Positions 1-64,000 of a stretch of DNA of 64,000 nucleotides are shown one piece after another. The stretch spans positions 248,001-312,000 of the forward strand of contig NZ_QWGE01000002.1 of NCBI RefSeq assembly GCF_003576375.1, in the 5' to 3' direction. The stretch is from Pontibacter oryzae. Its GTDB lineage: Bacteria; Bacteroidota; Bacteroidia; Cytophagales; Hymenobacteraceae. Made by a program: the position numbers and the translations under genes. Numbering within the stretch: position 1 is the first letter of the stretch; every line of letters starts with the position of its first letter. The notes below the pieces were generated by a model, which worked only from the letters and a program-made list of their open reading frames with translations, made no database searches and was not told the DNA's origin.

Positions 1-1725
1 TCTGTTTGTGCTAAGGCTGCGCAGCATTTCGTAATTATCCGACCGAATCACTTGTGTGAAGTTATCGATCTCGTTTCGGGGCATAAGGTACTTGTTGAGC
101 ACACGCGTGAAAATCTCGATGCTGGTTTCAAATTCTTCCGGAATTACCTCGTCGGCACCCAAGCGATAGTTTTCCTCCATCTCCTGCACAAAGCGGGTGC
201 GCACAATAATGTGCACTTTGTCGGAGATTTCTCGAATGGAAGCAATGGTTCTTTTCGTTGCCTCCGGGTCAGAGATTGCAATAACCACCACGCGTGCCTT
301 ATGTATGTTGATATGCGCCAGAATCATCGGGTGCACGGCATCGCCATACACTATTGGCTCACCTTGCTTGCGCTCATACTTTACTGTAACGGCGTTGAGC
401 TCTACTATAACATAAGGGATTTTGGCATGTCGCGCAGCTTTCGCCACGTTACGGCCGTTAATACCGAAGCCTATAATAATGATGTGGTCATTTAGGTCTG
501 GCAGGTCGCCGTGGAGCTCTTCGGGATGATGGTTGAAAGGCATGGGTTCTTGCGAAGAAGCAAAAGGGGCAGCAATTTTTTCGGCAAGTTGCCTGTAGTA
601 CCCAATCACAAAAGGCGTAACAGCCATGGTTAACAACGACACAGAGAGGAAATACTGATATGTTTCCTGCGAGAGCAAGCCGCTGTCGATGCCCGCTTTA
701 GAAAGTATAAAGGCAAACTCACCCACCTGAAACAGCGATAAGCCCACCAATAGAGAGATGCGTAACGGGTACTGCAGCATGCGCGCTGCCACCGTGGCAA
801 CCAACCCTTTCAGAATAAAGGCTAAAACTGAAAAGAAAAGTATGACCGGCAAGTGTTGCAGCAAAAAACTGAAATCCAGGAGCATCCCGATAGATACAAA
901 GAAGAAACTGGTAAAAATCTCCCGAAAGGGCAAAATATTACTGGTGGCCTGGTGGCTGTACTCTGATTCTGAAATAATGAGGCCGGCCATAAACGCGCCT
1001 AGTGCCAACGAAAGCCCTAGGCTGGAGGTGAGCCAGGCAACTGCAAAGCAAATAACGACCACGCTAAGTATAAACAGCTCCTTACTTTTGGTCTTGGCAA
1101 CAAGGTAGAGGAGGTTCGGGACCAAGTAGCGGGCACTAATCAACACGAAAACAATCACAAAAGCCCCTTTCAGTGCCATTAAAAATAGTTCTGTGGCGAT
1201 ATCTTCGGAGCCGCCTGCCATCAATGGCGCCACAAGCATCATAGGCACCACTATAATATCCTGGAAGATTAGTATGCCGAGCACTACCCGGCCGTGCGGG
1301 CTATTGATTTCGCCACGGTCTTGCAGTAGCTTGAGCACAATAGCTGTGCTGCTCAGGGCAATTAGGAAGCCCATGAAAACTGCTTGGTTCCACGCAAAAT
1401 CTAACAGCATCATCACCAGCGTGACCAAGCCGATTGTGGCGAGCACCTGGGTAGTGCCGCCTAACAACACCGTGCGCTTGATTAAGGCAAGTTGCTTTAG
1501 CGAGAACTCCATGCCAATAATGAACAGCAGCAGGATTACGCCAATTTCGGCTAGTATCTCAATGTCGTGAGTGGCATTGATAAGGCTTAAGCCATGTGGC
1601 CCGGCAATTACACCAGTGGCCAAAAAGCCAAGTATGGTAGGAAGTTTAAAGCGCTGGAACAGTAGAATAACGACCACTGCCAGGCCAAGTATAATTACAA
1701 CGTCTGAGAGTAAAGGTATCTCCAT
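1..1725 (-). CDS. CPA2 family cation:proton antiporter with TrkA-N domain (KefB-like), C-terminus beyond window
   Basis: An open frame of 575 codons runs without a stop from the ATG at 1725 to the window edge, so the end is missing. The N-terminal ~390 residues form a chain of hydrophobic helices typical of the sodium/hydrogen exchanger fold (start MEIPLLSDVVIILGLAV). From about residue 412 a Rossmann nucleotide-binding motif GFGINGRN begins a TrkA-N (RCK) domain. The last visible residues lead toward a TrkA-C-like segment. The family exchanges K+ or Na+ for protons across the inner membrane, gated by nucleotide or ligand binding at the RCK domain. It stands alone here; a second, shorter CPA2 protein lies at 55466-57133 with a UspA partner. 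The exact ion cannot be read from the sequence. Confidence 0.9.
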   Translation of the reverse strand, partial: MEIPLLSDVVIILGLAVVVILLFQRFKLPTILGFLATGVIAGPHGLSLINATHDIEILAEIGVILLLFIIGMEFSLKQLALIKRTVLLGGTTQVLATIGLVTLVMMLLDFAWNQAVFMGFLIALSSTAIVLKLLQDRGEINSPHGRVVLGILIFQDIIVVPMMLVAPLMAGGSEDIATELFLMALKGAFVIVFVLISARYLVPNLLYLVAKTKSKELFILSVVVICFAVAWLTSSLGLSLALGAFMAGLIISESEYSHQATSNILPFREIFTSFFFVSIGMLLDFSFLLQHLPVILFFSVLAFILKGLVATVAARMLQYPLRISLLVGLSLFQVGEFAFILSKAGIDSGLLSQETYQYFLSVSLLTMAVTPFVIGYYRQLAEKIAAPFASSQEPMPFNHHPEELHGDLPDLNDHIIIIGFGINGRNVAKAARHAKIPYVIVELNAVTVKYERKQGEPIVYGDAVHPMILAHINIHKARVVVIAISDPEATKRTIASIREISDKVHIIVRTRFVQEMEENYRLGADEVIPEEFETSIEIFTRVLNKYLMPRNEIDNFTQVIRSDNYEMLRSLSTNR

Positions 1726-1796
1726 GTAGTATGATCAATTAGTCTAAGGTATTCTTAGCTAAGCGTGTTTGCGTAACCTGTCGTTAAAGCGGGTTT

Positions 1797-2450
1797 TTAC
1801 CGGTTGCCGTTCCACTCTGCGTAAAACTGCTCCAAAAATGCTTCCATATAGGCATGGCGTTGCTGGGCGAGTTGTCTGGCAGTCTCCGTATGCATACGGT
1901 CTTTTAGCAGCAAAAGCTTCTCGTAAAAGTGATTGATAGTAGGGGCGGTGCTGTTTTTATAAGCCTCAAAGGAGTCGTGCATAACCGGCGCTATGGCAGG
2001 GTCGTAGATCTCCCGGTTCTTATGTCCGCCATAGGCAAATGTTCGCGCTATTCCGATTGCCCCTATGGCGTCCAGCCTGTCTGCATCCTGAACAATCCGG
2101 CCCTCGAGCGTATGCATAGAAGATGATGTGCCAGCCCCTTTGTAAGATAAGTCCTGTATGATCTGGCAGATATGTTCAATAAGGTCGCCTTCCAGATCAT
2201 ACTTTTGAAGCCATTCCCTTGCCATTCGAGGCCCAACAGATTCATCACCGTTATGGAACTTATGGTCGCCGATATCGTGAAGCAGGGCGGCAAGTTCTAC
2301 CACAAAGAGGTTAGCTTGCTCGCCGGCAGCAATATTTTTTGCGTTATTCCAAACCCGGAAAATATGCCACCAGTCATGGCCTGACCCTTCGCCGGTTAAC
2401 AATTGCTGTACATATGCTGCCGTTTCCGCAAGAATATCTTCCTTTTGCAT
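1797..2450 (-). CDS. HD domain phosphohydrolase (YedJ-like)
   Basis: A 217-residue soluble protein with a complete HD metal-binding set: His25 and His29 in HDWWHIFRV, the HD doublet His58-Asp59 in ALLHDIGDHKF, and Asp122/Asp124 in DADRLDAIG. This arrangement, with the segment after DADRLDAIG containing YGGHKNREIY, matches the small YedJ-type HD hydrolases (COG1418). Those are assumed to hydrolyse phosphate esters or nucleotides with divalent metal. The physiological substrate is unknown. It lies 71 nt upstream of the antiporter on the same strand and may be co-transcribed with it, but nothing links the functions. Confidence 0.85.
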   Translation of the reverse strand: MQKEDILAETAAYVQQLLTGEGSGHDWWHIFRVWNNAKNIAAGEQANLFVVELAALLHDIGDHKFHNGDESVGPRMAREWLQKYDLEGDLIEHICQIIQDLSYKGAGTSSSMHTLEGRIVQDADRLDAIGAIGIARTFAYGGHKNREIYDPAIAPVMHDSFEAYKNSTAPTINHFYEKLLLLKDRMHTETARQLAQQRHAYMEAFLEQFYAEWNGNR

Positions 2451-2519
2451 TGCTTTAGATTTATACTTCCAAAGCTAAAGAAAAATTACCGCTAAAATCC
2501 AGCGTATCTATTTTTAAAG

Positions 2520-2996
2520 CTAACTAGATAGTATAAGAACGGCATGCTGATGGGGTATTTCCTGCTTAGGAAGATTATCGATGAGATCCTTTTCCAGCGT
2601 TTTGGCCCACGTATTTAGGTAAAGCACAACATCGTCGCGGTTATTGTGCTGCAGGTAGCGCTTCTCTTGCGGTAACAGTTGGCAAACGCTTGGGTCGCTC
2701 AGGGTTTCGAGGTAGGCAAGTTCCTGCCTTGTTATGCCCATGTCCAGCATCTGGTCTATAACTTCATCCAGGGGCAGACCGCTTTGAGGGCAATAGTCGC
2801 GGAGCTGCTCGCGCCAATCGCCATAACGCCACATGGCTGCCCCGTGTATTTTGCTCTTGCTATATTTTGTAATGGTTTGGGCCAGGTGCCCGCAGTTGCA
2901 ACTGCCCATGTGTCCCCACTGGTAGTTTGCCCCTTTGCCGAGGCGAGCGGCTGTTTCGCGCAGCGCCCTTATAAGCTCCACATTAGAATTTGCCAT
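2520..2996 (-). CDS. conserved hypothetical protein, about 158 aa
   Basis: I do not recognise a named domain. I chose the ATG at 2996 (MANSNVELIRALRETAARL); the frame is open up to a TTG at 3050, but the extra 18 residues look untranslated. The protein is soluble and has no signal peptide. It contains GSCNCGHLAQTITKYSKSKIH, with a Cys-x-Cys plus His near residues 30-36 that could hold a metal, and later a run of acidic and helical residues ending in HAVLILSS. Proteins of this appearance are found as single-copy hypotheticals in Cytophagales, from memory and not checked. It is transcribed toward the HD hydrolase gene with a 69-nt gap. Confidence 0.6.
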   Translation of the reverse strand: MANSNVELIRALRETAARLGKGANYQWGHMGSCNCGHLAQTITKYSKSKIHGAAMWRYGDWREQLRDYCPQSGLPLDEVIDQMLDMGITRQELAYLETLSDPSVCQLLPQEKRYLQHNNRDDVVLYLNTWAKTLEKDLIDNLPKQEIPHQHAVLILSS

Positions 2997-3171
2997 AATC
3001 AAGATAGGTTTCTGAAACACTCCGGAGCAGCCTGATTCTAAATACCTCAAAAACAGTTTAAAGGCTGTTGCAGCTTTAATCAGATTTGCTCCTTTATTTT
3101 ATAAGCGTTAGAATTGGCGTATTGTTCAGGCTATTGCCTCCTGTTTTAGATTATTTCATACTTTTTAAATA

Positions 3172-4005
3172 ATGCACCATTTACAGAATCGCTTAACTTT
3201 TATACTTGTACTCGTTAGTTTATACATTGCTCCGCTCGGAGTTAATGGCCAGATACTGAATGTGGAGCGCGCGCGCCTGCAACCAGACTCAGCGAATTAC
3301 TTTACTGGTAAAGCCGGACTTAACTTCTCGATGTTTAACCGAAATGCGGGTAAAAGCAACCCTAACAATTATCTGCAGCTAACGTTTAACGGCGACCTGG
3401 CTTATGTTTCGGAGCTGCACAGCTACATGTTGCTCAATTATTATAACTACCTGTTGGTTAACTATGATTCTAAAGAGCAGCGCAACACTGTGGCTAGCAC
3501 AGGATACGCGCACTTTAGGGTAAACTTTATGCGGAAGCAGCGCCTGTCGTATGAGTTGTTTACACAGCTGCAAGCCGATAAAGCGCGCGGCCTCGACCTG
3601 AGAACACTGGCCGGAGGCGGTATCCGGTATCGCTTACTGAAAGCAGAGTCAAGCGGAGTGTACCTGGGCACCGGCCTAATGCATGAGCATGAGGAATGGG
3701 AAAATATGGAAGAGGATGATCAGTTAATGGTATCCGACCTTATAAAGTCTACTAACTACTTAAGTGCAAAGGCAAAGTTGAACGACAATGCGAGCACCGA
3801 AGGAATTGTATACTACCAGACTGGCTATGCCGATTCTATAGACAAGTGGCGTAACCGGGTGAGTGGCGATGTGTCGTTAATCGTGAAGCTGGGTAACCGA
3901 CTTTCGTTCCGCACAAACTTTAACTGCACTTACGAGGATGAGCCTATAGTGCCCATCACGAACTTTGTCTATGCCATAACTAATGGTATTCAGGTGCAGT
4001 TTTAA
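3172..4005 (+). CDS. DUF481-like outer-membrane beta-barrel protein
   Basis: 277 residues with an N-terminal signal peptide (hydrophobic core about residues 8-24, cleavage near VNGQ). The mature part is rich in alternating polar/aromatic strands such as GIRYRLLKAESSGVYLGTGLMHEHEEW and ends in a strand with terminal Phe (GIQVQF), as expected for a BamA-inserted barrel. Length and strand pattern match the DUF481/YdiY group of small outer-membrane proteins. Function in this family is not established. The gene is isolated: divergent from the 2996 gene and separated by 133 nt from the polysaccharide module. Confidence 0.65.
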   Translation: MHHLQNRLTFILVLVSLYIAPLGVNGQILNVERARLQPDSANYFTGKAGLNFSMFNRNAGKSNPNNYLQLTFNGDLAYVSELHSYMLLNYYNYLLVNYDSKEQRNTVASTGYAHFRVNFMRKQRLSYELFTQLQADKARGLDLRTLAGGGIRYRLLKAESSGVYLGTGLMHEHEEWENMEEDDQLMVSDLIKSTNYLSAKAKLNDNASTEGIVYYQTGYADSIDKWRNRVSGDVSLIVKLGNRLSFRTNFNCTYEDEPIVPITNFVYAITNGIQVQF

Positions 4006-4138
4006 TGCACTCGCTTAAATATAATTAGGTGTAAAGCTGCTGATTCAAGCAATATTTTCATAATTTCACCATTTGAAATGAAGAAACCGGTTAGGTCTTA
4101 GCCGTAAAACCTGGATTAAAGAGTAGGAAATAATTAGA

Positions 4139-4918
4139 ATGCGCAACACCCTTATCGCCTGGTGGTTTATGCTTGGGTTGGTTATTTTTGCCTCCTGCGT
4201 GCCACAAAAAAAGCTGACATTGCTACAGGAAAACCTAGAAGTTAAAAACCAGGGAGAAGCAGATAAGCTTCTTAAAACCTTCGACCTGAACAAACCTGTT
4301 TACACACTCAAGCCGGGAGATGTATTGTCGCTGAAAGTACAGACCACTACACCAACAGAATACAACTTTCTGAATACACCTGCTGTAGTTTCCGGTTCTG
4401 ATGACCCCGTGCTTAGCGGATACACAATTGATACAGACGGATTTATACTTGTGCCTGTTGTAGGCAAAATACAATTGGTAGGGCTGGCTATGCCGGAAGC
4501 CCGTGCAAAAGTTACCGATGCCCTGAAGCCATTTCTCGCTGACCCAACGGTTAATCTTCGGCTTTTAACGTTTCGCTACACTATTATTGGGGAAGTGGGT
4601 GCCCAGGGGCAGTTTACTACCTATCAGGATAATATCAACGTGATTGAGGCCATTGCTTCGGCGGGCGGCTTCTCTGACTATGCTAACCGCGGCAAGATCA
4701 GGTTGGTTCGCTACGAGGATGGGCAGGCAAAGCTGTACAACTTCAGCTTGCTTAATGATAACACTTTGGCCATGAAAAACTTTTACCTGCAGCCAGATGA
4801 CATGATTGTTGTTGACCCGCTCCCAGCTAAGTTCTTCCGCGAGAACGTATTGGGTACCTTCTCTCTCGGCTTTGGTATACTTGCATCCATCGTCCTTCTT
4901 GTAACTAGAATTCAATAG
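4139..4918 (+). CDS. polysaccharide export lipoprotein, Wza/OPX family
   Basis: 259 residues with a lipoprotein signal peptide: the lipobox FASC puts the lipidated Cys at residue 20. A polysaccharide-export (Poly_export) domain begins around residue 55 (TLKPGDVLSLKVQ) and is followed by an SLBB-type segment (FRYTIIGEVGAQGQFTTYQ, about residues 145-200). A C-terminal hydrophobic helix, FSLGFGILASIVLLV, precedes the stop. OPX proteins form the outer-membrane channel through which capsule or exopolysaccharide leaves the cell, working with a Wzc-type partner. That partner is encoded 9 nt downstream. Confidence 0.88.
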   Translation: MRNTLIAWWFMLGLVIFASCVPQKKLTLLQENLEVKNQGEADKLLKTFDLNKPVYTLKPGDVLSLKVQTTTPTEYNFLNTPAVVSGSDDPVLSGYTIDTDGFILVPVVGKIQLVGLAMPEARAKVTDALKPFLADPTVNLRLLTFRYTIIGEVGAQGQFTTYQDNINVIEAIASAGGFSDYANRGKIRLVRYEDGQAKLYNFSLLNDNTLAMKNFYLQPDDMIVVDPLPAKFFRENVLGTFSLGFGILASIVLLVTRIQ

Positions 4919-4927
4919 CCTTTTACA

Positions 4928-7303
4928 TTGGAATCAACATATAATTCTGAAGAAAACAGCTTTATCGACTTTAAAGCTGTCCTGCATTCGGCCCTAGCTA
5001 AGTGGTATCTATTTGTGCTGAGCGTATTGGTTATGCTTACGGCTGCCTACCTAGTTAATAGGTATACTGTGCCCAAGTATGAAATCACCTCATCGGTTAT
5101 GGTATCTGGTAATGCTGCACAAGGTACCTCTGCGGCCGCGCTGCTTTATGGCACAGAACTTTATAAAGGCGCGCAGGGGCTTACCAACGAGTCTATACTT
5201 TTGAAGACAAAAACGTTGGCCCGCAAAACCTTAGATAAGCTTGATTTCAGTGTTAGTTATTTTATACAGGGAAATGTGCTGCTGCTGGAGGCTTACGAAG
5301 ATGATGCTCCGATTCATGTAACTTTTGATACAACAGCCACTACTGTCCCTTATGGTGTAACGTTCAAGATCTTGCTGCAAGGTGAAAACCAGTATGAGCT
5401 TACTACAGAAAATGGAGCCTGGGCCTCAAACATGGCCGGGAAGACATTTGAGTTCGGGAAATCATACTTAGTTAACGGCTTTGCCTTTACAATTGATCTG
5501 TTGAAGCCACAGCCCTTTGAAGGTAACGAAGTGCTTTTTGTCCTTAATGAGCCGGATGCCCTCGCCAAGAGGTATGCCTCTAACTTGTCTGTGTCCCCGT
5601 ATGGCGGCGATGCCTCAGCACTGGTTCTGACGCTAACAGGTAGCACGCCTAAGAAAGACATCGATTACCTGAACGCGCATATGGTAACCTATATGCAGAA
5701 CAACTTGGATATTAAAAACGCTGACGCCGTAAGCACGCTTAGCTTTATAGACCTGCAATTGCAGCAAATCAGCGACTCGTTATACTTTATAGAATCCCGG
5801 CTGGAGGACTTTAAAAAGCGCAATGCCGCCATGGACTTAAGTGCTCAGGGCGCTAAGGTGGCAGGTGAGCTTCAGGCACTGGAAGAGCAGAAAGCTACTT
5901 TGCTAATGAACTCCCGTTACTACGATTACCTGTCGAGCTATCTATCCAAGGAAAACTCAAGCGAACAGATTCAGGCGCCGGCAACACTGGGTATCTCAGA
6001 TCCGGTGCTTAATGCGCTGGTAACCCAGTTGGTCACGTTACAAACCGAACTTAGCGTAGCCTCTAACAACCAGGGGCAGGCAAACCCAGGCATCAGGCTC
6101 AAGCGCCAGCAGTTAACAGAGGTGCGTGCCTCCCTGCTTGAGAACCTGAGCAGCCTCGAGGATGCTAACCAAATTGCGCTTAGAAACCTGAACCAACGTA
6201 TCCAGACCGCTGCCTCAGCCTTGCAGCAGCTACCCTCTTCGGAACGCCAACTAATCAACATCCAGCGTCTTTACAGCCTGAGCGAGAACCTATATGTATT
6301 CCTGATGGAAAAAAGGGCAGAGGCAGGCATTGCTAAAGCCGCAAATACATCAGACGTAACCATACTTAAGGAAGGGTCAATTAATAAGCAAATTGCGCCA
6401 CAGCCGTTGCAGAACTATGGCATTGCGTTTATTGTTGGTTTTGGTTTGCCACTGGCCTTCGTATTCATGAAGGAGCTTATGAACAATAAGATTCACACGG
6501 TAGAAGATATAGCTAAATATACCGCATTGCCTTTGCTTGGCCTTGTAGGACATAATAAGAAAGATGATAACCTGCTTGCCAACCTGAGCCCTAAATCAGC
6601 TTTGGCCGAGGCGTTCCGCACCGTGCGCTCCAACCTTCGCTACATGACTAGCGTGGGCGACGGGCAACAGGAAGGCGGAAAGATTATTGTAATTACCTCA
6701 TCAATAAGCGGGGAGGGGAAAACCTTTTCTGCAAAGAACCTAGCCTACATCATTTCCATCTCCGGCGAGCGCACGTTATTGGTGAATGCGGACATGCGCA
6801 AGCCAAACAACAATACAGACCTGGGCGTGAACAGCAGCAATGGTTTGAGTAACTTCCTGGCCGGGCATACTACGCTAGAGGAGGTTATCCATACTACTAT
6901 CCAGGATAACCTGCACGTGCTACCTTCCGGTGATATCCCGCCAAACCCGTCGGAACTGCTGTTAAGCAGCCGTATGTCAGCCATGATCGAAGAACTGAAG
7001 CAGCGCTACGATTACATAATAATGGATACGCCGCCAGTAGGTATACTTTCGGATGGTTTAGAGTTGATGCAGATTTCAGACGCCAATGTGTTTATGGTGC
7101 GCCAGGATTATACGATCAAGGATTTCCTCAAAAACGTCCAACTTCAGCACGAGTCTGGTAAGATCAGAAATACGGCTATTCTTTTCAACGACGTGGATTA
7201 CAACAAGCTGAACTATGGTTATGGCTATGGTTACGGCTATGGGTATGGCTATTATGCTGAAGACAATGAAACAAAGTCTTTGTGGAAACGAATAAGGACT
7301 TAA
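4928..7303 (+). CDS. polysaccharide biosynthesis tyrosine autokinase (Wzc/BY-kinase)
   Basis: 791 residues starting at a TTG codon 9 nt after the Wza-like gene. Order of parts: Wzz-type chain-length domain with the first membrane helix near residues 26-44, a long periplasmic coiled-coil region, GNVR-like segment, second membrane helix near 497-514, then a cytoplasmic kinase domain. The kinase has a Walker A SGEGKT (about residue 593), Walker A' LLVNADMRKP (about 617) and Walker B YIIMDTPP (about 697). The C-terminal tail carries a GY repeat with eight tyrosines between nt 7216 and 7257, the autophosphorylation cluster. Walker A' in this family usually reads hhhDxDxR; here the first Asp is Asn. 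The protein should couple polymer length and export to phosphorylation cycles. Confidence 0.92.
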   Translation: MESTYNSEENSFIDFKAVLHSALAKWYLFVLSVLVMLTAAYLVNRYTVPKYEITSSVMVSGNAAQGTSAAALLYGTELYKGAQGLTNESILLKTKTLARKTLDKLDFSVSYFIQGNVLLLEAYEDDAPIHVTFDTTATTVPYGVTFKILLQGENQYELTTENGAWASNMAGKTFEFGKSYLVNGFAFTIDLLKPQPFEGNEVLFVLNEPDALAKRYASNLSVSPYGGDASALVLTLTGSTPKKDIDYLNAHMVTYMQNNLDIKNADAVSTLSFIDLQLQQISDSLYFIESRLEDFKKRNAAMDLSAQGAKVAGELQALEEQKATLLMNSRYYDYLSSYLSKENSSEQIQAPATLGISDPVLNALVTQLVTLQTELSVASNNQGQANPGIRLKRQQLTEVRASLLENLSSLEDANQIALRNLNQRIQTAASALQQLPSSERQLINIQRLYSLSENLYVFLMEKRAEAGIAKAANTSDVTILKEGSINKQIAPQPLQNYGIAFIVGFGLPLAFVFMKELMNNKIHTVEDIAKYTALPLLGLVGHNKKDDNLLANLSPKSALAEAFRTVRSNLRYMTSVGDGQQEGGKIIVITSSISGEGKTFSAKNLAYIISISGERTLLVNADMRKPNNNTDLGVNSSNGLSNFLAGHTTLEEVIHTTIQDNLHVLPSGDIPPNPSELLLSSRMSAMIEELKQRYDYIIMDTPPVGILSDGLELMQISDANVFMVRQDYTIKDFLKNVQLQHESGKIRNTAILFNDVDYNKLNYGYGYGYGYGYGYYAEDNETKSLWKRIRT

Positions 7304-7348
7304 ATGTATAGCTTTATTGCTTTCAGCAGCTGACCTTCAAATTAATTT

Positions 7349-8284
7349 ATGCTTAAAAATTCAAAAGTATATGTAGCCGGCCATAGAGGAATGGTCGGTT
7401 CAGCCATCGTGCGAAAACTTAAGGCCGAAGGCTTTTCTGAGATCATCACCCGCACATCCAAAGAGCTTGACCTGCGCAGCCAGGCAGCTGTAGAACAGTT
7501 TTTTACAGAAGAGAAACCTGAGTATGTTTTTCTGGCAGCCGCCAAAGTAGGAGGAATTCAGGCCAATAACACTTACCGAGCCGACTTTCTGTATGACAAC
7601 CTGATGATTGAGGCGAACATTATTCACGCTGCCTATATAACTGGCGTGGAGAAACTGATGTTCCTGGGCTCATCCTGCATTTACCCAAAACTCGCCCCGC
7701 AACCACTCCGCGAAGACTACCTACTAACCGGCGAACTGGAGCCCACCAACGAGCCGTATGCCATTGCCAAAATTGCCGGCATTAAGCTTTGCGAGGCCTA
7801 CCGCGACCAGTATGGCTGCAACTTTATCAGCGTGATGCCTACCAACCTGTATGGCTACAACGATAATTACGACCTGAACAACTCGCACGTGCTGCCTGCC
7901 CTTATCCGCAAGTTTCATGAGGCCAAGGAGGCCGGAGCGACCACGGTAACCGTTTGGGGTACCGGAAGCCCGATGCGCGAGTTTCTTTTTGCCGATGACC
8001 TGGCAGAGGCTTGTTTCTTCCTGATGCAGAATTACGACGGAAAAGAACTGGTGAATATTGGAACCGGTGAAGACGTTTCTATAAAAGACTTGGCGTTACT
8101 GGTTAAAGAAGTAGTGGGATTTGAGGGAAGCCTGGAGTTTGATACCTCTAAACCAGATGGCACACCACGTAAATTGATGGATGTATCTAAACTGCATTCG
8201 CTTGGTTTTAAGCACTCCACGGAACTGCGCGAAGGAATTGCGCTTGCTTATGCTGATTTTAGAAACAAATTAGTGGAAGTATAG
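7349..8284 (+). CDS. fcl: GDP-L-fucose synthase
   Basis: 311 residues, the usual length for WcaG/Fcl. The N-terminal NADP-binding motif is GHRGMVGSA (residues 11-19). The extended-SDR catalytic set is present: Ser near 108 in GSSCIYPK and Tyr137-Lys141 in [10 protein letters not shown]. The enzyme converts GDP-4-keto-6-deoxy-D-mannose to GDP-L-fucose by epimerisation and NADPH-dependent reduction. It follows the autokinase by 45 nt and precedes gmd by 52 nt. Together the two give the complete GDP-mannose to GDP-fucose branch, suggesting fucose or a derivative in the exported polymer. Confidence 0.95.
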
Positions 8285-8336
8285 TATATATACTCACTTT
8301 CTAATTTATCTATATTTATAATAACCCTTTACCTTT

Positions 8337-9449
8337 ATGAAAACCGCCCTTATTACAGGGGTAACCGGTCAGGACGGAGCGTACCTGGCAGAGTTGCTTC
8401 TAAGCAAAGGATATAAAGTGCACGGCATCAAGCGCCGTAGCTCTCTTTTCAATACAGAACGAATCGACCACCTATATCAGGACCCGCACGAGCAGAATAT
8501 CAATTTTAAGCTGCACTACGGCGACCTGACAGATTCGACGAACCTTATCCGCATCATCCAGGAAACGCAGCCTGACGAAATCTATAACCTGGCCGCAATG
8601 AGCCACGTGAAGGTTAGCTTTGACACCCCGGAATATACCGCCAACGCCGATGGCTTGGGCACGCTGCGCATTCTGGAGGCCATTCGCATACTTGGCCTGA
8701 CCGAGAAAACTAAAGTATACCAAGCGTCCACCTCAGAGCTTTATGGTTTAGTGCAGGCGGTTCCTCAGACCGAGACCACGCCGTTCTACCCACGCTCTCC
8801 GTATGCTGTGGCCAAGTTGTATGCCTACTGGATTACGGTGAACTACCGCGAGGCCTATGGCATGTATGCCTGCAACGGTATTTTGTTCAACCACGAGTCT
8901 CCGCTACGTGGCGAAACATTCGTGACACGCAAAATTACGCGTGCGGCAACACGTATTGCCATGGGCTTGCAGGATAAGCTATACTTGGGTAACATGGATG
9001 CCAAGCGCGACTGGGGCCATGCCAAAGACTACGTAGAGGCCATGTGGCGTATTCTGCAGCAAGACCAGCCAGAAGACTACGTTATTGCTACAGGTATAAC
9101 CACAACGGTACGTGACTTCGTGAAAATGGCCTTTGCTGAAGTTGGCATTGCGATTGAGTTTAAAGGAGAAGGCATAGATGAAAAAGGCTATGTGGCCCAA
9201 TGCACCAACCCGGAATACCAATTGGAGCTTGGCCGTGAAGTGGTGTGCGTGGACCCTAACTATTTCCGCCCAACAGAGGTTGAGTTGCTGATCGGTGATG
9301 CGACCAAGGCTAAAACCAAGCTGCAGTGGGAGCCAAAGTATGATTTGCCAGCACTGGTGAAAGATATGATGCAGTCTGATATCGAGTTATTCAAGCGCGA
9401 TAGCTACTTGCTGGAAGGCGGACATAGAATCCTAAACTACCACGAGTAG
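8337..9449 (+). CDS. gmd: GDP-mannose 4,6-dehydratase
   Basis: 370 residues. The NADP-binding loop is [15 protein letters not shown] at the N-terminus and the catalytic YxxxK is Tyr156-Lys160 in [14 protein letters not shown], with a Thr/Ser-rich STSELYG segment before it. These are diagnostic for GMD. The product GDP-4-keto-6-deoxymannose is the substrate of the fcl product encoded directly upstream. The gene ends the exopolysaccharide run and is followed 18 nt later by a strong terminator hairpin. No glycosyltransferase, flippase or polymerase gene is present in the window. Confidence 0.97.
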
Positions 9450-9466
9450 AATATACACTAGAGTTA

Positions 9467-9512
9467 TAAAAAGAGGGGCCTGCTGACTTGTTCAGCAGGC
9501 CGCTCTTTTTTT
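9467..9512 (+). terminator. intrinsic terminator after gmd
   Basis: Ten-base-pair GC-rich stem (GGCCTGCTGA with TCAGCAGGCC, 9477-9486 and 9492-9501) extended by an outer AAGAG/CTCTT arm and followed by a T run. It closes the polysaccharide module on the plus strand. Confidence 0.85.
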
Positions 9513-9538
9513 ATACTTGAAAAAGTATGGACATAAAA

Positions 9539-9570
9539 AAAGGAGCTTGAGAGTTAACTCAAGCTCCTTT
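9539..9570 (-). terminator. intrinsic terminator of the tRNA-Asp pair
   Basis: Perfect 13-bp stem AAAGGAGCTTGAG (9539-9551) with CTCAAGCTCCTTT (9558-9570) and a 6-nt loop. Read on the minus strand it is followed by a T run and sits 7 nt beyond the 3' end of the second tRNA, so it ends the tRNA transcript. Confidence 0.8.
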
Positions 9571-9576
9571 AAGGAG

Positions 9577-9650
9577 CGGTCTGGACGGGACTCGAACCCG
9601 CGACCTCCGCCGTGACAGGGCGGCATTCTAACCAACTGAACTACCAGACC
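9577..9650 (-). tRNA. tRNA-Asp (anticodon GTC), copy 2 in transcription order
   Basis: Read on the minus strand this folds as a standard cloverleaf: acceptor GGTCTGG with CCAGACC, anticodon stem CCGCC/GGCGG with loop CTGTCAC (anticodon GTC), T arm GCGGG-TTCGAGT-CCCGT, and a G discriminator at 9577. G73 fits tRNA-Asp identity. CCA is not encoded (CTC follows), so it must be added. The 73 nt before the discriminator are identical to the copy at 9710-9782, 59 nt away. Confidence 0.97.
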
Positions 9651-9708
9651 AATACCTTTGATGTTGCAGAGCCTTTTGCTTTGCTTTTTTAAACCGCAGT
9701 TTTATCTG

Positions 9709-9782
9709 CGGTCTGGACGGGACTCGAACCCGCGACCTCCGCCGTGACAGGGCGGCATTCTAACCAACTGAACTACCAGACC
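9709..9782 (-). tRNA. tRNA-Asp (anticodon GTC), copy 1 in transcription order
   Basis: Identical cloverleaf to the copy at 9577-9650, again with G discriminator (9709) and no encoded CCA. It is the promoter-proximal gene of the pair. Its 3' end overlaps a small stem, ACCGCAG (9693-9699) with CTGCGGT (9706-9712), followed on the minus strand by an A/T-rich run. This could be a processing or weak attenuation structure in the spacer between the two tRNAs. Confidence 0.97.
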
Positions 9783-9822
9783 ATTTGTCTTGTTTCCCTT
9801 AACTTTCTCCGTTAAAGTGATG

Positions 9823-9853
9823 CAAAGGTATGTGCTAGAATTTTATGGTGCAA
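9823..9853 (-). promoter_or_regulatory. Bacteroidota-type promoter of the tRNA-Asp pair
   Basis: On the minus strand a -33 TTG (9851-9853) is separated by exactly 20 nt from TACCTTTG (9823-9830), a full match to the Bacteroidota -7 consensus TAnnTTTG. It lies about 40 nt upstream of the first tRNA, leaving a short leader. This is the cleanest promoter I see in the window. Confidence 0.7.
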
Positions 9854-9951
9854 GCCCTCTTCATCTTTTTAACGCTATATTTCTTTGATTTTTTCTTAAT
9901 CGCTTCATTACCAACAGAATTATTTTTTTGGTGCCGGATAAATTTCTTCTG

Positions 9952-9985
9952 TTGTTACGTGCATAACTGGAAAAGCTTAAATTTG
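9952..9985 (+). promoter_or_regulatory. probable accA promoter
   Basis: TTG at 9952-9954, then 23 nt, then TAAATTTG at 9978-9985, matching the Bacteroidota -7 element TAnnTTTG. The predicted start of transcription is near 9992, giving a leader of about 17 nt before the accA ATG. The spacing is at the long end, so the -33 assignment is less sure than the -7. Confidence 0.45.
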
Positions 9986-10008
9986 TATTCCAAACAAGCG
10001 AGAAAACT

Positions 10009-10959
10009 ATGCTTTTAGATTTCGAACAGCCCATTGCTGCCCTCGAAGGCAAGCTTCAAGAAATGAAGAAACTGGCAGATGATAGCCAGGTAGACGTAAC
10101 GGAGGCAGTAAAGGCCCTGGAAGAGAAGATCAAGAACCTGAAGAAGGAAACGTACGCCAACCTGACCCGCTGGCAGCGCGTGCAACTGTCGCGCCACCCA
10201 GAACGGCCTTATACGTTGGATTACATACACGGCATCACGGATAAGTTCGTGGAGCTGCACGGCGACCGCACAGTGAAAGACGATAAAGCCATGGTTGGCG
10301 GCTTCGGTGAGCTTGACGGCCGCAGCGTAATGTTTATCGGCCAGCAGAAGGGGCGCAACACCAAGCAGCGCCAGATGCGCAACTTTGGTATGGCTAACCC
10401 GGAAGGCTACCGCAAGGCGCTTCGCCTGATGAAGATGGCTGAGAAATTCAACAAGCCTATCGTAACGCTCATCGATACGCCGGGTGCATTCCCGGGCTTA
10501 GAGGCCGAGGAGCGTGGCCAGGGCGAGGCTATTGCACGTAACCTGAAGGAGATGTTCATGCTGAAGGTTCCTGTGATCTGTATCATCATCGGAGAGGGCG
10601 CCTCAGGCGGCGCACTGGGTATAGCCATCGGCGACCGCGTGATGATGCTGGAGAACACCTGGTATTCCGTAATTTCTCCTGAGTCTTGCTCATCCATACT
10701 TTGGCGCAGCTGGAACTACAAGGAACAGGCGGCTGAGGCGCTTAAACTTACGGCTACTGATATGCTGCAGAATAAGCTGATCGACGGCATCATTAAAGAG
10801 CCACTGGGCGGCGCGCACTTGGATCCGGATAAAATGATGCGTACGCTTAAAAAGGAGCTGGGTAAGCTGCTGGACGAGCTTGAAAGCATGAGTGCCGAAG
10901 AGCGCATCGACCAGCGTATCGACAAGTTTTCTAACATGGGCGTTGTGCTGGAAGCATAA
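10009..10959 (+). CDS. accA: acetyl-CoA carboxylase carboxyltransferase, alpha subunit
   Basis: 316 residues, the normal length for AccA, beginning [19 protein letters not shown], a helical N-terminal segment typical of the subunit. The crotonase-fold core is clear: [39 protein letters not shown] and the oxyanion-hole glycines in [15 protein letters not shown]. With AccD it transfers the carboxyl group from biotinylated AccB to acetyl-CoA, forming malonyl-CoA for fatty-acid synthesis. accD is not in the window. The gene has its own promoter and terminator, so it is monocistronic. Confidence 0.97.
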
Positions 10960-10984
10960 CATAACCTACCAATTATAAAGTATG

Positions 10985-11030
10985 AAATGAATTAGCAGCA
11001 GGAGCAATGGCTTTTGTAGCTAATTCATTT
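10985..11030 (+). terminator. terminator after accA
   Basis: AT-rich 12-bp stem AAATGAATTAGC (10985-10996) with GCTAATTCATTT (11019-11030), a 22-nt loop and a T-rich tail. The long loop and low GC make it weaker than the other hairpins listed. Confidence 0.55.
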
Positions 11031-11091
11031 TTGTTTCCAGCCCCGAATGCCTTACTTTTAAGTAAATTACCATACTATAAAGCACAGCACT

Positions 11092-11934
11092 ATGAAACTC
11101 CATGTTATCGATACAGGTTTTTTTAAGTTAGACGGAGGCGCCATGTTTGGCGTGGTTCCTAAAGCGCTTTGGCAGCGTACTAACCCTGCCGATGAGAATA
11201 ACCTGTGCACATGGGCCATGCGCTGTATGCTTATCGAGGATGGAAACCGGCTGATACTGATTGATAACGGGATTGGAGACAAGCAGGACGCCAAGTTCTT
11301 TAGCCATTATTACCTGCACGGCGATGCCTCGCTGCAAAGCTCGCTGAAGCAAGCTGGTTTTGCCCCAGAGGATATCACCGATATGTTCCTGACCCACCTG
11401 CACTTCGACCATTGCGGCGGCGGTGTAAAGTATAAAAATAGCGCGGGCGCATTAGAGCTTGTATTTCCTAACGCTACATACTGGTCTAATGCCGACCACT
11501 GGGAGTGGGCCACCAAGCCAAATGCACGCGAAAAAGCTTCTTTTCTAAAAGAAAACATACTTCCAATGCAGGAAAGCGGCCAACTTAAGTTTGTAGACCC
11601 CACACAACCTTCACCATTTCCGCAGTTTGATATTTTTTATGCTGATGGGCACACCGATAAAATGATGGTGCCGATCATACCTTACAAGGGCAGGAAACTG
11701 GCATACATGGCTGACTTGCTTCCCTCTGTAGGGCACATACCGCTGCCTTACGTTATGGGCTACGATACGCGCCCGCTGCTGACTCTGGATGAGAAAGCAC
11801 AATTCCTGAACCGTGCTGCCGACGAAGAACTAGTCCTTTTCTTTGAGCACGACGCCGTAAATCAATGCTGCACCGTTCAGCACACCGAGAAAGGTGTTCG
11901 TTTGAAGGATACGTTCAGCCTGTCAGAGCTATAG
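11092..11934 (+). CDS. MBL-fold metallo-hydrolase
   Basis: 280 residues with the metallo-beta-lactamase motif HLHFDH (His102, His104, Asp106, His107) in LTHLHFDHCGG, and later metal-ligand candidates in YADGHTDKMMVP and FFEHDAVNQCC. No signal peptide, so it is probably cytoplasmic. The fold is shared by lactonases, glyoxalase II and many other hydrolases; the layout (a long N-terminal strand region, then HLHFDH, then ADGHT) resembles the quorum-quenching lactonase-like and N-acyl hydrolase-like members, but the substrate cannot be assigned. The stop is one base from the ATG of the patatin gene, so the two are translationally coupled. Confidence 0.85.
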   Translation: MKLHVIDTGFFKLDGGAMFGVVPKALWQRTNPADENNLCTWAMRCMLIEDGNRLILIDNGIGDKQDAKFFSHYYLHGDASLQSSLKQAGFAPEDITDMFLTHLHFDHCGGGVKYKNSAGALELVFPNATYWSNADHWEWATKPNAREKASFLKENILPMQESGQLKFVDPTQPSPFPQFDIFYADGHTDKMMVPIIPYKGRKLAYMADLLPSVGHIPLPYVMGYDTRPLLTLDEKAQFLNRAADEELVLFFEHDAVNQCCTVQHTEKGVRLKDTFSLSEL

Positions 11935-11935
11935 T

Positions 11936-12706
11936 ATGCGGGTTGGGTTAGTTTTATCCGGCGGTGGTGCCAGAGGAATCGCGCACTTAGGTGTACTTAA
12001 AGCACTGGATGAGCAGGGCATCAAGATAAGTATGATTTCCGGGGTGAGCTCAGGTGCAATAGCAGGTGTGCTGTATGGCTTTGGATACTCACCGGATGAG
12101 ATACTAAGAATGCTGAAGGAGCTGAGCGTGTTTCATGTAGTAAGGCCTGCTTTTGGTAAAATAGGCCTGTTGCACTTGGAAGAAGTTGAAAAACTGTATT
12201 GCAAGTATTTAGGGGCAAACCCACGATTCGAAGATCTAAAAATACCTGTAGTTGTGAGTGCCACCGAGATGAATGAGGGCGTAACAACTTATTTCTCGGA
12301 AGGCGAGCTAATTAAGCCGCTATTAGCTTCATCTGCCGTACCTATACTTTACCAGCCTATTCAATACCAAGGCAAAACGCTCAGCGACGGCGGCCTGATC
12401 AATAACTTGCCGGTAGAGCCCTTGCACAATAACTGTGATGTGAAAATTGCAGTGCATGTTAACCCCATAAACCACCAGGCCAGTGTTACTACGTTGCGCA
12501 GTATGATCGAGCGCACTGTGTTGCTGGCCATTAACAACAATGTAAAGCTACGCTTCCAGCAATGCGACCTGTTGCTAGAGCCACAAGACCTGCGGTACTA
12601 TCGCCTTACCAATTTCAGAAAAGCAGACGAGATATTTAACATAGGGTATAAATATGGTATGCACATGGAGCGTCATATCAAACTCCTTGTGAATAAGAGT
12701 TTTTGA
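11936..12706 (+). CDS. patatin-like phospholipase family protein
   Basis: 256 residues with all patatin signatures: the glycine-rich oxyanion loop GGGARG (residues 9-14), the nucleophile elbow GVSSG with Ser38, and the catalytic Asp in DGG (Asp151). This is the short RssA-like bacterial form, with no signal peptide or barrel domain. The expected activity is acyl-ester hydrolysis of phospholipids or lysolipids at the inner face of the membrane. It begins one base after the metallo-hydrolase stop, suggesting the two work together, perhaps on related lipid substrates (inference). Confidence 0.92.
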   Translation: MRVGLVLSGGGARGIAHLGVLKALDEQGIKISMISGVSSGAIAGVLYGFGYSPDEILRMLKELSVFHVVRPAFGKIGLLHLEEVEKLYCKYLGANPRFEDLKIPVVVSATEMNEGVTTYFSEGELIKPLLASSAVPILYQPIQYQGKTLSDGGLINNLPVEPLHNNCDVKIAVHVNPINHQASVTTLRSMIERTVLLAINNNVKLRFQQCDLLLEPQDLRYYRLTNFRKADEIFNIGYKYGMHMERHIKLLVNKSF

Positions 12707-12792
12707 TTTCATGCTTAAATCTTGATAAAAGTTGTTATTTTATAATTAACTGTTCTTTTATTTCGTACAAGTATGGAAAAGTAATATTTTTA

Positions 12793-13425
12793 GTGCGAAG
12801 AATACTTTTATTAAATATCGTTTTTATACTTCACTGCTTACCGCTTTATGCTCAAGAAAACCGAAGTTTTCTGATTCAAGCCAAAGTGAAGCATGGCTCT
12901 ATACTTATAGGCGGCAACTTAGATGCAGCAATCTATAAAACTACTAAAGAGCTTAACCAACCCATTGCGCCAGAAGAAGGAACTAACATTGTTGCTAACC
13001 TCAACTTCAAGAGTGGTTATTTTATACAACACGATTTTGCAGTAGGCTTGGCACTTGCCCTGAACCATGAAAGTTATAGCGTTACAGTAGATAACGAAAA
13101 GGAGCGGTTCAGAAGGACATTCCTCTTGGGTGGGCCTTTTACGCGTTATTACCTCGATAACGGATTTTTTGGAGAGCTTGCTTTAAAGGGCGGCTTGCTG
13201 AATTTTTCGTCAGGTGATAAAACAAATTTGTTTGAAGGCTCTATAGGAGTAGGGTATGCCTTCTTTATCAACGAAAAAATAGCCTTTGAGCCCATGCTTT
13301 CCTTTCGCTATTACCGGGAGTGGGATAGCAGCGGAGCCAATGTAACGCTGGGGCCGCTGGTAGGGCTGGGTATTCAGGCATATCTTCTGCGCAGAACATC
13401 ACATATCATTAAAGAGGCCTTGTAA
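12793..13425 (+). CDS. outer-membrane beta-barrel protein, hypothetical
   Basis: I start the gene at GTG 12793, which gives a proper signal peptide (VRRILLLNIVFILHCLPLYAQ, cut after AQ) and about 210 residues; an in-frame upstream start at 12703 would add an unlikely 30 residues overlapping the patatin stop. The mature part shows short amphipathic strands (GYFIQHDFAVGLALALNHE, ALKGGLLNFSSG, IAFEPMLSFRYYREW) typical of small OmpA/OmpX-like barrels. No enzymatic motif. Base composition is slightly more AT-rich than its neighbours. Confidence 0.6.
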   Translation: MRRILLLNIVFILHCLPLYAQENRSFLIQAKVKHGSILIGGNLDAAIYKTTKELNQPIAPEEGTNIVANLNFKSGYFIQHDFAVGLALALNHESYSVTVDNEKERFRRTFLLGGPFTRYYLDNGFFGELALKGGLLNFSSGDKTNLFEGSIGVGYAFFINEKIAFEPMLSFRYYREWDSSGANVTLGPLVGLGIQAYLLRRTSHIIKEAL

Positions 13426-13523
13426 AACAACGGGGAAGTACGTAACTATACGTTTTAATTCGGCAACCTAACATAAGCTAAATCCGGTTTATGTTTTTGC
13501 AGGCATCAATCCAAAAAAAATCA

Positions 13524-14075
13524 ATGATTGCAGAGTTTATTTCTAAGCTTTTCTTTAAGGCTACCGGCTGGAAGCTTAATGGCACCCTAACAGCGGATAA
13601 CCGCAGATGCGTGATGGTAGCAGCGCCACATACCAGCAACTGGGATTTTGTATATGCGCGTGCGGCATTCTACCTCATGGGCGCTCCCATACGCTATACG
13701 ATTAAGAAGGAATTTATGCATTTCCCATTTGGGGGGCTACTGCGGGCTATGGGCGCTTTACCCATCGACCGATCCAAGAATACCCGCATGGTTGATGCCA
13801 TGATCAGAATATTTGAGACCACCCCCGGCGACATGTGTGTAATGGTGACCCCGGAAGGCACCCGCAAGTACCAGCCGCGCTGGCGCAGAGGATTTTATTA
13901 TGTAGCCTTGGGTGCGAATGTGCCTATAGTATTAGGATACCTGGATTACGCTAAAAAAGAAGCAGGCATAGGGCCTACTATTTATCCGAGTGGAGATATT
14001 GAGGCGGACATGGAAAAGATCATGGCTTTTTACCGAACCAAAACTGCCAAGTATCCAGAAAACGGCGTACGCTAA
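13524..14075 (+). CDS. 1-acyl-sn-glycerol-3-phosphate acyltransferase-like (PlsC family)
   Basis: About 183 residues from the ATG at 13524 (an upstream in-frame ATG at 13491 is possible). The acyltransferase box is HTSNWD (His36 to Asp41), fitting HxxxxD, and a second block VTPEGTRKYQPRWRRGF corresponds to the substrate-binding EGTR motif. Short PlsC-like proteins of this type in Bacteroidota are usually called lysophospholipid acyltransferases. It would add an acyl chain to lysophosphatidate or a related lipid at the inner membrane. It is followed by a very strong bidirectional hairpin. Confidence 0.85.
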   Translation: MIAEFISKLFFKATGWKLNGTLTADNRRCVMVAAPHTSNWDFVYARAAFYLMGAPIRYTIKKEFMHFPFGGLLRAMGALPIDRSKNTRMVDAMIRIFETTPGDMCVMVTPEGTRKYQPRWRRGFYYVALGANVPIVLGYLDYAKKEAGIGPTIYPSGDIEADMEKIMAFYRTKTAKYPENGVR

Positions 14076-14085
14076 AACTAAATAA

Positions 14086-14147
14086 ATACTTGTATAAACA
14101 GAAGCGGCCTTAGGTTATCCTAAGGCCGCTTCTGTTTATACAAGTAT
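14086..14147. terminator. bidirectional terminator, perfect 29-bp hairpin
   Basis: Left arm 14086-14114 and right arm 14119-14147 pair perfectly over 29 bp with a 4-nt TTAT loop. The core AGAAGCGGCC is GC-rich, the outer arm GTATAAAC is AT-rich, and the outermost bases form ATACTT/AAGTAT. It lies between the convergent acyltransferase and smc genes and can stop transcription from both sides. It resembles the hairpin at 43377-43441 in length and sequence. Confidence 0.9.
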
Positions 14148-14152
14148 GATAA

Positions 14153-17100
14153 CTAGGCTATCTGGCGCAAATCCACCGGAATCACTCGTGAGATACCGGC
14201 TTCAATCATGGTAATGCCATACATAACGTCCGTAGAAGACATGGTGCGCTTGTTGTGCGTCACGACGATGAACTGCGAATCGTTAGAGAACTTACGAATG
14301 ATGTTGTTGAACTTGTCGATGTTGGCATCATCCAGCGGGGCATCAACCTCATCGAAGATACAAAACGGTGCCGGCTTAAGCAGGTAAATAGCGAAGAGCA
14401 GGGAAATAGCCGTCAATGTTTTTTCGCCGCCTGAAAGCTGGTTGATCGTGAGCGGACGCTTGCCTTTTGGTTGCGCCATAATCTCAATCTTAGAGTCTAA
14501 CGGGTTCTTCGGGTCAGACATCACTAAGTCGCAATTATCCTCGTCGGTGAACAGGCTACGAAATACAAGCTTAAAGTTGTCCTTAATCTGGTTGAAAGAG
14601 TTCATGAACTTCTCCTTTGCAACCGTGTCAATCTCATTAATTGTGTCGATCAGGGAGTTTTTGGCATTAACCAAGTCATTGCGCTGTTCAGTTATAAACT
14701 TGTCGCGTTCTTCGATCTCAGCGTAAGCTTCTGCTGCCATGGCATTAACCGGGCCCATCTTATCTAGTTGTGTCTTAACCGTGTTAATGTGCTCGCTCAG
14801 TTCTTCGTTTGATAAAGGTATAAGCAGCTCTTCCTCTGGTACCGGGCTGGCAAAATCATCATCCGAAATGTTGAACTCTGCGGCCAGGCGTTCTTTTACG
14901 GCAACCAGTTTCAACTGGGTATCCGTTTTGGCTTGCTGCATGCGCATCAAAAGCTCATCGGAGTTCTGGCGCTTGCGTTGCATCTCACGGATAATCTGCT
15001 CTTTATTGTCTAGCTCGCCGCGGAGCGTAAAGTATTCCTTCTCTATCTCCTCTAATGCATGGGCATACTCTCGGCGCGCCTCATTCATACTTTCAACCAC
15101 TTCCTGGTTATCCTCTACGAACGTGTCTGCCTCGGCTACCTCTTGCTCAGATTTATGCATCTCCTGCTTCAGGCCCTCAATGCGCTCCTGGTTGGTTTCA
15201 ACTGACTTTTGCTTGTAGCTTATTTCCTGCTGCAGGCTGGCAAAACGGTTCTTAAGTTGGTGGTACTGGATATTATGCTGATTGTACCTGCCCGAAATTA
15301 CAGCGATTTGTTCTTGCTGATGCTCAAGGTTGGAAGTATAAACCGCTATCTCTTCCTCCAAGCGTTGCAGTTCTTTCATATCTGTCTCAGCCTGCGGCGA
15401 TACCTCCATACTTTGCTCACGCAGTTCTGTCAGGCGCTCGTGCAGTTCGTCGCGTTTCTGGTCGAAGTTGCGGATGTTTTGCTGGTGCTGCTCGTGTTTG
15501 ATGCGCACGGTTAGCAGGTCCTGCTGCAGTTTGCTAACTTCTTTCTCCAGGCCTTTGATCGTTTCTTTCTCCGATTCGTTGCGGTGGTTCTGCAGGATCT
15601 GGTTTTGCGTGTTGATGCGGCTTTGCATCAGTTCTACTTGCTCCTGAAGAGCTTCAACTTCCTCGGCAAGTTTCTCCAGGTTTTGTTTTCGGCCAAGGCG
15701 GTTTCCGTCGAACACGCCAACCGAGCCACCCGAAAGGCTTAATGGTTTACGAATGGCGCTGCCATCCTTAAGTATGATTGTTTTGTACTCGCTGCTGTAA
15801 AGCTCTTCCTCCGAGTCGTCGGTGATGTACACGTTGCGTAGCATGTACTTCATCAGGCTGCTATACTTTTTCTCTGCCGAAACTACTTCATAGGCTGCCT
15901 GTAGGTTGCCCTCGCTATACGTGGCAGTCGGTTCCAGCTCTTCAATCTCTGAAAGCACAATAAAGTTTGCACGCCCTTTATTTTCGTCTTTCAGCAAGCT
16001 TATTGCTTCTACGGCATCCTGTAACTCATCCACTACAAAGTAGTTCATGTACTGCTCCAGATAGCTTTCGATAAGTGGCTTGTAATCAGGCTTGCAAGCA
16101 AGTATGTCTGATAGGAGAGGGGCAGGCTTGCTCCAACTGTCGGATTTGCTTAGGAACTTGATCGCTTCCGGGAAGCCTTCCATATTCTCGACCAGCGATT
16201 TGGTGAGAGTATACTGGTTCTGCTTGGCATCAAGGGTTCTGTTTAGCTCCACAAGCTGCCCTTTTAGCTCTTCTATGGCACTTTCAGTGGATTCTATACT
16301 TTCCTGAAGGGTTTCTTCCTTTGCCTGTAGTCGGACAAGCTCAGAAGTACGTTCTTCAAGGTTTTGCTGAGCTTCCTGCAGCTGCTCCTGCAGTAAAATT
16401 CCATCTTCGTCGGCATTTAGCTGCTGTTGTTGCAAACGCTCCAACTCCTGGTTTATGTTCTGAATCTGAACCTGACTGATCTCCAGGGATTTATTCAGCT
16501 GATATACTTCATTTTGCTTGGCTTTCTGCTGCTGTACCAGTTCCTGGTACGTGTCCTGCAGCGTTTCCTTTTGCTCATTGGCCTCCTGCAGTTGCTCCTT
16601 CATTTCGGAAACCTGCTCTTCGGCTTCCGCAAAGGTATCCTGCACTGTCATCAGCTCATCACGCAGCTCAAGTATACTTTCCTGGGTATGCTCCACGTTG
16701 GCTGTATCCTGACTGATTTGCTGGCGCAGTTGCTGCATGCGCTCTTTCAGGTAGGTGCTGCGCTCTGATTTGAGTTTGATATCGTTCTCCAGCTGGCGCA
16801 GTTTTGCAGTTTGCACCTGCATGGTCCGTTGCATTTCAGAAAGGCGCTCCTGTGTTTGGTTCAGTTCTTCCTTTTGGTCAGCGATAGCTTCCTCGGAAGT
16901 ACTTACAGACTCAATGTATTGCTCCTTTAGGCTGTTTTCCTGCTGTACATCCTGCTCTAGGCGCTCCAATGTTTGCTGAAACTGCGAAATGTTGCGACGG
17001 GCAAATTCCAGGCTGTGCTTCTTGTAATCGTCTTTGAGGTTGAAATACTTTACAGCTTGCTTGGCCTGGCGCTCCAGCGTTTTCATGTTCTTGCCAATCT

Positions 17101-17689
17101 CGTGCAGTACGTCTTCTACACGCTCCAGGTCAGCATCGGTTTCCTCCAGCTTTTTTAAGGTCTGTTTTTTTCTAACCCTGAACTTAGAAATACCGGCAGC
17201 CTCCTCAAAGAGTAAACGGCGCGAGTTTTCCTTGTCGTTCAGGATCTCGTCTACCATTTTCAGCTCGATGATGGCATAGCTGTCAGAGCCGATACCAGTA
17301 TCCAGGAAAAGCTCATTAATATCTTTAAGGCGGCAGGTCACACCATTTAGCATATACTCACTGTCGCCGTTGCGGTAGTATTTACGCGTTACGGTTACCT
17401 GCGAGTACTCTGTTGGAAGTATGCCTTTGTTATTGTCGAAGGTGATGGATACTTCGGCCATTTGTACCGGCCGCCGGGTTTTGGAACCGTTAAAAATAAC
17501 GTTTTCCATCTTGTCAGAGCGCAGGTTTCTGGTTTTCTGCTCCCCCAACACCCAACGTATGGCATCTACAATGTTAGACTTACCACAGCCGTTAGGCCCA
17601 ACAATACCTGTAATTCCGTTATCGAAGTTTATCACGACACGGTCGCCAAAACTCTTAAACCCTTTAATCTCTAATTTTGAAACTTGCAT
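14153..17689 (-). CDS. smc: chromosome segregation protein SMC
   Basis: 1178 residues, the usual SMC length. The N-terminal head has Walker A GPNGCGKSN (residues 31-39). Two long coiled-coil arms rich in Glu, Gln and Leu flank a hinge domain at about residues 510-680 (with ILACKPDYKPLIESYLEQY and the glycine-containing LSLSGGSVGVFDGN). The C-terminal head has the ABC signature LSGGEKTLTA (about 1084) and Walker B FCIFDEVDAPLDD. SMC dimers with ScpA/ScpB load near the origin and condense and align chromosome arms; scpA and scpB are not in the window. The coiled-coil arms produce many long false frames on the opposite strand. Confidence 0.98.
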   Translation of the reverse strand: MQVSKLEIKGFKSFGDRVVINFDNGITGIVGPNGCGKSNIVDAIRWVLGEQKTRNLRSDKMENVIFNGSKTRRPVQMAEVSITFDNNKGILPTEYSQVTVTRKYYRNGDSEYMLNGVTCRLKDINELFLDTGIGSDSYAIIELKMVDEILNDKENSRRLLFEEAAGISKFRVRKKQTLKKLEETDADLERVEDVLHEIGKNMKTLERQAKQAVKYFNLKDDYKKHSLEFARRNISQFQQTLERLEQDVQQENSLKEQYIESVSTSEEAIADQKEELNQTQERLSEMQRTMQVQTAKLRQLENDIKLKSERSTYLKERMQQLRQQISQDTANVEHTQESILELRDELMTVQDTFAEAEEQVSEMKEQLQEANEQKETLQDTYQELVQQQKAKQNEVYQLNKSLEISQVQIQNINQELERLQQQQLNADEDGILLQEQLQEAQQNLEERTSELVRLQAKEETLQESIESTESAIEELKGQLVELNRTLDAKQNQYTLTKSLVENMEGFPEAIKFLSKSDSWSKPAPLLSDILACKPDYKPLIESYLEQYMNYFVVDELQDAVEAISLLKDENKGRANFIVLSEIEELEPTATYSEGNLQAAYEVVSAEKKYSSLMKYMLRNVYITDDSEEELYSSEYKTIILKDGSAIRKPLSLSGGSVGVFDGNRLGRKQNLEKLAEEVEALQEQVELMQSRINTQNQILQNHRNESEKETIKGLEKEVSKLQQDLLTVRIKHEQHQQNIRNFDQKRDELHERLTELREQSMEVSPQAETDMKELQRLEEEIAVYTSNLEHQQEQIAVISGRYNQHNIQYHQLKNRFASLQQEISYKQKSVETNQERIEGLKQEMHKSEQEVAEADTFVEDNQEVVESMNEARREYAHALEEIEKEYFTLRGELDNKEQIIREMQRKRQNSDELLMRMQQAKTDTQLKLVAVKERLAAEFNISDDDFASPVPEEELLIPLSNEELSEHINTVKTQLDKMGPVNAMAAEAYAEIEERDKFITEQRNDLVNAKNSLIDTINEIDTVAKEKFMNSFNQIKDNFKLVFRSLFTDEDNCDLVMSDPKNPLDSKIEIMAQPKGKRPLTINQLSGGEKTLTAISLLFAIYLLKPAPFCIFDEVDAPLDDANIDKFNNIIRKFSNDSQFIVVTHNKRTMSSTDVMYGITMIEAGISRVIPVDLRQIA

Positions 17690-17806
17690 GCGTATGCCAA
17701 GAAATACTTTATTCTAATCTCAAAAATAAGATGTTTTTTCGATCATACAGCGCTTGCACGGGTATAATTAAATGCTATGAGGGAGAATTCGGCACTAAAT
17801 TTTTAC

Positions 17807-17814
17807 TATATTTG
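17807..17814 (+). promoter_or_regulatory. candidate -7 element for the 17831 gene
   Basis: TATATTTG at 17807-17814 is a full match to the Bacteroidota TAnnTTTG element, 17 nt before the ATG. No convincing -33 TTG is at the right distance, so confidence is modest. Confidence 0.35.
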
Positions 17815-17830
17815 GTAAGACCTTGATACT

Positions 17831-18337
17831 ATGGACGATTACAAAATAATTATTTATATACTGGCTGCGGCTGCTTATTTTTTGATAACTCAGTGGCGTA
17901 AAGCTTTTAAGAGCGATACTGATACCGATGAGCGGCCTCCTAGAGAACAGCAGACGTATCGGGAGCAACCGCCTCGCCCCGTAACTTCTTTTGAAGATAT
18001 ATTGCGCGAAATGCAACCCAAGGCTAAAAGAGCTACACAGGAAGCCAGAGAGCGTGTGCAGGAAGCTGTAACTCAAACGATACCTACGGTAGCAGCTACA
18101 ACTACGCAGAGCAAGTATAAATCTTATGAAGGGCCAGCACCTAAAGTTCTCTCGTGGGAGAAACCGGCTGAAGCCCTAGAAGCTGCTAAACGCTCTAGGC
18201 TGCATCGCGAGAAAAGCTTTGATGCCTATGAGAGAAAACGGCGCGTTAGCAGTAAGTACGCTGAAATACTTAAGAACCCTACTACAGCGCGCGATGCTGT
18301 AATTTTATCAGAGATATTCAACCGAAAGTATAAGTAA
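17831..18337 (+). CDS. hypothetical membrane-anchored protein, 168 aa
   Basis: Not recognised. One N-terminal membrane helix (about residues 5-20, IIIYILAAAAYFLITQ) is followed by a charged, probably unstructured linker rich in Arg, Glu, Pro and Thr (about 30-100), then a basic C-terminal segment with ERKRRVSSKYAEILKNPTTA and an ending RDAVILSEIFNRKYK. The end looks conserved in style: a short helical tail that often marks a docking motif. It is divergent from smc (142 nt between starts) and convergent with the DUF4159 gene. The single helix orientation would leave the charged tail in the cytoplasm. No function can be assigned. Confidence 0.65.
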   Translation: MDDYKIIIYILAAAAYFLITQWRKAFKSDTDTDERPPREQQTYREQPPRPVTSFEDILREMQPKAKRATQEARERVQEAVTQTIPTVAATTTQSKYKSYEGPAPKVLSWEKPAEALEAAKRSRLHREKSFDAYERKRRVSSKYAEILKNPTTARDAVILSEIFNRKYK

Positions 18338-18344
18338 GACTCTT

Positions 18345-19007
18345 TTATTCCTGGGTAAGGGCAAAAGTTACAATATTAGCACCCATACGCAGGGCTTGTT
18401 GCCTTATTGGCTCTGGGTCGTTGTATATTTCCTGATCTTCCCAACCATTTCCTAAATCGGTTTCGAAAGTATAATAGCATACTAGGCGGCCTTTATAGAT
18501 CAATCCGAAACCTTGCGCCGGCTTGTTATCATGCTCATGCACCTTGGGTAAGCCGCGCGCAAACGTATATTTTTGCCGGTAAATCGGGTGGTCAAAAGGT
18601 AGCTCAACAAATTCAAGCTCTGGAAACACTTTTTTCATTTCCTTCCGGATGAATTTATCAAGGCCATAGTTATCATCGATATGCAGAAAACCGCCGCTTA
18701 TCAAGTAATTACGCAGATTTTGGGCTTCTGCATCTGAAAAAACGATGTTACCGTGGCCCGTCATGTGTACAAAAGGGTAACTAAACAACTCCGGGCTTCC
18801 GACCTCAACCACAGCTTCCTGAGGAGCGATATTCATGTTCAGGTTCTGATTGCAGAATTGAATGAGGTTAGGCAACGCAGTTTTGTTAGCATACCAGTCT
18901 CCGCCACCGTTATACTTTAGCTTAGCTATTTTAAAGCCGAAGGTCTGTGGATAAGCTGTGGTTGCTAGTATACATAGGAAAAAGATGGGCAGAAGCAAGC
19001 GTTTCAT
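18345..19007 (-). CDS. DUF4159 domain-containing secreted protein
   Basis: I take the ATG at 19007, which gives a clear signal peptide (MKRLLLPIFFLCILATTAYPQ) and about 220 residues; the frame runs further upstream into rsmE, which is not credible. The body holds the DUF4159 hallmarks FKIAKLKYNGGGDWYA, HMTGHGNIVFSDAEAQNLR, SGGFLHIDDNYGLDKFI and ELPFDHPIY. The family has a GATase-I-like fold and is typical of Bacteroidota, often near aerotolerance (Bat) genes, but no bat genes are seen here. It begins 10 nt after rsmE ends, so the two are co-transcribed. Its role is unknown; it should be periplasmic. Confidence 0.8.
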   Translation of the reverse strand: MKRLLLPIFFLCILATTAYPQTFGFKIAKLKYNGGGDWYANKTALPNLIQFCNQNLNMNIAPQEAVVEVGSPELFSYPFVHMTGHGNIVFSDAEAQNLRNYLISGGFLHIDDNYGLDKFIRKEMKKVFPELEFVELPFDHPIYRQKYTFARGLPKVHEHDNKPAQGFGLIYKGRLVCYYTFETDLGNGWEDQEIYNDPEPIRQQALRMGANIVTFALTQE

Positions 19008-19017
19008 AAGCAGCGTT

Positions 19018-19734
19018 TTATAGTGGCGCGTAGATATCGTTGAGTACGTGCAAGGTATGGCATGCAACAAGGGCAGCCGTTTCGGTGCGCAACCTGCTCT
19101 GGCCCAGTGTAACCGGCTTGATACCTGCTTCATAAGCAGCGGCAATTTCGGTTGTAGAGAAATCTCCTTCCGGTCCGATCATAACACAGTGCGGTTTCCC
19201 GTAACTAAAGTGCTCTTTAATACTTTTAGTTGCATCATTTTCAAGGTGAGCGATAAACGTATGCTGCGGAAGGCTTTTTTTTATGAACCGATGAAATGGT
19301 GTCATGTCGTGCAAAAGTGGTAAATACCCTTTTTGAGACTGCTTCATGGCGCTAACGGCAATTTTCTCGAGGCGGTCAAGGCGCAGGTTCTTACGTTCAG
19401 AGTGTTCGCAAAGCAAAAATGTGATTTCGCTAACGCCAATCTCTACGGCTTTCTCTACAAACCATTCCATACGATCCATGTTTTTAGTTGGCGCCACCGC
19501 AATATGCGACACATAGGGAAGCTTGCCATATTCAATCTGTTTCTCAACTACTTGCAGCTGGCAGCGCTTGTGATGCGCATCTTGAATGATAGCCGTATAT
19601 TTTCCGCCGTTACCGTCGACTAAGTACACTGTATCACCGTGATTTAAGCGCAATACGCGAGTACAGTGCTTAGATTCCTCCTCACTTAAAGTATAAATCT
19701 CAGTTTTAATATCCGGGGTGTAAAATAAGTGCAC
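19018..19734 (-). CDS. rsmE: 16S rRNA (uracil(1498)-N3)-methyltransferase
   Basis: 238 residues, typical for RsmE. The C-terminal SPOUT knot is visible in CVMIGPEGDFSTTEIAAA and LGQSRLRTETAALVACHTL, the SAM-binding trefoil. The N-terminal PUA-like part includes HLFYTPDI and HCTRVLRLNHGDTVYLVDGNG. The enzyme methylates N3 of U1498 in helix 44 of 16S rRNA. It is transcribed first, with the DUF4159 gene following after 10 nt. Confidence 0.96.
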   Translation of the reverse strand: MHLFYTPDIKTEIYTLSEEESKHCTRVLRLNHGDTVYLVDGNGGKYTAIIQDAHHKRCQLQVVEKQIEYGKLPYVSHIAVAPTKNMDRMEWFVEKAVEIGVSEITFLLCEHSERKNLRLDRLEKIAVSAMKQSQKGYLPLLHDMTPFHRFIKKSLPQHTFIAHLENDATKSIKEHFSYGKPHCVMIGPEGDFSTTEIAAAYEAGIKPVTLGQSRLRTETAALVACHTLHVLNDIYAPL

Positions 19735-19823
19735 GTTAAAGTCTGGTTAAGGGTTTAAGAGCCGCTAGTGTGCTCATCTCAAATTATACGAAAGTACAGA
19801 ATTTGTGCTTTTATAGAAATAAA

Positions 19824-19855
19824 AAAGCCACTCTACAGTACTGTAGAGTGGCTTT
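19824..19855. terminator. perfect palindromic terminator before pckA 3' end
   Basis: A 32-nt perfect palindrome (AAAGCCACTCTACAGT and its complement) with A and T runs outside. It lies between the upstream side of rsmE and the 3' end of pckA, so in the minus direction it terminates pckA transcription. Confidence 0.8.
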
Positions 19856-19877
19856 AAGCTTATAATAATTACCTGAG

Positions 19878-21494
19878 TTAATCTATAGTCACTTCAACTT
19901 GCGGGGCCCCAGCCATAATTTCATCGTTGGCGTCATCGGCATACTTTTGGAAGTTTCTCACAAACTTAGAGGCAAGCTCTGTTGCTTTCGTATCATACTC
20001 TTCTTTGTTATCCCACGTGTTGCGTGGGTTCAGAATTTCAGATGGAACCCCAGGGCAGCTATTTGGCATCTCTACACCAAAAATAGGATGTTTAGTAAAC
20101 TCGACATTAGCAAGCTCCCCGTTTAGAGCGGCAGTAATCATGGCACGGGTAAATGGCAGCTTCATGCGGTGGCCTACACCGTACGGGCCTCCGGTCCAGC
20201 CTGTATTTACAAGCCACACGCTTACATCATTCTCTTTCATTTTCTGGCCTAACATTTCAGCATACTTGGTCGGGTGCAAAGGCAAGAATGCTGCGCCGAA
20301 ACATGCTGAGAAAGTTGTCTGAGGCTCTGTGATGCCCACCTCAGTTCCAGCAACTTTAGCCGTGTAACCTGAGATGAAGTGATACATAGCTTGGCTGGAA
20401 TTTAGCTTGGAAATTGGAGGTAGCACTCCAAAAGCATCCGCAGTAAGGAAAAATATGTTTTTTGGTATATCCGCTATGGATGGCTCAATAGCATTGTCAA
20501 TATGATTGATAGGATAGGCTGTACGCGTGTTTTCAGTTACAGAGCTATTGGTATAGTCAACCTCTCTCGTGCCTGGAGCGAAGCGAGTGTTTTCTACGAT
20601 AGCGCCAAACTTGATTGCGTCCCAAATTTGGGGTTCTTTCTCGTGCGTCAGATCAATAACTTTGGCATAGCAACCACCCTCAAAGTTAAATACGCTGTTC
20701 TTTGTCCAGCCATGCTCATCGTCACCGATAAGGCCACGGTTGGGGTCTGCAGAAAGCGTTGTTTTGCCTGTTCCTGAAAGCCCGAAGAAGATAGCGGTAT
20801 CCCCGTCTTTGCCAACATTTGCTGAGCAGTGCATAGAAAGTGTGTTGCGCTCGTGAGGGAGCAGGTAATTTAATACCCCAAAAATACCCTTCTTCATCTC
20901 GCCGGCATACCCTGTGCCACCAATTAGAATCATATTCTTAGTGAAATTGATAATGGCAAAGTTCGATTGGCGGGTTCCATCTATGCTTGGGTCAGCTTCG
21001 AACTCTGGGGCGCATAAGATGGTGAACTCTGGTGTGTGATTCTTGAGTTCTTCAGGAGTCAAGCGCAAGAACATGTTGTTGCAGAAAAGGTTATGCCATG
21101 CTTGCGTGTTTACTATGCGTAGGTTGAGGCGGAACTCTGGGTCAGCGCCTGCATAAGCGTCGCGTACATATAGCTTTTTATCCTTTAGGAAGTTGACCAT
21201 TTTCTCATGCAGCTGGTCAAACTTATCGGAGTCAAACGCGATGTTTATATCACCCCACCACACAGAGTTTTCTGTTTTGGCATCTTTTACAATAAAACGG
21301 TCTTTGGGTGAGCGGCCTGTAAACTTTCCAGTATCACACATCAGGGCGCCTGTACTTGTTAAAGTTCCTTCATTGTTCTTAATAGCTTCTTCCACAAGTT
21401 CGGCAGGGCTAAGGTTCCATAGTACCTCTTTTGCCTCAGATATGCCGATGCTTTCCAGCCCCACTGCATTAGTTTTATCTCCAGATACTTTCAT
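19878..21494 (-). CDS. pckA: phosphoenolpyruvate carboxykinase (ATP)
   Basis: 538 residues from the ATG at 21494 (MKVSGDKTNAVGLESIG); the frame extends 18 residues further but that part is unlike the family. The P-loop GLSGTGKTTLSADP is near residues 236-249 and is followed by LIGDDEHGW, the metal-binding region. The oxaloacetate/PEP site is seen in TGRSPKDRF near residue 56 and NTRFAPGTREVDY. The enzyme makes PEP from oxaloacetate with ATP, the entry to gluconeogenesis. It is monocistronic, with a long AT-rich upstream region. Confidence 0.97.
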   Translation of the reverse strand: MKVSGDKTNAVGLESIGISEAKEVLWNLSPAELVEEAIKNNEGTLTSTGALMCDTGKFTGRSPKDRFIVKDAKTENSVWWGDINIAFDSDKFDQLHEKMVNFLKDKKLYVRDAYAGADPEFRLNLRIVNTQAWHNLFCNNMFLRLTPEELKNHTPEFTILCAPEFEADPSIDGTRQSNFAIINFTKNMILIGGTGYAGEMKKGIFGVLNYLLPHERNTLSMHCSANVGKDGDTAIFFGLSGTGKTTLSADPNRGLIGDDEHGWTKNSVFNFEGGCYAKVIDLTHEKEPQIWDAIKFGAIVENTRFAPGTREVDYTNSSVTENTRTAYPINHIDNAIEPSIADIPKNIFFLTADAFGVLPPISKLNSSQAMYHFISGYTAKVAGTEVGITEPQTTFSACFGAAFLPLHPTKYAEMLGQKMKENDVSVWLVNTGWTGGPYGVGHRMKLPFTRAMITAALNGELANVEFTKHPIFGVEMPNSCPGVPSEILNPRNTWDNKEEYDTKATELASKFVRNFQKYADDANDEIMAGAPQVEVTID

Positions 21495-21545
21495 TGAAAT
21501 TTTTGGGTTTGATTGATATATATAGGTTATAACGGAACTATGATG

Positions 21546-21553
21546 CAAAAATA
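21546..21553 (-). promoter_or_regulatory. candidate -7 element for pckA
   Basis: On the minus strand TATTTTTG fits TAnnTTTG and lies 52 nt upstream of the pckA ATG. No TTG at about 20 nt further upstream, so only the -7 half is supported. Confidence 0.3.
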
Positions 21554-22203
21554 GAAAAAATAGTATATCGCTATCAGCTTAAGCGAATATTATGTAGATA
21601 TATAAAATTTTGGTTAAAGGCCACTCATGTTTAAATTATATAATGCAGTTGTGATAGGGTGGTCGATTTAATATTATAAAATCATTTATAAGCAATCGTT
21701 ATACAGCTTTCTGTTGTATTTTTACACGCTGTTATTAACATGTTTCTTTATGTTTTATTATGAAAAAAATATAAGTTAAAATAATAGGTGATTAATTACT
21801 TATTATTTTGCTCACACGCTATTATAGAGCCGCACAAATTGAGTTAAAACATGTTGTAACGCGCTTCTGCATTGATTTAGCTAAATCTTACACACTTACC
21901 GGATTCTACGGAATCCAGTTGCCTTGGTTCATGCTTTGCCAGCGAAATGCACACAGACTTATTGCGCTAGCAGCAGCTATTAAATAGCAGAATGATTGCT
22001 TCAACAAAAGGGGTGTTATTTATTACTACTTAGCCAATAATGGAACGCTTAACTCAGAGTAAGCATTAATAAATTACGTCTGAACTGTTTAAACCGCGAT
22101 TTGGCAAGAACATAAGGCAGGTTAAAAAATTTGTTTTCCTCAGACCATAATCGTATTTTTAATTTTAAATGCGGAAACCGTTCATAGTAATTTAATCTAA
22201 CTT
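21554..22203. other. 650-nt AT-rich intergenic region between divergent pckA and POT genes
   Basis: No convincing coding frame, tRNA or known RNA fold. The stretch is strongly AT-rich, especially near pckA. The one clear symmetry is GGATTC-TACG-GAATCC at 21901-21916, a 6-bp inverted repeat that could be an operator or small hairpin. The length is unusual for this otherwise compact window and suggests complex regulation of pckA, of the transporter, or of both. Confidence 0.5.
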
Positions 22204-23649
22204 ATGTCAAAATCTCAGAATATTTCTGGAGGGAGGGCCCCTGGTTTCATTGATAACCAAGGTACATTATTTGGGCATCCCAAAGGGTTAATGGTACTGT
22301 TTTTCACAGAGATGTGGGAACGCTTCAGCTACTATGGTATGCGTGGCATCCTGGTGCTGTTTCTGGTGTCTAATACAAAAGGCGGCTATGGCTGGACCAG
22401 TGAAGAAGCCCTGAAGCTTTATGGTATCTATACGATGTTAGTATACCTAATGTCTATACCTGGTGGTATTCTGGCTGACAAAGTGCTTGGCCAAAAGAAA
22501 GCAGTTATTATTGGTGGTTTTACACTGGTGGCAGGCCACTTGCTTATGGCTTACCCTCCGGAGTGGGCTTTCTATACTGCACTTTGCTTAATTGTGGCAG
22601 GTACAGGCTTGCTAAAGCCAAATATCTCCACAATGGTTGGAGGGCTTTACCAAGAAGGCGATAGCCGCCGCGATTCTGGTTTTACCATCTTCTACATGGG
22701 TATTAACCTGGGCGCTTTACTCGCCTCCCTTATTGTTGGTTATGTTGGCGAAACTTATGGCTGGCACTATGGATTTAGCCTTGCCGGATTCGGTATGATA
22801 TTAGGCCAGGTTGTGTTTATATGGGGCCGCAAGTACCTTCACGGGGTTGGTAACCTTACCAAAGACGAGCCTAGTGAAGATAAAATATTCACTAAAAATG
22901 AACAAGGCGCATCACATGGCGGCTTTTTGGGGTTCAACAGAAACGAGTGGGACAGAATTTTCGCTATCCTGATTTCATTTGTGATTGTGCTCGTGTTCTG
23001 GGCCTCTTTTGAGCAGGCAGGTGGCCTCATGAACCTCTACGCGCTTCAGTACACTGATCGCTTTGTGTTTGGATGGGAAGTGCCTACAGCTTGGTTACAA
23101 GGCTTAAACTCCTTCTTTATAATTACTACAGGTGGTATTGTGGCAGCGCTTTGGATTGCGCTTGCTAAGCGCGGTAAAAACCCGCCATCAATCTTTAAAA
23201 TGGGCTTAGGCTCTGCCATACTTGGTGTAGGCTTTATCTTTATGGTGTTTGCTTCTATGCAGCGCAACTCTTCTGCCGATGGTTTGTCATCGTTGCATTG
23301 GCTAGTATTTGCATACTTATTCCATACTTTGGGTGAGCTTGCATTATCACCGGTGTCGCTTTCATTTATCACAAAGGTGGCCCCTAAGCGCATTGTGGCA
23401 TCTATGATGGGTTTATATTTTGCCGTAACCGGTTTAGGTAACTATGTAGCTTCCTGGATTGGTATCTGGGCGGTACGTCTGGGTGAGTTGGAAATCTTCA
23501 TGTATATCGCTGGTTTCACTATCTTCCTTGGCATTCTGCTTATGATACTTACTAAGCGCATAAACAAGCTAACGCATGGCATGGAAGACCAAAAGAATGG
23601 CGAAAAAGAGGCTCAGGCCGGACAACTGCTGGAAGCTGAGATGAGCTAG
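22204..23649 (+). CDS. POT family peptide:proton symporter (MFS)
   Basis: 481 residues with about twelve to fourteen hydrophobic helices. The POT signature FFTEMWERFSYYGMR (about residues 33-47) contains the ExxERFxYY proton-coupling motif. Later parts include the PTR2-type segment FTIFYMGINLGALLASLI. These transporters take up di- and tripeptides with protons at the inner membrane. The gene is single, with a long upstream region and a strong terminator. Bacteroidota POT proteins often carry such an extended C-terminal acidic tail (here from about residue 462). Confidence 0.95.
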   Translation: MSKSQNISGGRAPGFIDNQGTLFGHPKGLMVLFFTEMWERFSYYGMRGILVLFLVSNTKGGYGWTSEEALKLYGIYTMLVYLMSIPGGILADKVLGQKKAVIIGGFTLVAGHLLMAYPPEWAFYTALCLIVAGTGLLKPNISTMVGGLYQEGDSRRDSGFTIFYMGINLGALLASLIVGYVGETYGWHYGFSLAGFGMILGQVVFIWGRKYLHGVGNLTKDEPSEDKIFTKNEQGASHGGFLGFNRNEWDRIFAILISFVIVLVFWASFEQAGGLMNLYALQYTDRFVFGWEVPTAWLQGLNSFFIITTGGIVAALWIALAKRGKNPPSIFKMGLGSAILGVGFIFMVFASMQRNSSADGLSSLHWLVFAYLFHTLGELALSPVSLSFITKVAPKRIVASMMGLYFAVTGLGNYVASWIGIWAVRLGELEIFMYIAGFTIFLGILLMILTKRINKLTHGMEDQKNGEKEAQAGQLLEAEMS

Positions 23650-23669
23650 CCGATACTATCAAAAATATT

Positions 23670-23709
23670 CAAAAAGGCCTCGTGCGGAACTCCGTACGAG
23701 GCCTTTTTG
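23670..23709 (+). terminator. intrinsic terminator after the POT gene
   Basis: Nineteen-position stem CAAAAAGGCCTCGTGCGGA (23670-23688) with its complement at 23691-23709, one G-T pair, tight loop and T run. It begins 20 nt after the stop codon. Confidence 0.88.
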
Positions 23710-23813
23710 TTTGAAAATCTTATATATTAGTACGCATGATTATTTGTTACAATAATTCCTGCTTTTAAATAATTCTATAAGATCAATTTTTAGCCAAATT
23801 ATACTTTTAGCCA

Positions 23814-24422
23814 ATGCTCTTTTATTTAAAAAAGCGCCTGAATGCGCTAGCAGTGCTGCTTTGTACTTTACTGGGCGCATGCAACACTATTGCCGAAATT
23901 ACCCCCAAAGCAGCTGAACCTGGCATTGTTGATTTAGCAGTTGTGTATACTATTGCTAAGGGAGGACATTATTCAGATAAAAATACCTATAAGCAACTTA
24001 ATGCCACAAGCCTTAAATTCCAGGTGCTTTTTGATAGTTCGGCTGTTTATACTTCTAAAAGCCCCAATAACCAGGGTGACATAAATAAGCTGTATGGTTT
24101 TTCGGATTGTGGGTCATTTCACCACGTAAACAGCGCAAGGTTTGGCTGGCGATGGTATAACAATCGCTTAGAATTATTGGGTTACACGTATGTAAACAAG
24201 CAGGTTAAGTATGAGTTGATAACCGAAGTAGCCATAGGTGAATCTATACTTTGTGAACTGAACGTGGAGGAGGAGCAGTATCGCTTCACTGTTGGAGAAA
24301 AGGAGGTAGTTTTGCCGAGAGCCTGTAGCGGCTCAGTCAATGGCTATCAGCTGTACCCATACTTTGGCGGCGACGAAACCGCCCCGCATGAAATAAAAAT
24401 AAAGATTGCAGAAGTTGACTAA
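23814..24422 (+). CDS. hypothetical lipoprotein, 202 aa
   Basis: A lipoprotein signal peptide is clear: basic start, hydrophobic stretch and lipobox LGAC with Cys23. The mature part shows beta-rich segments (LKFQVLFDSSAVYTS, NSARFGWRWYNNRLELLGYTYV, YELITEVAIGESILCELNVE) and ends in a sandwich-like EIKIKIAEV strand. No named family recognised; a carbohydrate- or ligand-binding sandwich is possible but not supported by motif. It stands alone between the POT gene and groEL and is followed by a terminator shared with groEL. Confidence 0.65.
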   Translation: MLFYLKKRLNALAVLLCTLLGACNTIAEITPKAAEPGIVDLAVVYTIAKGGHYSDKNTYKQLNATSLKFQVLFDSSAVYTSKSPNNQGDINKLYGFSDCGSFHHVNSARFGWRWYNNRLELLGYTYVNKQVKYELITEVAIGESILCELNVEEEQYRFTVGEKEVVLPRACSGSVNGYQLYPYFGGDETAPHEIKIKIAEVD

Positions 24423-24462
24423 CGCATGCAATAGTAGCAGCTTTTGGTTTTAAGATTAAAAG

Positions 24463-24498
24463 CAAAAACCCTGAGCCATTGCTAGCTCAGGGTTTTTG
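24463..24498. terminator. bidirectional terminator between lipoprotein gene and groEL
   Basis: Perfect 14-bp stem CAAAAACCCTGAGC (24463-24476) with GCTCAGGGTTTTTG (24485-24498), with A and T runs on both sides. It serves the converging 23814 and groEL transcripts. Confidence 0.85.
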
Positions 24499-24511
24499 AT
24501 AGGATTTGGTA

Positions 24512-26164
<1,653 letters not shown>

Positions 26165-26188
26165 TTAGGTTTACTGATCAGTTTTAGA

Positions 26189-26479
26189 TTAAAGGATAGC
26201 CAGGATGTCAGACTCACGCATGATCAGGTAGTCATTGCCGTCAACCGAAATCTCAGTACCAGCATATTTGCCATACAACACAGTGTCTCCTACGCTTACC
26301 TGCGGCTTCATCAGGGCACCTTGCTCAGATACTTTTCCTTCGCCTACGGCTACGATTTCCCCACGCTGAGGCTTTTCTTTCGCAGTGTCAGGGATGATGA
26401 TACCAGACTTTGTTTTTTCTTCTGCAGCAGCAGGAGCTACAATTACTCTGTCCGCTAATGGTTTAATGTTGATTGACAT
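26189..26479 (-). CDS. groES: co-chaperonin GroES
   Basis: 96 residues beginning [16 protein letters not shown]. The mobile loop is the segment [20 protein letters not shown] and the roof loop follows around [15 protein letters not shown]. It caps the GroEL ring. It is the first gene of the groESL operon. Upstream are a sigma-54-like promoter and four TGTCA boxes. Confidence 0.99.
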
Positions 26480-26530
26480 AGTTTTTGATTATTAGATTAT
26501 GTTTTTTTAATCTTTAATGCACCGAACCTT

Positions 26531-26548
26531 TATCATTTCCTGTGCCAA
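26531..26548 (-). promoter_or_regulatory. sigma-54-like -24/-12 promoter candidate of groESL
   Basis: On the minus strand the sequence TTGGCACAGGAAATGATA resembles the sigma-54 consensus TTGGCAC-N5-TTGCA at the -24 part (GG followed by CAC). The -12 part reads GA instead of GC at the fixed spacing, so it is a partial match. It lies 52 nt upstream of the groES ATG. I see no full TTG/TAnnTTTG promoter in the region. Confidence 0.4.
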
Positions 26549-26602
26549 GACGTGAAAGTTCCCAATTCAAGCCAAATTTTCAGTTTCTAACGCCATTAAG
26601 CC

Positions 26603-26669
26603 TGTCAAGTTTGGCAGACTGTGTCAGGGTGCGGAACTTTTTTAGCAAAACTGTCAGGTATGGCTGTCA
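26603..26669. promoter_or_regulatory. four TGTCA boxes upstream of groESL
   Basis: Direct copies of TGTCA on the plus strand start at 26603, 26622, 26652 and 26665, that is 55 to 140 nt upstream of the sigma-54-like element in the direction of transcription. Clustered short repeats at this place are what one expects for an activator or heat-shock regulator binding site. It is not a CIRCE element. Assignment to a protein is not possible. Confidence 0.4.
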
Positions 26670-26682
26670 CCAATTAAAAATA

Positions 26683-26713
26683 AAAAAGCCGACCTGTAGG
26701 GGTCGGCTTTTTT
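26683..26713. terminator. intrinsic terminator of the miaB-secG transcript
   Basis: Twelve-base-pair stem AAAAAGCCGACC (26683-26694) with GGTCGGCTTTTT (26701-26712) and a 6-nt loop, flanked by T/A runs. It lies 19 nt past the secG stop on the minus strand and separates that transcript from groESL. Confidence 0.85.
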
Positions 26714-26731
26714 AAAATATGTATTGTTTCG

Positions 26732-27115
26732 TTATTCTGCCTCAGCAGTATCAATCATTTCAGGGATGTCAGCTGCATCCGGAATAGTAGCTGTGCTATC
26801 TACAACACCTGGTAACGCGCCAGCAGGTGCCGCCGGAAGCTGCGATTGACGAGCACGCTCTTCATTCACGCTTCTTATAGCGCCTTCACCGTCATTGCCA
26901 ATCATCTGTGTAGCCAGCGTAAGCACTACCAGCGTGATTGCAAATCCCCATGTTAGTTTCTCTAACAGGTCGCCTGTGCGCTTTACGCCCATTAATTGGC
27001 TGGTGCTACCGCCAAACTGGCTAGACAGGCCGCCTCCCTTAGGGTTCTGAGCAAGTACAACCAAAACGAGCAGTACGCAGACAAAAATAATGATACTGAT
27101 AAGGGCGATATACAT
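26732..27115 (-). CDS. secG: preprotein translocase subunit SecG
   Basis: 127 residues with two membrane helices (about residues 2-24 and 52-74) separated by the typical loop QNPKGGGLSSQFGGSTSQLMG. The C-terminal tail is long, acidic and Ala/Pro-rich, as is common in Bacteroidota SecG. SecG supports SecYE and SecA in protein export. It starts one base after the stop of the 28625 gene, so translation is coupled, and it is the last gene of that run. Confidence 0.95.
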   Translation of the reverse strand: MYIALISIIIFVCVLLVLVVLAQNPKGGGLSSQFGGSTSQLMGVKRTGDLLEKLTWGFAITLVVLTLATQMIGNDGEGAIRSVNEERARQSQLPAAPAGALPGVVDSTATIPDAADIPEMIDTAEAE

Positions 27116-27116
27116 G

Positions 27117-28625
27117 TTAACTTAGGTTTTGTAATTTTTCGATCTGTTCGGCAAAGTAACTCTTTTTTTCCGGATATTTCAAAATGAGTTGCTCATATAT
27201 TTTTATTGCTTTTTTCACTTTGCCTTGCTTTAAAAATATATTGGCCAGACTTTCAGAGGCTATGCCACGCTTAATCTTAGAGCTTTTAAGTGATAAATCC
27301 TCCTGAGGCTCAGGCTTCATCTTCACATTGTTCATGGCTTTGAGGCGCGGGTTAATCTTCAGGAACTGGTCGATGATGTTGAGCTGCTGATGCAAGGTAG
27401 GAGGGGTTGGCTCTTCTTGCGGCTCAAATTCATGTGTTTTACTGTATTCAAGAATCAGCTCGGGGTGGAAGCCCTGCGGCTTAATGCGCGTAATTTCTTC
27501 CTGTTCTTTTAGCTGTAGCGCTTCGCCCATGCGGCTTGATGCCATCCAGTAACCCAGGACATCCTGCTGGTACATCTGGTCTATTTCATCAAAGACATAC
27601 TTTACTTCATCCTCCTGCGGCTCAACCTGTGGCTGTTGTTCCTGGGTTTCAGGCAGGTCATAGGTAAGTTCCGGTAGTTCGTCCTGGTTGGTGTCCAGGC
27701 TAAAGTATGCTTTGGCGGCAGCGGCTGTCTCAGCTGCGATAAGTTTTGCCAGGTCATCTTCTGATGGTTCTGGCGTTTCTTGGGCAAGCGGCTCCTCAGG
27801 TGCGGTAATGGTTACTTCTACATTTTCAGAGTTTTCCTGTAACTCTGGGATAAGCTCCTCCGTGATTTGTTCCGGGGCTTGGTAAGCCGTTTCGTCCGGT
27901 TTCTGCGCCAGAAGATCTGTAAACGAAGGGCTCAGGCTCTTGATAGTCAGGAGCAGGGCAAGCTCAGAGTCCAGTTTCTCCATGGGCTGCTCCAGTATGT
28001 CCGCAGCCGGTTCTTCTGATGCATGTAATTCTGTTGCAGGCTCTATTTCTTCTTCCTCAGCGGATATAGACTCGTGCTGTTCAAACTGAACCTCATCAGC
28101 AACATGCTCTGAAGAATAAGCGGACTCTTCTGCCTGGGCTGCTTCTTCAGTTTCTTCTCCCTGAACCGTTGCAAATTCTTCTTCTATAAATTGAACCTCC
28201 GTAGAAGGCTCTTTGGAGGTAATCGAGTTATCAGGAAGTATAACTTCATGTTCTGCAACTATAGTAGGTTCCTCCAGTTGATTTTGTTCTTGAAGGCTTA
28301 CGCTATTGGGTTCTTCCTGCGGAGCGTCAGTCTGCGCTAGGGTAGCGACTTCAGGCGGTGCGGCTGGTTCCTCAAAAACCGGCTCTGCAACCGGCGAAGT
28401 ATAAATGATGCGTTTAAGCAGCTGCCGGTTGGTGGCATAGGCCGATGCCCGGCGCAAACGCTGCGTAGAAAGCATGCTTCCTTTGTCGTAGGCCGACTTA
28501 GCCAGAAGCAGGTGCGCCGTCTGGCAATACGGAAACGTTGCCGCAACCTTCTCCAGTTCTTCCGTTTGCTGGTCGGAGATGGAGGTGGCTTGCTTAATGA
28601 GCTCTAGAAAAGCGGATTTATTCAT
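27117..28625 (-). CDS. acidic protein with C-terminal TPR-like repeats, hypothetical
   Basis: 502 residues. The N-terminus (LIKQATSISDQQTEELEKVAATFPYCQTAHLLLAK) is a helical domain seen, from memory, in Bacteroidota proteins at this locus. The middle, about residues 95-330, is a Glu/Pro/Ala-rich and probably disordered stretch. The C-terminus contains a TPR-like repeat (SLANIFLKQGKVKKAIKIYEQLILKYPEK) that could bind a partner. No signal peptide. It sits between lptE and secG with gaps of 30 and 1 nt, which suggests an envelope-related job but proves nothing. A specific function is unknown. Confidence 0.75.
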   Translation of the reverse strand: MNKSAFLELIKQATSISDQQTEELEKVAATFPYCQTAHLLLAKSAYDKGSMLSTQRLRRASAYATNRQLLKRIIYTSPVAEPVFEEPAAPPEVATLAQTDAPQEEPNSVSLQEQNQLEEPTIVAEHEVILPDNSITSKEPSTEVQFIEEEFATVQGEETEEAAQAEESAYSSEHVADEVQFEQHESISAEEEEIEPATELHASEEPAADILEQPMEKLDSELALLLTIKSLSPSFTDLLAQKPDETAYQAPEQITEELIPELQENSENVEVTITAPEEPLAQETPEPSEDDLAKLIAAETAAAAKAYFSLDTNQDELPELTYDLPETQEQQPQVEPQEDEVKYVFDEIDQMYQQDVLGYWMASSRMGEALQLKEQEEITRIKPQGFHPELILEYSKTHEFEPQEEPTPPTLHQQLNIIDQFLKINPRLKAMNNVKMKPEPQEDLSLKSSKIKRGIASESLANIFLKQGKVKKAIKIYEQLILKYPEKKSYFAEQIEKLQNLS

Positions 28626-28655
28626 GCTGGCTTAGCTACAAATTGTAAGTCGGCA

Positions 28656-29186
28656 TTACCAATCTGCCACGGTCTTGTTAAACACATCCACAACCAATTG
28701 CTCAGAAAGTTGCTCGATCTGGGCGGTAGATAGCTGCGTGATGTCGACGTTCTGCGGAAAATCCTGTGAAATAGAGAAAGTCCTGTCGAAATCCTTTTCC
28801 GGTTGCTTAACATTGGTAAAGCGTATCTGCACCCCAAGCGTCAGGCGGTTCAGCGAGGCAATGTCCTGCTGGCCGTCGCGTTGTATCGCGGCTGGGGCAT
28901 AGGTAAAGCTAACAATCTGGCCTTCCAATTGCAAATCTCCCTGGCTCTGAATAATAGTCAGGTTCGTGTTGCGGCGGTAATAATCCTTAAAGTTGTTGGT
29001 GATAACCTGTGTGAGATTAGACGGGCCCTCGCCGGTGCTATTCTCAATGTTCTGGATAGACAGCGTTTTGATGTCCGGTGATATCGTGGTGCCGGTAAAA
29101 GAGTAAATGCCGCAGCCGCTGCACGCCAAGAGCATCAACAGCACTAGCGGATAGCTGAACAGGCGCAGATTATTCTTCAATGTCAT
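28656..29186 (-). CDS. lptE: LptE-family LPS-assembly lipoprotein
   Basis: About 176 residues from the ATG at 29186, which overlaps the end of the sigma-54 activator gene by 17 nt. A lipoprotein signal is present with Cys22 in LLAC (a second Cys at 25 is less likely the lipid site). The mature domain has the LptE pattern: GIYSFTGTTISPDIKTLSI, a central region with TQVITNNFKDYYRRNTNLTI and LEGQIVSFTYAP, then a TRFTNV-like strand. LptE plugs the LptD barrel that inserts lipopolysaccharide in the outer leaflet. lptD is not in the window. Confidence 0.85.
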   Translation of the reverse strand: MTLKNNLRLFSYPLVLLMLLACSGCGIYSFTGTTISPDIKTLSIQNIENSTGEGPSNLTQVITNNFKDYYRRNTNLTIIQSQGDLQLEGQIVSFTYAPAAIQRDGQQDIASLNRLTLGVQIRFTNVKQPEKDFDRTFSISQDFPQNVDITQLSTAQIEQLSEQLVVDVFNKTVADW

Positions 29187-30450
29187 ACTGCTTGAGTTTG
29201 CGGTAGAGGGTACGTTCTGAAATGCCCAGGTCCTGAGCGGCATACTTGCGTTTGTTGTTATGTTTCTTGAGCGCTTTCAGGATCAGCTCTTTTTCCTTAT
29301 CCTCTAAAGATAGGCTTTCTTCCTCGGTTTCATGCGGGATGTCTTCCACTTTGTCATCCTCGTACTCCTGCGGTGCCGTGTGCTTGATCGGCAGGTAGTA
29401 TGGTTCTTTCTGCACGGGCTCCTGCGGGTAGTTTCGGCTTGGGTACGCAGGCTGCTGCTCCATGTTCTCAAAGAGGTGGCTGTGCTCGCGCAGAAGCTCC
29501 TCGTCGTTTGGCTGATGGGCCAGCATGTCAAACACCAGTTTTTTCAGCTCAGACATATCGCGGCGCATATCAAAAAGCACTTTGTAAAGCAGGTCGCGCT
29601 CCGATATCTTGCCTTCGGTGCCGTTTTCGCGGGCCAACACGGCCGGCAGCTGCGAGGTTTGCTCGTAAGGCAGATAGCGTTTCAGGGTTTCCGCATTCAC
29701 ATCGCGGTCATACTCAAGCACCGATATTTGCTCCACAATGTTCTTGAGCTGGCGAATGTTGCCTGGCCAGCGGAAAGCCTCCAGCTCCTTCACGGCATCG
29801 GGCGTAAGGCTGATCGGCTGCATTTTATACTTGTCGGAGAAATCCGAGGCGAACTTTCTGAACAGTAGGTAAATGTCGTTCCCGCGCTCACGCAGCGGCG
29901 GCACGGAAATCGGAACGGTATTCAAGCGATAGTATAAGTCCTCACGGAACGTGCCTTTGTCCACGGCGTTGATCAGGTTTACGTTGGTGGCGGCAACCAC
30001 ACGTACATCGGTTTTCTGAACTTTAGAGGAGCCAACTTTAATAAACTCGCCATTCTCGAGCACGCGAAGCAAGCGCGCCTGCGTGCCCAAGGGCATTTCC
30101 CCGATCTCATCCAGAAAGATAGTGCCCCCGTCGGTTACCTCGAAATAGCCTTTACGAGCTTCCTGAGCGCCGGTAAAGGAGCCTTTCTCGTGGCCGAACA
30201 GTTCGGAGTCGATAGTGCCCTCTGGTATGGCGCCGCAGTTAATGGCAATGAACTGGCCATGCTTGCGTGGGCTAAGCTGATGTATGATCTTGGAGAATGA
30301 CTCTTTACCACTGCCGCTCTCCCCAGTGATCATCACCGTCATATCCGTAGGGGCCACCTGTGCCGCTACCTGTATGGCGTGGTTCAGCAAAGGGGAGTTT
30401 CCGATGATGCCGAAGCGCTGTTTTATACTTTGTATATCAATATTGCGCAT
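29170..30450 (-). CDS. sigma-54-dependent transcriptional activator lacking a sensor domain
   Basis: 426 residues. The AAA+ domain starts almost at the N-terminus (about residue 18): Walker A GESGSGKE (43-50), the sigma-54 contact loop as GSFTGA (90-95; GAFTGA in most members), Walker B IFLDEIGE and the arginine-rich second half. A linker region of about 110 residues (280-390) is followed by a Fis-type helix-turn-helix (NNKRKYAAQDLGISERTLYRKL). There is no receiver, GAF or PAS domain, so it is either controlled by an external partner or by its own amount. It is in an operon with miaB upstream and lptE downstream. Confidence 0.93.
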   Translation of the reverse strand: MRNIDIQSIKQRFGIIGNSPLLNHAIQVAAQVAPTDMTVMITGESGSGKESFSKIIHQLSPRKHGQFIAINCGAIPEGTIDSELFGHEKGSFTGAQEARKGYFEVTDGGTIFLDEIGEMPLGTQARLLRVLENGEFIKVGSSKVQKTDVRVVAATNVNLINAVDKGTFREDLYYRLNTVPISVPPLRERGNDIYLLFRKFASDFSDKYKMQPISLTPDAVKELEAFRWPGNIRQLKNIVEQISVLEYDRDVNAETLKRYLPYEQTSQLPAVLARENGTEGKISERDLLYKVLFDMRRDMSELKKLVFDMLAHQPNDEELLREHSHLFENMEQQPAYPSRNYPQEPVQKEPYYLPIKHTAPQEYEDDKVEDIPHETEEESLSLEDKEKELILKALKKHNNKRKYAAQDLGISERTLYRKLKQYDIEE

Positions 30451-30524
30451 TATCCGATGTATAGATTTGGGGAAGCACTGGCTTGGGCATAAAATTTATA
30501 CTTTGCCCAAGCCAGCGCAACGCA

Positions 30525-31955
30525 TTAATCGACTGCTTCGCCGAAGAGTGTGCCTACACTGCAATCGTGTACAAAAACGTTCACGTAGTCGCCTTTCTTG
30601 TAGTGCTTTTTGTCGAAGATAACTACTTTGTTCTGGTCGTTGCGGCCGCTTAGCTGCTGGTCAGACTTTTTAGAGAAGTTCTCTACCAGCACGCGGTGCA
30701 CTCTGCCTATATCGCGCTTGTTGCGGTTAAGCGAGGTTTCGCGCTGCTTCTCGATGATCTCGGCCAAACGGCGTTTTTTTACCTCCAGCGGAATGTCGTC
30801 CTCCAGCTTGCGTGCCGCTAAGGTGCCTGGGCGCTCAGAGTAGAAGAACATGTAAGAGTAATCGTATTGCACGTAATCCATCAAAGATAGCGTATCCTGG
30901 TGCTCTTCCTCAGTTTCGGTACAGAAGCCGGCAATCATATCCGAAGAAATACCGCATTCCTCGCCAAGTATCGCACGAATAGCATCCACACGGTTCAGGT
31001 ACCACTCGCGGTCGTAGGTGCGGTTCATTAGCTCCAGTACACGCGAGTTACCGCTCTGTGCCGGCAAGTGTATGTATTTGCAGATGTTGTCATACTTCTT
31101 CATGGTGTATAACACTTCATCCGTGATATCCTTCGGGTGGGAGGTAGAAAAGCGTACGCGCAGCTCCGGGCTCAGTTGGGCCACTTTCTCCAGCAGCTGG
31201 GCAAAGTTGACGGTTTCAGCGCCATCCTCGGATGTCCACTTATAAGAGTCCACGTTCTGGCCAAGCAGGGTAACTTCCTTATAGCCATTATCGATCAACT
31301 GCTGCGCCTCACGCACGATAGAATAAGAATCACGGCTACGCTCACGGCCACGGGTAAACGGCACCACGCAGAAAGAGCACATGTTATCGCAACCACGCAT
31401 GATTGAGATAAACGCGCTCACGCCATTGCTATTCAGTCGGATAGGGTTGATGTCAGCGTATGTTTCCTCGCGGGAGAGGAGCACGTTAACGGCTTTCTGG
31501 CCGCCATCCACTTCGTTTATCAGGTTAGGCAGGTCGCGGTAAGCATCCGGGCCAACCACCAGGTCAACTATCTTTTCTTCCTCTAACAATGATTTTTTTA
31601 GGCGCTCGGCCATGCAGCCCAGCACACCAACCATCATATCCGGCTTCTTCTTTTTGTAATAATTGATCTGGCCCAGGCGGTTGCGTACGGTTTGCTCGGC
31701 TTTCTCACGGATGGAGCACGTGTTCAAGAACACCAGGTCAGCGTCTTCGATGTTGGAGGTGGTGTCAAAGCCCTGCTCAAACATAATCGATGATACAATC
31801 TCGCTGTCTGAGAAATTCATCTGGCAGCCGTAACTCTCAATGTATAACCTGCGGGTTTTCCCAGTATTAGTGGTAACCGTAACCTTGGTGTCGCAGGCGG
31901 CGGCTTGCTCCGGTGTACGGCTGTCTATAAAATCTAAATCTACTATTGGATCCAT
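30525..31955 (-). CDS. miaB: tRNA (N6-isopentenyladenosine(37)-C2)-methylthiotransferase MiaB
   Basis: 476 residues with the three MTTase modules. The N-terminal UPF0004 domain holds three Cys ([28 protein letters not shown]). The radical-SAM core has CDNMCSFC near residue 190. The TRAM domain near the end includes [19 protein letters not shown]. It converts i6A37 to ms2i6A37 in tRNAs reading UNN codons. The same window carries miaE (40035), which hydroxylates this product, and mtaB (44512). It is the first gene of the run toward secG. Confidence 0.97.
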
Positions 31956-32151
31956 GTTACCTCGTATTACAGCTGCAAATATACTATAATGTTCTTAAAA
32001 GTGTGACAGAATGGCAGGCATATTCAAGGATGAATTAGAAATTTGAAAAGTAAGCAAATAAAGTTTGGCTTATGCTACTCAGAAGTAGTATGTGCAGACT
32101 TGATAAATTTCAACACTTATCTGCGCATAATTTCTAATTGAAGGCGCAACT

Positions 32152-33444
32152 CTATACTTGCCCAAGCACCTTCAGCATCGCATGCGCTTTTAAAAGGCAT
32201 TCCTCGTATTCACGGTCCGGGTCGGAGTCGTAAGTAATGGCGCTTCCCACCATAAAGTTTAAGTAGCCAGTAGAAGCGTTATACTGTAGACTTCGGATTA
32301 CGACATTAAAATCGCAGTCGCCATTGCCCGTAAAGTGGCCAAATGCGCCAGAGTACAACCCACGCTTGGTGTCTTCCAGTTCTTCAATTAGTTGCATGGC
32401 GCTGATCTTGGGAGCGCCGGTCATGCTGCCCATCGGGAAGGCGCCTTTTAGCGCATCTACTATGGTATTCTCGGGTTTTAGCGTTCCCACGACCGTAGAA
32501 ATCATTTGCGAAACCTGCCTGAAACCGTAAATTCCGAACATTTCCTCAACCTGTACGGTTCCGGTGGCGCAGGACCGACTTAGGTCATTGCGCACCAAAT
32601 CCACGATCATCATGTTCTCGGCCAGCTCTTTCTCATCGTTTCTAAGCTGGTGCTGTAAGGCGCGGTCCTCTTCCGGTGTGCTGCCCGTGCGAATGGTGCC
32701 TTTTATGGGTTGGGAAATAAGGCGCTGTCCTTCCTTCTTTAGAAAACGCTCTGGAGAGGCGCACATCAGGTATTTATCCTGTAGCTTGAGGTAGCCAGAA
32801 AAAGGCGTTGGCGATGCCGCATTTAGTGCCATGTATAGAGGTAGCGGGTTGATGCGTGCCTCTTCACTGAAAAATTCCATGCAGTAGTTCAGTTCATACA
32901 CATTGCCCTCCAGAATGTGTTTTTTAACCTGCTCCACTTGCCGCTTGTACTTCTCGCGAGGCACGCGCTGCTGCATAGTAATGCCAGCCGGAGGGGCTGT
33001 AGCGATGCATTCTGAAACGAGTATAGTGTTAACTATATGTTTTCTGTTATCCGTTGAAGTATAAATGGTTATAGTCTCCTTGTTAAAGTATAAGTATACT
33101 TCCGGGATGAAAAATGTTAACAATGGAAAGCCCAGATGATCAGGGTTATGGCTGCTCAGCTTTTCGGTTTGATTCTTTAAATCATAGCCCAGGTAACCGC
33201 ACAAGAGCGGATGCTTTTGCGCTAATAGCTTTTCTAAATGGGTATATGTATCTGTAACCGGAAAAACTTCAGGAGTGCCACTGGATAAAGCCAGGATATG
33301 CTCAAAACCATGATGCGGGTATGGAATATCGTTCGGGTTATAGTAGGCTACTAGCGGGTGCTGATCGGCCCAGGCCAGCGCCTTCAATCTAAATTCTTCC
33401 AAACTAATCGGAAGATCCTTTTCTTGTATTTCCTCTGTAAACAT
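32152..33444 (-). CDS. pabB: aminodeoxychorismate synthase component I-like chorismate-binding enzyme
   Basis: About 430 residues from the ATG at 33444 (7 nt after the previous stop). The chorismate-binding block is complete: RFLKKEGQRLISQPIKGTIR with Lys248, DLVRNDLSRSC, and GSMTGAPKISAMQLIEELE. The PIKGT signature, in place of PIAGT, points to PabB rather than anthranilate synthase because PabB uses that Lys to form a covalent intermediate. It makes 4-amino-4-deoxychorismate for folate when paired with a glutamine amidotransferase (pabA, not in the window). Confidence 0.85.
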   Translation of the reverse strand: MFTEEIQEKDLPISLEEFRLKALAWADQHPLVAYYNPNDIPYPHHGFEHILALSSGTPEVFPVTDTYTHLEKLLAQKHPLLCGYLGYDLKNQTEKLSSHNPDHLGFPLLTFFIPEVYLYFNKETITIYTSTDNRKHIVNTILVSECIATAPPAGITMQQRVPREKYKRQVEQVKKHILEGNVYELNYCMEFFSEEARINPLPLYMALNAASPTPFSGYLKLQDKYLMCASPERFLKKEGQRLISQPIKGTIRTGSTPEEDRALQHQLRNDEKELAENMMIVDLVRNDLSRSCATGTVQVEEMFGIYGFRQVSQMISTVVGTLKPENTIVDALKGAFPMGSMTGAPKISAMQLIEELEDTKRGLYSGAFGHFTGNGDCDFNVVIRSLQYNASTGYLNFMVGSAITYDSDPDREYEECLLKAHAMLKVLGQV

Positions 33445-33451
33445 ACGGTAC

Positions 33452-34921
33452 TTAGAAAGTTTGCAAAGCAAGTTTAGCCTTCGCGTCGATGCTGTTTTTG
33501 TAAGCATGCCCTTTGTAACTGCGTGCCTGGTTAAAGTATGACTTTGCAGGTTCAGGCTGCTTTAGTGCTAAGTAAATATAGCCAAGTTGCAATGCCGCAT
33601 TGGGGGCAAAGTATAGCGTAGTGCCCTGGCACAGGTGTATGGTTTGTTTATAAAGGGGCAGCGCAATTTGCACGGAGTCTAGTGCATGGTAAATTCGGGC
33701 TTTGCGATAGTAATATTCAGCCTGTGTTGCCTTGGCTGCGGCGTTTGGCAGCTGATACTGATTCAGTTCCTTCAGGGCCTTTTGGTAATATCCGCCATCA
33801 TAATAGAGGCGCGCGCGCATGAATGGCAACCCTTTAATTTGTTTTGATTTTTCAGCGTACTGTGCGGCATACTTGTCTTCCTCTGTTTCTTCGATTCCCA
33901 CTTTGCTTATTTGCTGTAAATACCAAGATGCTTGAGGTTTATGGTTTCCGAGAACATAAGCTAAGTATAATTTGTAATTAGCTGACTTTAGATAATGATG
34001 CCCTTTATGTAGCTGTAAAAAAAGTTCGTTGGCTATCACTGACTTCGAGTAATCGCCTTTGTATAAGTATAGATCTGCGGCCATGTGGTGCAGGTATGGG
34101 AATGATACGTATGAGTTGCGTCTGGGTAAATGCTTGTATATTGCCAGCGCTTCCTCGCCGTGCTTACTTTTTTTGAGCAGGTGCATGGCCACGAACTGCA
34201 TAAGCAAACTGTTTTTCTGGCTGCTGGCCATTTGCCTGATTTGCTCTAAGGCAATAGCTTCCTTTTCAGGGGCTACCATGTGCAGAAGAACTGTTTGCAG
34301 TAGGCGAGCTTCCAGGTGAAACGGATTTTCGGGATTTGTTGCTGCTTGTAGGTTTGCCATGCCCTGCTTTATACTCCCCTTTAAACCAACGATGTTTAAA
34401 AACCACTGGTATTGGTCTGGTACCGAGCCAATGAGCGCCTGCAGCACCCCAAGGTTTTTTCTGTTGGGGAGGAAATGGGGGTACGATTCTACGTTCTCCG
34501 CATATTGGGAAAATGCTTGACGGAAGTGCCACGCTGCGGATAATCTGCTGCCAAAAAGCAGGTTGCACATCGCCAGTTGCATTTCAACTTCAGCTGCTGC
34601 ATAACTTTGCCAAGGGTCTTGTTGCGGAAGGTCTTTCAGTTTTTTTAGCCGGATTTCCTGTGCTCGAATCAGTAGCTCATACTTGCTTTGGTCTTGCTGC
34701 ACGCATAGCTCCAGGAAATCGGCGTAGTTAGCCAGCAATAAGGTTGCAGCGGTGTTCTGCGTAGGTAGGTTTTGGGTCATTTGGCGCCCGCTTTTCAGTT
34801 GCAGGCTGAGCAGTTGTTGGTAAGCCGCCTGGTGCCTAGGTGTGTAGCCAGGGGAAGCTAGCAGCGCATGGCTGAAAAGCAAAAGGCCGAGCACCAAAAA
34901 AAAAGGATGGGGTTTAGCCAT
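33452..34921 (-). CDS. secreted TPR-like protein, hypothetical
   Basis: About 489 residues from the ATG at 34921, giving a signal peptide (MAKPHPFFLVLGLLLFSHALLAS). The rest is helical with TPR-like pairs such as HHYLKSANYKLYLAYVL, KATQAEYYYRKARIYHAL and LQLGYIYLALKQPEPAKSYFNQ. Probably periplasmic and used for protein-protein contact. No enzyme motif. It is in a run with the zinc-ribbon gene upstream (52-nt gap) and pabB downstream (7-nt gap). Function unknown. Confidence 0.7.
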   Translation of the reverse strand: MAKPHPFFLVLGLLLFSHALLASPGYTPRHQAAYQQLLSLQLKSGRQMTQNLPTQNTAATLLLANYADFLELCVQQDQSKYELLIRAQEIRLKKLKDLPQQDPWQSYAAAEVEMQLAMCNLLFGSRLSAAWHFRQAFSQYAENVESYPHFLPNRKNLGVLQALIGSVPDQYQWFLNIVGLKGSIKQGMANLQAATNPENPFHLEARLLQTVLLHMVAPEKEAIALEQIRQMASSQKNSLLMQFVAMHLLKKSKHGEEALAIYKHLPRRNSYVSFPYLHHMAADLYLYKGDYSKSVIANELFLQLHKGHHYLKSANYKLYLAYVLGNHKPQASWYLQQISKVGIEETEEDKYAAQYAEKSKQIKGLPFMRARLYYDGGYYQKALKELNQYQLPNAAAKATQAEYYYRKARIYHALDSVQIALPLYKQTIHLCQGTTLYFAPNAALQLGYIYLALKQPEPAKSYFNQARSYKGHAYKNSIDAKAKLALQTF

Positions 34922-34973
34922 CCTTTTTAGGTTTGTATGCAAGCGATGTACGCTCAAGATTAACTAGATGCTA

Positions 34974-35705
34974 CTAGAATACGCGCAGCTCCACACCAGC
35001 CAAAATACGGCCGCAGTGCTCGCAAACGATAATTTTCTTCTGAGCTGCAATATCAGCTTGGCGCTGAGGCGGCACAGTGTTGAAGCAACCACCACAGGCA
35101 TCACGCTTAACAGACACAACAGCCAGGCCGTTGCGTACGTTTTTGCGGATTCGGGAGTAAGCGCTAAGCAGGCGTGGCTCAATGTTGCCGGCTGCCTTTT
35201 CGCGGTCATCCTCCAGTTTTCTCTCTTCTTCCTGGCTCTCAGCTACGATCTGCTCCAGCTCTTTTTGCTTATTCTCTAAGTCCTTGCGGCGCTCATCCAG
35301 GCGGTGCTTGGTGCCTTCGATCTCGGTTTTCTTCTGATCGATCTGGTAGTGCGCTTCTTTTATCTTCTTTTCAGAAATCTGGATTTCCAGCTTCTGAAGC
35401 TCGATTTCTTTGGTAATGGCATCGTACTCACGGTTGTTACGTACGTTCTGCTGTTGCTCCTCGTATTTGCGGATCAGGCTTTCTGAGTCTTTGATGGCCT
35501 GCTTGCGCTGTGCAATAGACTCGTTAAGACCGGCTACCTCATCGTCAAACTTACGAACCCTAACTTCATAGCCTTCAATTTCATCTTCCAGGTCCTGAAC
35601 TTCTTCAGGAAGGTCACCTCTTACTCGTTTAATCTCATCAAGTTGCGAATCGATGCTTTGAAGCTTTGCAAGAGCTTCCAGTTTGCTGGCTACAGTACTT
35701 TCCAT
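34974..35705 (-). CDS. C4-type zinc ribbon coiled-coil protein (COG1579)
   Basis: 243 residues. Residues about 1-190 form a long charged coiled coil. The C-terminal segment carries two Cys pairs, CGGCFNTVPP and CEHCGRIL, making a treble C4 zinc ribbon. The family is often encoded beside nif3, as here (3-nt gap). Suggested roles are in nucleic-acid binding or as a chaperone-like scaffold; recent work on related proteins in other phyla is not decisive. It shares the operon with nif3, which runs just upstream. Confidence 0.9.
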   Translation of the reverse strand: MESTVASKLEALAKLQSIDSQLDEIKRVRGDLPEEVQDLEDEIEGYEVRVRKFDDEVAGLNESIAQRKQAIKDSESLIRKYEEQQQNVRNNREYDAITKEIELQKLEIQISEKKIKEAHYQIDQKKTEIEGTKHRLDERRKDLENKQKELEQIVAESQEEERKLEDDREKAAGNIEPRLLSAYSRIRKNVRNGLAVVSVKRDACGGCFNTVPPQRQADIAAQKKIIVCEHCGRILAGVELRVF

Positions 35706-35708
35706 GTA

Positions 35709-36809
35709 TTAAAAAGTGTATCTGACAGGGTTTGTGTTTACTTCTGATATTAAGACTGCAAAATTAGAAAAACTTTTTGAAATAGCGGCATAAAATATCT
35801 CCTTTGTAAATACCTCGCTCTCGTAGTGGCCAATGTCTGCTATCATCAGGCGCTGTTCTGCATCAAAGAATTCATGATACTTCACATCTCCTGTAACCAG
35901 CGCATCAGCGCCCTGGCGCAGGGCATCCTTGATAAGGAAGCTACCCGAACCGCCGCATACGGCTACCCGCTTTATTTTTTTTGCCCCGACGGAAGTAAAA
36001 CGGAGGCCCTGCAGTTTCATTTTATCCTTCAGGTAAGCCAGAAACTCCTGCTCCGTTAGGGCTTCGGCCAGTTCGCCAATCACGCCAATGCCTACTTCCT
36101 GGTTCTGATTTTCGATATTGTATAAGTAATGCGCCACTTCCTCGTAAGGGTGCGCCTGCTTTAAGGCTTCCATTATTTTGCCTTGCAGATATGCTGGGAA
36201 CAGAAGCTCCAGCCTGTTTTCCTGCACCTGCTCCGGTTTTCCCTGGCTACCAATAGCGGGTGTGGCCTGTGCTGAGGGCGTAAAGCGACCTGTGCCTGTC
36301 ACGGTGAAGCTACAACCGCTATACTCGCCAATGTTTCCCGCTCCGGCCTGGTTCAGGGCGTCCAGTACTTTTTCGGTGTTTTCGACAGGTACAAACGTGA
36401 CCAGCTGCATCAGGGTGGAAGGTTTATTCACCAAAATGCGTTGTTGCTGGAGGGCAAGTTTATCAGCGATCTTTGTGTTCACCCCATTTAAAACATTATC
36501 CAGGTTAGTATGGCTGGCGTAAATAGCGATGTTGTTTTGTATGGCTTTGATGATGGTGCGCTCAACGTAATTGCCCCCGGTCAGCTGCTTTAAGCCCTTG
36601 AAAATGACTGGGTGGTGCGCCACAACCAGGTTACAGCCCTTAGAAATCGCCTCGTCCAGCACAGCCTCTGTGCAGTCCAGTGTTACCAGCACACCGGTTA
36701 CTTCTGCGTTGGCATCACCGGTCTGTAAGCCGGCATTATCGTAGCTCTCCTGGTAGCGCAGCGGAGCGAGTTGCTCCAGGAGCGTGGTAATTTCATGTAT
36801 CTTTGCCAT
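35709..36809 (-). CDS. Nif3-like dinuclear metal-center protein
   Basis: 366 residues. The metal-binding HHPVIFKGLKQL motif is near residue 65 and the second metal site lies in VTGDVKYHEFFDAEQRLMIADIGHYESE at the end. Between them is the inserted CutA-like domain (about residues 140-240) present in the long YqfO form. The family is sometimes called GTP cyclohydrolase I type 2 but its activity is not proven. It is the first gene of the minus-strand run and is divergent from lpxK, 71 nt apart. Confidence 0.93.
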   Translation of the reverse strand: MAKIHEITTLLEQLAPLRYQESYDNAGLQTGDANAEVTGVLVTLDCTEAVLDEAISKGCNLVVAHHPVIFKGLKQLTGGNYVERTIIKAIQNNIAIYASHTNLDNVLNGVNTKIADKLALQQQRILVNKPSTLMQLVTFVPVENTEKVLDALNQAGAGNIGEYSGCSFTVTGTGRFTPSAQATPAIGSQGKPEQVQENRLELLFPAYLQGKIMEALKQAHPYEEVAHYLYNIENQNQEVGIGVIGELAEALTEQEFLAYLKDKMKLQGLRFTSVGAKKIKRVAVCGGSGSFLIKDALRQGADALVTGDVKYHEFFDAEQRLMIADIGHYESEVFTKEIFYAAISKSFSNFAVLISEVNTNPVRYTF

Positions 36810-36841
36810 AGTTTTTCTATAAATGAATGATTAGCGTAGGC

Positions 36842-36864
36842 ACGTTAAAATTAACGTAACTTTG
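36842..36864 (+). promoter_or_regulatory. lpxK promoter -7 element with overlapping palindrome
   Basis: TAACTTTG at 36857-36864 fully matches the Bacteroidota -7 element, 17 nt before the lpxK ATG. A 7-bp inverted repeat ACGTTAA-AA-TTAACGT (36842-36857) overlaps its first base and lies in the spacer between nif3 and lpxK. It could be an operator for either direction. No -33 TTG in the expected place. Confidence 0.4.
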
Positions 36865-36880
36865 CTTCCTTAACAAAACC

Positions 36881-37933
36881 ATGCAAAAATATCTCTACTT
36901 TCTGCTGTGGCCCTTTGGGCAGCTTTATGGAGGCTTCATGCGGCTGCGAAACATAGGCTACAACCTTGGGGTTTTACAGTCGCGCTCGTTCGAAATGCCT
37001 GTGATAGCTGTAGGTAATTTAACGGTGGGCGGAACCGGCAAAACCCCGCACGTAGAGTACCTGCTCCGCCTGCTGAACAGTTACCGTGTGGCTACCTTAA
37101 GCCGCGGTTACAAACGAAAAAGCAGCGGATTTATACTTGCTGATGAACATACTTCAGCCGCAGAAATTGGGGACGAGCCTTATCAATACTATTCAGATTT
37201 TAAAGCAGTTAAGGTAGCGGTGTGTGAGGATCGCGTGAAGGGCGTTGAAGCCTTAAAGCGGGCCTTGCCGCAACTGGAGGTTATAGTGCTCGATGATGCC
37301 ATGCAGCACCGAAGTATAGCCCCATCACTTAATATATTAATCACCGATTTTAACCGACCTTTTTATACGGACCATGTTCTCCCGGCTGGGCGCTTGCGGG
37401 AGAACAGAAGCGGCGCGCAGCGTGCCGATGCTGTGATTGTAAGTAAATGCCCGGCTACGCTTACTCCGCAAGAGCGGGATAGGTTAGCCCAAAAAATCGA
37501 GGCGTATACATCTCCTGGCGTTCCTGTCTTTTTTTCAACGTATAAGTATGGCTCCCTGGTAAGCATAGGCTGTGATGCACCAATAAACAACCAAGTTATA
37601 CTATTAACCGGGATCGCCAATGCAAGGCCTTTGAAAGAATATCTGCTCAAAAACGGCTATACTATATTACAGCACCTCGCGTTTCCCGATCATCACCAGT
37701 ATACTTCAAAAGATCTGGATCAGGTCTGGGGCATGCTTCAGAAACCGGCTTTTGCGGGTGCGAGTATAATCACAACACGTAAGGACGCCGTTAAGCTTTC
37801 AGATTCGGATTTGCAAAAATATACGGCCAAGTTACCTGTTTTCTACGTGCCTATAGAGGTAGAATTTCTGGATGAGCAAGAAGTTTTTGATCTTTTTGTG
37901 CTGCAGCACGTGCAACAGAAGGTACAGCTTTAG
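36881..37933 (+). CDS. lpxK: tetraacyldisaccharide 4'-kinase
   Basis: 350 residues. The P-loop GGTGKT (residues 50-55) sits in VGNLTVGGTGKTPHVEYL, characteristic of LpxK, followed by the family block SRGYKRKSSGFILADE and the EVIVLDDAMQHR metal-binding segment. A hydrophobic N-terminal helix (about 4-20) anchors it to the inner membrane. It phosphorylates the 4' position of the lipid A disaccharide precursor. The start of the porin gene follows after 38 nt. Confidence 0.96.
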   Translation: MQKYLYFLLWPFGQLYGGFMRLRNIGYNLGVLQSRSFEMPVIAVGNLTVGGTGKTPHVEYLLRLLNSYRVATLSRGYKRKSSGFILADEHTSAAEIGDEPYQYYSDFKAVKVAVCEDRVKGVEALKRALPQLEVIVLDDAMQHRSIAPSLNILITDFNRPFYTDHVLPAGRLRENRSGAQRADAVIVSKCPATLTPQERDRLAQKIEAYTSPGVPVFFSTYKYGSLVSIGCDAPINNQVILLTGIANARPLKEYLLKNGYTILQHLAFPDHHQYTSKDLDQVWGMLQKPAFAGASIITTRKDAVKLSDSDLQKYTAKLPVFYVPIEVEFLDEQEVFDLFVLQHVQQKVQL

Positions 37934-37971
37934 GCCTGCATTTTCCGGTAATATTTCGCTATTTTTGAAAC

Positions 37972-39918
37972 GTGAAAAAAAGAACATTAGCTTTTATACT
38001 TGTTATGCTGTGTTTGCTGCTGGCAAACACAGCCGCCGTAGCCCAGATCATAGACGATACCACCAAGGTTATATACAGTCCTAAAACTGTATTACAGCTC
38101 TATGAACAGGATGTGCTAAATGGCCGCTATGAAGCGCAACCCATCGATACCTCGCTCAACAACATGCATAATGAGCGCTATTGGTTTAACGATACGCTAT
38201 TTCACCAGCACCTTGGCAACATTGGCACGGCCTCAACGCCAATGATTTTCCAGATGCCAGACAAGATCGGGGTGAGGCTAGGTAAAAATATCTTTGATCG
38301 CTATGCTTACAACCCGTCGAGGTTAAATTATTTCGATACACGTTCGCCTTACACGCATCTTTACTACATTCAGGGTAGCCGTGGAGAGCAGGTTTTTGAG
38401 GCATTGCACACACGTAACATTAACCCACGCTGGAACTTCGGGGTAGCATACCAGATTTTGTCGGCGGACCAGCAGGTGGGGCCGGCCTCGCAGGGGCGCA
38501 GCAAAGGCTTTCTGGACAACCAGTCTGTAAAAGCCTTTACGCATTACCGCTCCGAAAACGAGAAGTATGATCTGTTCCTGAATTATACCTTCATGAAGGT
38601 GGAAGAGATTGAAACCGGCGGCATCGACACGACGGCAAGTATAACTGAAGCCCTTGATCGGTTTGAGGAAGCACCCGTGTACCTTGACCAGGCTCAGAAC
38701 GAGGAATCCCGTAATAACCTTCACCTGATGCAGATTTACAGGCTGGCAAAAGAGAACCTCAAGGTATACCATGTTCTCGACTATTACCGCCAGCGCAACG
38801 AGTATAATGACGATGACATTCCAGATGCACTTATTGGCGCCAACGTTAGTGGCCAACTGTTTTTGGGTAATTCATACTTATACCCACAGTTTATTTATAG
38901 CAGCTCTCGCACCAACGACGCTACAGAGTATAAAGAGTTAGAAAACACGTTCGGACTGACTGGTAGTAACAAGCTCTCATCTTATAAAGCCTATGTAAAG
39001 CTGCGTAATGCAGGCATCCAGTACGAAGTAATCAACCCAATCCTGGGCCTGCCGGACTCTGTGCTACAAGCAGGCGAAGTGTTTGAGACCATTGGTAGAA
39101 GCGGTAACTTTAATCAAGTATTTATAGGCGGCGATATCCGTCTTTTTTACAAGGAGCTTGCTGAAATAACAGGTAACGCAGAATACCAGCTGGCAGGAGA
39201 CTACCGCATAAAAGGTATGGCCAGGCTGGGCGGCGCATACGGTTCCCTGGAGCGGGTTTTGTATTCTCCCTCACAGGTGCAGAATTTTATGGTAAGCAAC
39301 CACTACTCCTGGGATAATGATTTTGCCAACATCGTGATTGACCGCATTGGGGCGGGGATTCATCAAAAAATTGGCAAGCGCCAGTACGTGAAGCTGGACG
39401 GTAATTATACTAACATTAAGCGACTAGTATTCTACAACTCCGAGGCAGTGCCTGAGCAGGTAGATGGCAACCAGCGCTTCTGGAGCGGAACCTTATCGCA
39501 TAATATTTTCTTCGGGCCAGTGCATTTAAACAATGTGGTAGCCTACCACAACACCGATGAGGCCGATAAGATCCGTATGCCAGACTGGGTCTGGGAGTCG
39601 AAAGCATACATTGAGGGGCCACTGTTTAAGCGGGCCCTCTACTTGCAATTGGGCGTGCAGAGTACATATGCCAGTGCCTACAATGCTTACCAGTTTATGC
39701 CCGTAACGCAGCAGTTTTTTGTACAGGATAACTTCTCTGTTCAGGGATACCCGGTAGTGGATGTATTTGTGAATGGCGATATCAAAACGGTGAATTTCTT
39801 TTTGAAGATGAGCCACATAAATGCCGAGCTATCAGAGCCGGTCTACTTCCTAACGCCGCTCTACCCAGGCATGCGCCGCAGCTTTGTGTTCGGGCTCAAC
39901 TGGCGCTTCTTTGATTAA
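37972..39918 (+). CDS. putative porin (Bacteroidota type)
   Basis: 648 residues from a GTG start (37972). A signal peptide (residues 1-24, ending TAAVAQ) is followed by about sixteen or more amphipathic strands, for example FLNYTFMKVEEIETGG and YVKLDGNYTNIKRL, and ends in a terminal aromatic strand GMRRSFVFGLNWRFFD. The pattern matches the large putative-porin family PF14121 of Bacteroidota. It should be an outer-membrane channel; selectivity is unknown. It is co-directional with lpxK and followed by a hairpin. Confidence 0.85.
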   Translation: MKKRTLAFILVMLCLLLANTAAVAQIIDDTTKVIYSPKTVLQLYEQDVLNGRYEAQPIDTSLNNMHNERYWFNDTLFHQHLGNIGTASTPMIFQMPDKIGVRLGKNIFDRYAYNPSRLNYFDTRSPYTHLYYIQGSRGEQVFEALHTRNINPRWNFGVAYQILSADQQVGPASQGRSKGFLDNQSVKAFTHYRSENEKYDLFLNYTFMKVEEIETGGIDTTASITEALDRFEEAPVYLDQAQNEESRNNLHLMQIYRLAKENLKVYHVLDYYRQRNEYNDDDIPDALIGANVSGQLFLGNSYLYPQFIYSSSRTNDATEYKELENTFGLTGSNKLSSYKAYVKLRNAGIQYEVINPILGLPDSVLQAGEVFETIGRSGNFNQVFIGGDIRLFYKELAEITGNAEYQLAGDYRIKGMARLGGAYGSLERVLYSPSQVQNFMVSNHYSWDNDFANIVIDRIGAGIHQKIGKRQYVKLDGNYTNIKRLVFYNSEAVPEQVDGNQRFWSGTLSHNIFFGPVHLNNVVAYHNTDEADKIRMPDWVWESKAYIEGPLFKRALYLQLGVQSTYASAYNAYQFMPVTQQFFVQDNFSVQGYPVVDVFVNGDIKTVNFFLKMSHINAELSEPVYFLTPLYPGMRRSFVFGLNWRFFD

Positions 39919-39981
39919 AAAAACGCCGTCGCTGCTTGATCTTAGAGCAGCTCATAAACTATACTTACAAGAAATAATAAA

Positions 39982-40012
39982 CAGGGCAGCTTGTAGATTA
40001 CAAGCTGCTCTG
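39982..40012 (+). terminator. hairpin after the porin gene
   Basis: Ten-base-pair stem GCAGCTTGTA with TACAAGCTGC and a 3-nt loop, extended by an AG/CT pair at the base. It lies 64 nt after the porin stop and 23 nt before miaE. A T run is not strong, so part of the signal may be a structured leader of miaE. Confidence 0.55.
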
Positions 40013-40034
40013 TTGCACCTACCAAATCATACTT

Positions 40035-40643
40035 ATGGCTACCACGCAACCTACCAAAACCATACTTCGGCTGGAACTTCCCACAGACCCACGGTGGGTA
40101 AATATCGCAGAGAAGAATATTGAGGAGATACTCGTTGACCACGCTTACTGCGAGCAGAAGGCGGCAACCTCTGGCATCTCACTGATTGTGAAGTACCCGG
40201 ATAAAGAGCGTCTGGTTGAGGAAATGACAGAGTTGGTGGCCGAGGAGTGGAGCCACTTTGAGCGCGTGATGGAGCAACTTAAGAAGCGCGGCTTTGGCCT
40301 GGGCCGTAACCGCCCGGATGAGTATGTGGTAGAACTGACGAAGCATATCCGTAAGGGAAATAAGCGCGAGCGCCAGCTAATGGACCACCTGCTTGTAAAC
40401 GCCCTGATCGAGGCCCGCAGCTGCGAGCGCTTCAAGCTGCTCTGGAAACACATACAGGACGAGGAGCTGCAGAAGTTCTACTACGAGCTAATGGTATCTG
40501 AAGCCGGGCACTACGTTAGCTTTGTAAAGCTGGCAAAGGAATACATGCCCGCTGAGGAAGTTGATGCCCGCCTAAAGGAGCTGCTTGCCATAGAAGCAGA
40601 CATTATCCGAAATCTGGAACCGCGCCCAGACAGAATGCACTAG
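40035..40643 (+). CDS. miaE: tRNA-(ms2io6A)-hydroxylase MiaE
   Basis: 202 residues, all-helical ferritin-like fold. Iron ligands are visible as the ExxH pairs: Glu40 region in AYCEQKAA, Glu71-x-x-His74 in EEWSHFERV, a central EARSCERF, and the late SEAGHYVSF. The enzyme hydroxylates the isopentenyl group of ms2i6A37 in tRNA using O2, which fits an aerobic organism. miaB, which makes its substrate, lies at 30525-31955. The gene starts at the ATG 40035; 82 nt separate its stop from the opposite gene, filled by a heptad-repeat palindrome. Confidence 0.92.
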   Translation: MATTQPTKTILRLELPTDPRWVNIAEKNIEEILVDHAYCEQKAATSGISLIVKYPDKERLVEEMTELVAEEWSHFERVMEQLKKRGFGLGRNRPDEYVVELTKHIRKGNKRERQLMDHLLVNALIEARSCERFKLLWKHIQDEELQKFYYELMVSEAGHYVSFVKLAKEYMPAEEVDARLKELLAIEADIIRNLEPRPDRMH

Positions 40644-40644
40644 T

Positions 40645-40723
40645 GAGTTCTGAGTTATGAATTCTGAGTCTTGAGTCATACTTATTTTTTAACTCGGCAC
40701 TCAGAATTCATAACTCAGAACTC
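40645..40723. repeat. heptad-repeat palindrome filling the miaE intergenic space
   Basis: The left arm is five tandem 7-mers of consensus GAGTTNT starting at 40645 (GAGTTCT, GAGTTAT, GAATTCT, GAGTCTT, GAGTCAT). The first 25 nt (40645-40669) pair perfectly with 40699-40723. The whole region between the miaE and 42036 genes, which converge, is this element. It can act as a bidirectional terminator by position, but the composition and period are unlike the other hairpins. Confidence 0.7.
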
Positions 40724-40725
40724 CA

Positions 40726-41991
40726 TCAGGTTTTTTGCTTTTTCTTTTTGGCTGCCGGGAAGAGGATATTGTTCAGAATGAGCCGGTACCCTGGGGAGTT
40801 TGGGTGCAGGGCCAGATCTGTCGGGTCTTCGCCAACTAAGTGCTGGTAGTCTTCCGGGTCGTGGCCGCCGTAGAACGTCCAGGTGCCGCGCCCATAGGTG
40901 CCGTGCATGTAGCGTATCTCGCCCAATTCTTGGTTTTCACCCATTATTACCACTTCAGGCTTAACCAGGCTTTTGCGGAAAGCTGTGGTTTGGCCCATAA
41001 ACCCTTTTATCGTTTTTACGTGGTCCTGCGTGAGCATGGTTGGGATCGGGTCCCATTTTGCGGAGAAGGTGAATAGCTGAAAATAGTCGTTCGACTCAGT
41101 TACGGGGCGCTCTTGTGGCTGCACATCTATGTTGGAGTATTCATACTCCAGGGGGTTGCGCGAGATCCTGAAATCCCGGAAGGCAAAGGTCTTACTGTAA
41201 TCCAGTTTTTGCTGCGCAGTGGGGTCTGCGGCATCGCCGTCGAACATGGCTTCCACAATATCCAGGCCTTCAGCGGCCAGGGCAATGTCGTAGGTATCGG
41301 TGGCCGAGCACATAGCAAAGAGAAAACCGCCGCCAGCCGTAAAATCTTTAATCTTGTTTACTACCGCCAGCTTTAATTGCGATACCTTCTCGAAACCTAA
41401 CTCCGTGGCTGACTCCTCAGCTTCGCGCTGCTGCTCCTGGTACCAAGGGTAATGCCGATAGCTGGCGTAAAACTTGCCGTACTGGCCCGTGAAATCCTCA
41501 TGGTGCAGGTGCAGCCAGTCATACTTTGGCAAATCGCCCTGCACAATCTCCTTATCGTAGATCACATCGTATGGTATCTCGGCATAGGTCAGTACTAGGG
41601 TCACGGCATCATCCCAGGGCATTTTTGATTTAGGAGAGTACACTGCCACTTTTGGCACTTTCTCCAGTTTCATGATATCCATGTTTGCCTCCGGGTCGTT
41701 GATCTGCTGCAGAATGCCGTTGTACTGCGCATCCGAGATCACGTTGTAGCTCACGCCCCGCACGATCAGCTCATTCTCAAGCTGCGGAACATGGTTAAAT
41801 GCGAAACTTCCGCCACGGTAGTTAAGCAGCCAATCCACGGGCACGTTTTTGCCAAGTACCCAATACGCCACGCCGTATGACTTTAAGTGGTCTTTCTGGA
41901 CCTCATCCATCGGCACTAAAATAGTGCTGGCCCAGGCAGGCAAGTGCATAAGTAGCATGAGGAGTAAAAGCGCGGTGGTACGGAAAAACAT
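40726..41991 (-). CDS. secreted GATase-like protein, conserved in Bacteroidota
   Basis: About 421 residues from the ATG at 41991, which gives a signal peptide (MFFRTTALLLLMLLMHLPAWAS). I remember similar proteins being annotated asparagine synthetase B, but no Ntn-amidotransferase or synthetase motif is present. Instead, FTAGGGFLFAMCSATDT resembles the nucleophile elbow of class-I glutamine-amidotransferase-like proteins (Cys codon at 41308-41310), and GTWTFYGGHDPEDY near the end has the style of a His-Glu pair. Such folds also occur in the BPL_N and ThuA groups. The role is unknown. It should be periplasmic or extracellular. Confidence 0.7.
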   Translation of the reverse strand: MFFRTTALLLLMLLMHLPAWASTILVPMDEVQKDHLKSYGVAYWVLGKNVPVDWLLNYRGGSFAFNHVPQLENELIVRGVSYNVISDAQYNGILQQINDPEANMDIMKLEKVPKVAVYSPKSKMPWDDAVTLVLTYAEIPYDVIYDKEIVQGDLPKYDWLHLHHEDFTGQYGKFYASYRHYPWYQEQQREAEESATELGFEKVSQLKLAVVNKIKDFTAGGGFLFAMCSATDTYDIALAAEGLDIVEAMFDGDAADPTAQQKLDYSKTFAFRDFRISRNPLEYEYSNIDVQPQERPVTESNDYFQLFTFSAKWDPIPTMLTQDHVKTIKGFMGQTTAFRKSLVKPEVVIMGENQELGEIRYMHGTYGRGTWTFYGGHDPEDYQHLVGEDPTDLALHPNSPGYRLILNNILFPAAKKKKQKT

Positions 41992-42125
41992 CAGGTTGGT
42001 CTTTAAAATATAGTCAAATGTATAAAAAAGGTTCATTTTTAAGAAAATGACACTATCTTAGAAGCATTGCTGCCGATTTTTATTCTTAACGTAAAAGATA
42101 ACAAAAGCGCACATCTTTCCCGCAG

Positions 42126-43370
42126 ATGAACCTACTCGAAAATATACGCGAAGGCCTGAGAGCCATCAAGAGCAACTTGCTCCGCACCGTACTTACCGGT
42201 CTAATCATTTCCATTGGCATCATGTCGTTGGTTGGCATACTTACCGCTGTTGATAGCATGAAGTACTCCCTGACCCAAACCTTCTCAAACCTGGGAGCCA
42301 ACTCCTTCGATATCCGCCGGAAGGGCATGAATAACCGGGGTAGTCGACAGGGCCGCGTGGAGAAAGTATACCCACAGATAGATTACGAGCAGGCATCGCA
42401 GTACAAAGAGCAAATGGCCGATGAGGCGCGCGTGAGTCTTTCGGCGTTTGTTTCCGGGGCCACAGTTGTAAAGAGCGAAACAGAGAAAACCAATCCAAAC
42501 ATTAGTGTGGTGGCGGCTGATGAGAACTACATGCTCAACAATAACCTGAACCTGGCCAAGGGGCGCGACTTTTCTTCTTTTGAGCAGGAGATGGGAAATA
42601 ACGTGGCTATTATCGGAGATGAATTGGCTACCAGCCTTTTTAAAGGACAGGATGCAGTAGGAGAGTATATTACCTTTTTAGGCCGAAGGTTTAAGGTTAT
42701 TGGCCAGATGGAAAAAGCGGGCAGCAGCATGGGTGGCAGCAGCGATCGCCGCATACTTATACCCCTCGAAACTGGCCGCCAGATTCCTAGAAATGGCAAT
42801 TCGGAGCTGAACTTCGATATTAAAACAGCTATTTTTCGAGCCGATGAACTGAACTATGTGATGGGCGAGGCTACCGGAAAAATGCGCAACATTCGGCAGG
42901 ATGCCTTAGGCCAGGAAGACTCCTTTGAAATTCGTCGCTCTGACTCGCTAATCGAAAGCCTGAACAAAATAACCGGTTACTTGAAATGGGGAGGAGGCGT
43001 TATCGGGTTCATCACGTTGCTGGGCGCATCGGTTGGTTTGATGAACATTATGATGGTATCGGTAAACGAACGCACCCGCGAGATTGGTGTGCGAAAGGCC
43101 TTGGGTGCAACAGCCTTCCAAATACGGCAGCAGTTCCTGATAGAGGCTATCGTTATCTGTATACTTGGCGGTTTGGTGGGTATACTGCTTGGCATTTTAA
43201 TGGGTAACGGCATTGCCTCGTTAATTGCCGAAGGCGGCGGTTTCTTTGTGCCTTGGCTATGGGTTTTTGTGGGGCTTAGCATTTGTGTAGCAGTAGGCGT
43301 TATCTCTGGTTACTATCCGGCTTTCAAAGCTTCTAAACTTGATCCGATTGAATCGTTGCGATATGAGTAA
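42126..43370 (+). CDS. ABC transporter permease, MacB/FtsX type
   Basis: 414 residues with the MacB layout: N-terminal helix (about residues 22-42), a large periplasmic MacB-PCD domain (about 45-275), then three helices and the FtsX domain (about 285-405, [16 protein letters not shown]). No ATPase gene lies next to it, so its nucleotide-binding partner is encoded elsewhere. The family exports lipoproteins, peptides or macrolides, or works mechanically in the envelope. It is divergent from the 41991 gene and monocistronic with a strong terminator. Confidence 0.92.
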
Positions 43371-43376
43371 TGTTGA

Positions 43377-43441
43377 AAAGTATGGTATAAACGAGAAGCC
43401 CGCTGCGAACAACAGCGGGCTTCTCGTTTATACCATACTTT
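43377..43441. terminator. terminator, perfect 29-bp hairpin capped by AAGTAT
   Basis: Left arm 43377-43405 pairs perfectly with 43413-43441 over 29 bp with a 7-nt loop. The outer arm begins AAAGTATGGTATAAAC, the inner part is the GC-rich GAGAAGCCCGCTG. It follows the permease stop by 6 nt. It shares the order AAGTAT, GTATAAAC, GAAGC and a GC core with the hairpin at 14086-14147. Confidence 0.9.
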
Positions 43442-43529
43442 AACTTCAGCGCTGACTTAACTTGGCTTATGTTAGCATAGCTGGGAGAGATGCTCAGTCT
43501 TGCATACTTATCTTTTCAAGCTACTTTGT

Positions 43530-43657
43530 TGAGCTCCAAGTCCGCGAGGACTCGTTTTACCACTCGGCGCTGTGTTCCCTCCTGCGCCAGGGCGCTGCCC
43601 TACGGGCACCGGATCTCACAAGGCGCCTCCCGGAAAAACTGGGAGCTGTTTTTTTCT
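43530..43657 (+). ncRNA. candidate structured RNA element with its own terminator
   Basis: GC-rich stretch in an otherwise average intergenic region. Visible folds: AGTCC-GCGA-GGACT (43539-43552, GNRA tetraloop); GGCGC with GCGCC (43566-43570, 43584-43588); the overlapping alternatives AGGGC-GCT-GCCCT (43589-43601) and TGCCC-TAC-GGGCA (43596-43608); and CTCCC with GGGAG (43627-43645) followed by a run of seven T. The last is a good intrinsic terminator for a plus-strand transcript. No credible protein is encoded. It could be a small RNA, a mobile intergenic repeat or a riboswitch-like remnant. Confidence 0.35.
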
Positions 43658-43757
43658 TAAGTTGCGAGTTTTAACGCCTTCCTGCTAAGCGGGCTTATCT
43701 TGATGCTTTTCGTTTCTAGGTTCACGTTGCGTTTAGATTAGGCGGTGGCATAGGTTT

Positions 43758-43804
43758 AAAACCAAAAGGCCCGCTGCAGGTTGTGCGGCGGGCCTTTTGG
43801 TTTT
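43758..43804 (-). terminator. terminator after the OmpH gene
   Basis: 17-bp stem AAAACCAAAAGGCCCGC (43758-43774) with GCGGGCCTTTTGGTTTT (43788-43804) and a 13-nt loop, with T run in the minus direction. It lies 16 nt past the stop of the Skp/OmpH gene. Confidence 0.85.
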
Positions 43805-43819
43805 ATGGGCGAGAGAGAA

Positions 43820-44443
43820 TTACTTCTTTTTCTCTTCAGTCGTCTTTTCTTCTTTTTTGTCAGAAGATTCGGCTTTCTCTGTTTCGTAGGTCTTGTTTAG
43901 TGAAGCAACAACTTTCTCGGTGATGTCCAGGGTAGAGTCGCCGTAAAGGATGGCGCTGTTGCCACGCTGGTAAGTGAGCACCATTTTGTAGCCTTCCTCG
44001 TTGCTTAACTGCTTCAAGTATTCCTCTACGCGGTCGTAGATTTTCTTCATTTCCTCCGACTCCTCAGAAACAAGCTCGTTGCCTGAGCTTTGCTGAAGCG
44101 CCTGCAGCTGCTGCTGCTTCTGGGCAAGGCGCTGCTCAGTGTTAGCACGCTGCTGCTGCGACATGCCGGCCGCTGACTCCTGGTAACGTTGTACTTCTTT
44201 CTGGAAAGACTCAGCCTGTGCGCGAAGGTCTTTTTCTTTTTGTTCGGCTTTGCCTTGCAGGCGGTCGCGTACGTCTTTAAAGTATTCGTAGTTCGCCAGG
44301 AGCGAGTCAGAGTTTACATAAACGATGTTCGGTGCGCCTGCAGCGGTCTCAACGTTTGCGGTAGTGTTGTTCGGGTTCTGGTTGCAGGCTACCATCATGG
44401 CAGAAGCCGCAGCCAGACCTAATGTCATCTTTAAAACTTTCAC
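43820..44443 (-). CDS. OmpH/Skp family chaperone, lipoprotein form
   Basis: 207 residues. A lipobox MVAC gives Cys20, so this Skp-like protein is predicted to be lipid-anchored. The OmpH core is a helical coiled coil (FKDVRDRLQGKAEQKEKDLRAQAESFQKEVQ and Gln-rich stretch QQRANTEQRLAQKQQQLQAL) following the strand IVYVNSDSLLANY. The tail is Lys/Glu-rich. Skp holds unfolded outer-membrane proteins in the periplasm; an anchored variant is common in Bacteroidota. It stands alone before the mtaB gene, 68 nt after it. Confidence 0.9.
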   Translation of the reverse strand: MKVLKMTLGLAAASAMMVACNQNPNNTTANVETAAGAPNIVYVNSDSLLANYEYFKDVRDRLQGKAEQKEKDLRAQAESFQKEVQRYQESAAGMSQQQRANTEQRLAQKQQQLQALQQSSGNELVSEESEEMKKIYDRVEEYLKQLSNEEGYKMVLTYQRGNSAILYGDSTLDITEKVVASLNKTYETEKAESSDKKEEKTTEEKKK

Positions 44444-44511
44444 GCTCTATCTAATTATGTTTAGTTGGAAGATTTAGCAGCTTAAATATAAGAGTATTCT
44501 TGTCCAAAAAC

Positions 44512-45831
44512 CTAATGCTTGAGCACCTCCTGAAAAGTTTCTTCGGCTTCCATCAACCCGTTGGCATCTAAGTTGGTCAGGCGCACATGCTTTGTCTCGT
44601 TCACCAGCACGGGATCATACTTGGCAACTACGCGCACGTAGTTTTCTGTCCAGCCTTCCATTTGGCCGTCTTTCACGTCATCCTCGAAAAGCACGGTAAA
44701 CTCGCGGCCAATGTTCTGCTCGTAGAAATTGCGCTTTTTCTTCTCAGAAAGTATGCGCAGCATATCGGCACGGCGGTTCCTTTCTTTTATACTTACCTTG
44801 CCAGCCATGTCTGGGGCCAGGGTGTTTTCGCGCTCAGAGTAGGGGAACACGTGCAGGTAGCTCACATCTAGACCGTTAATAAAGTTATATGTTTCCAGGA
44901 AATCTTCTTCCGTTTCGCCAGGGAAGCCCACGATCACGTCCACGCCAATGCAGCAGTGCGGCATCAGCGCCTTGATTTTGGCAACGCGGTCGGCGTACAG
45001 CTCGCGCTGGTAGCGGCGGCGCATCAGTTTCAGGATCTTATTGGAGCCCGACTGCAGCGGCACATGGAAGTGCGGCATAAAGCGCTGGCTGGTGGCCACG
45101 TATTCTATTATCTCGTCTTTAAGCAGGTTTGGCTCAATGGATGAAATGCGGAAACGCTCAATCCCTTCCACTTTGTCCAGTTCCTTCACCAGCTCATAAA
45201 ACGACTCCACGCGTGTGCCATCCTGTATGCCAAAATCGCCGGTATTCACGCCGGTCAGCACAATCTCTTTTACCCCGGATTCTGCAATCTCATGCGCAGA
45301 CCTTACCACGTTGGCAATACTATCGGAGCGGCTGTTGCCACGCGCCAACGGAATGGTGCAGAACGTGCAGGAGTAATCGCAACCGTCCTGTACCTTTAAG
45401 AAAGTGCGGGTACGATCGCCGAAAGAATATGAATTATGAAACGTGTTGGCTTCGGAAATTGGGCTAGCGTATACCTGTGCCTTATCCTTTTTCTCAAATG
45501 TTGCCAGAATATCCACGAGCTGAAACTTCTCGGCAGCGCCTAAAACGGCATCCACGCCAGGTATTTCAGAGATTTCTTTTGGCTTTAACTGAGCATAGCA
45601 GCCAACAATCGTAATAAAGGCATCGGGAGAGTGCTTTAAGGCCTCCTTCACAATTTTGCGGCATTTCTTATCGGCGTTATCGGTTACCGAGCAAGTATTG
45701 ATAACGTAAATGTCGGGCGTATCGGTAAATTCCACCTTCTCAAAGCCACGCTCCTGGAAAATACGTCCAATAGTGCTGGTTTCGGAGTAGTTGAGTTTAC
45801 ATCCTAAGGTATAAAAAGCTACTTTTTTCAT
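44512..45831 (-). CDS. mtaB: tRNA (N6-threonylcarbamoyladenosine(37)-C2)-methylthiotransferase MtaB
   Basis: About 439 residues from the ATG at 45831 (MKKVAFYTLGCKLNYSE); the frame continues 25 residues upstream without support. N-terminal MTTase Cys residues in LGCKLN, INTCSVTDNADKKC and IVGCYAQ; radical-SAM triad CDYSCTFC near residue 150; C-terminal TRAM region. The ADKKCRK form of the middle block, and LGCKLNYSE, are typical of the e-type (MtaB/YqeV) rather than MiaB. It makes ms2t6A37 in tRNAs reading ANN codons. Confidence 0.95.
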   Translation of the reverse strand: MKKVAFYTLGCKLNYSETSTIGRIFQERGFEKVEFTDTPDIYVINTCSVTDNADKKCRKIVKEALKHSPDAFITIVGCYAQLKPKEISEIPGVDAVLGAAEKFQLVDILATFEKKDKAQVYASPISEANTFHNSYSFGDRTRTFLKVQDGCDYSCTFCTIPLARGNSRSDSIANVVRSAHEIAESGVKEIVLTGVNTGDFGIQDGTRVESFYELVKELDKVEGIERFRISSIEPNLLKDEIIEYVATSQRFMPHFHVPLQSGSNKILKLMRRRYQRELYADRVAKIKALMPHCCIGVDVIVGFPGETEEDFLETYNFINGLDVSYLHVFPYSERENTLAPDMAGKVSIKERNRRADMLRILSEKKKRNFYEQNIGREFTVLFEDDVKDGQMEGWTENYVRVVAKYDPVLVNETKHVRLTNLDANGLMEAEETFQEVLKH

Positions 45832-45973
45832 AATCAGGGGGCAAAGATACGAAATTAAATTGTGAAAGGGTGAATGTGTGCCTTGCCAAGTATAGCTCTG
45901 GTACAAAGCACCTTAGAAGTTATACTTGGCTAGAAGAATAGTTTGTGTGCTTCTGTTGATTAAGCCGGGGTTC

Positions 45974-47812
45974 CTATTTCTTAACGAAATCCCCGAAGGA
46001 GTATTCCATATAAGCCTTGCCATTCTGGATTTGTTCCTCGCTCACAGTGCCTTCCTTTAAAATCGGTTTTTGTGAGACATTGTCGAAAGCAAGTATACCT
46101 TCGGGTGTGACGTATCCAAAACCATCGTTGAAAACATAAAACGCAAAAGGAGAGGAGCTTGGCGCCAGTAGGTTGCGGCTCCACTTAAACTGATTGTGCG
46201 GCAACTTTAATTGTGCGAGCAATGTGGCTGCAATATCCGTCTGGCTGCCAATGCCTGGTACTTTTATGCCGCTTTTGGCAAGTGCGCCGCCGGTAAGCAT
46301 GAACGGCATTCTATACTTGCTCGGCAGGTGATTGGCATCGTGGCCAGGTAGCGGGTGCCCGTGGTCGGCCGCTATCACCACCAAGGTATTGTTCCACCAA
46401 GCTTCATTTTTGGCTGCGGCTATAAATTTACCCAATGCCCAATCGGTGTAGTAAATGCTGTTTCGGAATTTGGCCTCCTCGTTGTTACCGGGGAATTTAG
46501 CTGGAATCGGTATTTCGAAGGGCTCATGGCTGCTCAAGGTATAAACGGTGCTGAAAAAGGGCTGCTTTTCCTTGGCAAGATCTCCGAGCACACGCTCAAA
46601 AAGCACATGGTCGTGCGCGCCCCACTTCGAGTTGTAGGTGCTCGGGTCAAAGTCATACTTGTCGATTAGCTTATCGTAGCCGCCGTTGCGCAAGTATGAT
46701 TTGATGTTTGCAAACTCCAACTCGCCGCCGTAAAAGTAGCTGGTGCTGTAGCCTTGCTCGGCAAATACCTTGCTTAGCTGTGGCAGTGCCTCGGTTTTTT
46801 GCGGGTATTTGATGATGGAGGTGGTTGTTTGCACGGGGTAACCACTCAGAAGCGCCACCATGCCTTTTTCGCTGCGGTCGCCGGCGGCATATATGTTCGT
46901 GAAATTTATGCCTGCGTTTGACAGGCTATCCAAGGTTGGCGTTACGCCCTGCTCGCCGCCCAGGCTGCCTACAAACTTGGCAGTATAACTCTCCAGGATG
47001 ATGAATAACACGTTTGGCCTTGCCGAGCGAAGCACCATTTCCGTTGAATCTGACACCGACGCATAGAGTGCCTGCACACGTTCTTCGGCTTCCTGCTCCG
47101 GCATATACTGGTACGGGTTATGGCTGGATTTGTCATACTTCAGCAAGGCGTGCATCAGGTTCCAGGGCATGTTCAGTCCGGCATGGTTGGCGAACGGTTT
47201 ATTAGAAAAGTATACCACGCTCTGGTTAATGGGAATTTGCTGCCAGCCGCCACGCAGGGGCAACACCAACAGGGCAGCATACAGCAGGGCCACCCCGGCC
47301 ACCACCCAGCGATTCAGGTGCAGTGTAAATCTGTGCAGGTCAAAAATGCGGCGGTAAAGAAATAGAAATGCCACCGTAATGAACAGCGTGACTATGAAAA
47401 GTATAAACAGAGGCGCGCCCGCAGCGGAAGCCGCCATCTCGGTAGGCGAGCTCAGGTATTGTAGCGGAGAGGCATCAAGCCGGAACCCCCAATGGCTGTA
47501 CAACTCTAGGTCAGCAGAAAGAAGTATGGACAGGAAAGCAAGTATAACTACTGTATAGTGCCGCACAAGACGGGCTGCCGGCAGTTTTTCCCACAGCAGC
47601 GACAGCAACACGAGTAAAAAAGGCGCTATACTTATATAAGCCGCAAACGAAGCATCCAGCCGGAGGCCGTACAGGAAGGTGTCCAGTACCTCGCCGGAGG
47701 TCAGGTCTGCGCTTTTCTCCAGGTGATAGATCAAAAAGATGGCTCTGGCCACTATAAAGTATAGCATCCAGAACAGGAAGTATAGGGGTTGGAAGTAAAT
47801 GCGTTTTTTCAC
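45974..47812 (-). CDS. LTA synthase/phosphoglycerol transferase family sulfatase
   Basis: 612 residues. Five membrane helices occupy about residues 10-175. The extracellular sulfatase-fold domain starts near residue 265 with NVLFIILESYTAKFVGSLGG, where the Thr (about 275) is the catalytic nucleophile and Glu a metal ligand. Metal ligands recur in ADHGHPLPG (about 478) and SHEPFEIP. The family transfers phosphoglycerol or phosphoethanolamine from phospholipids to glycans or lipids; in Gram-negative bacteria MdoB-like members modify periplasmic glucans. The acceptor here is not identifiable. Single gene, divergent from glutamine synthetase. Confidence 0.88.
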   Translation of the reverse strand: MKKRIYFQPLYFLFWMLYFIVARAIFLIYHLEKSADLTSGEVLDTFLYGLRLDASFAAYISIAPFLLVLLSLLWEKLPAARLVRHYTVVILAFLSILLSADLELYSHWGFRLDASPLQYLSSPTEMAASAAGAPLFILFIVTLFITVAFLFLYRRIFDLHRFTLHLNRWVVAGVALLYAALLVLPLRGGWQQIPINQSVVYFSNKPFANHAGLNMPWNLMHALLKYDKSSHNPYQYMPEQEAEERVQALYASVSDSTEMVLRSARPNVLFIILESYTAKFVGSLGGEQGVTPTLDSLSNAGINFTNIYAAGDRSEKGMVALLSGYPVQTTTSIIKYPQKTEALPQLSKVFAEQGYSTSYFYGGELEFANIKSYLRNGGYDKLIDKYDFDPSTYNSKWGAHDHVLFERVLGDLAKEKQPFFSTVYTLSSHEPFEIPIPAKFPGNNEEAKFRNSIYYTDWALGKFIAAAKNEAWWNNTLVVIAADHGHPLPGHDANHLPSKYRMPFMLTGGALAKSGIKVPGIGSQTDIAATLLAQLKLPHNQFKWSRNLLAPSSSPFAFYVFNDGFGYVTPEGILAFDNVSQKPILKEGTVSEEQIQNGKAYMEYSFGDFVKK

Positions 47813-48015
47813 AGCGCGAATATAAAGTATAAGTCAGCCTTCGGTAACACTTTCTTAACAGAGATGGTTTCCGGAGTTTAAATAGCTGGGGTGCGAGAGG
47901 ATAGGGGATGATTCAATATTTGACTGGATTTTGCAAAATTGCCCTAGTTAAATGAAGGGGTGTTTAAGATTTTGAAGTATGATTTTCTGAATTGCCCTTG
48001 AAAATTTATACCCTA

Positions 48016-48049
48016 TTTGTTTCGAGGCGACGTTTTATGTTTATATTTG
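48016..48049 (+). promoter_or_regulatory. probable promoter of glutamine synthetase III
   Basis: TTTG at 48016-48019, 22 nt, then TATATTTG at 48042-48049, matching TAnnTTTG. Transcription would start near 48056, leaving a leader of about 24 nt before the ATG at 48080. Confidence 0.5.
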
Positions 48050-48079
48050 TAGCATATAACAACCCAACCCTAAAATCTA

Positions 48080-50269
48080 ATGGCAATTTTAAGATTTAAA
48101 GCGCTGGAGCTTGCTAGCCAGCGCAAACCCGGTGAAGTGGCAAGCACTTCCCAAAATATTTCTGATTATTTCGGGGAAAACGTGTTCAGCAAGGCTGCCT
48201 TGCGTTCTACCATGTCTTCGGAAAACTATAAGCGCCTGCTCCGTACCATCGAGTCGGGCGACAAAGTGGACCGCCACCTGGCAGATGCCGTGGCCGCAGC
48301 CATGAAAACCTGGGCCATGAGCAAAGGTGCCACGCACTACACGCACTGGTTCCAGCCCCTAACTGGCGCTACTGCTGAAAAGCACGATTCATTCTTCGAC
48401 CTGTCCGGTGATGGCGAGGCAATTGAGAACTTTAAGGGCAGTGCACTGGTGCAACAGGAGCCGGATGCCTCGTCTTTTCCAAGCGGTGGTATCCGCAACA
48501 CCTTCGAGGCACGCGGTTACAGCGCCTGGGACCCGTCTTCGCCAGCTTTCCTGATCGAGAACGCCGGAACCAGAACGCTTTGTATCCCGACAATCTTCGT
48601 TTCCTATACCGGCGAAGCACTGGATTATAAAACACCGCTTTTAAAATCGCTGAAGTTACTGAACGATGCCGCTGTGCCGGTTTGCCAGTATTTCGATAAA
48701 GAAGTAAATAAGGTTAGCACCACTTTGGGTATCGAGCAGGAGTACTTCTTGGTTGATAAGGCCCTGTATGAGGCGCGCCCAGACCTAGTTATTGCCGGCC
48801 GTACGCTGTTCGGGCATTCGCCTGCCAAAGGCCAGCAGCTGGAAGACCACTATTTCGGAAGCATCCCGAGCCGTGTGCACGCCTTTATGGTTGATTTTGA
48901 GAAAGCGGCGCTTCGCCTGGGCATTCCGTTGAGAACGCGCCATAACGAGGTGGCTCCAAACCAGTACGAGTGCGCGCCAACGTTCGAAGACGCCAACCTG
49001 GCCGTAGACCACAACCAGCTGCTCATGGATATTATGGACCGTGTAGCAGAGCGCCACAACTTTAAAGTATTGCTTCATGAGAAGCCATTTAAAGGTGTAA
49101 ACGGCAGCGGAAAGCATAACAACTGGGCCATGAGCACCAACACAGGCGTTAACCTGCTTGGCCCCGGCAAAAGACCAAAGGAGAACCTGCAATTCCTGAC
49201 CTTCTTCATCAATACCATCATGGCGGTGCACACGCATGCCGACCTTTTGCGTGCCTCTATTGCCTCAGCCAGCAACGACCACCGTTTGGGTGCCAACGAG
49301 GCGCCTCCGGCAATCGTTTCTGTGTTCATCGGCCAGCAGCTTACGGCGGTGCTTGATGAGTTTGAGCGCACTTCTAAAGTGCCGATGGAGAAAGGCGATA
49401 ACATGTACCTGAAGCTGGGTATCGATCGCATTCCAGAAGTGCTCCGCGACAACACAGACCGTAACCGTACGTCTCCGTTTGCCTTCACGGGTAATAAGTT
49501 TGAGTTCCGCGCGGTAGGCTCATCGGCCAACACATCTTCGCCAATGACGGTGCTAAACACCATTGTGGCAGACCAGTTGCAGCAGTTCCGCAAGTCTGTG
49601 GATGCGCTGATCGAGTCTGGCATGAAGAAGGAGCTGGCTATTATCCAGATCCTGCGCGAGTATGTTGCAGCTTCTAAAGCCATCCGCTTCGAGGGCAACG
49701 GTTACTCTAAAGAGTGGGAAGACGAAGCGGCAAGCCGTGGTCTTTCTAACATTAAATCTACACCGCTTGCGCTGGATGTGTATGAGCGCGATACTGTGAA
49801 GAAGCTTTTCACGGAGCACGGCATCTTCTCTGAGGTTGAGCTGGAGGCACGCCATGAGATCCTGCTTGAAGAGTACATCAAGAAAATCCAGATTGAGTCT
49901 CGCGTGATGGGCGACCTGGCCGTGAACCACGTTATCCCTACGGCGATAGCTTACCAGAACAAGCTGATTCAGAATATCCGAGGCCTGAAAGAGCTTGGCT
50001 TGGAGGATGATTACACAGTTAGCACCGTGGAGGCAATCAAGAAAATGTCGACACACATCTCAACTATTCAGAAGAATGTAAACGCGATGATCGAGGCCCG
50101 TAAGGTTGCCAACAAGATTGACGATGCCCGCGAACGTGCTATCATGTATAACGAACAGGTTTTCGGTTACTTCGACACGATCCGTTACAGCGTAGATAAG
50201 CTAGAGCTGATGGTGGATGACGAAGACTGGCCACTGGTAAAATACCGCGAACTATTGTTCCGCCACTAA
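48080..50269 (+). CDS. glnN: glutamine synthetase type III
   Basis: 729 residues, the length of GSIII and much longer than GSI. Family blocks are evident: FPSGGIRNTFEARGYSAWDP, the GSIII-type TLGIEQEYFLVD metal and glutamate region, TRHNEVAPNQYECAP, NGSGKHNNWAMSTNTG, and the catalytic RNRTSPFAFTGNKFEFRAVG. It makes glutamine from glutamate, ammonia and ATP in the cytoplasm; the dodecamer form is typical of Bacteroidota. It contains no AAGTATA heptamer. A terminator follows at 50297. Confidence 0.97.
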   Translation: MAILRFKALELASQRKPGEVASTSQNISDYFGENVFSKAALRSTMSSENYKRLLRTIESGDKVDRHLADAVAAAMKTWAMSKGATHYTHWFQPLTGATAEKHDSFFDLSGDGEAIENFKGSALVQQEPDASSFPSGGIRNTFEARGYSAWDPSSPAFLIENAGTRTLCIPTIFVSYTGEALDYKTPLLKSLKLLNDAAVPVCQYFDKEVNKVSTTLGIEQEYFLVDKALYEARPDLVIAGRTLFGHSPAKGQQLEDHYFGSIPSRVHAFMVDFEKAALRLGIPLRTRHNEVAPNQYECAPTFEDANLAVDHNQLLMDIMDRVAERHNFKVLLHEKPFKGVNGSGKHNNWAMSTNTGVNLLGPGKRPKENLQFLTFFINTIMAVHTHADLLRASIASASNDHRLGANEAPPAIVSVFIGQQLTAVLDEFERTSKVPMEKGDNMYLKLGIDRIPEVLRDNTDRNRTSPFAFTGNKFEFRAVGSSANTSSPMTVLNTIVADQLQQFRKSVDALIESGMKKELAIIQILREYVAASKAIRFEGNGYSKEWEDEAASRGLSNIKSTPLALDVYERDTVKKLFTEHGIFSEVELEARHEILLEEYIKKIQIESRVMGDLAVNHVIPTAIAYQNKLIQNIRGLKELGLEDDYTVSTVEAIKKMSTHISTIQKNVNAMIEARKVANKIDDARERAIMYNEQVFGYFDTIRYSVDKLELMVDDEDWPLVKYRELLFRH

Positions 50270-50296
50270 GCGTCATCCATTTTTATTAGGTTGATA

Positions 50297-50327
50297 AGTG
50301 AGGGCACCCGATCAAGGTGCCTTCACT
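50297..50327 (+). terminator. terminator after glnN
   Basis: AGTGAGGGCACC (50297-50308) pairs with GGTGCCTTCACT (50316-50327) with one G-T pair and a 7-nt loop, followed by a short T run. It ends the glutamine synthetase transcript. Confidence 0.75.
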
Positions 50328-50345
50328 GCTTTTAGAGGCAAGCCA

Positions 50346-50702
50346 TTAAGCCTTTAATTTTCGGATAAGCTCTCCGCTAACCTGCGCAAGTATAAGTGGA
50401 AGCAGAACCAGGGCAAGTGCTACGGCAATTACTTTGCGCAAGCCCAGCCGCATCATAAGCTTGCTAACTACCTGGTTGCGCAGCTCACTAAGTACAAAAT
50501 GCCCCGTCTTCGTTAAGGGTTTGCCTTTCAGGATGTCCTTCACCTCGCGCCAATGCCCGCGTTGGAGCATACGGCGCAGGTAGTTAAAAACCGCGTCCTT
50601 GGTTACAAGTATAGCTTGGCTAAGCTGCTCCTGGCCTAACTTGCCCCAGGCCTGTATTTGGCTTAGTTTCTTCCAGCTTTTACGCGGTATAAAGTTGTGC
50701 AT
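50346..50702 (-). CDS. hypothetical protein with C-terminal membrane helix
   Basis: About 118 residues from the ATG at 50702 (MHNFIPRKSWKK; an earlier in-frame ATG at 50711 exists). Basic and helical throughout, with a C-terminal hydrophobic stretch (VIAVALALVLLPLILAQV) that should span the inner membrane as a tail anchor. No motif recognised. It is divergent from ispG and convergent with the glutamine synthetase gene. Confidence that it is a real gene is moderate because of its basic composition and lack of a known family. Confidence 0.5.
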   Translation of the reverse strand: MHNFIPRKSWKKLSQIQAWGKLGQEQLSQAILVTKDAVFNYLRRMLQRGHWREVKDILKGKPLTKTGHFVLSELRNQVVSKLMMRLGLRKVIAVALALVLLPLILAQVSGELIRKLKA

Positions 50703-50928
50703 GTAAATCATATGTCATCAATTTTATACTTTAGTTTACGCAAGCCAACAACGGTCGGGAGTTATACTAGCCCGGAAAGTATGAGCCCGCAGTCCGGTCA
50801 TTTTATACTTGTTGGCCGGAAATGGGGCCGGCATGCGGAAGTATGCGCAGAATTTTGCGTATTTTGCCCTTTGAACAAAGCAGCGGATACTTTAGTTAAA
50901 GAGACACATGGAATGTCAGCTTAATCAA

Positions 50929-52902
50929 ATGAACAGTTCGTATTGCCCAAGCATGGTGGAATACAAGCGCAGAAAAACGCGCGTTGTAAATATTGGTGGC
51001 GTGCCTGTTGGCGGCGATAACCCTATCAGGGTGCAGTCGATGACGACCGTGGACACGATGGACACCCTGGGCTCAGTGGAGCAATGCATCCGCATGATCG
51101 AGGCCGGCTGCGAGTACATACGCATCACCGCGCCAAGTATAAAAGAGGCCGAGAACCTGCGCCAGATTAAAGAAGAATTACGAATCAGGGGTTATAATGT
51201 GCCTTTGATCGCCGATATACACTTTACACCAAATGCCGCGGAAGTTGCAGCCCGGATTGTAGAGAAAGTACGCGTAAACCCCGGCAACTATGCCGATAAG
51301 AAGAAATTCCAGGTAATTGAATACGACGATCTTTCCTATCAGGCCGAGCTGGACAGAATTCGGGAGCGTTTCGTGCCGCTTGTTCGGATCTGCAAAGAGC
51401 ACGGCACGGCCATGCGTATCGGTACAAACCACGGTTCGCTATCTGATCGCATCTTGAGCCGCTACGGCGATACGCCGCTGGGCATGGTGGAAAGTGCGCT
51501 TGAGTTTATCCGCATCTGCGAGGATGAAGGTTACTATGACATCGTAATCTCGATGAAAGCCTCCAATACACAGGTAATGGTGCAGGCGTACCGCTTGCTG
51601 GTTCAGAAGCTGGATGAGGAAGGACTGCAGCCCTACCCGCTGCACTTGGGCGTAACAGAAGCCGGAGAAGCAGAGGATGGCCGTATAAAATCTGCCGTTG
51701 GAATAGGTACTTTGCTGGAAGACGGCTTGGGTGATACCGTGCGCGTATCTTTAACGGAAGCTCCGGAAGCCGAGGCGCCCGTGGCTCAGGCGCTTATAGA
51801 CCGCTACACGCACCGTGCAGAAAAGGCGCAGCCAATCAAGCCGATTTGCAACGTGCCTTATGATCCGTTCCAATACCACCGCAGACATACAACCGAAGTG
51901 GCTAACCTGGGCGGCCTGAACGTGCCGCGCGTGGTAGCCGACTTGAGCCGCTTGACGGATGTAAAGTATGCCGACCTGAAAAGCGTAGGGCATTTATACT
52001 CTATGCTGCTCGATAAATTCAATATGAATGACCTGGGCGCCGACTACATCTATACCGGTGATAACCCGATCTCGTTTATGCTGCCAAACGGCCTGAAGGA
52101 GATCGTGAATTATGAAGCCTGGTTGCAGGCTGATCAGCGCGAGGAGCGCCACCCACTGATGCCTGCCGATGTATACCTTAGCGAGGCTGCGCGCCACCCT
52201 GCGCTCAACTTTATACTTGCCGGCATTTCAGATATATCAACTGAGCTTATTGAGGCGCTAAAGGTAGATGCCACTGCTGTGCTTATGCTGCACACGCAAA
52301 ACGAGCACGCCATGCCGGAATTGCGGAAGTGCTTTATCCGTTTAATGAACAATGGAGTTCAAACGCCATGTATTATCAAGCGGGAGTATGGTGCGCTTAC
52401 ACAAGATCAGATGCAGCTATATGCCGCCACAGATGTGGGGGGGCTATTGATTGACGGTTTGGGAGATGGGATAATGCTTGGCACAGAGTTGCTTCCTGTG
52501 CAGGAAAAGCAGGATGAACTGCTTACCATTGACCGCCTGAACAGCCTGAGCTTCGGGATTTTGCAGGCTGCGCGCACACGCATGAGCAAAACGGAATACA
52601 TCAGTTGCCCAAGCTGCGGCCGCACGCTCTTCGACCTGCAGGAAACCACTGCCATGATACGCAAGCGCACCGACCACCTGAAAGGTGTGAAAATCGGCAT
52701 TATGGGCTGCATCGTAAACGGCCCCGGCGAAATGGCCGATGCGGATTACGGCTATGTTGGTGTCGGGAAAGACAAAATAGCGCTGTACCGTGGGCAGACC
52801 GTGATTAAAAAATCAGTGCCGGCTGATAGGGCCGTAGACGAGCTGATTGAGCTGATCCGGGAAGATGCCAAATGGATAGAGCCGATTAGGGTGGAAGAGT
52901 AA
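50929..52902 (+). CDS. ispG: 4-hydroxy-3-methylbut-2-en-1-yl diphosphate synthase (long form)
   Basis: About 657 residues from the ATG at 50929; the frame starts at 50908 with seven more residues. N-terminal TIM-barrel domain (IRVQSMTTVDTMDT, RITAPSIKEAENL, LIADIHFTPNAAE, RVNPGNYADKKKF), then an additional domain in the middle (about residues 290-550) that is present in plants, Chlamydiae and Bacteroidota. The C-terminal 4Fe-4S domain holds SCPSCGRTLFDL and GCIVNGPGE. It makes HMBPP in the non-mevalonate isoprenoid pathway. An acyltransferase gene starts 3 nt after its stop. Confidence 0.96.
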   Translation: MNSSYCPSMVEYKRRKTRVVNIGGVPVGGDNPIRVQSMTTVDTMDTLGSVEQCIRMIEAGCEYIRITAPSIKEAENLRQIKEELRIRGYNVPLIADIHFTPNAAEVAARIVEKVRVNPGNYADKKKFQVIEYDDLSYQAELDRIRERFVPLVRICKEHGTAMRIGTNHGSLSDRILSRYGDTPLGMVESALEFIRICEDEGYYDIVISMKASNTQVMVQAYRLLVQKLDEEGLQPYPLHLGVTEAGEAEDGRIKSAVGIGTLLEDGLGDTVRVSLTEAPEAEAPVAQALIDRYTHRAEKAQPIKPICNVPYDPFQYHRRHTTEVANLGGLNVPRVVADLSRLTDVKYADLKSVGHLYSMLLDKFNMNDLGADYIYTGDNPISFMLPNGLKEIVNYEAWLQADQREERHPLMPADVYLSEAARHPALNFILAGISDISTELIEALKVDATAVLMLHTQNEHAMPELRKCFIRLMNNGVQTPCIIKREYGALTQDQMQLYAATDVGGLLIDGLGDGIMLGTELLPVQEKQDELLTIDRLNSLSFGILQAARTRMSKTEYISCPSCGRTLFDLQETTAMIRKRTDHLKGVKIGIMGCIVNGPGEMADADYGYVGVGKDKIALYRGQTVIKKSVPADRAVDELIELIREDAKWIEPIRVEE

Positions 52903-52905
52903 ACT

Positions 52906-53961
52906 GTGATAACAACTGATAAGGCTGTTTTTGAACCTGCGCCAGGGAACGCAGTAGCAGAAGATGTAGCGTCGTATAATTTGATTCGTCTATTTGCTAC
53001 GCTATCTGTCATTGTTGTGCACGTAGCTACACCAACTGTTGGTCAGTATGATCCGTCAACTGAGTTAAATTGGTGGGTTGGTAATTTTTATCAGTCGGTT
53101 TTCAGATCAGGAATCCCTTTATTCTTAATGCTTACCGGAGCGTTGCTTTTACCAAGAGCCGAAGGGTTTGTCTTTATTAAAAATAGGGTAATTCGAGTGC
53201 TTTTGCCTTTCTGCTTTTGGGTCTTCGTTTATTTGTTAGCAAAAAACTATATTCGAGATTTAAGCTTAGAGGATTACTTTATAGCGCTTTATGAAGGTAA
53301 TTCGTATCACTTCTGGTATGTTTATCTTATTTTATCGATTTACTTTTTGATGCCTTTGCTCAGATTAGTGTTGCAATGGCTAAAGCCAACCTTAGTTCAG
53401 GTATTGGCATTTACTTGCATAATCTCCCTGAGTTTAAAACTTCTTCCAGATGATAATACTAATATTCGCTATCTATTAAACTACGCGATATACCTGGCTT
53501 ATATTGTTTTTGGCTATTATGCTGCAAAGTTTGAGGATGTACAGTGGCTTAATAATTGCCAAATTGGAATGCTTTTAATTTTTCTCGGATTTGGAATAAC
53601 TTTTTTCGGGAGTTACTATGTGTCTGCTTCTTCTGGGCATCATAGCGACTTACTGTATCAAAGCTCTATGGTGCATATTTTTTTAAAGGGACTCGGTGTT
53701 TGGATAATCCTGAAAAGAATGGTTAAATACATCCCGGATCGCTGGTTAAAGCACCTGAAGGCAATGAGTAAATTAAGTTTTGGAGTGTTTCTAATCCATC
53801 CGTTGGTAATTGATCATATTTTGATTGTTAGACTGGGGATCTCGCATAATCTACTCCATCCAGCTTTTGGGATATTTTTAACCAGTACTATGTGCTTTGT
53901 CTTTTCTTTCGTTATAATTTATTTGTTGAGTAAACTACCTTTGGGAAAGTATACTTATTAG
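52906..53961 (+). CDS. acyltransferase 3 family membrane protein, likely recently acquired
   Basis: 351 residues from a GTG start 3 nt after ispG. About ten membrane helices and the family start LIRLFATLSVIVVHVATP (with the conserved Arg and His), followed by FLMLTGALLLPR. The family O-acetylates sugars, polysaccharides or related molecules in the inner membrane. The gene is visibly AT-rich: two sampled 60-nt lines were 28 and 35 percent GC against 55 percent in a line of ispG, and it uses many TTT, TTA and ATT codons. No AAGTAT word occurs in it until its last codons. This suggests recent transfer behind a native ispG. Confidence 0.88.
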   Translation: MITTDKAVFEPAPGNAVAEDVASYNLIRLFATLSVIVVHVATPTVGQYDPSTELNWWVGNFYQSVFRSGIPLFLMLTGALLLPRAEGFVFIKNRVIRVLLPFCFWVFVYLLAKNYIRDLSLEDYFIALYEGNSYHFWYVYLILSIYFLMPLLRLVLQWLKPTLVQVLAFTCIISLSLKLLPDDNTNIRYLLNYAIYLAYIVFGYYAAKFEDVQWLNNCQIGMLLIFLGFGITFFGSYYVSASSGHHSDLLYQSSMVHIFLKGLGVWIILKRMVKYIPDRWLKHLKAMSKLSFGVFLIHPLVIDHILIVRLGISHNLLHPAFGIFLTSTMCFVFSFVIIYLLSKLPLGKYTY

Positions 53962-54061
53962 CTGTAATAAGAAACAATACACCTGTGAATTAAATCATTT
54001 TGGAACAGCCGTTGTTTTCTAACTAAAGCATTGAAAAGTCAACGCATTTAATAACTGACCC

Positions 54062-54229
54062 ATGAAAAAAGGACTCTTTGATTTTACGGAGGTGGCTACC
54101 TACTTTTTCAGGAAAAAAGACCCGAACCGAAAGACAAATTTCAACCTGCGCACCATGCACGTCATCAATAAAATATCAATCCTGATGTTTTTAGCTGGCG
54201 CAATCTACTTTATAGCAACGCATATTTAA
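54062..54229 (+). CDS. DUF6728-like small membrane protein, 55 aa
   Basis: A 55-codon frame with ATG at 54062, beginning MKKGLFDFTEVATYFFRKKD, then NFNLRTMHVINKISILMFLAGAIYFI. It has one C-terminal membrane helix (about residues 37-53) and a basic stretch RKKDPNRKTNFNLR before it. I recall the small Cytophagales family DUF6728 with exactly this pattern, including the FNLRxMHxINKISILMFL core. Function unknown. It precedes the YjbR gene by 11 nt, so the two are co-transcribed. Confidence 0.75.
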   Translation: MKKGLFDFTEVATYFFRKKDPNRKTNFNLRTMHVINKISILMFLAGAIYFIATHI

Positions 54230-54240
54230 TCCATTTTGCC

Positions 54241-54606
54241 TTGGATATAGAAGCGTTTAGAGACTATTGCCTTGCCAAAGCCGGAACTACCGAGGAAACT
54301 CCTTTCGACGAGGATACGCTGGTATTTAAAGTATGCGGCAAGATGTATGCCTTATGTAGCATGGCTGATTACGGTAAAGGCATAAATCTGAAGTGCGACC
54401 CGGAACTGGTATTGGAATTACGCGAAAAGTACCCGCAGGTAAAGCCTGGTTATCACATGAGCAAGCGCCATTGGAACTTAGTTATGCCTGAGGCAGGCTT
54501 GCCCGAGAGCCTGTTAAAGGAGTGGATAGACTTGTCATATTACTTAGTAGCAGCAAAGCTTACAAAGCATCAACGTTCTTTGATTGGCTTTAACGACCTA
54601 GTGTAG
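54241..54606 (+). CDS. MmcQ/YjbR family protein
   Basis: 121 residues from a TTG start 11 nt after the DUF6728-like gene. Starts LDIEAFRDYCLAKAGTTEETPFDEDT and continues VFKVCGKMYALCSM, then YPQVKPGYHMSKRHWNLV; this is the double-wing DNA-binding-like fold of MmcQ/YjbR (COG2315), with its typical length. The biochemical role in bacteria is unclear; CyaY-like structure is known from family members. Confidence 0.88.
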   Translation: MDIEAFRDYCLAKAGTTEETPFDEDTLVFKVCGKMYALCSMADYGKGINLKCDPELVLELREKYPQVKPGYHMSKRHWNLVMPEAGLPESLLKEWIDLSYYLVAAKLTKHQRSLIGFNDLV

Positions 54607-54670
54607 AAAGGTTTCTCATAAAAAGTATTATTTACTCAAAATTAAGGTTAGTATACCACTTACTTCAGAG

Positions 54671-54697
54671 GAGCCTCCTGCAAAGGTGGCTCTTTTG
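54671..54697 (+). terminator. weak terminator after the YjbR gene
   Basis: GAGCC-t-CC pairs with GG-t-GGCTC (54671-54678 and 54685-54692), followed by a short T run. Five plus two base pairs with one mismatch, so it is weaker than others. Confidence 0.5.
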
Positions 54698-54800
54698 CTT
54701 AATGGCCCCGTACAAAATAATAGTATGATATGTTTTTGGTGTATATACATTGGTGTTGCGAGGCCATTTCCAAGACTTACAGATGACTTTAGCTAAAAAT

Positions 54801-54832
54801 ATTGTTTTTGATATGTATTTATTGTTTCAATA
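54801..54832. promoter_or_regulatory. candidate MarR operator
   Basis: ATTGTTT is repeated at 54801 and 54821, two helical turns apart. The second copy lies in the palindrome TATTG-TTT-CAATA (54820-54832). It lies 54 nt upstream of the chosen MarR start, a normal place for an autoregulatory operator. No experimental support. Confidence 0.3.
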
Positions 54833-54886
54833 CCTCTGAAAAGACAAGATATTTTAGTATAATTGAGAAACTCACCTTATTATATT

Positions 54887-55387
54887 ATGATCCTAGAGAA
54901 AGAATTTGGTATTAGTTCCTTCCGGAACGAATGGCAAAAGGCAAGTATGAGTTTAATCTATACTTCCGGTCTGCTAACAAACGGGTATGAAAGTTTTTTT
55001 AAAAAGCATAATATGACTACCCAACAGTATAATGCTCTGCGTATTTTGCGTGACCAGTTTCCAAAGCCGGTTTCAACGTCTTTCCTCCGCGAAAAGATGC
55101 TGGATAAAATGTCTGATGCTTCCAGGTTGGTTAGCCGCTTAAGTGCAAAAGGCCTTGTAACTGTAACACAAAACCCGGCAGACAAGCGGCTTGTTAACAT
55201 TCTGATTTCGCAGGAAGGCCAGCGCATTTGCAGTATCATTGATGAAGACTTACCAAACCTGGATGCACTGATTCAAGGCATTACAGAAGAGGAGGCGATT
55301 ACTTTGGTAGAACTGCTTTACAAAGTGCGGGAATCACTAAAGACAGTAGACGAACGTATAACAACCACAGAGAACGTGAATGCATAA
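54887..55387 (+). CDS. MarR family transcriptional regulator
   Basis: About 166 residues from the ATG at 54887 (MILEKEFGISSFRNEWQ); the frame is open to a TTG 24 nt upstream. The winged helix is clear: LRILRDQFPKPVSTSFLREK (recognition region), DASRLVSRLSAKGLVTVTQNPADKRLVNILIS (wing with the conserved DKR). It acts as a dimer on palindromic sites. Its target is not evident; the genes downstream are convergent, so it may regulate itself or genes elsewhere. Confidence 0.92.
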   Translation: MILEKEFGISSFRNEWQKASMSLIYTSGLLTNGYESFFKKHNMTTQQYNALRILRDQFPKPVSTSFLREKMLDKMSDASRLVSRLSAKGLVTVTQNPADKRLVNILISQEGQRICSIIDEDLPNLDALIQGITEEEAITLVELLYKVRESLKTVDERITTTENVNA

Positions 55388-55426
55388 AACTTTCTACTAA
55401 TTTAATCATAAGTTCATCTTATGCGG

Positions 55427-55467
55427 AAAGGTGACAGAGAAGCCTGAGCGGCTGGTCTGTCACCTTT
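55427..55467. terminator. bidirectional terminator between MarR and antiporter
   Basis: 12-bp stem AAAGGTGACAGA (55427-55438) with TCTGTCACCTTT (55456-55467), extending into the last codon of the antiporter gene. Serves both converging transcripts. Confidence 0.75.
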
Positions 55468-57133
55468 ATCTTTTTATGGCAACAGCTGTGTTTGCTGGCA
55501 AAAATAGTTTCTTTATAACGGTCTCAACAGCATCAGAGAATGGAAGCAGGACGTGTACTTCCTTGTTCTCTTCCTGCAATAAGAACGCATCAGCTGCTCT
55601 GTGTGCCGTAACGGCTATTTTACCTTTATAGCCCATATGGTACAGCATCCTAATTAGGCTCTGGTTTAGTTGCACATCGGCAATGCTACTGATTACGGCC
55701 TTTGCATGGCTCAAGGGTAACTGCTCTGAGAGCTCCGGATCATCCATGTCTCCGTATTGCGCTGAAATGTCCTCTTTCTGCCAAAACCTTATAAGCTTTG
55801 GGTCAAAATCTACTGCTAACACCTTATAGCCGTGTTTTTTCAATTCCAAGGCGATATTGCTGCCAAACCTGCCTAAGCCAAAAAGTATGATGTCGAAGGG
55901 CGCATCCTGCCTTGCCTGATTTTCTTCTTTCGCGGTAATTTCTCTTTCAAAAATCCCGAGAACAGGGGAGAGCAACGCAAACAATGGGTGAGAGTAAATG
56001 ATCATGTACGTGGACAAACCTATGGTAATGAGGCCGACTAATGTAACCAAGCCAACTGTTTGAGGGCTTATATGGCCTAAGCTCATACCAAGTGAGGCAA
56101 AAATCAGCGAAAACTCGCTTATCTGCGCAACAGTAAGGCCTGCCAGAAAGCTAGTTCGTTTTCTATAGCCCATCAATCCCATAATCACCATAACGATGAG
56201 TGGATTGCCTACGAGTACAAAAAGCGAAAATATAAGGGCAGGCACCACCTGGTCGCCGATGAGTTGCAGATTAAGGTGAAGCCCCAGATGAATAAAGAAG
56301 AAAAGCAGCAGAAAATCGCGGATACTAACCAGGCGGCCACTAATTACATTCCGATACTGCGTGGAGGCCAGCGATACGCCGGCTACAAAAGCGCCAACCT
56401 CACGGCTGAAACCTAGGTACTCGCTGCCTGATGCAACAGCCACGGCCCAAGCAATGGCAAACAGCACAAGCAGTTCCTGAGACCGTGCCAAGTATTGCAC
56501 TAACCGCGGAATCACATAGATCATCAGCAATCCTATGGCTAACAATATGCCTAGTCCTCTGCCCAACATACCCAACATGTTGTACAGCAGCTGTTCGCCA
56601 ATGTTATTATCCAGAGCCTTTAAAAAAATCATCATAAATACCACAACAAGGTCTTGCACAATCAAAAAGCCAATGGCAATCTGTCCGTGCAGCGAGTCTA
56701 TCTCTTTTTTGTCAGAAAGGAGCTTTACAATGATAATGGTGCTGGAAAAAGTAAGCGCAATGGCGATATACAAAGAAACCAATGGAGTATAGCCAAGCGC
56801 AAGGCCTATAACAAAGCCAAAAACCGATGTAAAAACGACCTGTCCCAAACCAGTCATCAGGGCCACTTTACCCATTGAGCGAATTAGGTTCAGGTCAAGT
56901 TTTAAACCTACAACAAATAGAAGTATAGCAATGCCTAGATCTGAAAGGAGCGTTATTTTATCCGTGGATGATACCAGGTTTAGGCCTGTGGGGCCGACAA
57001 GTATACCTAAGGCTATAAATACAACAATAAGTGGCTGACGAAGCACTTGGCCGATAGCGCCCAAAATGGCAGCCAGCATAAGTATGATGGTGAACTCATA
57101 AAAGGCGTTTTGGTTCAGCAGCTCCATAACCAT
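55466..57133 (-). CDS. CPA2 family cation:proton antiporter with TrkA-N domain
   Basis: 555 residues (ATG at 57133; a second ATG at 57127 is possible). About twelve membrane helices (to residue ~390), then a Rossmann TrkA-N domain with FGLGRFGSNIALEL (about 415) and DADDPELSEQL-style loop, here GDMDDPELSEQL. The TrkA-C part is absent or very short, unlike the truncated homologue at the window start. It is translated with the upstream UspA gene (3-nt gap), so the two are a functional pair: K+/H+ or Na+/H+ exchange under nucleotide control by a stress protein. Confidence 0.92.
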   Translation of the reverse strand: MVMELLNQNAFYEFTIILMLAAILGAIGQVLRQPLIVVFIALGILVGPTGLNLVSSTDKITLLSDLGIAILLFVVGLKLDLNLIRSMGKVALMTGLGQVVFTSVFGFVIGLALGYTPLVSLYIAIALTFSSTIIIVKLLSDKKEIDSLHGQIAIGFLIVQDLVVVFMMIFLKALDNNIGEQLLYNMLGMLGRGLGILLAIGLLMIYVIPRLVQYLARSQELLVLFAIAWAVAVASGSEYLGFSREVGAFVAGVSLASTQYRNVISGRLVSIRDFLLLFFFIHLGLHLNLQLIGDQVVPALIFSLFVLVGNPLIVMVIMGLMGYRKRTSFLAGLTVAQISEFSLIFASLGMSLGHISPQTVGLVTLVGLITIGLSTYMIIYSHPLFALLSPVLGIFEREITAKEENQARQDAPFDIILFGLGRFGSNIALELKKHGYKVLAVDFDPKLIRFWQKEDISAQYGDMDDPELSEQLPLSHAKAVISSIADVQLNQSLIRMLYHMGYKGKIAVTAHRAADAFLLQEENKEVHVLLPFSDAVETVIKKLFLPANTAVAIKR

Positions 57134-57136
57134 GCT

Positions 57137-57985
57137 TCATTGCACCTCCTTTATATGCGGTATAACTAACAAGGGCAACCCGGCTTTGCTGGCGGCTCTC
57201 TCTGCAAACTGCTCCGAGGGAGAATTTCCCCAAACTCCACGCTGCATTGGGAGCCAAACAAGCAGTTGAGTGCTAGTCTGTAGCAAGTACCTTTCCAAGT
57301 CCTCACTTTTATTGGCTTTGCGGATGGAGTTTATCTCATAGGGTAAATTGGATATTAAATTTTGGTTATCAGCTATCTGAATATAGTTTGGCTCCATTTC
57401 ATCCTCATCTAACACAAAAACAAAGTATAGCTTGGCACTGTAGGTGTGCGCGATTTTCTCAAGTAGCTTTAGGCCGGGTCTCTCTCCGAATCGCTTTAGC
57501 CGAATAATAACTGAAATTGTAGCGAAGCCATTAAACGTATGGTTTGGAGGGATTATAAGCAGCGGTGCAATGGTATGGCGAATCATATCGCTGGTATTGC
57601 TGCCCATAAAGAATTTCTGAAAACCGCTAACTCCGCTCGAGCCCATTACCACCAGGTTTACAGTAGTGCTATAGCTGAGCTGAAGGACAGCATCTGTTAA
57701 TGGAGCCGGCAGTACTTGCACAGTTTTGAGTACTTCTTTCGGCCTGATGCTCAGTTCTTGATATAGCTTCTGGCACTCCTGTTGCAGCTTTTGCTCCAAA
57801 TGCCAGTGCTCGGACTCATATATGCTGGCGTACACTTCTTGTGGAGAAGTTGCGGGAACAGGCGGTCTTTCCATAGTGTGCAAAAACACTACTTCCGCAT
57901 GATAGCTTCTGGCTAATTGCAACGCAGTATGCATGGCAGCATACGCATTCTCAGAAAAATCGGTAAGCACAAGTATACGTAGCAT
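57137..57985 (-). CDS. universal stress protein, tandem UspA domains
   Basis: 282 residues with two UspA domains (about 1-145 and 150-282). The first has the DFSENAYAAMHTALQLA start and an ATP-binding type GSSGVSGFQKFFMGSNTSDMIRHT motif near residue 115-138. The second is more diverged (TISVIIRLKRFGERP) and ends in LLVIPHIKEV, lacking the G-2x-G-9x-G loop. It is the first gene of the operon with the antiporter. Likely a regulator of transport in response to nucleotide or stress; direct interaction is an inference. Confidence 0.88.
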   Translation of the reverse strand: MLRILVLTDFSENAYAAMHTALQLARSYHAEVVFLHTMERPPVPATSPQEVYASIYESEHWHLEQKLQQECQKLYQELSIRPKEVLKTVQVLPAPLTDAVLQLSYSTTVNLVVMGSSGVSGFQKFFMGSNTSDMIRHTIAPLLIIPPNHTFNGFATISVIIRLKRFGERPGLKLLEKIAHTYSAKLYFVFVLDEDEMEPNYIQIADNQNLISNLPYEINSIRKANKSEDLERYLLQTSTQLLVWLPMQRGVWGNSPSEQFAERAASKAGLPLLVIPHIKEVQ

Positions 57986-58051
57986 GATAAAAGAGTCTTA
58001 CTATCTGTACGCAATAGCTTGAGTATGAAGTTGTAGCGTAGGGGCTTAAAA

Positions 58052-58092
58052 AAACAAGCCGCCTAGCTTTTAGTGGCTGAGGCGGCTTGTTT
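58052..58092 (-). terminator. terminator after leuS
   Basis: 12-bp stem AAACAAGCCGCC (58052-58063) with GGCGGCTTGTTT (58081-58092). In the minus direction it is followed by a T run (complement of AAAAA before it). It ends leuS transcription. Confidence 0.8.
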
Positions 58093-58127
58093 ATAAAGTT
58101 GTTAGTTGGTAAAAAAATGGGGATTCT

Positions 58128-60896
58128 TTATACTACCACATTGATTATTTTGTTCGGCACGATAATGATTTTCTTGGGAGATTTTCCTTCGAAAAATTTA
58201 GTTACCTGCTCCTCGGCAAGTACGGCCTTTTCAATCTCCTCGCGCGGCACATCCAACGCAAATGTTAGCTTGGCCCGCATTTTTCCGTTTACAGATACCG
58301 GGTACTCAAACGTGTTCTCCACCAGGTACTTTTCCTCAAACTTAGGAAAAGTAGCGTAGCTGATGCTTTCCTGATGACCCAATTGCTGCCAAAGTTCTTC
58401 GGTAATGTGTGGCGCGTATGGCGACAGTATTACCGTAAGCGGCTCTAGGATAGCGCGTTTGTAGCACTTCAGTTGGCTCAGCTCATTCACGCAGATCATA
58501 AAGGTAGAAACGGAGGTGTTGAACGAGAAACGCTCAATATCTTCCTCCACCTTCCTGATCGTTTTGTGCAACGACTTCAGTTCTTCGGCTGTTGGAGCCT
58601 CGTCGGTTACCTGCAGGTTGCCGTCCTTGTCGAAGAACAGCTTCCAGTACTTCTTCAGGAACTTGTGGACACCGTCCATGCCGTTGGTGTTCCAGGGCTT
58701 AAACTGCTCCAGCGGGCCCAGGAACATTTCATACATGCGCAGCGTGTCAGCTCCCTGGCGCTCCACAATGTCGTCGGGATTAACCACGTTATACTTGGAT
58801 TTCGACATCTTCTCGATCTCTACGCCGCAGATGTATTTGCCATCCTCAAGTATAAACTCGGCGTCAGTATTCTCCGGTCGCCAGTTCTTGAAGGCTTCCA
58901 GATCCAGCACGTCATTGTCTACGATGTTTACGTCTACGTGCAGCTGTGATGTCTCGTACTGGTCTTTCAGGCCAAAGGAAACATACTTGTTGGTGCCGTT
59001 GATGCGGTACACAAAGTTAGAACGTCCCTGGATCATGCCCTGGTTGATGAGCTTTTTAAACGGTTCCTGCTCCACCACAAGCCCTAAGTCGAACATGAAC
59101 TTGTTCCAGAAGCGGGAATAGAGTAGGTGGCCGGTAGCGTGCTCAGAGCCACCGATGTATAGATCTACGTTGCGCCAGTATTTTACGATGTCCTCGTCGG
59201 CGAACGCGCTGTCGTTTTGCGGGTCCATGTAGCGGTACCAGTACCAGCTGCTGCCGGCCCAGCCCGGCATGGTGCTTAGCTCATACTCATGCTCATTTTC
59301 ATACTTCCAGTCCACGGCGCGGCCCAATGGCGGCTCGCCGGTTTCGGTTGGCAGGTACTGGTCAATCTTAGGCAGCTCCAGCGGTAGCTCTTCTTCTTTG
59401 ATCAGGTGCGGCACGCCATCCTTGAAGTATACCGGCACGGGCTCGCCCCAGTAGCGCTGGCGGCTGAACACGGCATCGCGCATGCGGAATTGCGTGCGGC
59501 CTTTGCCCACGCCAAGTTCCTCGGCTTTGGCAATACCTGCTTTGATAGCTTCTTTAACCTCCAGCCCGTTCAGGAAACCGGAGTTAATGATCTTACCTTC
59601 TTTGCCTGCATAGGCTTCTTCCTCGATGTTACCGCCTTCCACCACTTGCTTTATCGGCAGGTTAAAGTGCTTGGCAAAAGCATAATCGCGGCTATCATGG
59701 CCCGGCACAGCCATAACGGCACCTGTACCGTAGCCAGCCAGTACGTAATCCGCAATCCATATCTGTACCTTGTCACCTGAGATCGGGTTGATAGCATAAG
59801 CGCCGGTAAACACGCCGCTCACGGTTTTTACGTCGGTCATGCGCTCGCGCTCCGAACGGTTTTTGGCCACGGTAACGTAAGCATCCACGGCTTCGCGTTG
59901 CTCCTGCGTCGTAATCTGTGCTACCAACTCGTGCTCTGGAGCCAGCACCACAAACGATGCCCCGAAAATCGTATCGATACGGGTGGTAAATACTTTGATC
60001 TTATCGTCAGCGCCTTCTACGATAAAGTCAAGCTCGGCACCCACGGACTTTCCGATCCAGTTGCGTTGCATTTCCTTGATCGGTTCTGGCCAGTCGATAT
60101 CCTCCAAACCTTGTAGTAAACGCTCGGCATAAGCTGTGATGCGCATCATCCACTGGCGCATTTTCTTGCGTTCAACAGGGTAGCCGCCGCGCTCCGATAC
60201 GCCGCCCACTACCTCGTCGTTGGCAAGTACTGTTCCCATGGCAGGGCACCAGTTTACCACGGCCTCGGCCACATAGGTCAGTCTATACTTTAGCAACACT
60301 TCCGACTGCTGCTGCTCGTTCATGGCTTGCCACTCAGCGGCTGTAAAGGCTGGCGTTTCCTCATCACAGGCAGCATTTACCTGGGCATTTCCGTTTTGCT
60401 CAAACTCCTCGATCAGGGATGCAATCGGTTCTGCCTTATCCGAAGTATAATTATAGTAGCTGTTAAACAGCTGCATGAAGATCCACTGGGTCCATTTGTA
60501 ATAATTTGGCTCAGAGGTGCGGATCTCGCGCTCCCAGTCAAAAGAGAAGCCGATATTCTTCAGCTGCTCCACATAGCGCTTAATGTTCTGCTCGGTGGTA
60601 ATTGCCGGGTGCTGACCTGTTTGGATGGCGTACTGTTCTGCTGGCAAACCGAAAGCGTCGAAGCCCATGGGGTGCAGCACGTTAAAGCCTTTCAGGCGCT
60701 TGTAGCGGCTCACAATGTCAGAGGCGATATAACCAAGCGGGTGACCCACATGCAGTCCGGCGCCGGATGGGTACGGGAACATATCCAGGGCGTAATACTT
60801 TGGTTTATCACTGGTTGCGGTGGCTTTAAATGTCTGGTTTTCTTCCCAGTACTGCTGCCACTTTTTCTCTATCTGCTTAAAATTATACTCTGACAT
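58128..60896 (-). CDS. leuS: leucyl-tRNA synthetase
   Basis: 922 residues. Class-I synthetase: HIGH motif as HVGHPLGY (about residue 48), the editing (CP1) domain in the middle with [23 protein letters not shown] as [17 protein letters not shown] near residue 690, and the C-terminal anticodon and Leu-specific domain. An insertion of about 80 residues between the zinc-less region and the KMSKS block ([21 protein letters not shown]) is present, typical of Bacteroidota LeuS. Starts with [19 protein letters not shown]. It is single, with a 267-nt upstream region and terminator downstream. Confidence 0.98.
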
Positions 60897-61163
60897 GCTC
60901 TATAAATCTGTTCGCTTACTTCTGGTTGAACTGCTAAGATAATTGTTAATTGTGAATTGTGGGATTGTTGGCAGGCTAAATTGTTTAATTGCTACCTAGT
61001 TGATTGGCTAAGAACGTAAGATAATAGGAAGAGGCAACACGAGGGGTCGATACCGGATTCAGGTTTGGTATAAGGTTACCTAATGGTGATATCATCTAGC
61101 GTGCACCTCTTGAATTAGCAATTAACAATGCAGTAATTTATCAATAAAACCTACCTTTGCGCC

Positions 61164-61835
61164 ATGGAACAGAAGAAACACGACCTACTCGATATAATCC
61201 ATCTGATTTATGTGATGGACCCGATGTGCTCCTGGTGTTATGCTTTTGCCCCGGTGGTAAAGCAACTGGTAGCCGAGCAGAAAGATAAGATGCAGTTTAA
61301 GCTGGTAATGGGCGGCCTGCGCCCGGGTACCGAACGGCCACTGGAAGACCAAATGAAAGCCAGTATCCGGCACCACTGGCAGGACGTGGAGAAAATAACC
61401 GGACAGCCGTTTGATTATACTTTCTTTGACCGTGACGGCTTTATATATGATACCGAGCCTGGCTGCCGCGCTGTAGTAAGTATGCGTTACCTGAAACCTG
61501 AAGCTGAGCTAGAGATGGCAGAGGCAGTGCAACAGGCATTTTATGCCAATAATACCGATGTTACCAAGCCGGAGGTGCTGGCTAGCATTGCCACGCAGTT
61601 TGGGGTAACGGAAGATGCTTTTCTGGAGAAGTATAATTCCGACGACATGAAGGAGAAAACACAGCAGGACTTCACAATCGCAAAGCACTTGCAGGCTACG
61701 GCCTTCCCGAGTTTATATATCCTGAATGGTACAAACATACACCTGATTAGCCGCGGTTACCGCCCTTACGATGGCATGAAAGCACACTTAGACCGCGTGC
61801 TGCAGCAACTCTCCCCAGACCAAAACCCTTTATAA
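61164..61835 (+). CDS. DsbA family (FrnE-like) oxidoreductase
   Basis: 223 residues without a signal peptide, so cytoplasmic. The CxxC active site is CSWC (Cys22, Cys25) in DPMCSWCYAFAP, the form found in FrnE/2-hydroxychromene isomerase-like DsbA relatives. A typical cis-Pro region is TAFPSLYIL near residue 188. Unlike periplasmic DsbA, these proteins act as thiol oxidoreductases in the cytosol under oxidative stress. A TACCTTTG element ends 4 nt before the ATG, suggesting a leaderless or near-leaderless transcript. Confidence 0.88.
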   Translation: MEQKKHDLLDIIHLIYVMDPMCSWCYAFAPVVKQLVAEQKDKMQFKLVMGGLRPGTERPLEDQMKASIRHHWQDVEKITGQPFDYTFFDRDGFIYDTEPGCRAVVSMRYLKPEAELEMAEAVQQAFYANNTDVTKPEVLASIATQFGVTEDAFLEKYNSDDMKEKTQQDFTIAKHLQATAFPSLYILNGTNIHLISRGYRPYDGMKAHLDRVLQQLSPDQNPL

Positions 61836-61876
61836 GATTTGCCAAGTATAAGGAAGCAACCTGCTAATTTATACTT

Positions 61877-62602
61877 ATGAAGCGCCACCGGGAGCCTTTT
61901 GGTTTTTGCCAGATCACTAAAAAGCATTTGCCGCTGCATTTGCTGGTGCCCGGTAAGGCCATTCGCCAGAAGGTAGTAGACCTGATCAAAGTTGATTTTC
62001 CGGATTTTGACCTGGAGAAGTATGTGGCCCTGGATGTGCTGGCTAAATACCGCAGGTTATACCTGGAGCAGCTGCTGCGGCAGGAACTCGGCGAGCTAAC
62101 GGAGCTGGAAGAGGAGGTGGTGAAAAGTATAAACCAGCAGGAATTGCTCTCCAGCAACGTGGAGGAGGAGCTGGAAGAAGACATTAGCCTAGGCAACCGC
62201 ATGGCCGACCACATAGCCAGCTTTGGTGGCAGCTGGACCTTTATAAGCATCTTTTTCTCTTTCCTGATGATCTGGATCGTAATTAACGTGTTTTGGCTGG
62301 CATCGCGGCCCTTCGACCCATACCCGTTTATACTTCTGAATTTGATATTATCTTGCCTAGCCGCTATTCAGGCACCTATTATCATGATGAGCCAGAACCG
62401 GCAGGAGACCAAAGACCGGCTGCGCTCTGAGCACGATTACAAAATCAACCTGAAAGCTGAGCTGGAGATAAGGCTGCTGCACGAAAAGCTCGACCACCTG
62501 CTTATGCACCAGAATCAGCATTTAGTGGAAATACAGCAAATGCAACTTGACCTGCTGGAGGATATTATGCAGCAGGTCAAGGCCAAGAAAAACCATTCCT
62601 GA
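61877..62602 (+). CDS. DUF1003 domain-containing membrane protein
   Basis: 241 residues. The DUF1003 core is in the second half: ADHIASFGGSWTFISIFFSFLMIWIVIN (helix 1, about 120-140) and PYPFILLNLILSCLAAIQAPIIMMSQNRQ (helix 2, about 150-175), followed by a coiled-coil tail of about 60 residues. The N-terminal 100 residues are helical and charged with no known domain. DUF1003 proteins are inner-membrane proteins of unknown function, some linked to cyclic-nucleotide or stress contexts. Co-directional with the DsbA-like gene, 41 nt after it. Confidence 0.85.
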   Translation: MKRHREPFGFCQITKKHLPLHLLVPGKAIRQKVVDLIKVDFPDFDLEKYVALDVLAKYRRLYLEQLLRQELGELTELEEEVVKSINQQELLSSNVEEELEEDISLGNRMADHIASFGGSWTFISIFFSFLMIWIVINVFWLASRPFDPYPFILLNLILSCLAAIQAPIIMMSQNRQETKDRLRSEHDYKINLKAELEIRLLHEKLDHLLMHQNQHLVEIQQMQLDLLEDIMQQVKAKKNHS

Positions 62603-62618
62603 GAAGCTGTAGTTCAGG

Positions 62619-63344
62619 TTAAAGTATACTAGCCGTTGGGTCAGCACCGTTCCAGGTGCCTTCGCTGGCCACAGGCTTAAAACGGGCAAAGAGCTCTTCG
62701 CTGTACCAGTTCTCTGATCGGGTGCGCCGCATTACCTCCTGGTGCAAGGGGCTTTTATACGCAAAATTTTTCATCGCCTCCACTGACTCCCAAACGCTAA
62801 ATGTTGCCTGCCTAATAAACGGCAACTCACCAAGGCCAATAGAGCATATCAGACCCTCAGCATTTTCCAGCGCCTTGCTCGTGCTGGGCACAAAACGCCA
62901 AAAGCCAGGCAAAGCACGCCAGTTTATACTTGCACGCGTTAGCACCGCAATGGGGCCGGAAGTATGCTTTTCAGGTAAGGTTGGGTTAAATGGCTCTTGC
63001 CCATCCCATTGCCCATGTTGCTGGTAAGGGTATAGTTTGATCGTCCAGGTTTCGTGGGTGTGTTGCCGGTATTCCTGCATGAGGGCGGAGTTTTGCAGAA
63101 AAGCATCGGCGTCAGCTTCTGTTTGCCAGGTGCACATGAGGCCGTAGCGCATAAAGTTCGGTTTTATACTAAAGCCTTTGCCGTGTCCGCTGCCCAAAAG
63201 CTTAAAGAACAACAAACCGGGTACTTTCTCTAGCTTAGGCCCTGAAGTACCCATCTGTGCCAGTCCCCAGCGCCAATGCCCCTTGCGTATGCCAAATAGG
63301 GTAAGGGTAGTTAATCGGGGAGAGGTAGATGCTAGTGGTGGCAT
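62619..63344 (-). CDS. spheroidene monooxygenase-like (CrtA family) protein
   Basis: 241 residues from the ATG at 63344 (six more in-frame residues are possible upstream). The two-half ferredoxin-like layout and the blocks LTLFGIRKGHWRWGLAQMG, KLEKVPGLLFFKLLGSGHGKGF and ATFSVWESVEAMKNFAYKSPLHQEVM resemble the CrtA family, named after spheroidene monooxygenase of purple bacteria. In Bacteroidota the same fold occurs far from photosynthesis genes and its substrate is unknown. No other carotenoid gene is in the window. It is transcribed alone. Confidence 0.75.
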   Translation of the reverse strand: MPPLASTSPRLTTLTLFGIRKGHWRWGLAQMGTSGPKLEKVPGLLFFKLLGSGHGKGFSIKPNFMRYGLMCTWQTEADADAFLQNSALMQEYRQHTHETWTIKLYPYQQHGQWDGQEPFNPTLPEKHTSGPIAVLTRASINWRALPGFWRFVPSTSKALENAEGLICSIGLGELPFIRQATFSVWESVEAMKNFAYKSPLHQEVMRRTRSENWYSEELFARFKPVASEGTWNGADPTASIL

Positions 63345-63381
63345 TGGATACGCTGAAATCAAAGATTTATGTAGGTTAAAC

Positions 63382-63424
63382 GCAAAGCAGGAGGCGCTTC
63401 AACAAGAAGCGCCTCCTGCTTTGC
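63382..63424. terminator. bidirectional 19-bp hairpin
   Basis: Perfect 19-bp stem GCAAAGCAGGAGGCGCTTC (63382-63400) with its complement (63406-63424) and a 5-nt loop. It lies between the start of the CrtA-like gene and the 3' end of the PNPOx-like gene, so on the minus strand it terminates the latter. Confidence 0.85.
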
Positions 63425-63453
63425 AATTACAGTAAAATAATTTAAGCCTGATA

Positions 63454-63954
63454 CTACAGGTTGATTTTCTTGTTTTCGCCGCCCTCGGCAGGCTCTCCGG
63501 TTATAGCGGCCTTCACCATACCGTATAAAACAACCATGGTATTATTCGGTGTATCCCAGTACTCCGCTTTCTGAATTGTAACCTTTATCAGGCCGATATT
63601 TTTATCCTCTTTGCCATCCGGGAACCATGCTTTCATATCAGAGCTCCAAAGCTCGTTAATTTTGTGCTGGTCACGAACTACCTGAGCCTTACCCGAAATA
63701 GAAACGTAAAGGTTGTCGTCTGGGTCGGCATAGCTTAGGTTTACATGGGAGTCGTGCTGAATCTCGTGCGTTTTACCTGACTCGTAGCCAGTAAAGAACC
63801 ACAGTTCGCCGTCGGGTTTGCTTTGCTGCGTTTTCATGGGGCGGCTGCGCAAGGTGCCATCGTCATCTACGGTGGTCATCATGGCAATCTTAACATCTTT
63901 GATTTTATGTATCAGCTTCTCTAAGTTCTCCTGTGTAGTTGGGTTATTGTTCAT
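63454..63954 (-). CDS. pyridoxamine 5'-phosphate oxidase-fold (general stress protein 26-like)
   Basis: 166 residues from the ATG at 63954 (MNNNPTTQENLEKLIHKI). Core blocks: IKDVKIAMMTTVDDDGTLRSRPM, LWFFTGYESGKTHEI, HVNLSYADPDDNLYVSISGKAQVV. This is the short PNPOx-like FMN-binding fold called general stress protein 26 (COG3871). Such proteins bind flavin rather than oxidise pyridoxamine. The C-terminal tail EGGENKKINL is typical. Upstream sequence continues beyond the window's final bases. Confidence 0.88.
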   Translation of the reverse strand: MNNNPTTQENLEKLIHKIKDVKIAMMTTVDDDGTLRSRPMKTQQSKPDGELWFFTGYESGKTHEIQHDSHVNLSYADPDDNLYVSISGKAQVVRDQHKINELWSSDMKAWFPDGKEDKNIGLIKVTIQKAEYWDTPNNTMVVLYGMVKAAITGEPAEGGENKKINL

Positions 63955-64000
63955 AGCTTTATATCTTGTTTGTGTTAGATTACGGGCCTGCATGGCTTAG

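Follow-up and report, generated by a model that had tools for sequence, protein, structure and literature searches.

The block between a permease-like and an ompH-like gene of Pontibacter oryzae is a copy of an ordinary kind of sequence, a dispersed intergenic repeat. The family to which it belongs is probably a mobile repeat, structured and non-autonomous, about 200 nt long and with turnover of its content at old sites. Its copies are dispersed and mostly intergenic, their fold covaries, no gene travels with them, and the element is absent from the corresponding gap of relatives. We favour a mobile repeat because the own genome contains at least 19 copies and the family occurs in 43 of 50 Pontibacter genomes, because 32 of 33 pairs covary and a pseudoknot pair changes its type, and because only 1 of 30 ompH loci is occupied while contexts vary, with no recurrent neighbour among 444 ORFs. 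A partial copy on a plasmid of Pontibacter actiniarum and 10 of 11 shared-site copies whose nearest family member sits at another site point the same way. The window is the whole stretch of 64,000 nucleotides analysed.

The copy in the window and its parts

The gap is flanked by a permease-like gene that ends at 43370 on the + strand and by an ompH-like gene at 43820-44443 on the - strand, so that no gene follows the block in the sense direction, as the preliminary description had it. All the pairings named there were found in the sequence at their positions. The block it delimited (43530-43657, about 130 nt) contains real hairpins, while the repeat proved longer (Table 1). Its borders were read by eye from the flanks of 33 copies, in which similarity between copies sets in near CTTATGTTAGCATAGC and ends just past the T-rich 3' part. 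Elsewhere in the window, two adjacent tRNA genes of equal score lie on the - strand at 9577-9650 and 9709-9782.

Table 1 Features of the repeat copy and its surroundings, in window coordinates (percentages are cells paired in the 105-copy alignment).
Feature	Position	Strand	Remarks
Whole repeat copy	43466..43662	+	Ends approximate
Structured core, match of covariance model R1	43511..43644	+	140.8 bits, E 1.1e-37; this copy is one of the 19 from which R1 was built
Pseudoknot 5' strand, partner loop 43544-43546	43532..43534	+	Top covarying column pair, 119 copies
Hairpin P1, AGTCC-GCGA-GGACT	43539..43552	+	95.8%
P2 5' strand, partner 43632-43639	43554..43561	+	Internal A.A mismatch; 95.4%
P3 5' strand GGCGC-TGTG, partners 43617-43620 and 43623-43627	43566..43574	+	AG bulge at 43621-43622
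P4 TCC, partner GGA 43611-43613	43580..43582	+	Two modelled pairs, 98.5%; outer T-A pair outside the model
Hairpin P5, GCGCC/GGCGC	43584..43595	+	87.2%
Hairpin P6, TGCCC/GGGCA (TGCCC-TAC-GGGCA)	43596..43608	+	96.0%
Terminator-like hairpin CTCCC/GGGAG (43627-43645) with T7 (43649-43655)	43627..43655	+	1/110 anchored copies
Long hairpin 3' of the permease gene, outside the repeat	43379..43440	+	Read from sequence; likely terminator of the permease gene
Hairpin 3' of ompH, outside the repeat	43758..43804		Read from sequence; likely terminator of the ompH gene

The core of R1 comprises 137 positions and seven helices. The 5' strand of the pseudoknot reads AGC in the window copy and CNC in most copies, and two of the three pseudoknot pairs are formed here. 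In P3, GGCGC (43566-43570) pairs with GCGCC (43623-43627). P5 and P6 stand side by side as adjacent hairpins; the GCCC of P6 has an alternative partner in the preceding GGGC, and the terminator-like hairpin competes with the conserved stem P2. Folded alone, the + strand of the window copy gives z -1.55 (15 of 200 shuffles as stable) and the - strand z -2.97 (0 of 200). With a modest + strand fold and a more stable - strand, the window sequence by itself settles nothing.

Distribution of the family and its gene contexts

By blastn the repeat occurs at seven places in its own genome, the window copy counted. Counting that genome, 23 of 59 gave matches; every matching genome is a Pontibacter, and the 22 genomes outside the genus gave no match. 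R1 raised the number in the own genome to at least 19 and found at least one copy in 43 of the 50 Pontibacter genomes, with no match in the other seven. Thirteen of these genomes hold at least 66 copies each, counts that are lower bounds because all 66 candidates scored per genome matched. The preliminary description had offered a dispersed intergenic repeat, with similar blocks in related genomes, as one possibility, and these copies support it.

Across the bacterial family, R1 matched 67 of 150 genomes in four of six genera, and across the order 9 of 194; most matches fall in three related genera and in Pontibacter itself. When named genomes were scanned with a pattern, at least 80 matches were obtained, and all matches listed are Pontibacter. 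Within the order, three species in a different genus have one copy each (L066, L067 and L068), and in all three the fold copy lies between the same two genes, of 357 and 473 aa; these copies are possibly an old or functional relative. The partial copy on the P. actiniarum plasmid covers 53% of the element at 74.8% identity. No copy was found in the phage records searched. In Rfam no family matches. A search of 20 loci at E values up to 5 gave, near the window copy, hits that are far below cut-off and coincide with the two flanking putative terminators. The open-licence papers searched on Pontibacter and Hymenobacteraceae gave no description of the family.

Among the 30 ompH loci examined in the 50 Pontibacter genomes, the element is present only at that of the own genome; a second, weak match on the other strand (L198, 12.8 bits, E 0.1) was not counted. 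The permease is kept beside ompH in 27 of the 30 loci, own counted, within the stretch read. The spacing between the two genes is 88-244 nt in 18 of the 26 other loci, whereas the own genome has 455 nt. Divergence of the nearest relative is too great for exact borders.

Gene contexts could be read for 90 of 119 copies: 25 are convergent, 20 divergent and 45 codirectional. The last group is antisense to its genes in 32 cases and sense in 13 (p 0.0066, copies not being independent). Fourteen copies fall within a mechanically called ORF. Among the 444 ORFs of the 119 loci, only those inside the element and those of orthologous loci recurred.

Where two copies lie less than 500 nt apart they are arranged tail to tail (+ then -) in all eight cases noticed, among them L055, L072, L023, L027 and L134 and pairs in G073, G090 and G258. 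In two copy-rich species (G014 and G023) the copies sit among many shorter palindromic repeats; the flanks of L074-L113 there are intergenic mosaics of short palindromic modules linked by TATACTT, and some of these modules resemble palindromes beside RAYT genes.

Covariation and the pseudoknot

The structure was written by hand and then tested on alignments of copies. Alignment A1 took 30 of 35 loci and A2 19 of 35, leaving out loci with inserts, partial copies or long inner hairpins. In a broader collection, the core profile found 155 of 162 loci, of which 119 remained once duplicates and weak or partial matches had been removed; 100 of these entered alignment A4 and yielded 105 matches.

In the 19-copy alignment the share of paired cells is 92.1%, compared with 84.8% for shuffled and 37-50% for slid controls, and 13 of 36 pairs show changes on both sides; on one of the five measures, that of further pair types, the alignment does not exceed its shuffles (24 against 23.9). 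With 105 copies, 92.3% of cells pair against 79.7% shuffled and 28-49% slid, an alignment that leans towards the structure because it was fitted to the model. The preliminary description had named compensatory change among copies as a check on the fold, and changes on both sides were seen here in 32 of the 33 pairs. In P1 the middle pair is GC in 45 copies, CG in 43 and UA in 10, and one pair of P6 is GC in 34, AU in 23 and CG in 18. P2 changes on both sides in 7 of 7 pairs. The two parts of P3 are paired in 84.6% and 90.5% of cells, its outermost pair not being formed in 66 of the 105 copies, and P5 differs in length among copies. The excess over chance lies in the family.

An alignment of the 119 copies made with MAFFT, not fitted to the structure, was scanned over all column pairs with background correction. 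The top pair joins the strand before P1, the GCGA hairpin, to the loop of P1 and so forms a pseudoknot, and the next ranks are a P2 pair and a P1 pair. The pseudoknot had been written by eye before the scan, and the folding programs used cannot output pseudoknots. Its top pair is GC in 46 copies, CG in 43, TA in 23 and otherwise in 7. In a tree from which the pair columns were left out, a minimum of 20 changes of pair type was counted, where shuffled labels gave a mean of 49.7; the 20 is approximate given the moderate branch support (median 79). Some high-ranked columns do not pair (for instance z 15.5 with 5% standard pairs) and mark subfamilies, so that rank in the scan is by itself no proof of pairing. 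The 5' leader contributes no column to the top 70 covarying pairs. Taken over the family, the fold is unusually well supported, pseudoknot included.

The strand on which the fold forms is less clearly marked. In the model-fitted alignment, 108 G.T cells stand against 55 A.C cells on the + strand; 15 pairs favour G.T and 12 favour A.C, a single P5 pair accounts for 14 A.C cells, and a hand count over the pseudoknot, P1 and P2 gave 24 of each. The + strand as the structured strand is a lean, not a result. Some copies contain an internal module, about 20 nt long and bearing GGGGTAGGGGCCC or its complement, that is absent from the orthologous copy (L139 against L158; also L024, L003 and L019).

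Turnover at shared sites, competing explanations and known systems

A 20-kb stretch of G013 was picked because it holds two copies, and five other species were compared with it. Its first site is occupied in all five and its second in four, G062 being the exception. Occupancy in 9 of 10 comparisons at these two sites counts against mobility, and such persistence exceeds the expectation for a freely moving element. The copies at the sites are nevertheless unlike. Mean identity is 0.63 between orthologous copies (25 pairs) and 0.70 between non-orthologous copies of different genomes (442 pairs), a comparison over two sites with non-independent pairs, in which most paralogues were the top-scoring copies of two species and the other species supplied one to four, a choice that favours high non-orthologous identity. 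Of 11 copies at the two sites, one is closest to its orthologue and 10 to a copy from another site, four of these nearest copies lying in the same genome as the copy compared (identity up to 0.98). Two further shared sites (L007/L020/L077 and L142/L149) hold copies of different subtypes. Some sites are thus old although the copies in them change, an outcome that gene conversion would produce, as would replacement recurring at preferred sites. In-place compensatory evolution was considered for L142/L149 and set aside, as replacement explains the pair equally well. The orthologous copies L139 and L158, which are alike except for small inserts, count against mobility. No clean empty site was found in the comparisons made, that with G062 included, and neither terminal inverted repeats nor a target duplication, the marks of a MITE, were seen by eye in the flanks of the 33 copies or in the G062 comparison.

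For a mobile repeat, we propose that the + strand, as a single strand of RNA or DNA, would fold into the pseudoknotted, branched structure, and that an enzyme supplied in trans would recognise this fold and copy or exchange the element among intergenic sites. Recognition by an enzyme would place the structure under selection in lineages where the element spreads. Some sites would be old, with further family members replacing or overwriting the copies resident there, and neighbouring genes would need to play no role.

A family of host non-coding RNAs is a rather unlikely alternative. Here many copies would be transcribed and act, for instance by protein binding or by shaping neighbouring transcripts, with the structure kept in place by selection. 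The strong covariation would suit such a family, as would the excess of G.T over A.C on the + strand, which is what an RNA would leave, the positions common to several species, and the distant genus in which three species have one copy at the same place. However, seven of the 50 Pontibacter genomes are without a match, neither neighbour gene nor orientation is constant, copies at shared sites do not have their sequence in common, and few pairs carry the strand signal.

That the mobile repeat represents a new class of mobile non-coding element, one whose pseudoknotted single-strand fold is what is recognised, so that fold and not position decides retention, appears unlikely. Sites would then be long occupied while their content is replaced by other family members, and movement or conversion would be the work of a type of enzyme that has yet to be linked to folds of this sort. 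The family matters in any case: it combines the lack of an Rfam match with covariation in nearly all pairs and a pseudoknot of three pair types, and a mobiliser, if found, would reveal how so complex a single-strand fold is recognised. If the copies are functional instead, they would make up a dispersed RNA family of large size in a genus from the environment. Because sites shared between species hold unlike copies, named Pontibacter genomes offer a test of how small repeats turn over.

It is distinctly unlikely that the element is an oversized, atypical REP, the substrate in trans of a RAYT (TnpA-REP) enzyme of the genus. Y1_Tnp transposases occur in 43 of the 50 Pontibacter genomes, including all 38 with five or more copies, and their number follows copy number (rho 0.67, a rank correlation that ignores phylogeny). 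Of 30 Y1 proteins examined, 10 have both NH[LIV]H and YIH[QN]NP, which are reported as motifs of the Bacteroidetes subclass 2.6 of TnpA-REP (PMC6006769). Yet none of the 90 Y1 loci examined, out of 151 matches and with a few IS200-type genes or fragments among them, carries the element within 1.5-2 kb, which also counts against mobility as the lack of an adjacent mobiliser, and many of the flanks inspected show other palindromes. Two genomes have copies and no Y1 match (G002 and G011), and two have Y1 genes and no copies (G059 and G067). Among the enzymes tested, the least unlikely is a RAYT-type Y1 that works from a distant locus.

A riboswitch or attenuator in which two folds alternate and a terminator follows, the layout to which the preliminary description likened the block, is highly improbable: the hairpin with T7 is present in the window copy, but only there among 110 anchored copies, so that the reading draws on the features of one copy; the alternative GGGC-nnn-GCCC hairpin occurs in 12 of 119 copies, against 85 for the helix that competes with it (strict pattern); the downstream gene is not co-oriented at the window copy and lies on the other strand in 57 of the 90 copies for which both neighbouring genes were identified; Rfam gives no match; and the contexts and copy counts show neither a place upstream of a co-oriented gene nor a conserved expression platform.

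Several known systems were compared with the family. A group II intron or retron was rejected, as the own genome has no RVT_1 match and Rfam none for the element; over the 50 genomes, reverse transcriptases show rho -0.12 with copy number. One Pontibacter genome with two element copies has 14 reverse transcriptase matches at several places (G002:C1), often side by side; they include seven of one kind, all scoring the same, and six of a second kind, likewise equal in score. HEARO/IscB and TnpB guide RNAs are structured RNAs of mobile elements and can occur without an ORF, a likeness to the present element. They differ from it in that Rfam gives no match and TnpB is rare in the genus. The TnpB zinc-ribbon family exceeds its cut-off in 4 of 50 Pontibacter genomes, the own genome giving only a match beneath it, and neither TnpB nor reverse transcriptases track copy number. 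No iscB or tnpB is among the recurrent neighbours, and RRXRR (IscB) was found in 0 of 50 genomes, in a search whose controls likewise gave nothing. A HEARO/OMEGA guide RNA was rejected on the Rfam, neighbour and TnpB results.

With REP sequences and RAYT subclass 2.6 the family shares a dispersed, intergenic and structured nature and genomes that carry such enzymes. Genes of subclass 2.6 are reportedly flanked by atypical structures (PMC6006769). A REP is a single palindrome of 20-40 nt (PMC3733652) with a GT[AG]G foot, which subclass 2.6 reportedly lacks, whereas the element is about 200 nt, branched and not beside enzyme genes. Neither its form nor its place at the Y1_Tnp loci is that of a REP flanking its tnpA-REP gene.

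The bcr1-bcr18 repeats of the Bacillus cereus group are described as intergenic elements of 100-400 bp within one bacterial group, with up to 130 copies of bcr1 per genome, conserved secondary structure in some of the 18 families, mobile features without a gene, and a reported TTTAT motif (PMC6542083, PMC3446304). The Pontibacter family likewise is dispersed between genes, at 66 or more copies in 13 genomes, and largely confined to a group, with structure and no internal gene. The bcr repeats differ in belonging to another phylum, and the pseudoknot and the turnover at shared sites are known from the Pontibacter element. Compared by description rather than by sequence, the bcr repeats would be the nearest known kind in manner.
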